DNA of 6,967 nucleotides. Source: Anaerolineae bacterium. Lineage in GTDB: Bacteria > Chloroflexota > Anaerolineae > B4-G1 > SLSP01. The position numbers were made by a program, and so were the translations under genes. Position 1 is the stretch's first letter, and every line of letters starts with the position of its first letter. The notes beneath the pieces were generated by a model that did no database searches, was not told the DNA's origin, and worked only from the letters and a program-made list of their open reading frames with translations. Below are positions 1 to 6,967 of the stretch, in pieces. Where the stretch lies: NCBI GenBank assembly GCA_016934645.1, contig JAFGSL010000013.1:1-6967 (forward strand), read 5' to 3'.

Positions 1-493
1 AGACGAGCGTGCGGTACTTTTCCGCCAGATCGAAGGCCAGGCCCATCATGTCAATCAGTTCCTGGACATTGGCAGGAGCCAGGACGAGTGGGCGGAAGTC
101 ACCGTGCCCGGCGGTTTTGGTCATGAAGAAGTAATCACTCTGCGAGGGCTGGATGTTGCCCAATCCCGGCCCGCCGCGCATCATGTTGACGGCCACGACG
201 GGGACTTCGGAACCGGCAATGTAAGAGAAGCCTTCCGCCATCAGGCTGAAGCCGGGACCCGACGTAGACGTCATCACGCGTACGCCCGCGCAGGCCGCGC
301 CGTAGACCATATTGATAGCGGCGACTTCGCTTTCAGCCTGTAGGAAGACACGCCCCTCGTCGATCATCCGCTCGGAAAGGTGTTCCAGCGCCTCGCTCTG
401 CGGCGTGATGGGATATCCGAAGTAGGCTTGCACACCATACCGCACAGCCGCTTCGGCAAATGCAACATTGCCTTTGAGCAGTTCTTTGGTCAT
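1..493 (-). CDS. vorB: 2-oxoacid:ferredoxin oxidoreductase alpha subunit, N-terminal 164 residues (partial)
   Basis: This is the alpha (pyrimidine-binding) subunit of a CoA-dependent 2-oxoacid:ferredoxin oxidoreductase, a cytoplasmic TPP enzyme that converts a 2-oxoacid to acyl-CoA and passes electrons to ferredoxin. The gene runs off the left edge; 164 codons are visible. Family signatures in order are [12 protein letters not shown] near residue 26, [18 protein letters not shown] near 50, [14 protein letters not shown] near 76 and [18 protein letters not shown] near 104. This set is typical of VorB/KorA-type subunits and reads closest to the 3-methyl-2-oxobutanoate (branched-chain) type. The start is the ATG at 493, with GGAGG at 500-504 six bases upstream. 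It follows the ferredoxin subunit by 13 bases, the usual vorD-vorB order, so beta and gamma subunits are expected beyond the left edge. Substrate choice between 2-oxoisovalerate and 2-oxoglutarate is inferred from family resemblance. Confidence 0.93.
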
Positions 494-506
494 TGTGAGC
501 CTCCTT

Positions 507-776
507 CTATACTGCCGGTACGGCAACTGCCGCTTGTGCATTGACGCGCTGCGTTTGGCGCTTTTGGCGGTAAACGGTGAACACCACATCCGGGCAGATG
601 CGGGCACACGATGCACAGCCAATGCACTTTTCCGCATCGGTGACAACGACAGGATGGTAGCCCTTGGCGTTGAATGTGTCCTGCGATAGTACCAGGATAT
701 TGACAGGGCAGACGTTCGTACATAACCCACATCCCTTACAACGATCAATGTCGATAACGACGATGCCTTTTGCCAT
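507..776 (-). CDS. vorD: 2-oxoacid:ferredoxin oxidoreductase delta (2x[4Fe-4S] ferredoxin) subunit
   Basis: An 89-residue ferredoxin-type subunit that carries electrons from the TPP core of the 2-oxoacid oxidoreductase to external ferredoxin. Two complete CxxCxxCxxxCP motifs are visible, with cysteines at 13, 16, 19, 23 and at 51, 54, 57, 61, so two [4Fe-4S] clusters are expected. The opening [19 protein letters not shown] is typical of VorD/KorD subunits. A TTG at 782 would add two residues, but AGGAGG at 784-789 sits seven bases from the ATG at 776, so I choose 776. The last 20 or so residues after the second motif are a basic, then Ala/Val-rich tail. The gene lies 13 bases before the alpha subunit and 84 bases after the 422-aa gene, with a heptamer fold-back between. 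Confidence 0.92.
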
Positions 777-783
777 AAACAAG

Positions 784-789
784 CCTCCT
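784..789 (-). promoter_or_regulatory. Shine-Dalgarno site fixing the vorD start
   Basis: On the minus strand this reads AGGAGG, seven bases upstream of the ATG at 776. It favours that ATG over the in-frame TTG at 782, which would begin one base after the site. Confidence 0.85.
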
Positions 790-794
790 TTTAG

Positions 795-864
795 GTAGAC
801 GGTAGACAGTAAACGGGGATGTAGTCTCCTCCCCCCTGTCTACTGTTTACCGTTTACTGTCTAC
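795..864. repeat. Heptamer array forming a fold-back between the 422-aa gene and vorD
   Basis: Three direct 7-bp units of the form GTARACR occupy 795-815 and are followed by a G run. After a short spacer comes a C run and four units of the complementary form YGTYTAC at 837-864. The two arms can pair, giving a long hairpin in the RNA, with imperfections mainly at the variable positions of each unit. The TAG stop of the 422-aa gene (861-863) lies inside the last unit. No U-tract follows in the direction of transcription, so a standard intrinsic terminator is unlikely; an mRNA processing or stability element is possible. Confidence 0.85.
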
Positions 865-2129
865 TTATCATGAAGATTCTGCGCCGCGACAAAGGACAGT
901 CCGTGCTCAGTAAGTGCCCAGGCTGTACGGTTCGTCGCTTCCATTTTGTCCAGGAAGTTGAGCAGCAGATTATCCCAATCCCCGGCAGCGATGATCTCAT
1001 CTTTGTCACGGAAGTAATCGAGGATGTCTGATGGGTGCTCGCGCGTTGGGTCGATCTCCGGGCCTGCGCCCTCGTGCTTGGCGGAGATATTGGCGACGTG
1101 GTCGGCAATGGCGATCAGCTCATCACGTCGGTCATACGGCTGGCGCACGATGCTCTTCCACGTCTCGGTGATGTGGTGCTCGAAGCGCACCACGTCCTCG
1201 AAACCGAGCGCTTTGCGGAACTGCGCCGTGATCTCCATCGTCTCGTTGTTGATCGAGTTGCTCCAGTTGAAGCCGATCAACGGTGAGGTACCGTCATCGC
1301 GGGCAAACAGCTTCGCGCCGATCAACGTCCAAAGAGCGGCATAGGGATTGTCGTTGCCCATATACACCGAAATCTTGAACTCGATGTCCACTCCCAGACG
1401 GTAGAGCAGATAACCAAGCAGCACCGTACCGGGATTGATATTCAACACCTGGCGCACCCCGTACTCGGTGTAGTAGTAGAGGAACTCATCGAGCCATTGG
1501 AGCGCGTGCGTGTTAGGCTGTCCCACGCCGCCGAAGTAGCCGGTGATTGTCTCCGGGCCACCCAGGTGGATGTTGGAACCGTCGGTGCCTTTGGTGTCCA
1601 GCGTCTCCACGTAGCTCGCGCCAATGATGTTCATCGCGGCGGCGAAGGCGGGCAGGTCGCCGTCGGCCTCCTGTTCCTTCATCTTGCGCACGCGGATGAA
1701 GCGCCCCGGCATCAGTGTCCCCTGGGCGATGGCGCGCGTAGCAGCCTCGATGACATAGGGGAAGTACTGGCACGCGCTCACTTCCAGCGTGACGGCGTAA
1801 TCGTCGCTAAACGCAATTATGTCGGCCTGTGCACCGAGGACCTTGCGCCGGTAATCGGCAATGCTGATGAAGGCGTGTTTATCGCGCTGCGCCTGCAGCC
1901 ATTCAAGATCAGCCAGATATTCGGGTCGAACGGTCTTGACACGCTCAAGCAGCACGGGGAGCTGGCGCGCCAGATGCGCCTTGTGGTTGATTTCTTCCGG
2001 TGTACCGTACTTGGCGACGACCGCGAGGAAATCGTTGACCACGCGCGTATCGGGGTTGAGGAGAATCGCGTTAAGGTCGTCGAGGCGCGCTGCCGGAATT
2101 TTAAGCAAATATCGTAAATCCTCGCTCAT
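861..2129 (-). CDS. Uncharacterised 422-aa protein in a 2-oxoacid oxidoreductase gene cluster
   Basis: I do not recognise this family. The protein appears soluble, with no signal peptide or membrane segment, a single cysteine (about residue 120), and alternating hydrophobic strands and helices that would fit a TIM-barrel-like alpha/beta fold; this fold call is only inference. Stretches that look like active-site or substrate loops are LDTKGTDGSNIHLGGPETI (177-195), NINPGT (230-235), ISVYMGNDNP (253-262), FNWSNSINNET (287-297), RFEHHITET (315-323) and SAKHEG (349-354). No DxHxxG cobalamin motif, CxxxCxxC radical-SAM motif or P-loop is visible. The start is chosen at the ATG at 2129, because AAAGGAGG lies six bases upstream; a longer reading from 2192 would begin inside a repeat element. 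It precedes vorD-vorB, so a role in supplying, rearranging or handling the 2-oxoacid or its product is a contextual guess. Confidence 0.85.
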   Translation of the reverse strand: MSEDLRYLLKIPAARLDDLNAILLNPDTRVVNDFLAVVAKYGTPEEINHKAHLARQLPVLLERVKTVRPEYLADLEWLQAQRDKHAFISIADYRRKVLGAQADIIAFSDDYAVTLEVSACQYFPYVIEAATRAIAQGTLMPGRFIRVRKMKEQEADGDLPAFAAAMNIIGASYVETLDTKGTDGSNIHLGGPETITGYFGGVGQPNTHALQWLDEFLYYYTEYGVRQVLNINPGTVLLGYLLYRLGVDIEFKISVYMGNDNPYAALWTLIGAKLFARDDGTSPLIGFNWSNSINNETMEITAQFRKALGFEDVVRFEHHITETWKSIVRQPYDRRDELIAIADHVANISAKHEGAGPEIDPTREHPSDILDYFRDKDEIIAAGDWDNLLLNFLDKMEATNRTAWALTEHGLSFVAAQNLHDK

Positions 2130-2135
2130 CCGAAA

Positions 2136-2143
2136 CCTCCTTT
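2136..2143 (-). promoter_or_regulatory. Shine-Dalgarno site fixing the start of the 422-aa gene
   Basis: The minus strand reads AAAGGAGG, six bases before the ATG at 2129. It is near-ideal and lies within the longer open frame that begins at 2192, so the extra 21 residues of that frame are probably not translated. Confidence 0.88.
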
Positions 2144-2157
2144 CATAGTCAGATAGT

Positions 2158-2451
2158 CTCAGTAGATCGGAAATTGGGTTCGTAGTAAACACTTATGAAG
2201 TTTAAGAAAATAATCTGGTAATGAACCATTCACACTATCAACCGTCATTCCGAAGCCCCGTTCCTCAATTGCGAGCAACCAGATAGCTCAAGAAGGGGCT
2301 GAGGAATCTGTAGCGCACGAGATTCCTCACTCCGCTACGCTCCGTTCGGAATGACGCGGATGAGCAACACTACCAGATTTAATTTTTAAACTTCATAGCG
2401 GTCTCTGGACAACTAAAGCCGTTACTACGAACAAAGATCACATCTACTGAG
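2158..2451. mobile_element. MITE-like imperfect fold-back element filling the panB/422-aa gene gap
   Basis: The 354-base space between the 422-aa gene and the panB-type gene is mostly one large imperfect inverted repeat. Matching inverted blocks, from outside inward, are 2158-2167 with 2442-2451 (10 bp), 2178-2188 with 2422-2432 (11 bp), 2194-2204 with 2387-2397 (11 bp), 2212-2220 with 2371-2379 (9 bp) and 2244-2254 with 2345-2355 (11 bp). The blocks keep their order; the right arm has about 19 extra bases between the second and third. No transposase frame is present. This resembles a decayed MITE or a large REP-type element. The outer end lies about 15 bases from the SD of the next gene, so it forms most of that gene's leader. 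I could not identify a clear target-site duplication. Confidence 0.6.
2244..2355. repeat. Inner palindromic repeat with GTCATTCCGAA ends
   Basis: The core of the fold-back has 11-bp inverted ends (GTCATTCCGAA and its complement). Inside are two further stems: AGCCCC at 2254-2259 with GGGGCT at 2295-2300, and GAGGAATCT at 2301-2309 with AGATTCCTC at 2320-2328. Dispersed repeats with GTCATTC-type ends and GAGGAATCT cores are familiar in many bacterial genomes, so this may be a separate repeat nested in the larger element. Confidence 0.65.
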
Positions 2452-2483
2452 TCTGATAGTCATTTTCGTCCAACTGTCGGTGA

Positions 2484-3404
2484 TCAAAAACCACGGTGAG
2501 ACTCTCTCTCTCTCCTGTAATTCTTCTCCCGATCCCAATCCTTGTCTATTCCTGGCATAAGCCTACATAGCTCTTCATATTCCTCATCTTTAATGGTGAA
2601 ATAGTTCTCAGGTTGTGGGAATGTGTGGTCGGTGACTTCCTGGACATAACCCTTCAGGCCGTTGAGGATGACCTCGCCCGCGTTCCCAAAGACTTTCGCC
2701 ATGCGCGGCTTGAACTTGGGGTACAGACCGAACATGTCGTGGTAGATCAGCAATTGTCCGTGGGCGTGGGGACCGGATCCCAGGCTGATGATGAAGCAGT
2801 CCTTCACGGCCTCGGTGATGATCTTGCAAACCCGGTCGGGAACCATCTCCAGCAGGATGGCGAACACGCCAGCCGCTTCGAGCGCCTTGGCATCGTCGAT
2901 GATCTTCTTGGCCTGCAACGCGCTGCGCCCCTGAACGCGAAATCCACCGAGCGCGCTGGCGCTTTGTGGCGTCAGGCCCAGATGGCCCATCACCGGGATG
3001 CCCGATGCGATGATGCCTTTGACGCGATCAGCCATCTCCGCACCGCCCTCGAGCTTGATGCAGTCGGTGCTGGCCTCGGCCATGAAGCGCCCCGCGTTGC
3101 GAATCGCCGTCTCGACGCTGGGCTGGTAGCTCATGTAGGGCATATCACCAACGAGCCAGGCAGTAGGCGCGCCACGACGCACGGCCTGCGTGTGGCGGAT
3201 CATGTCGTCCATCGTCGCGGGCAACGTGCTGTCGTAGCCGAGCATCGTCATCGCCAAACTATCGCCGACGAGGATCATGTCGATCCCGGCTTCCTCCTGG
3301 AAATAGGCGGTGGGATAGTCGTAGCAAGTCAGCATCGTGATCGGTTCGTGGTTGGCGACCTTCTGAAACAACTTCGGTAACGTGATTTTCTTGCGATCAG
3401 CCAT
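2484..3404 (-). CDS. panB: PanB-family 3-methyl-2-oxobutanoate hydroxymethyltransferase
   Basis: A 306-residue member of the ketopantoate hydroxymethyltransferase family, cytoplasmic TIM-barrel enzymes that transfer a C1 unit from 5,10-methylene-tetrahydrofolate to 2-oxoisovalerate in pantothenate/CoA synthesis. The family core is clear: ILVGDSLAMTMLGYDSTLP (44-62), VRRGAP (75-80), CIKLEGG (115-121), GHLGLTPQS (140-148) and LLEMVP (184-189). Residues matching the metal, substrate and catalytic positions are D48, S49, D87, K117, E119, H141 and E186. The usual IGIGAG segment is replaced by SLGSGPHAHGQ (207-217), and about 40 extra C-terminal residues follow, ending in a charged tail encoded partly by a CT/GA dinucleotide run. 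E. coli PanB has 264 residues. GGAGG at 3413-3417 lies eight bases before the ATG. No panC or panD neighbour is seen; the neighbours are a Na+ pump and a 2-oxoacid oxidoreductase. It could be the housekeeping enzyme or a paralogue with another 2-oxoacid substrate. Confidence 0.92.
   Translation of the reverse strand: MADRKKITLPKLFQKVANHEPITMLTCYDYPTAYFQEEAGIDMILVGDSLAMTMLGYDSTLPATMDDMIRHTQAVRRGAPTAWLVGDMPYMSYQPSVETAIRNAGRFMAEASTDCIKLEGGAEMADRVKGIIASGIPVMGHLGLTPQSASALGGFRVQGRSALQAKKIIDDAKALEAAGVFAILLEMVPDRVCKIITEAVKDCFIISLGSGPHAHGQLLIYHDMFGLYPKFKPRMAKVFGNAGEVILNGLKGYVQEVTDHTFPQPENYFTIKDEEYEELCRLMPGIDKDWDREKNYRRERESHRGF
2502..2514. repeat. CT/GA dinucleotide run within the 3' end of panB
   Basis: Six CT units plus one C on the plus strand encode the Arg/Glu-rich end of the PanB-family protein. 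It is a short simple repeat that could change the last few residues if it slipped. Confidence 0.8.
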
Positions 3405-3431
3405 TTTTTAACCCTCCAAAGTAATTGTTGG

Positions 3432-3488
3432 GTAGACGGTAGACAGTAGACGGGGTTTCTCTCCCCCTGTCTACCGTCTACTGTCTAC
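3432..3488. repeat. Heptamer fold-back between mmdB and panB
   Basis: Three GTAGACR units at 3432-3452 plus a G run face a C run and three YGTCTAC units at 3468-3488 across a short pyrimidine-rich loop. This gives a stem of about 25 bp whose imperfections fall at the last base of each heptamer. It fills nearly all of the 86-base gap, two bases after the mmdB stop. The following leader keeps a good SD for panB and has no U-tract, so the hairpin more likely affects message processing or 3'-end stability than fully terminates transcription. Confidence 0.9.
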
Positions 3489-3490
3489 TT

Positions 3491-4627
3491 CTATCCTCCT
3501 ACTAGCGGGATAACGAGCGTGAGCAGGACACCGCCTGCAATCACCGATCCCAACTGCCCGGCGGTGTTCGCACCCATCGCGTGCATCAGCACGAAGTTGG
3601 AGAAATCATCCTCGTGCGCAACCTTCTGCACCAGGCGGCCCGCCATCGGAAAGGCGCTGATGCCCGCCGCGCCGATCAACGGGTTGATCTTCTTGCCGGA
3701 GAGCACGTAGAGCAGTTTGCCGAAACCGATACCTGCCGCCGTATCCAATCCAAACGCGAACAATCCCAGAACCAGGATTTTGAGCGTGTCCAGGTTGAGA
3801 AAACTCTGCGCCGTCATCGTGCTGCCGACCACCAATCCCAAGAAGAGTGTCGAAACGTTGATGATCTCATTCTCCGAAGCTTTGGTCAGCCGTTCCACAA
3901 CGCGGGATTCCTTGAGCAGGTTGCCCAGCATCAGCGAGGCAATCAACGGCGCGGCCTGCGGCACGAGGATACCCACCGCAATCGTCACAATAATGGGGAA
4001 CAGCACCAGCGCCAGCTTGGAAACCGGGCGCGGGCTGTAATCCATTTTCGTCATCCGCTCCTCGCGGGTGGTGAGCAGGCGCATGATCGGCGGCTGGATG
4101 ATGGGGACGAGGCTCATGTACGAATAAGCGACGACGGAGATCACACCGAGCATATGCGGCGCGAGCTTCCCGGCAACGTAGATGCTGGTAGGCCCGTCAA
4201 TCGCGCCGATGATGCCGATGCTGGCGGCTTCATTCATCGGGAAGCCGAGCAGGATGGCGAGGATGAGCGTCCCGAAAATGCCAAACTGGCCCGCCGCGCC
4301 CATCAGCGCGAAGAGCGGTTGCGCCAGCAGCGGGCGAAAGTCCATCATCGCCCCCACACCGACGAAAATCAGCAGCGGGAATAACTCGTTATCGATACCG
4401 GCGCGCTTCAGCACGTACAACAAGCCGTTCTCAGCAGGGTCGATCATCGCCGAAAGTGGCAGGTTGGCGATGATGCACCCAATCCCGATCGGCAGCAGCA
4501 GCACCGGTTCGTATTCCTTAGCAATCGCCAGATAGATCAGGATGCCGCCTATGGCCATCATCACAAGACTTTGCCACGAAACGGCTAACAGACCGGCGAT
4601 CAGGTTGTTCAAATCAATACCATTCAC
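3491..4627 (-). CDS. mmdB: Na+-translocating decarboxylase beta subunit (MmdB/OadB/GcdB family)
   Basis: A 378-residue polytopic inner-membrane protein that decarboxylates carboxybiotin and uses the energy to export Na+. Hydrophobic segments span nearly its whole length. The family signatures are intact: IGIIGAIDGPTSIY (137-150) carries D144, equivalent to the essential Asp203 of Klebsiella OadB. NPLIGAAGISAFPMAGR (315-331) carries N315, G319, S324 and R331, spaced exactly like Asn373, Gly377, Ser382 and Arg389 of OadB. The length matches the shorter MmdB/GcdB type. The start is GTG at 4627, with AGGAG six bases upstream. With the acyl-CoA type carboxyltransferase at the right edge it should belong to a methylmalonyl-CoA (or glutaconyl-CoA) decarboxylase and not to an oxaloacetate one. 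It is separated from the biotin carrier gene by the GNAT-like gene. Confidence 0.96.
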   Translation of the reverse strand: MNGIDLNNLIAGLLAVSWQSLVMMAIGGILIYLAIAKEYEPVLLLPIGIGCIIANLPLSAMIDPAENGLLYVLKRAGIDNELFPLLIFVGVGAMMDFRPLLAQPLFALMGAAGQFGIFGTLILAILLGFPMNEAASIGIIGAIDGPTSIYVAGKLAPHMLGVISVVAYSYMSLVPIIQPPIMRLLTTREERMTKMDYSPRPVSKLALVLFPIIVTIAVGILVPQAAPLIASLMLGNLLKESRVVERLTKASENEIINVSTLFLGLVVGSTMTAQSFLNLDTLKILVLGLFAFGLDTAAGIGFGKLLYVLSGKKINPLIGAAGISAFPMAGRLVQKVAHEDDFSNFVLMHAMGANTAGQLGSVIAGGVLLTLVIPLVGG

Positions 4628-4643
4628 AAATGACTCCTGAAAT

Positions 4644-4685
4644 AGTCCAAAGTCTCAAGCCGAAAGTCAAACGCCTGACGTCAAA
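4644..4685. repeat. Heptamer array (AGTCNAA-like) between the GNAT-like gene and mmdB
   Basis: Six adjacent 7-bp units of a degenerate AGTCNAA / CGNCNAA form fill the 53-base gap before the mmdB SD. The TGA stop of the GNAT-like gene (4681-4683) lies within the last unit. Unlike the fold-back arrays this one is direct only, and its sequence family is different. Confidence 0.7.
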
Positions 4686-5463
4686 CACCTTCTTTGAGGA
4701 CACAGCATATTCGATACATCGGGCGCTCGCGGACGAACCCCAATGTTTCGAGCAATTCCAAGATAGTTTCGTCTTGCTGTGCAATGATATAAAAGACCTT
4801 CATCTGTTCAGCGTGAGCCTTGACCAGTGCAGACACAATTGCCGCGATGTGCAAACGCTCGGAAATCGCTCTCGCCGCTATGACACTGCCAATCTGAACC
4901 ACACCGGGCAACCGCAGGTTGGTAACACCCATTGCCACCAACCGGTGACCCTCCCAGATGCCAAAGGCCGGACCTTGTTGAAGTGGATCCCGCGTGGCAA
5001 ACCGCAGTTCAATCTGCTCACTCTTCGCTAACGCCTGCATCGCCTGCAGATCGTTGTCGACCAGTTCAGTCGCCTGCCCTTCATCCAACACATCAGAATC
5101 GCCGCGGAACACCATCTGCCACTGTGCTTCTTCGCTAAGAACCTTGAAGGCTTGTTCCGCCACAGCGCGCTGCGCTTCATCGACCAGAAGCTCGATTTCG
5201 CTGTCTTGACCGATCAAAAATGTCGTGTAATTGGCTAACAGCTCCGCCGACTCGCCAATAAAGGCGAGATTCAGCCGCGGTACTCCGTGGCTGCTGGCAA
5301 CCGACATCGCAGGCGAGTGGGCAATATCGCACTCCGAGGCCAGCGTGGTCACACTGGCGACGAAGGTGTAATGTGCCAACGTCCAGTCGGGGTCGCGTGT
5401 TTGCGCCTCGATCTGGTTCGCTAGGTGCGACGAAAGTCGCTCAGCGTGGGGCATAGCCCGCAT
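4681..5463 (-). CDS. GNAT-like acetyltransferase-fold protein within the Na+ pump operon
   Basis: A 260-residue soluble protein whose C-terminal half (about 110-260) reads like a GCN5-related N-acetyltransferase domain. It shows a GIWEGHRLVAMGVTNLR strand pair (168-184), a central GSVIAAR strand (192-198), the following helix IVSALVKAHAEQ (209-220), a YIIAQ strand and the closing ETILELLETLGF (232-243). The acetyl-CoA pyrophosphate loop, normally R/QxxGxG/A, is replaced by SERLHIAA (201-208) with no glycine, so CoA binding or catalysis may be altered or lost. The N-terminal 110 residues are unrecognised. The start is the ATG at 5463: GGAG at 5470-5473 lies six bases upstream, and the biotin carrier stop TAA (5465-5467) ends one base before it, implying translational coupling. 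A TTG at 5475 is possible but lacks its own SD. Its role in the decarboxylase operon is unknown. Confidence 0.75.
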   Translation of the reverse strand: MRAMPHAERLSSHLANQIEAQTRDPDWTLAHYTFVASVTTLASECDIAHSPAMSVASSHGVPRLNLAFIGESAELLANYTTFLIGQDSEIELLVDEAQRAVAEQAFKVLSEEAQWQMVFRGDSDVLDEGQATELVDNDLQAMQALAKSEQIELRFATRDPLQQGPAFGIWEGHRLVAMGVTNLRLPGVVQIGSVIAARAISERLHIAAIVSALVKAHAEQMKVFYIIAQQDETILELLETLGFVRERPMYRICCVLKEGV

Positions 5464-5464
5464 A

Positions 5465-5947
5465 TTAATCTCCAATCATCATAAGAGGGGCGCCGTGTTG
5501 CACTTGCTGCCCAACGGTAACAAGGATTTTGCGAATCACGCCCGGCTGGTTCGCGCGGATGGGATTATTCATCTTCATCGCTTCCAGTACACATAACTCC
5601 TGCCCGTGCGTCACATGCTCACCTACGTTCACGGCGATGCTGACGACTGTCCCAGGAAGCGGTGCTTTGACCTCCACGACGGCAGCTTGTGGCAGCTCGT
5701 CCGGTATAGGCGCCGGTTGAACCTCAGGCGTGGTCACAGGCACGGGCGCAGCAACCGGCACAGGTACAGGAGCAGATGCCGGGACCGGAGCCGAGGCTGG
5801 AGCGGAAGCCGGAACTGTAGCTGGAGCAAAGGCGACATTGACTTCAATGACTTCGCCATCCACAACAGCACGGACAGGCCGTGCATACGGATCAAGGATT
5901 TCAACGGTGTACTGTTTTCCCTGAACGGTGACATAATAAACGGGCAT
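5465..5947 (-). CDS. mmdC: Biotin carrier protein of Na+-pumping decarboxylase
   Basis: A 160-residue biotinyl carrier that shuttles the carboxyl group from the carboxyltransferase to the membrane beta subunit. Residues 1-40 form the short conserved N-terminal segment (VTVQGKQYTVEILDP, then RAVVDGEVIEV). Residues about 41-88 are a Pro/Ala/Val-rich flexible linker. Residues 89-160 are a biotinyl domain, with the biotin-accepting K125 in EAMKM and a second half-motif around VGQQVQHG. The frame stays open upstream to an ATG at 6019, but those 24 residues would be encoded by heptamer repeat DNA; GGAGG at 5956-5960, eight bases from the ATG at 5947, fixes the start. The stop is followed after one base by the GNAT-like start. 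Confidence 0.95.
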   Translation of the reverse strand: MPVYYVTVQGKQYTVEILDPYARPVRAVVDGEVIEVNVAFAPATVPASAPASAPVPASAPVPVPVAAPVPVTTPEVQPAPIPDELPQAAVVEVKAPLPGTVVSIAVNVGEHVTHGQELCVLEAMKMNNPIRANQPGVIRKILVTVGQQVQHGAPLMMIGD

Positions 5948-5955
5948 GCTCAATT

Positions 5956-5960
5956 CCTCC
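5956..5960 (-). promoter_or_regulatory. Shine-Dalgarno site fixing the mmdC start
   Basis: The minus strand reads GGAGG, eight bases before the ATG at 5947. It separates the real coding start from an open but repeat-derived extension reaching 6019. Confidence 0.88.
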
Positions 5961-5971
5961 GAAATAACTTT

Positions 5972-6089
5972 GTGAACGGTAGACAGTAACCCGTAGACGG
6001 TAAACAGGGGAGAAGGCATTGTGCTTCAGGGGTCTATCCCTATTCGCGTCTACTGTATACTGTCGCGCGAATCTTCGCGCTCCGTCTAC
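5972..6089. repeat. Heptamer arrays with inverted partner between mmdD and mmdC
   Basis: Five 7-bp units related to GTAGACR lie at 5972-6006 and are followed by a G run. Complementary units (CGTCTAC, TGTATAC and a degenerate third) lie at 6047-6067, and an isolated CGTCTAC at 6083-6089. This is the same repeat family as the arrays at 795-864 and 3432-3488, but more decayed and with a longer centre. It fills most of the 147-base gap between the two pump subunit genes. Confidence 0.78.
6065..6080. repeat. GC-rich palindrome GCGCGAA/TTCGCGC
   Basis: Two perfect 7-base inverted arms around a 2-base centre, within the decayed heptamer region just after the mmdD stop. In RNA it would be a compact hairpin, without a following U-tract. 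Confidence 0.75.
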
Positions 6090-6094
6090 CCTCC

Positions 6095-6589
6095 CTACGT
6101 TCGTGCAAAACGCTGGCGTCGCGTGAGTTGTTCCCCACGCGCATGAGAGCTCCAGGGATCCGGCATCGTGATGACACTCGCCGGAGCGGATACAGCAGTG
6201 GCACCAGCACTAGCCGCTGCCACTGCCATAGCCACGGCTGCCGCGGCGGCACGATACCGGTCATCTGCCAGTGCGTGTGGCGCGCTATCTTCGAGCGCCA
6301 GGGCCAAGGCCACAGCCGCCGCTGCAGCGCGTTCCCGATCTTCATCTGCCTCAACCTCAGTGTTCGGCAGATTCGCGGCTGCGGCAAGATGCAGCACAAC
6401 GTCCGCAACCTGCGTGACGAGCGCCTCTTCGGGTGGTGGTTCTTCGGTTGCTGTCCTTTTACGCCGCGGTCTGTCGGTGATGAGGGCCGTCATCGCGTAC
6501 ATACCCAGGACGAGCAATCCCAATGCCCCAAACGTCATCCCCATCCCGATGAGGGTCAATACCAAAGCCTGATTCAATAAAGTTGTCAT
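6095..6589 (-). CDS. mmdD: Small membrane-anchored delta subunit (OadG/MmdD family)
   Basis: A 164-residue protein with the layout of OadG/MmdD subunits, which help assemble the decarboxylase and tie the carboxyltransferase to the membrane beta subunit. One N-terminal membrane helix lies at about residues 8-32 and contains GMGMTFGALGLLVLGM. A basic stretch (RPRRKR) and a Pro/Glu-rich linker follow, then Ala-rich helical segments and a polar C-terminus (WSSHARGEQLTRRQRF). The Ala-rich part is an internal duplication: EDRERAAAAAVALALA at 83-98 is echoed by DDRYRAAAAAVAMAVA at 109-124. The position between carboxyltransferase and biotin carrier genes fits the mmdA-D-C order. Unlike its neighbours it has no clear SD near the ATG at 6589; a heptamer array fills the upstream gap. 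Confidence 0.85.
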   Translation of the reverse strand: MTTLLNQALVLTLIGMGMTFGALGLLVLGMYAMTALITDRPRRKRTATEEPPPEEALVTQVADVVLHLAAAANLPNTEVEADEDRERAAAAAVALALALEDSAPHALADDRYRAAAAAVAMAVAAASAGATAVSAPASVITMPDPWSSHARGEQLTRRQRFART

Positions 6590-6593
6590 AGTC

Positions 6594-6621
6594 GGTGATT
6601 CGTAATTCGTGATTCGTAATT
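6594..6621. repeat. Heptamer array (CGTRATT)x4 between mmdA and mmdD
   Basis: Four adjacent 7-bp units, CGTRATT with the first unit starting GG, fill nearly the whole 33-base gap. The array ends two bases from the mmdA stop and begins four bases from the mmdD ATG, displacing any SD. It is a third sequence family, distinct from the GTAGACR and AGTCNAA arrays. Confidence 0.88.
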
Positions 6622-6622
6622 C

Positions 6623-6967
6623 CTACACCGGCATCACACCGTGCTTCTTGGGCGGCTTGGGACGCAGTTGCTCGCGCAGCATGCGTAGCGCCGCGATGAG
6701 CGTTGAACGGGTCTGTGCCGGTTCGATCACGTTGTCCAGGATGCCGCGTTCTGCCGCGTAGTACGGCGTGACGTGCGTCTCGCGGTACTCGGCTACCAGC
6801 GCTGCGCGCCGCTCGTCGGGATTGCCGTCCGCCGCAAGTTCCCGGCGATGGAGCACGTTGATCGCCGCCTCCGGTCCCATCACCGCGATCTCTGCCGACG
6901 GCCAGGCCAGATGCAGGTCCGCGCCAATGGCCTTGCTGCTCATTACGATGTATGCCCCACCGTAGCC
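6623..6967 (-). CDS. mmdA: Acyl-CoA carboxyltransferase subunit, C-terminal 115 residues (partial)
   Basis: This is the C-terminal end of a PccB/MmdA-type carboxyltransferase, which moves CO2 between an acyl-CoA (methylmalonyl-CoA to propionyl-CoA in decarboxylases) and biotin. The frame enters from the right edge already open. Visible family signatures are GYGGAYIVMSSKAIGADLHL, then AWPSAEIAVMGPEAAINVL, and the closing KPPKKHGVMPV, matching the characteristic PKKHGNIPL-type end of MmdA/PccB. Because the pump subunits follow directly, I assign it to the Na+-translocating decarboxylase alpha subunit and not to a stand-alone propionyl-CoA carboxylase. OadA-type transcarboxylases are unrelated to this sequence, which argues against an oxaloacetate decarboxylase. 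Glutaconyl-CoA remains a less likely substrate. Confidence 0.94.
   Translation of the reverse strand, partial: GYGGAYIVMSSKAIGADLHLAWPSAEIAVMGPEAAINVLHRRELAADGNPDERRAALVAEYRETHVTPYYAAERGILDNVIEPAQTRSTLIAALRMLREQLRPKPPKKHGVMPV

Follow-up and report, generated by a model that had tools for sequence, protein, structure and literature searches.

The window, that is, the whole stretch of 6,967 nucleotides analysed here, carries a gene for an orphan protein that we call X, flanked on one side by genes for a ferredoxin-type protein and a 2-oxoacid oxidoreductase subunit and on the other by a divergent PanB paralogue that we call PanB2 (Table 1). X is a real gene on the minus strand, called exactly in the original prediction as to position and length, and the three motifs quoted there, FNWSNSINNET and RFEHHITET among them, are all present in its reading frame. 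The ORF listing favours a GTG at 2192 as the start; we place the start at the ATG at 2129, because 117 of the 120 relatives listed span 420-430 aa, and a strong ribosome-binding site of its own (AAAGGAGG) lies just 5' of this ATG. Related intergenic repeats (GTAGACGGTAGACAGTAAACGGGG and its complements) occur in three spacers of the window (791-866, 3428-3489 and 5968-6013). A 264-aa protein encoded at 4681-5475 has no Pfam or NCBIfam match above cut-off and is also found in L001, L002 and L029, the only loci in which the sodium-pump decarboxylase genes were found.

Table 1. Features of the window, and of related loci (L numbers, in coordinates of each locus), that are discussed in the text
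Feature	Position	Strand	Basis or remark
Alpha-type subunit of a 2-oxoacid:acceptor oxidoreductase, truncated at the window end	2..493	minus	named by reading, not by family scan
2x[4Fe-4S] ferredoxin-type protein (VorD/KorD-like), 89 aa	507..776	minus	family scans
Gene X, 422-aa orphan protein	861..2129	minus	ORF; ATG 2129, stop 861
Inverted-repeat, MITE-like element between X and PanB2	2194..2397		30-nt arms, 83% complementary
PanB2, divergent second PanB-family paralogue (PF02548), conserved partner of X	2484..3404	minus	family scans, neighbourhood survey
Na+-pumping decarboxylase beta subunit (PF03977), lineage-specific surroundings	3491..4627	minus	family scans
Tandem DHDPS-Fae fusions beside family Y	L231 9870-13193; L232 3030-6251; L234 4937-8199
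PanB2, aminotransferase and MttB-like protein	L207 6489-10175; L209 749-5174	one strand
PanB of a third type, paired with a divergent X copy of its own; aldehyde:ferredoxin oxidoreductase	L215 6242-10554; L217 5469-9573
Unnamed family Z, 317 aa	L212 1160-2110; L213 9603-10553; L236-L238

A protein search with X matched all 8000 of the 8000 scored candidates at E<=1e-3, so that the family comprises at least 8000 relatives (sequence clusters), and among the 120 relatives listed none carries a Pfam domain and none is named other than as "hypothetical protein". A pattern search of public genomes gave 261 matches, 247 of which code for a relative, and the best 80 of these 247 form the locus set used below; most are from Anaerolineae or further Chloroflexota, and a few of the 80 records bear the labels Cyanobacteria (Hydrococcus, Cyanosarcina), Spirochaetales, Acidobacteria, Krumholzibacteriia and Patescibacteria. 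That X might be a general gene is ruled out by its presence in 15 of 301 genomes in a Chloroflexota draw and 1 of 146 in a Cyanobacteriota draw, each count including the genome on which the draw was centred. In one locus (L049, 1197-2519) X is broken into two ORFs, possibly as an assembly or frameshift artefact.

That X represents a genuine orphan family, as had been predicted, is solid. A Pfam scan of the window protein returned no match at E<=1, the same scan of 32 members gave chance-level matches only (best 0.041 in 1/32 and 0.092 in 4/32), the single NCBIfam match scored 14.5 bits against a cut-off of 25, and a PDB sequence search gave nothing below E 0.35; the alignment of X relatives was likewise without a match in Pfam, in NCBIfam above cut-off or among PDB sequences. 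X is rightly called well conserved and unnamed, at a level far above chance. When the window protein is compared with 31 relatives, at 69-91% identity, the residues D178, G181, D183, G184, N186 and H188 are invariant, as are N288, W289, N291, S292 and N295 and, in the third motif, E317, H318, H319 and I320. Conservation as an argument for X was dropped, since PanB2 is the slightly better conserved of the two in a set of 46 pairs (mean distance 0.265 for X and 0.239 for PanB2).

A survey of X homologues for a panB neighbour, which had been proposed together with the prediction, shows that the gene with which X is widely paired is the one of the PanB family, on its other flank. PanB is the commonest neighbour in the 80 loci, occurring in 46 of the 76 with a picked X ORF (which equals 46 of the 66 with more than 1 kb upstream, on any strand), and in 44 of the 76 it lies just upstream of X on the same strand, with a gap of at most 500 bp in 42. 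A single draw of 298 genomes from the class contained 67 with X, 56 with PanB2 and 53 with both, where PanB2 was counted at >=68% identity, four rows at 58-59% and all lower rows being left out, and where a 68th match to X, in G557, was excluded as a member of the family Y described below. The Fisher p of this co-occurrence is 9.8e-42, a value which ignores kinship and the incompleteness of metagenome-assembled genomes and is thus not to be taken literally. Of 57 PanB2 copies, 45 are no more than 1 kb from X (median gap 85). PanB2 is therefore firmly a genetic partner of X. X can occur without PanB2, because 14 of the 67 genomes with X have no PanB2 match at >=68% identity (in one of them, G652, part of a copy stands close to the end of a contig) and canonical PanB is the only kind present in two cyanobacterial genomes that carry X. 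X also pairs with PanB proteins that do not bear the PanB2 signature, as a divergent X copy (61%) in G654 and G672 adjoins its own divergent PanB and an aldehyde:ferredoxin oxidoreductase, and this PanB, 45% to that of the window, has a canonical-type SIGAG...CDGQ stretch.

PanB2 belongs to the PanB family, and it is doubtful, to judge from the sequence comparison, that it uses the same substrate. The window protein matches PF02548 over its full length with 337.5 bits (cut-off 28.7) and scores 288.5 bits with the PanB equivalog TIGR00222 (cut-off 207.55). In a set of 15 genomes with X, all 12 of the Chloroflexota hold at least two PanB genes, one canonical copy scoring 388-407 bits and one of PanB2 type scoring 313-343 bits, the latter next to X in 10 of the 12; in the Spirochaetales record with X, only one PanB scored like the second type. 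When 53 PanB2 and 14 canonical copies are compared, counting positions fixed at >=85% in each group, 28 fixed differences appear, several of them in the GIGAG...DGQ stretch and including GIGAG to SLGSG and CDGQ to AHGQ, so that PanB2 shows a stretch of SLGSG...AHGQ type and the canonical GIGAG...CDGQ is absent from it. The motifs VGDSL (53/53), KLEGG (51/53) and GHLGLTP (53/53), which we take to be the catalytic and metal motifs of PanB, are kept in PanB2, together with GD(M/L)PYM (53/53) and the glutamate of the LE motif (53/53). When the window PanB2 is aligned to E. coli PanB (1m3u), its residues L208, L218 and I220 fall at I202, I212 and V214, and positions 202 and 214 of the E. coli protein presumably line the substrate side chain. 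A changed 2-oxoacid for PanB2 may be inferred from these differences. The window PanB2 is 306 aa long against a median of 288 in relatives, its extra C-terminus (2484-2550) being partly coded by a CT repeat.

Both the equivalog score of PanB2 and its retained catalytic motifs would fit X serving pantothenate and CoA synthesis, for example as an alternative ketopantoate reductase, with PanB2 as another ketopantoate-forming PanB. We consider this improbable, given that a canonical PanB stands besides PanB2 in all 12 Chloroflexota genomes tested, that fixed changes have accumulated in the stretch named above, that cyanobacterial X lies beside a glycine C-acetyltransferase, and that X is modelled as a barrel, not as a Rossmann-type reductase.

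The AlphaFold2 model of X (pLDDT 89, pTM 0.89) places a helical N-terminal domain at about residues 1-105 and a confident (beta/alpha)8 barrel at about 108-415, with strands at 108-118, 143-149, 172-176, ~227-231, 250-253, 284-287, 315-321 and 348-352, of which ~227-231 is assigned as strand by DSSP in only two residues. These eight alternating strand-helix units, in a prediction and not a solved structure, make the fold of X a confidently predicted TIM barrel. Barrels fill the VIA list for the model, no solved structure standing out in the comparison, and the conserved loop 179-199 has a pLDDT under 50. The earlier suggestion of an enzyme-like TIM barrel is borne out as a prediction, with conserved polar residues at the strand ends of the model: K-x-S, H and K-x-E at strands 5, 7 and 8 are invariant in X (32/32), in Y (23/23) and in a possible third family, Z (21/21). 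Such a pattern, invariant in X and repeated in Y, is expected of an active site, and it is one reason why we regard as decidedly improbable the idea that X is no enzyme and merely an assembly or regulatory partner of PanB2 with a retained barrel fold. That idea would account for the tight pairing of the two genes and for the correlation of X and PanB2 distances (46 pairs, r 0.49, reached in 0 of 2000 permutations, with the species tree not removed from the correlation), and it sits poorly with the occurrence of X without PanB2.

Several known barrel enzymes, namely MTHFR, CutC, the 3-keto-5-aminohexanoate cleavage enzyme and D-tagatose 3-epimerase, have the barrel fold alone in common with X and gave no sequence match in Pfam or PDB searches; for MTHFR in particular, X has no Pfam match at E<=1 and none appears among the matches of 32 members at E<=10. 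Profile comparison among the barrel enzymes named here covered glutamate mutase E only. Glutamate mutase E, too, resembles X in barrel fold alone: Pfam and PDB searches of X gave no sequence match to it (none to PF06368), and the profile comparison found no match (hhalign E 0.28 against 8 sequences, the Neff of X being only 1.8). We think it very improbable that X serves as the barrel subunit in a carbon-skeleton mutase that depends on cobalamin, as glutamate mutase E does. Kinship of X to either PanB or glutamate mutase E at the level of profiles was rejected, as profile comparison found none.

The original prediction had further placed X before vorD-vorB and proposed that it acts on the 2-oxoacid, or the acyl-CoA product, of that oxidoreductase. 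This proposal is unsupported and is the least probable of those considered: the genes do adjoin in the window, L001 and L029, but of 115 X-holding loci examined, some of them duplicates, just 2 (L001, L029) have the oxidoreductase close to X and on its strand, and these are both close kin of the window, whereas the gene at the opposite flank of X, that of the PanB family, is its partner widely. In a third locus (L195) the 2-oxoacid oxidoreductase, 47% identical, lies on the opposite strand, and a relative of the ferredoxin-type protein occurs in only two of the fetched X/PanB2 loci (L029, L195).

The match excluded above, in G557, is weak (E 2.7e-4, 24% identity) and belongs to an unnamed family Y of 415 aa, with named members from Anaerolineae, Cloacimonetes (Cloacimonadota), Armatimonadetes and Phycisphaerae and with a presence in 4 of 9 genomes of one order. 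Comparison of the X and Y profiles by hhalign gave E 1.4e-8 with a probability of 95.5% over 372 columns, against E 0.17 and 0.41 for reversed controls, so that the similarity runs along the chain and exceeds the controls, and we propose that X and Y belong to one superfamily. The Y profile run over 350 genomes found the X genes of G020 and G273 at 2.6e-8 and 4.2e-7, and did not find those of others in the draw, for example G014 and G027. X and Y have the K-x-S, H, K-x-E and S-x-x-Q positions in common; they differ in that identity is only about 20% and that the neighbour of Y in three loci is a DHDPS-Fae fusion, not PanB2. No relative of either family was found in the viral contigs searched.

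In all three Y loci with room downstream, a pair of fusion genes comes after Y, each joining a DHDPS-family aldolase to a Fae (formaldehyde-activating enzyme) domain. All six fusions carry the motif G(L/I)KDSSG, and a histidine that we take to be the Fae histidine is kept only in the second fusion of each pair. The halves of the fusion in L231 pass the dapA and one_C_fae cut-offs, and since the aldolase half passes that for dapA, this half might take aspartate semialdehyde, and not formaldehyde, as its second substrate. DHDPS-type enzymes belong to the class I aldolases and in most cases work on pyruvate, and the role of Fae is to capture formaldehyde; an aldolase-Fae fusion can thus match the net job of a PanB-type enzyme, in which a hydroxymethyl unit is moved between a C1 carrier and a 2-oxoacid. 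Our best reading of X follows mainly from this, namely that two homologous barrels adjoin two unrelated enzymes of the hydroxymethyl-moving kind, and Y in this respect points to the same chemistry as X and PanB2.

Other neighbours of X are more scattered. Within 8 kb of X in the 80 loci, an ELFV (glutamate-type) dehydrogenase with CBS domains is found in 18, and formate-THF ligase (11 loci) and FolD (7 loci) occur on the strand opposite to X. In two cyanobacterial contigs an SDR-type dehydrogenase and a glycine C-acetyltransferase precede X; the acetyltransferase is above cut-off in L059 and its copy in L071 is 83% identical, and the dehydrogenase (best NCBIfam match D-erythronate dehydrogenase, below cut-off; Pfam Epimerase) is presumably threonine-dehydrogenase-like. 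Homoserine and threonine genes lie near X in single lineages each. L077 has the order X, aminotransferase, aspartate kinase/homoserine dehydrogenase and aspartate-semialdehyde dehydrogenase (the last named by reading), L078 has PanB2, X, ELFV and homoserine dehydrogenase, L136 has PanB2, X, a class III aminotransferase and formyl-THF deformylase, and in L191 a threonine-ammonia-lyase-type protein, below all cut-offs, overlaps the end of X. Among 13 fetched loci in which PanB2 stands apart from X, or in which there is no X, 5 have an aminotransferase within 1 kb on the PanB2 strand, a count that omits L128 and L134 (where X is present and was lost in ORF picking) and the copy in G749; an MttB-like methyltransferase, below cut-off, directly follows PanB2 in L207 and lies about 2 kb off on the same strand in L209. 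Genes of tyrosine-phenol-lyase/tryptophanase type occur near X on the same strand, at 0.04-3 kb, in L024, L046, L059 and L076, by tally with an Lrp-type regulator in two of the four, and a CoA-transferase pair is found near X/PanB2 in 4 loci. X replaces neither threonine synthase nor homoserine dehydrogenase, because both are present in most of the X genomes tested: TIGR00260 matched in 80 of 80 genomes (40 with X and 40 without), 77 of them over cut-off, and PF00742 matched in 18 of 20 X genomes.

That X travels with a changed PanB copy suggests an undescribed step joining C1 units to small keto acids. The reading that we prefer, to which we would give a little less than an even chance, is that X belongs to an undescribed family of TIM-barrel enzymes and forms one short pathway with PanB2, its substrate being the hydroxymethyl-2-oxoacid formed or cleaved by PanB2 or else the corresponding amino acid. 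For PanB2 this would mean the reversible exchange of a hydroxymethyl unit between 5,10-methylene-tetrahydrofolate and some 2-oxoacid, which would not be 2-oxoisovalerate and would most probably be pyruvate or 2-oxobutanoate. X would then be a lyase or an isomerase that takes either the 4-hydroxy-2-oxoacid so formed or an amino acid which an aminotransferase connects with it. With pyruvate the product would be 4-hydroxy-2-oxobutanoate (HOB), one transamination away from homoserine, which fits the scattered homoserine, threonine and C1-folate neighbours of X. The candidate active site would comprise Glu116 and Ser118 (strand 1), Lys252 and Ser254 (strand 5), His319 (strand 7) and Lys351 and Glu353 (strand 8), and the sequence of X shows no recognisable cofactor site. 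The genomic context supports X acting on the 2-oxoacid handled by PanB2; the substrate, the type of reaction and the direction of the pathway we infer. It counts against this pathway that no neighbour names the substrate, and the commoner neighbours of X lie outside it (ELFV dehydrogenase, tyrosine-phenol-lyase/tryptophanase and the CoA-transferase pair).

A comparable route has been engineered. The synthetic HOB C1 cycle (Bouzon et al., 2017, as summarised in the review PMC6966089) runs through aspartate kinase, ASD, homoserine dehydrogenase and a transaminase, and in it PanB acts on HOB; the excerpt of PMC6966089 calls HOB non-natural and presents the C1 route as synthetic. Homoserine cycles of a related kind, in which a HOB aldolase and an aminotransferase take part, are described in excerpts of two further papers (PMC8879981, PMC8224422). 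Equivalents of all five enzymes of the synthetic pathway as excerpted (PMC6966089) are found beside X or PanB2 in different genomes, AK, ASD, HSD, aminotransferase and PanB2 all being seen, but spread over L077, L078, L139, L140, L205, L207 and L209. The two differ in that the synthetic pathway, so far as the excerpt goes, has no counterpart of X, and that the natural loci, known from genes alone, include no single one with all parts. A search of open-licence papers gave, among the matches listed, none on the X family, PanB2 or DHDPS-Fae fusions, which is no proof of absence.

A wider reading, which we think unlikely to hold as a whole, is that X and Y form a new superfamily within a natural HOB pathway linking pyruvate, C1 units and homoserine/threonine, for which PanB2 and the DHDPS-Fae fusions would be unrelated solutions to C1 transfer. 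If the preferred pathway is true, PanB would not be a vitamin enzyme only, and a second PanB clade together with an unnamed barrel would provide a C1-to-2-oxoacid route in many Anaerolineae that are known mainly from metagenome assemblies. As HOB and homoserine routes have already been engineered, to judge from the excerpts cited (PMC6966089, PMC8879981, PMC8224422), natural enzymes selected for such a route would be directly useful, and the pairing with PanB2 makes the reaction of X testable with two purified proteins.

The 317-aa family Z is, on sequence comparison, a possible third family related to X. It comprises 1535 proteins at E<=1e-3 and occurs, in two score classes, in 61 of the 298 genomes; its link to the pathway of X and PanB2 is doubtful, because only 10 of these 61 hold PanB2. 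The profile comparison of Y and Z gave E 0.35, with the lowest control among all pairs at E 0.04, and that of X and Z gave E 6.2e-4 with a probability of 28% and the strands in register, where reversed and unrelated controls reach E 0.04-0.05. Z lies within 2 kb of PanB2, or of a PanB at 58-59% identity, in 5 of 7 loci that do not hold X.
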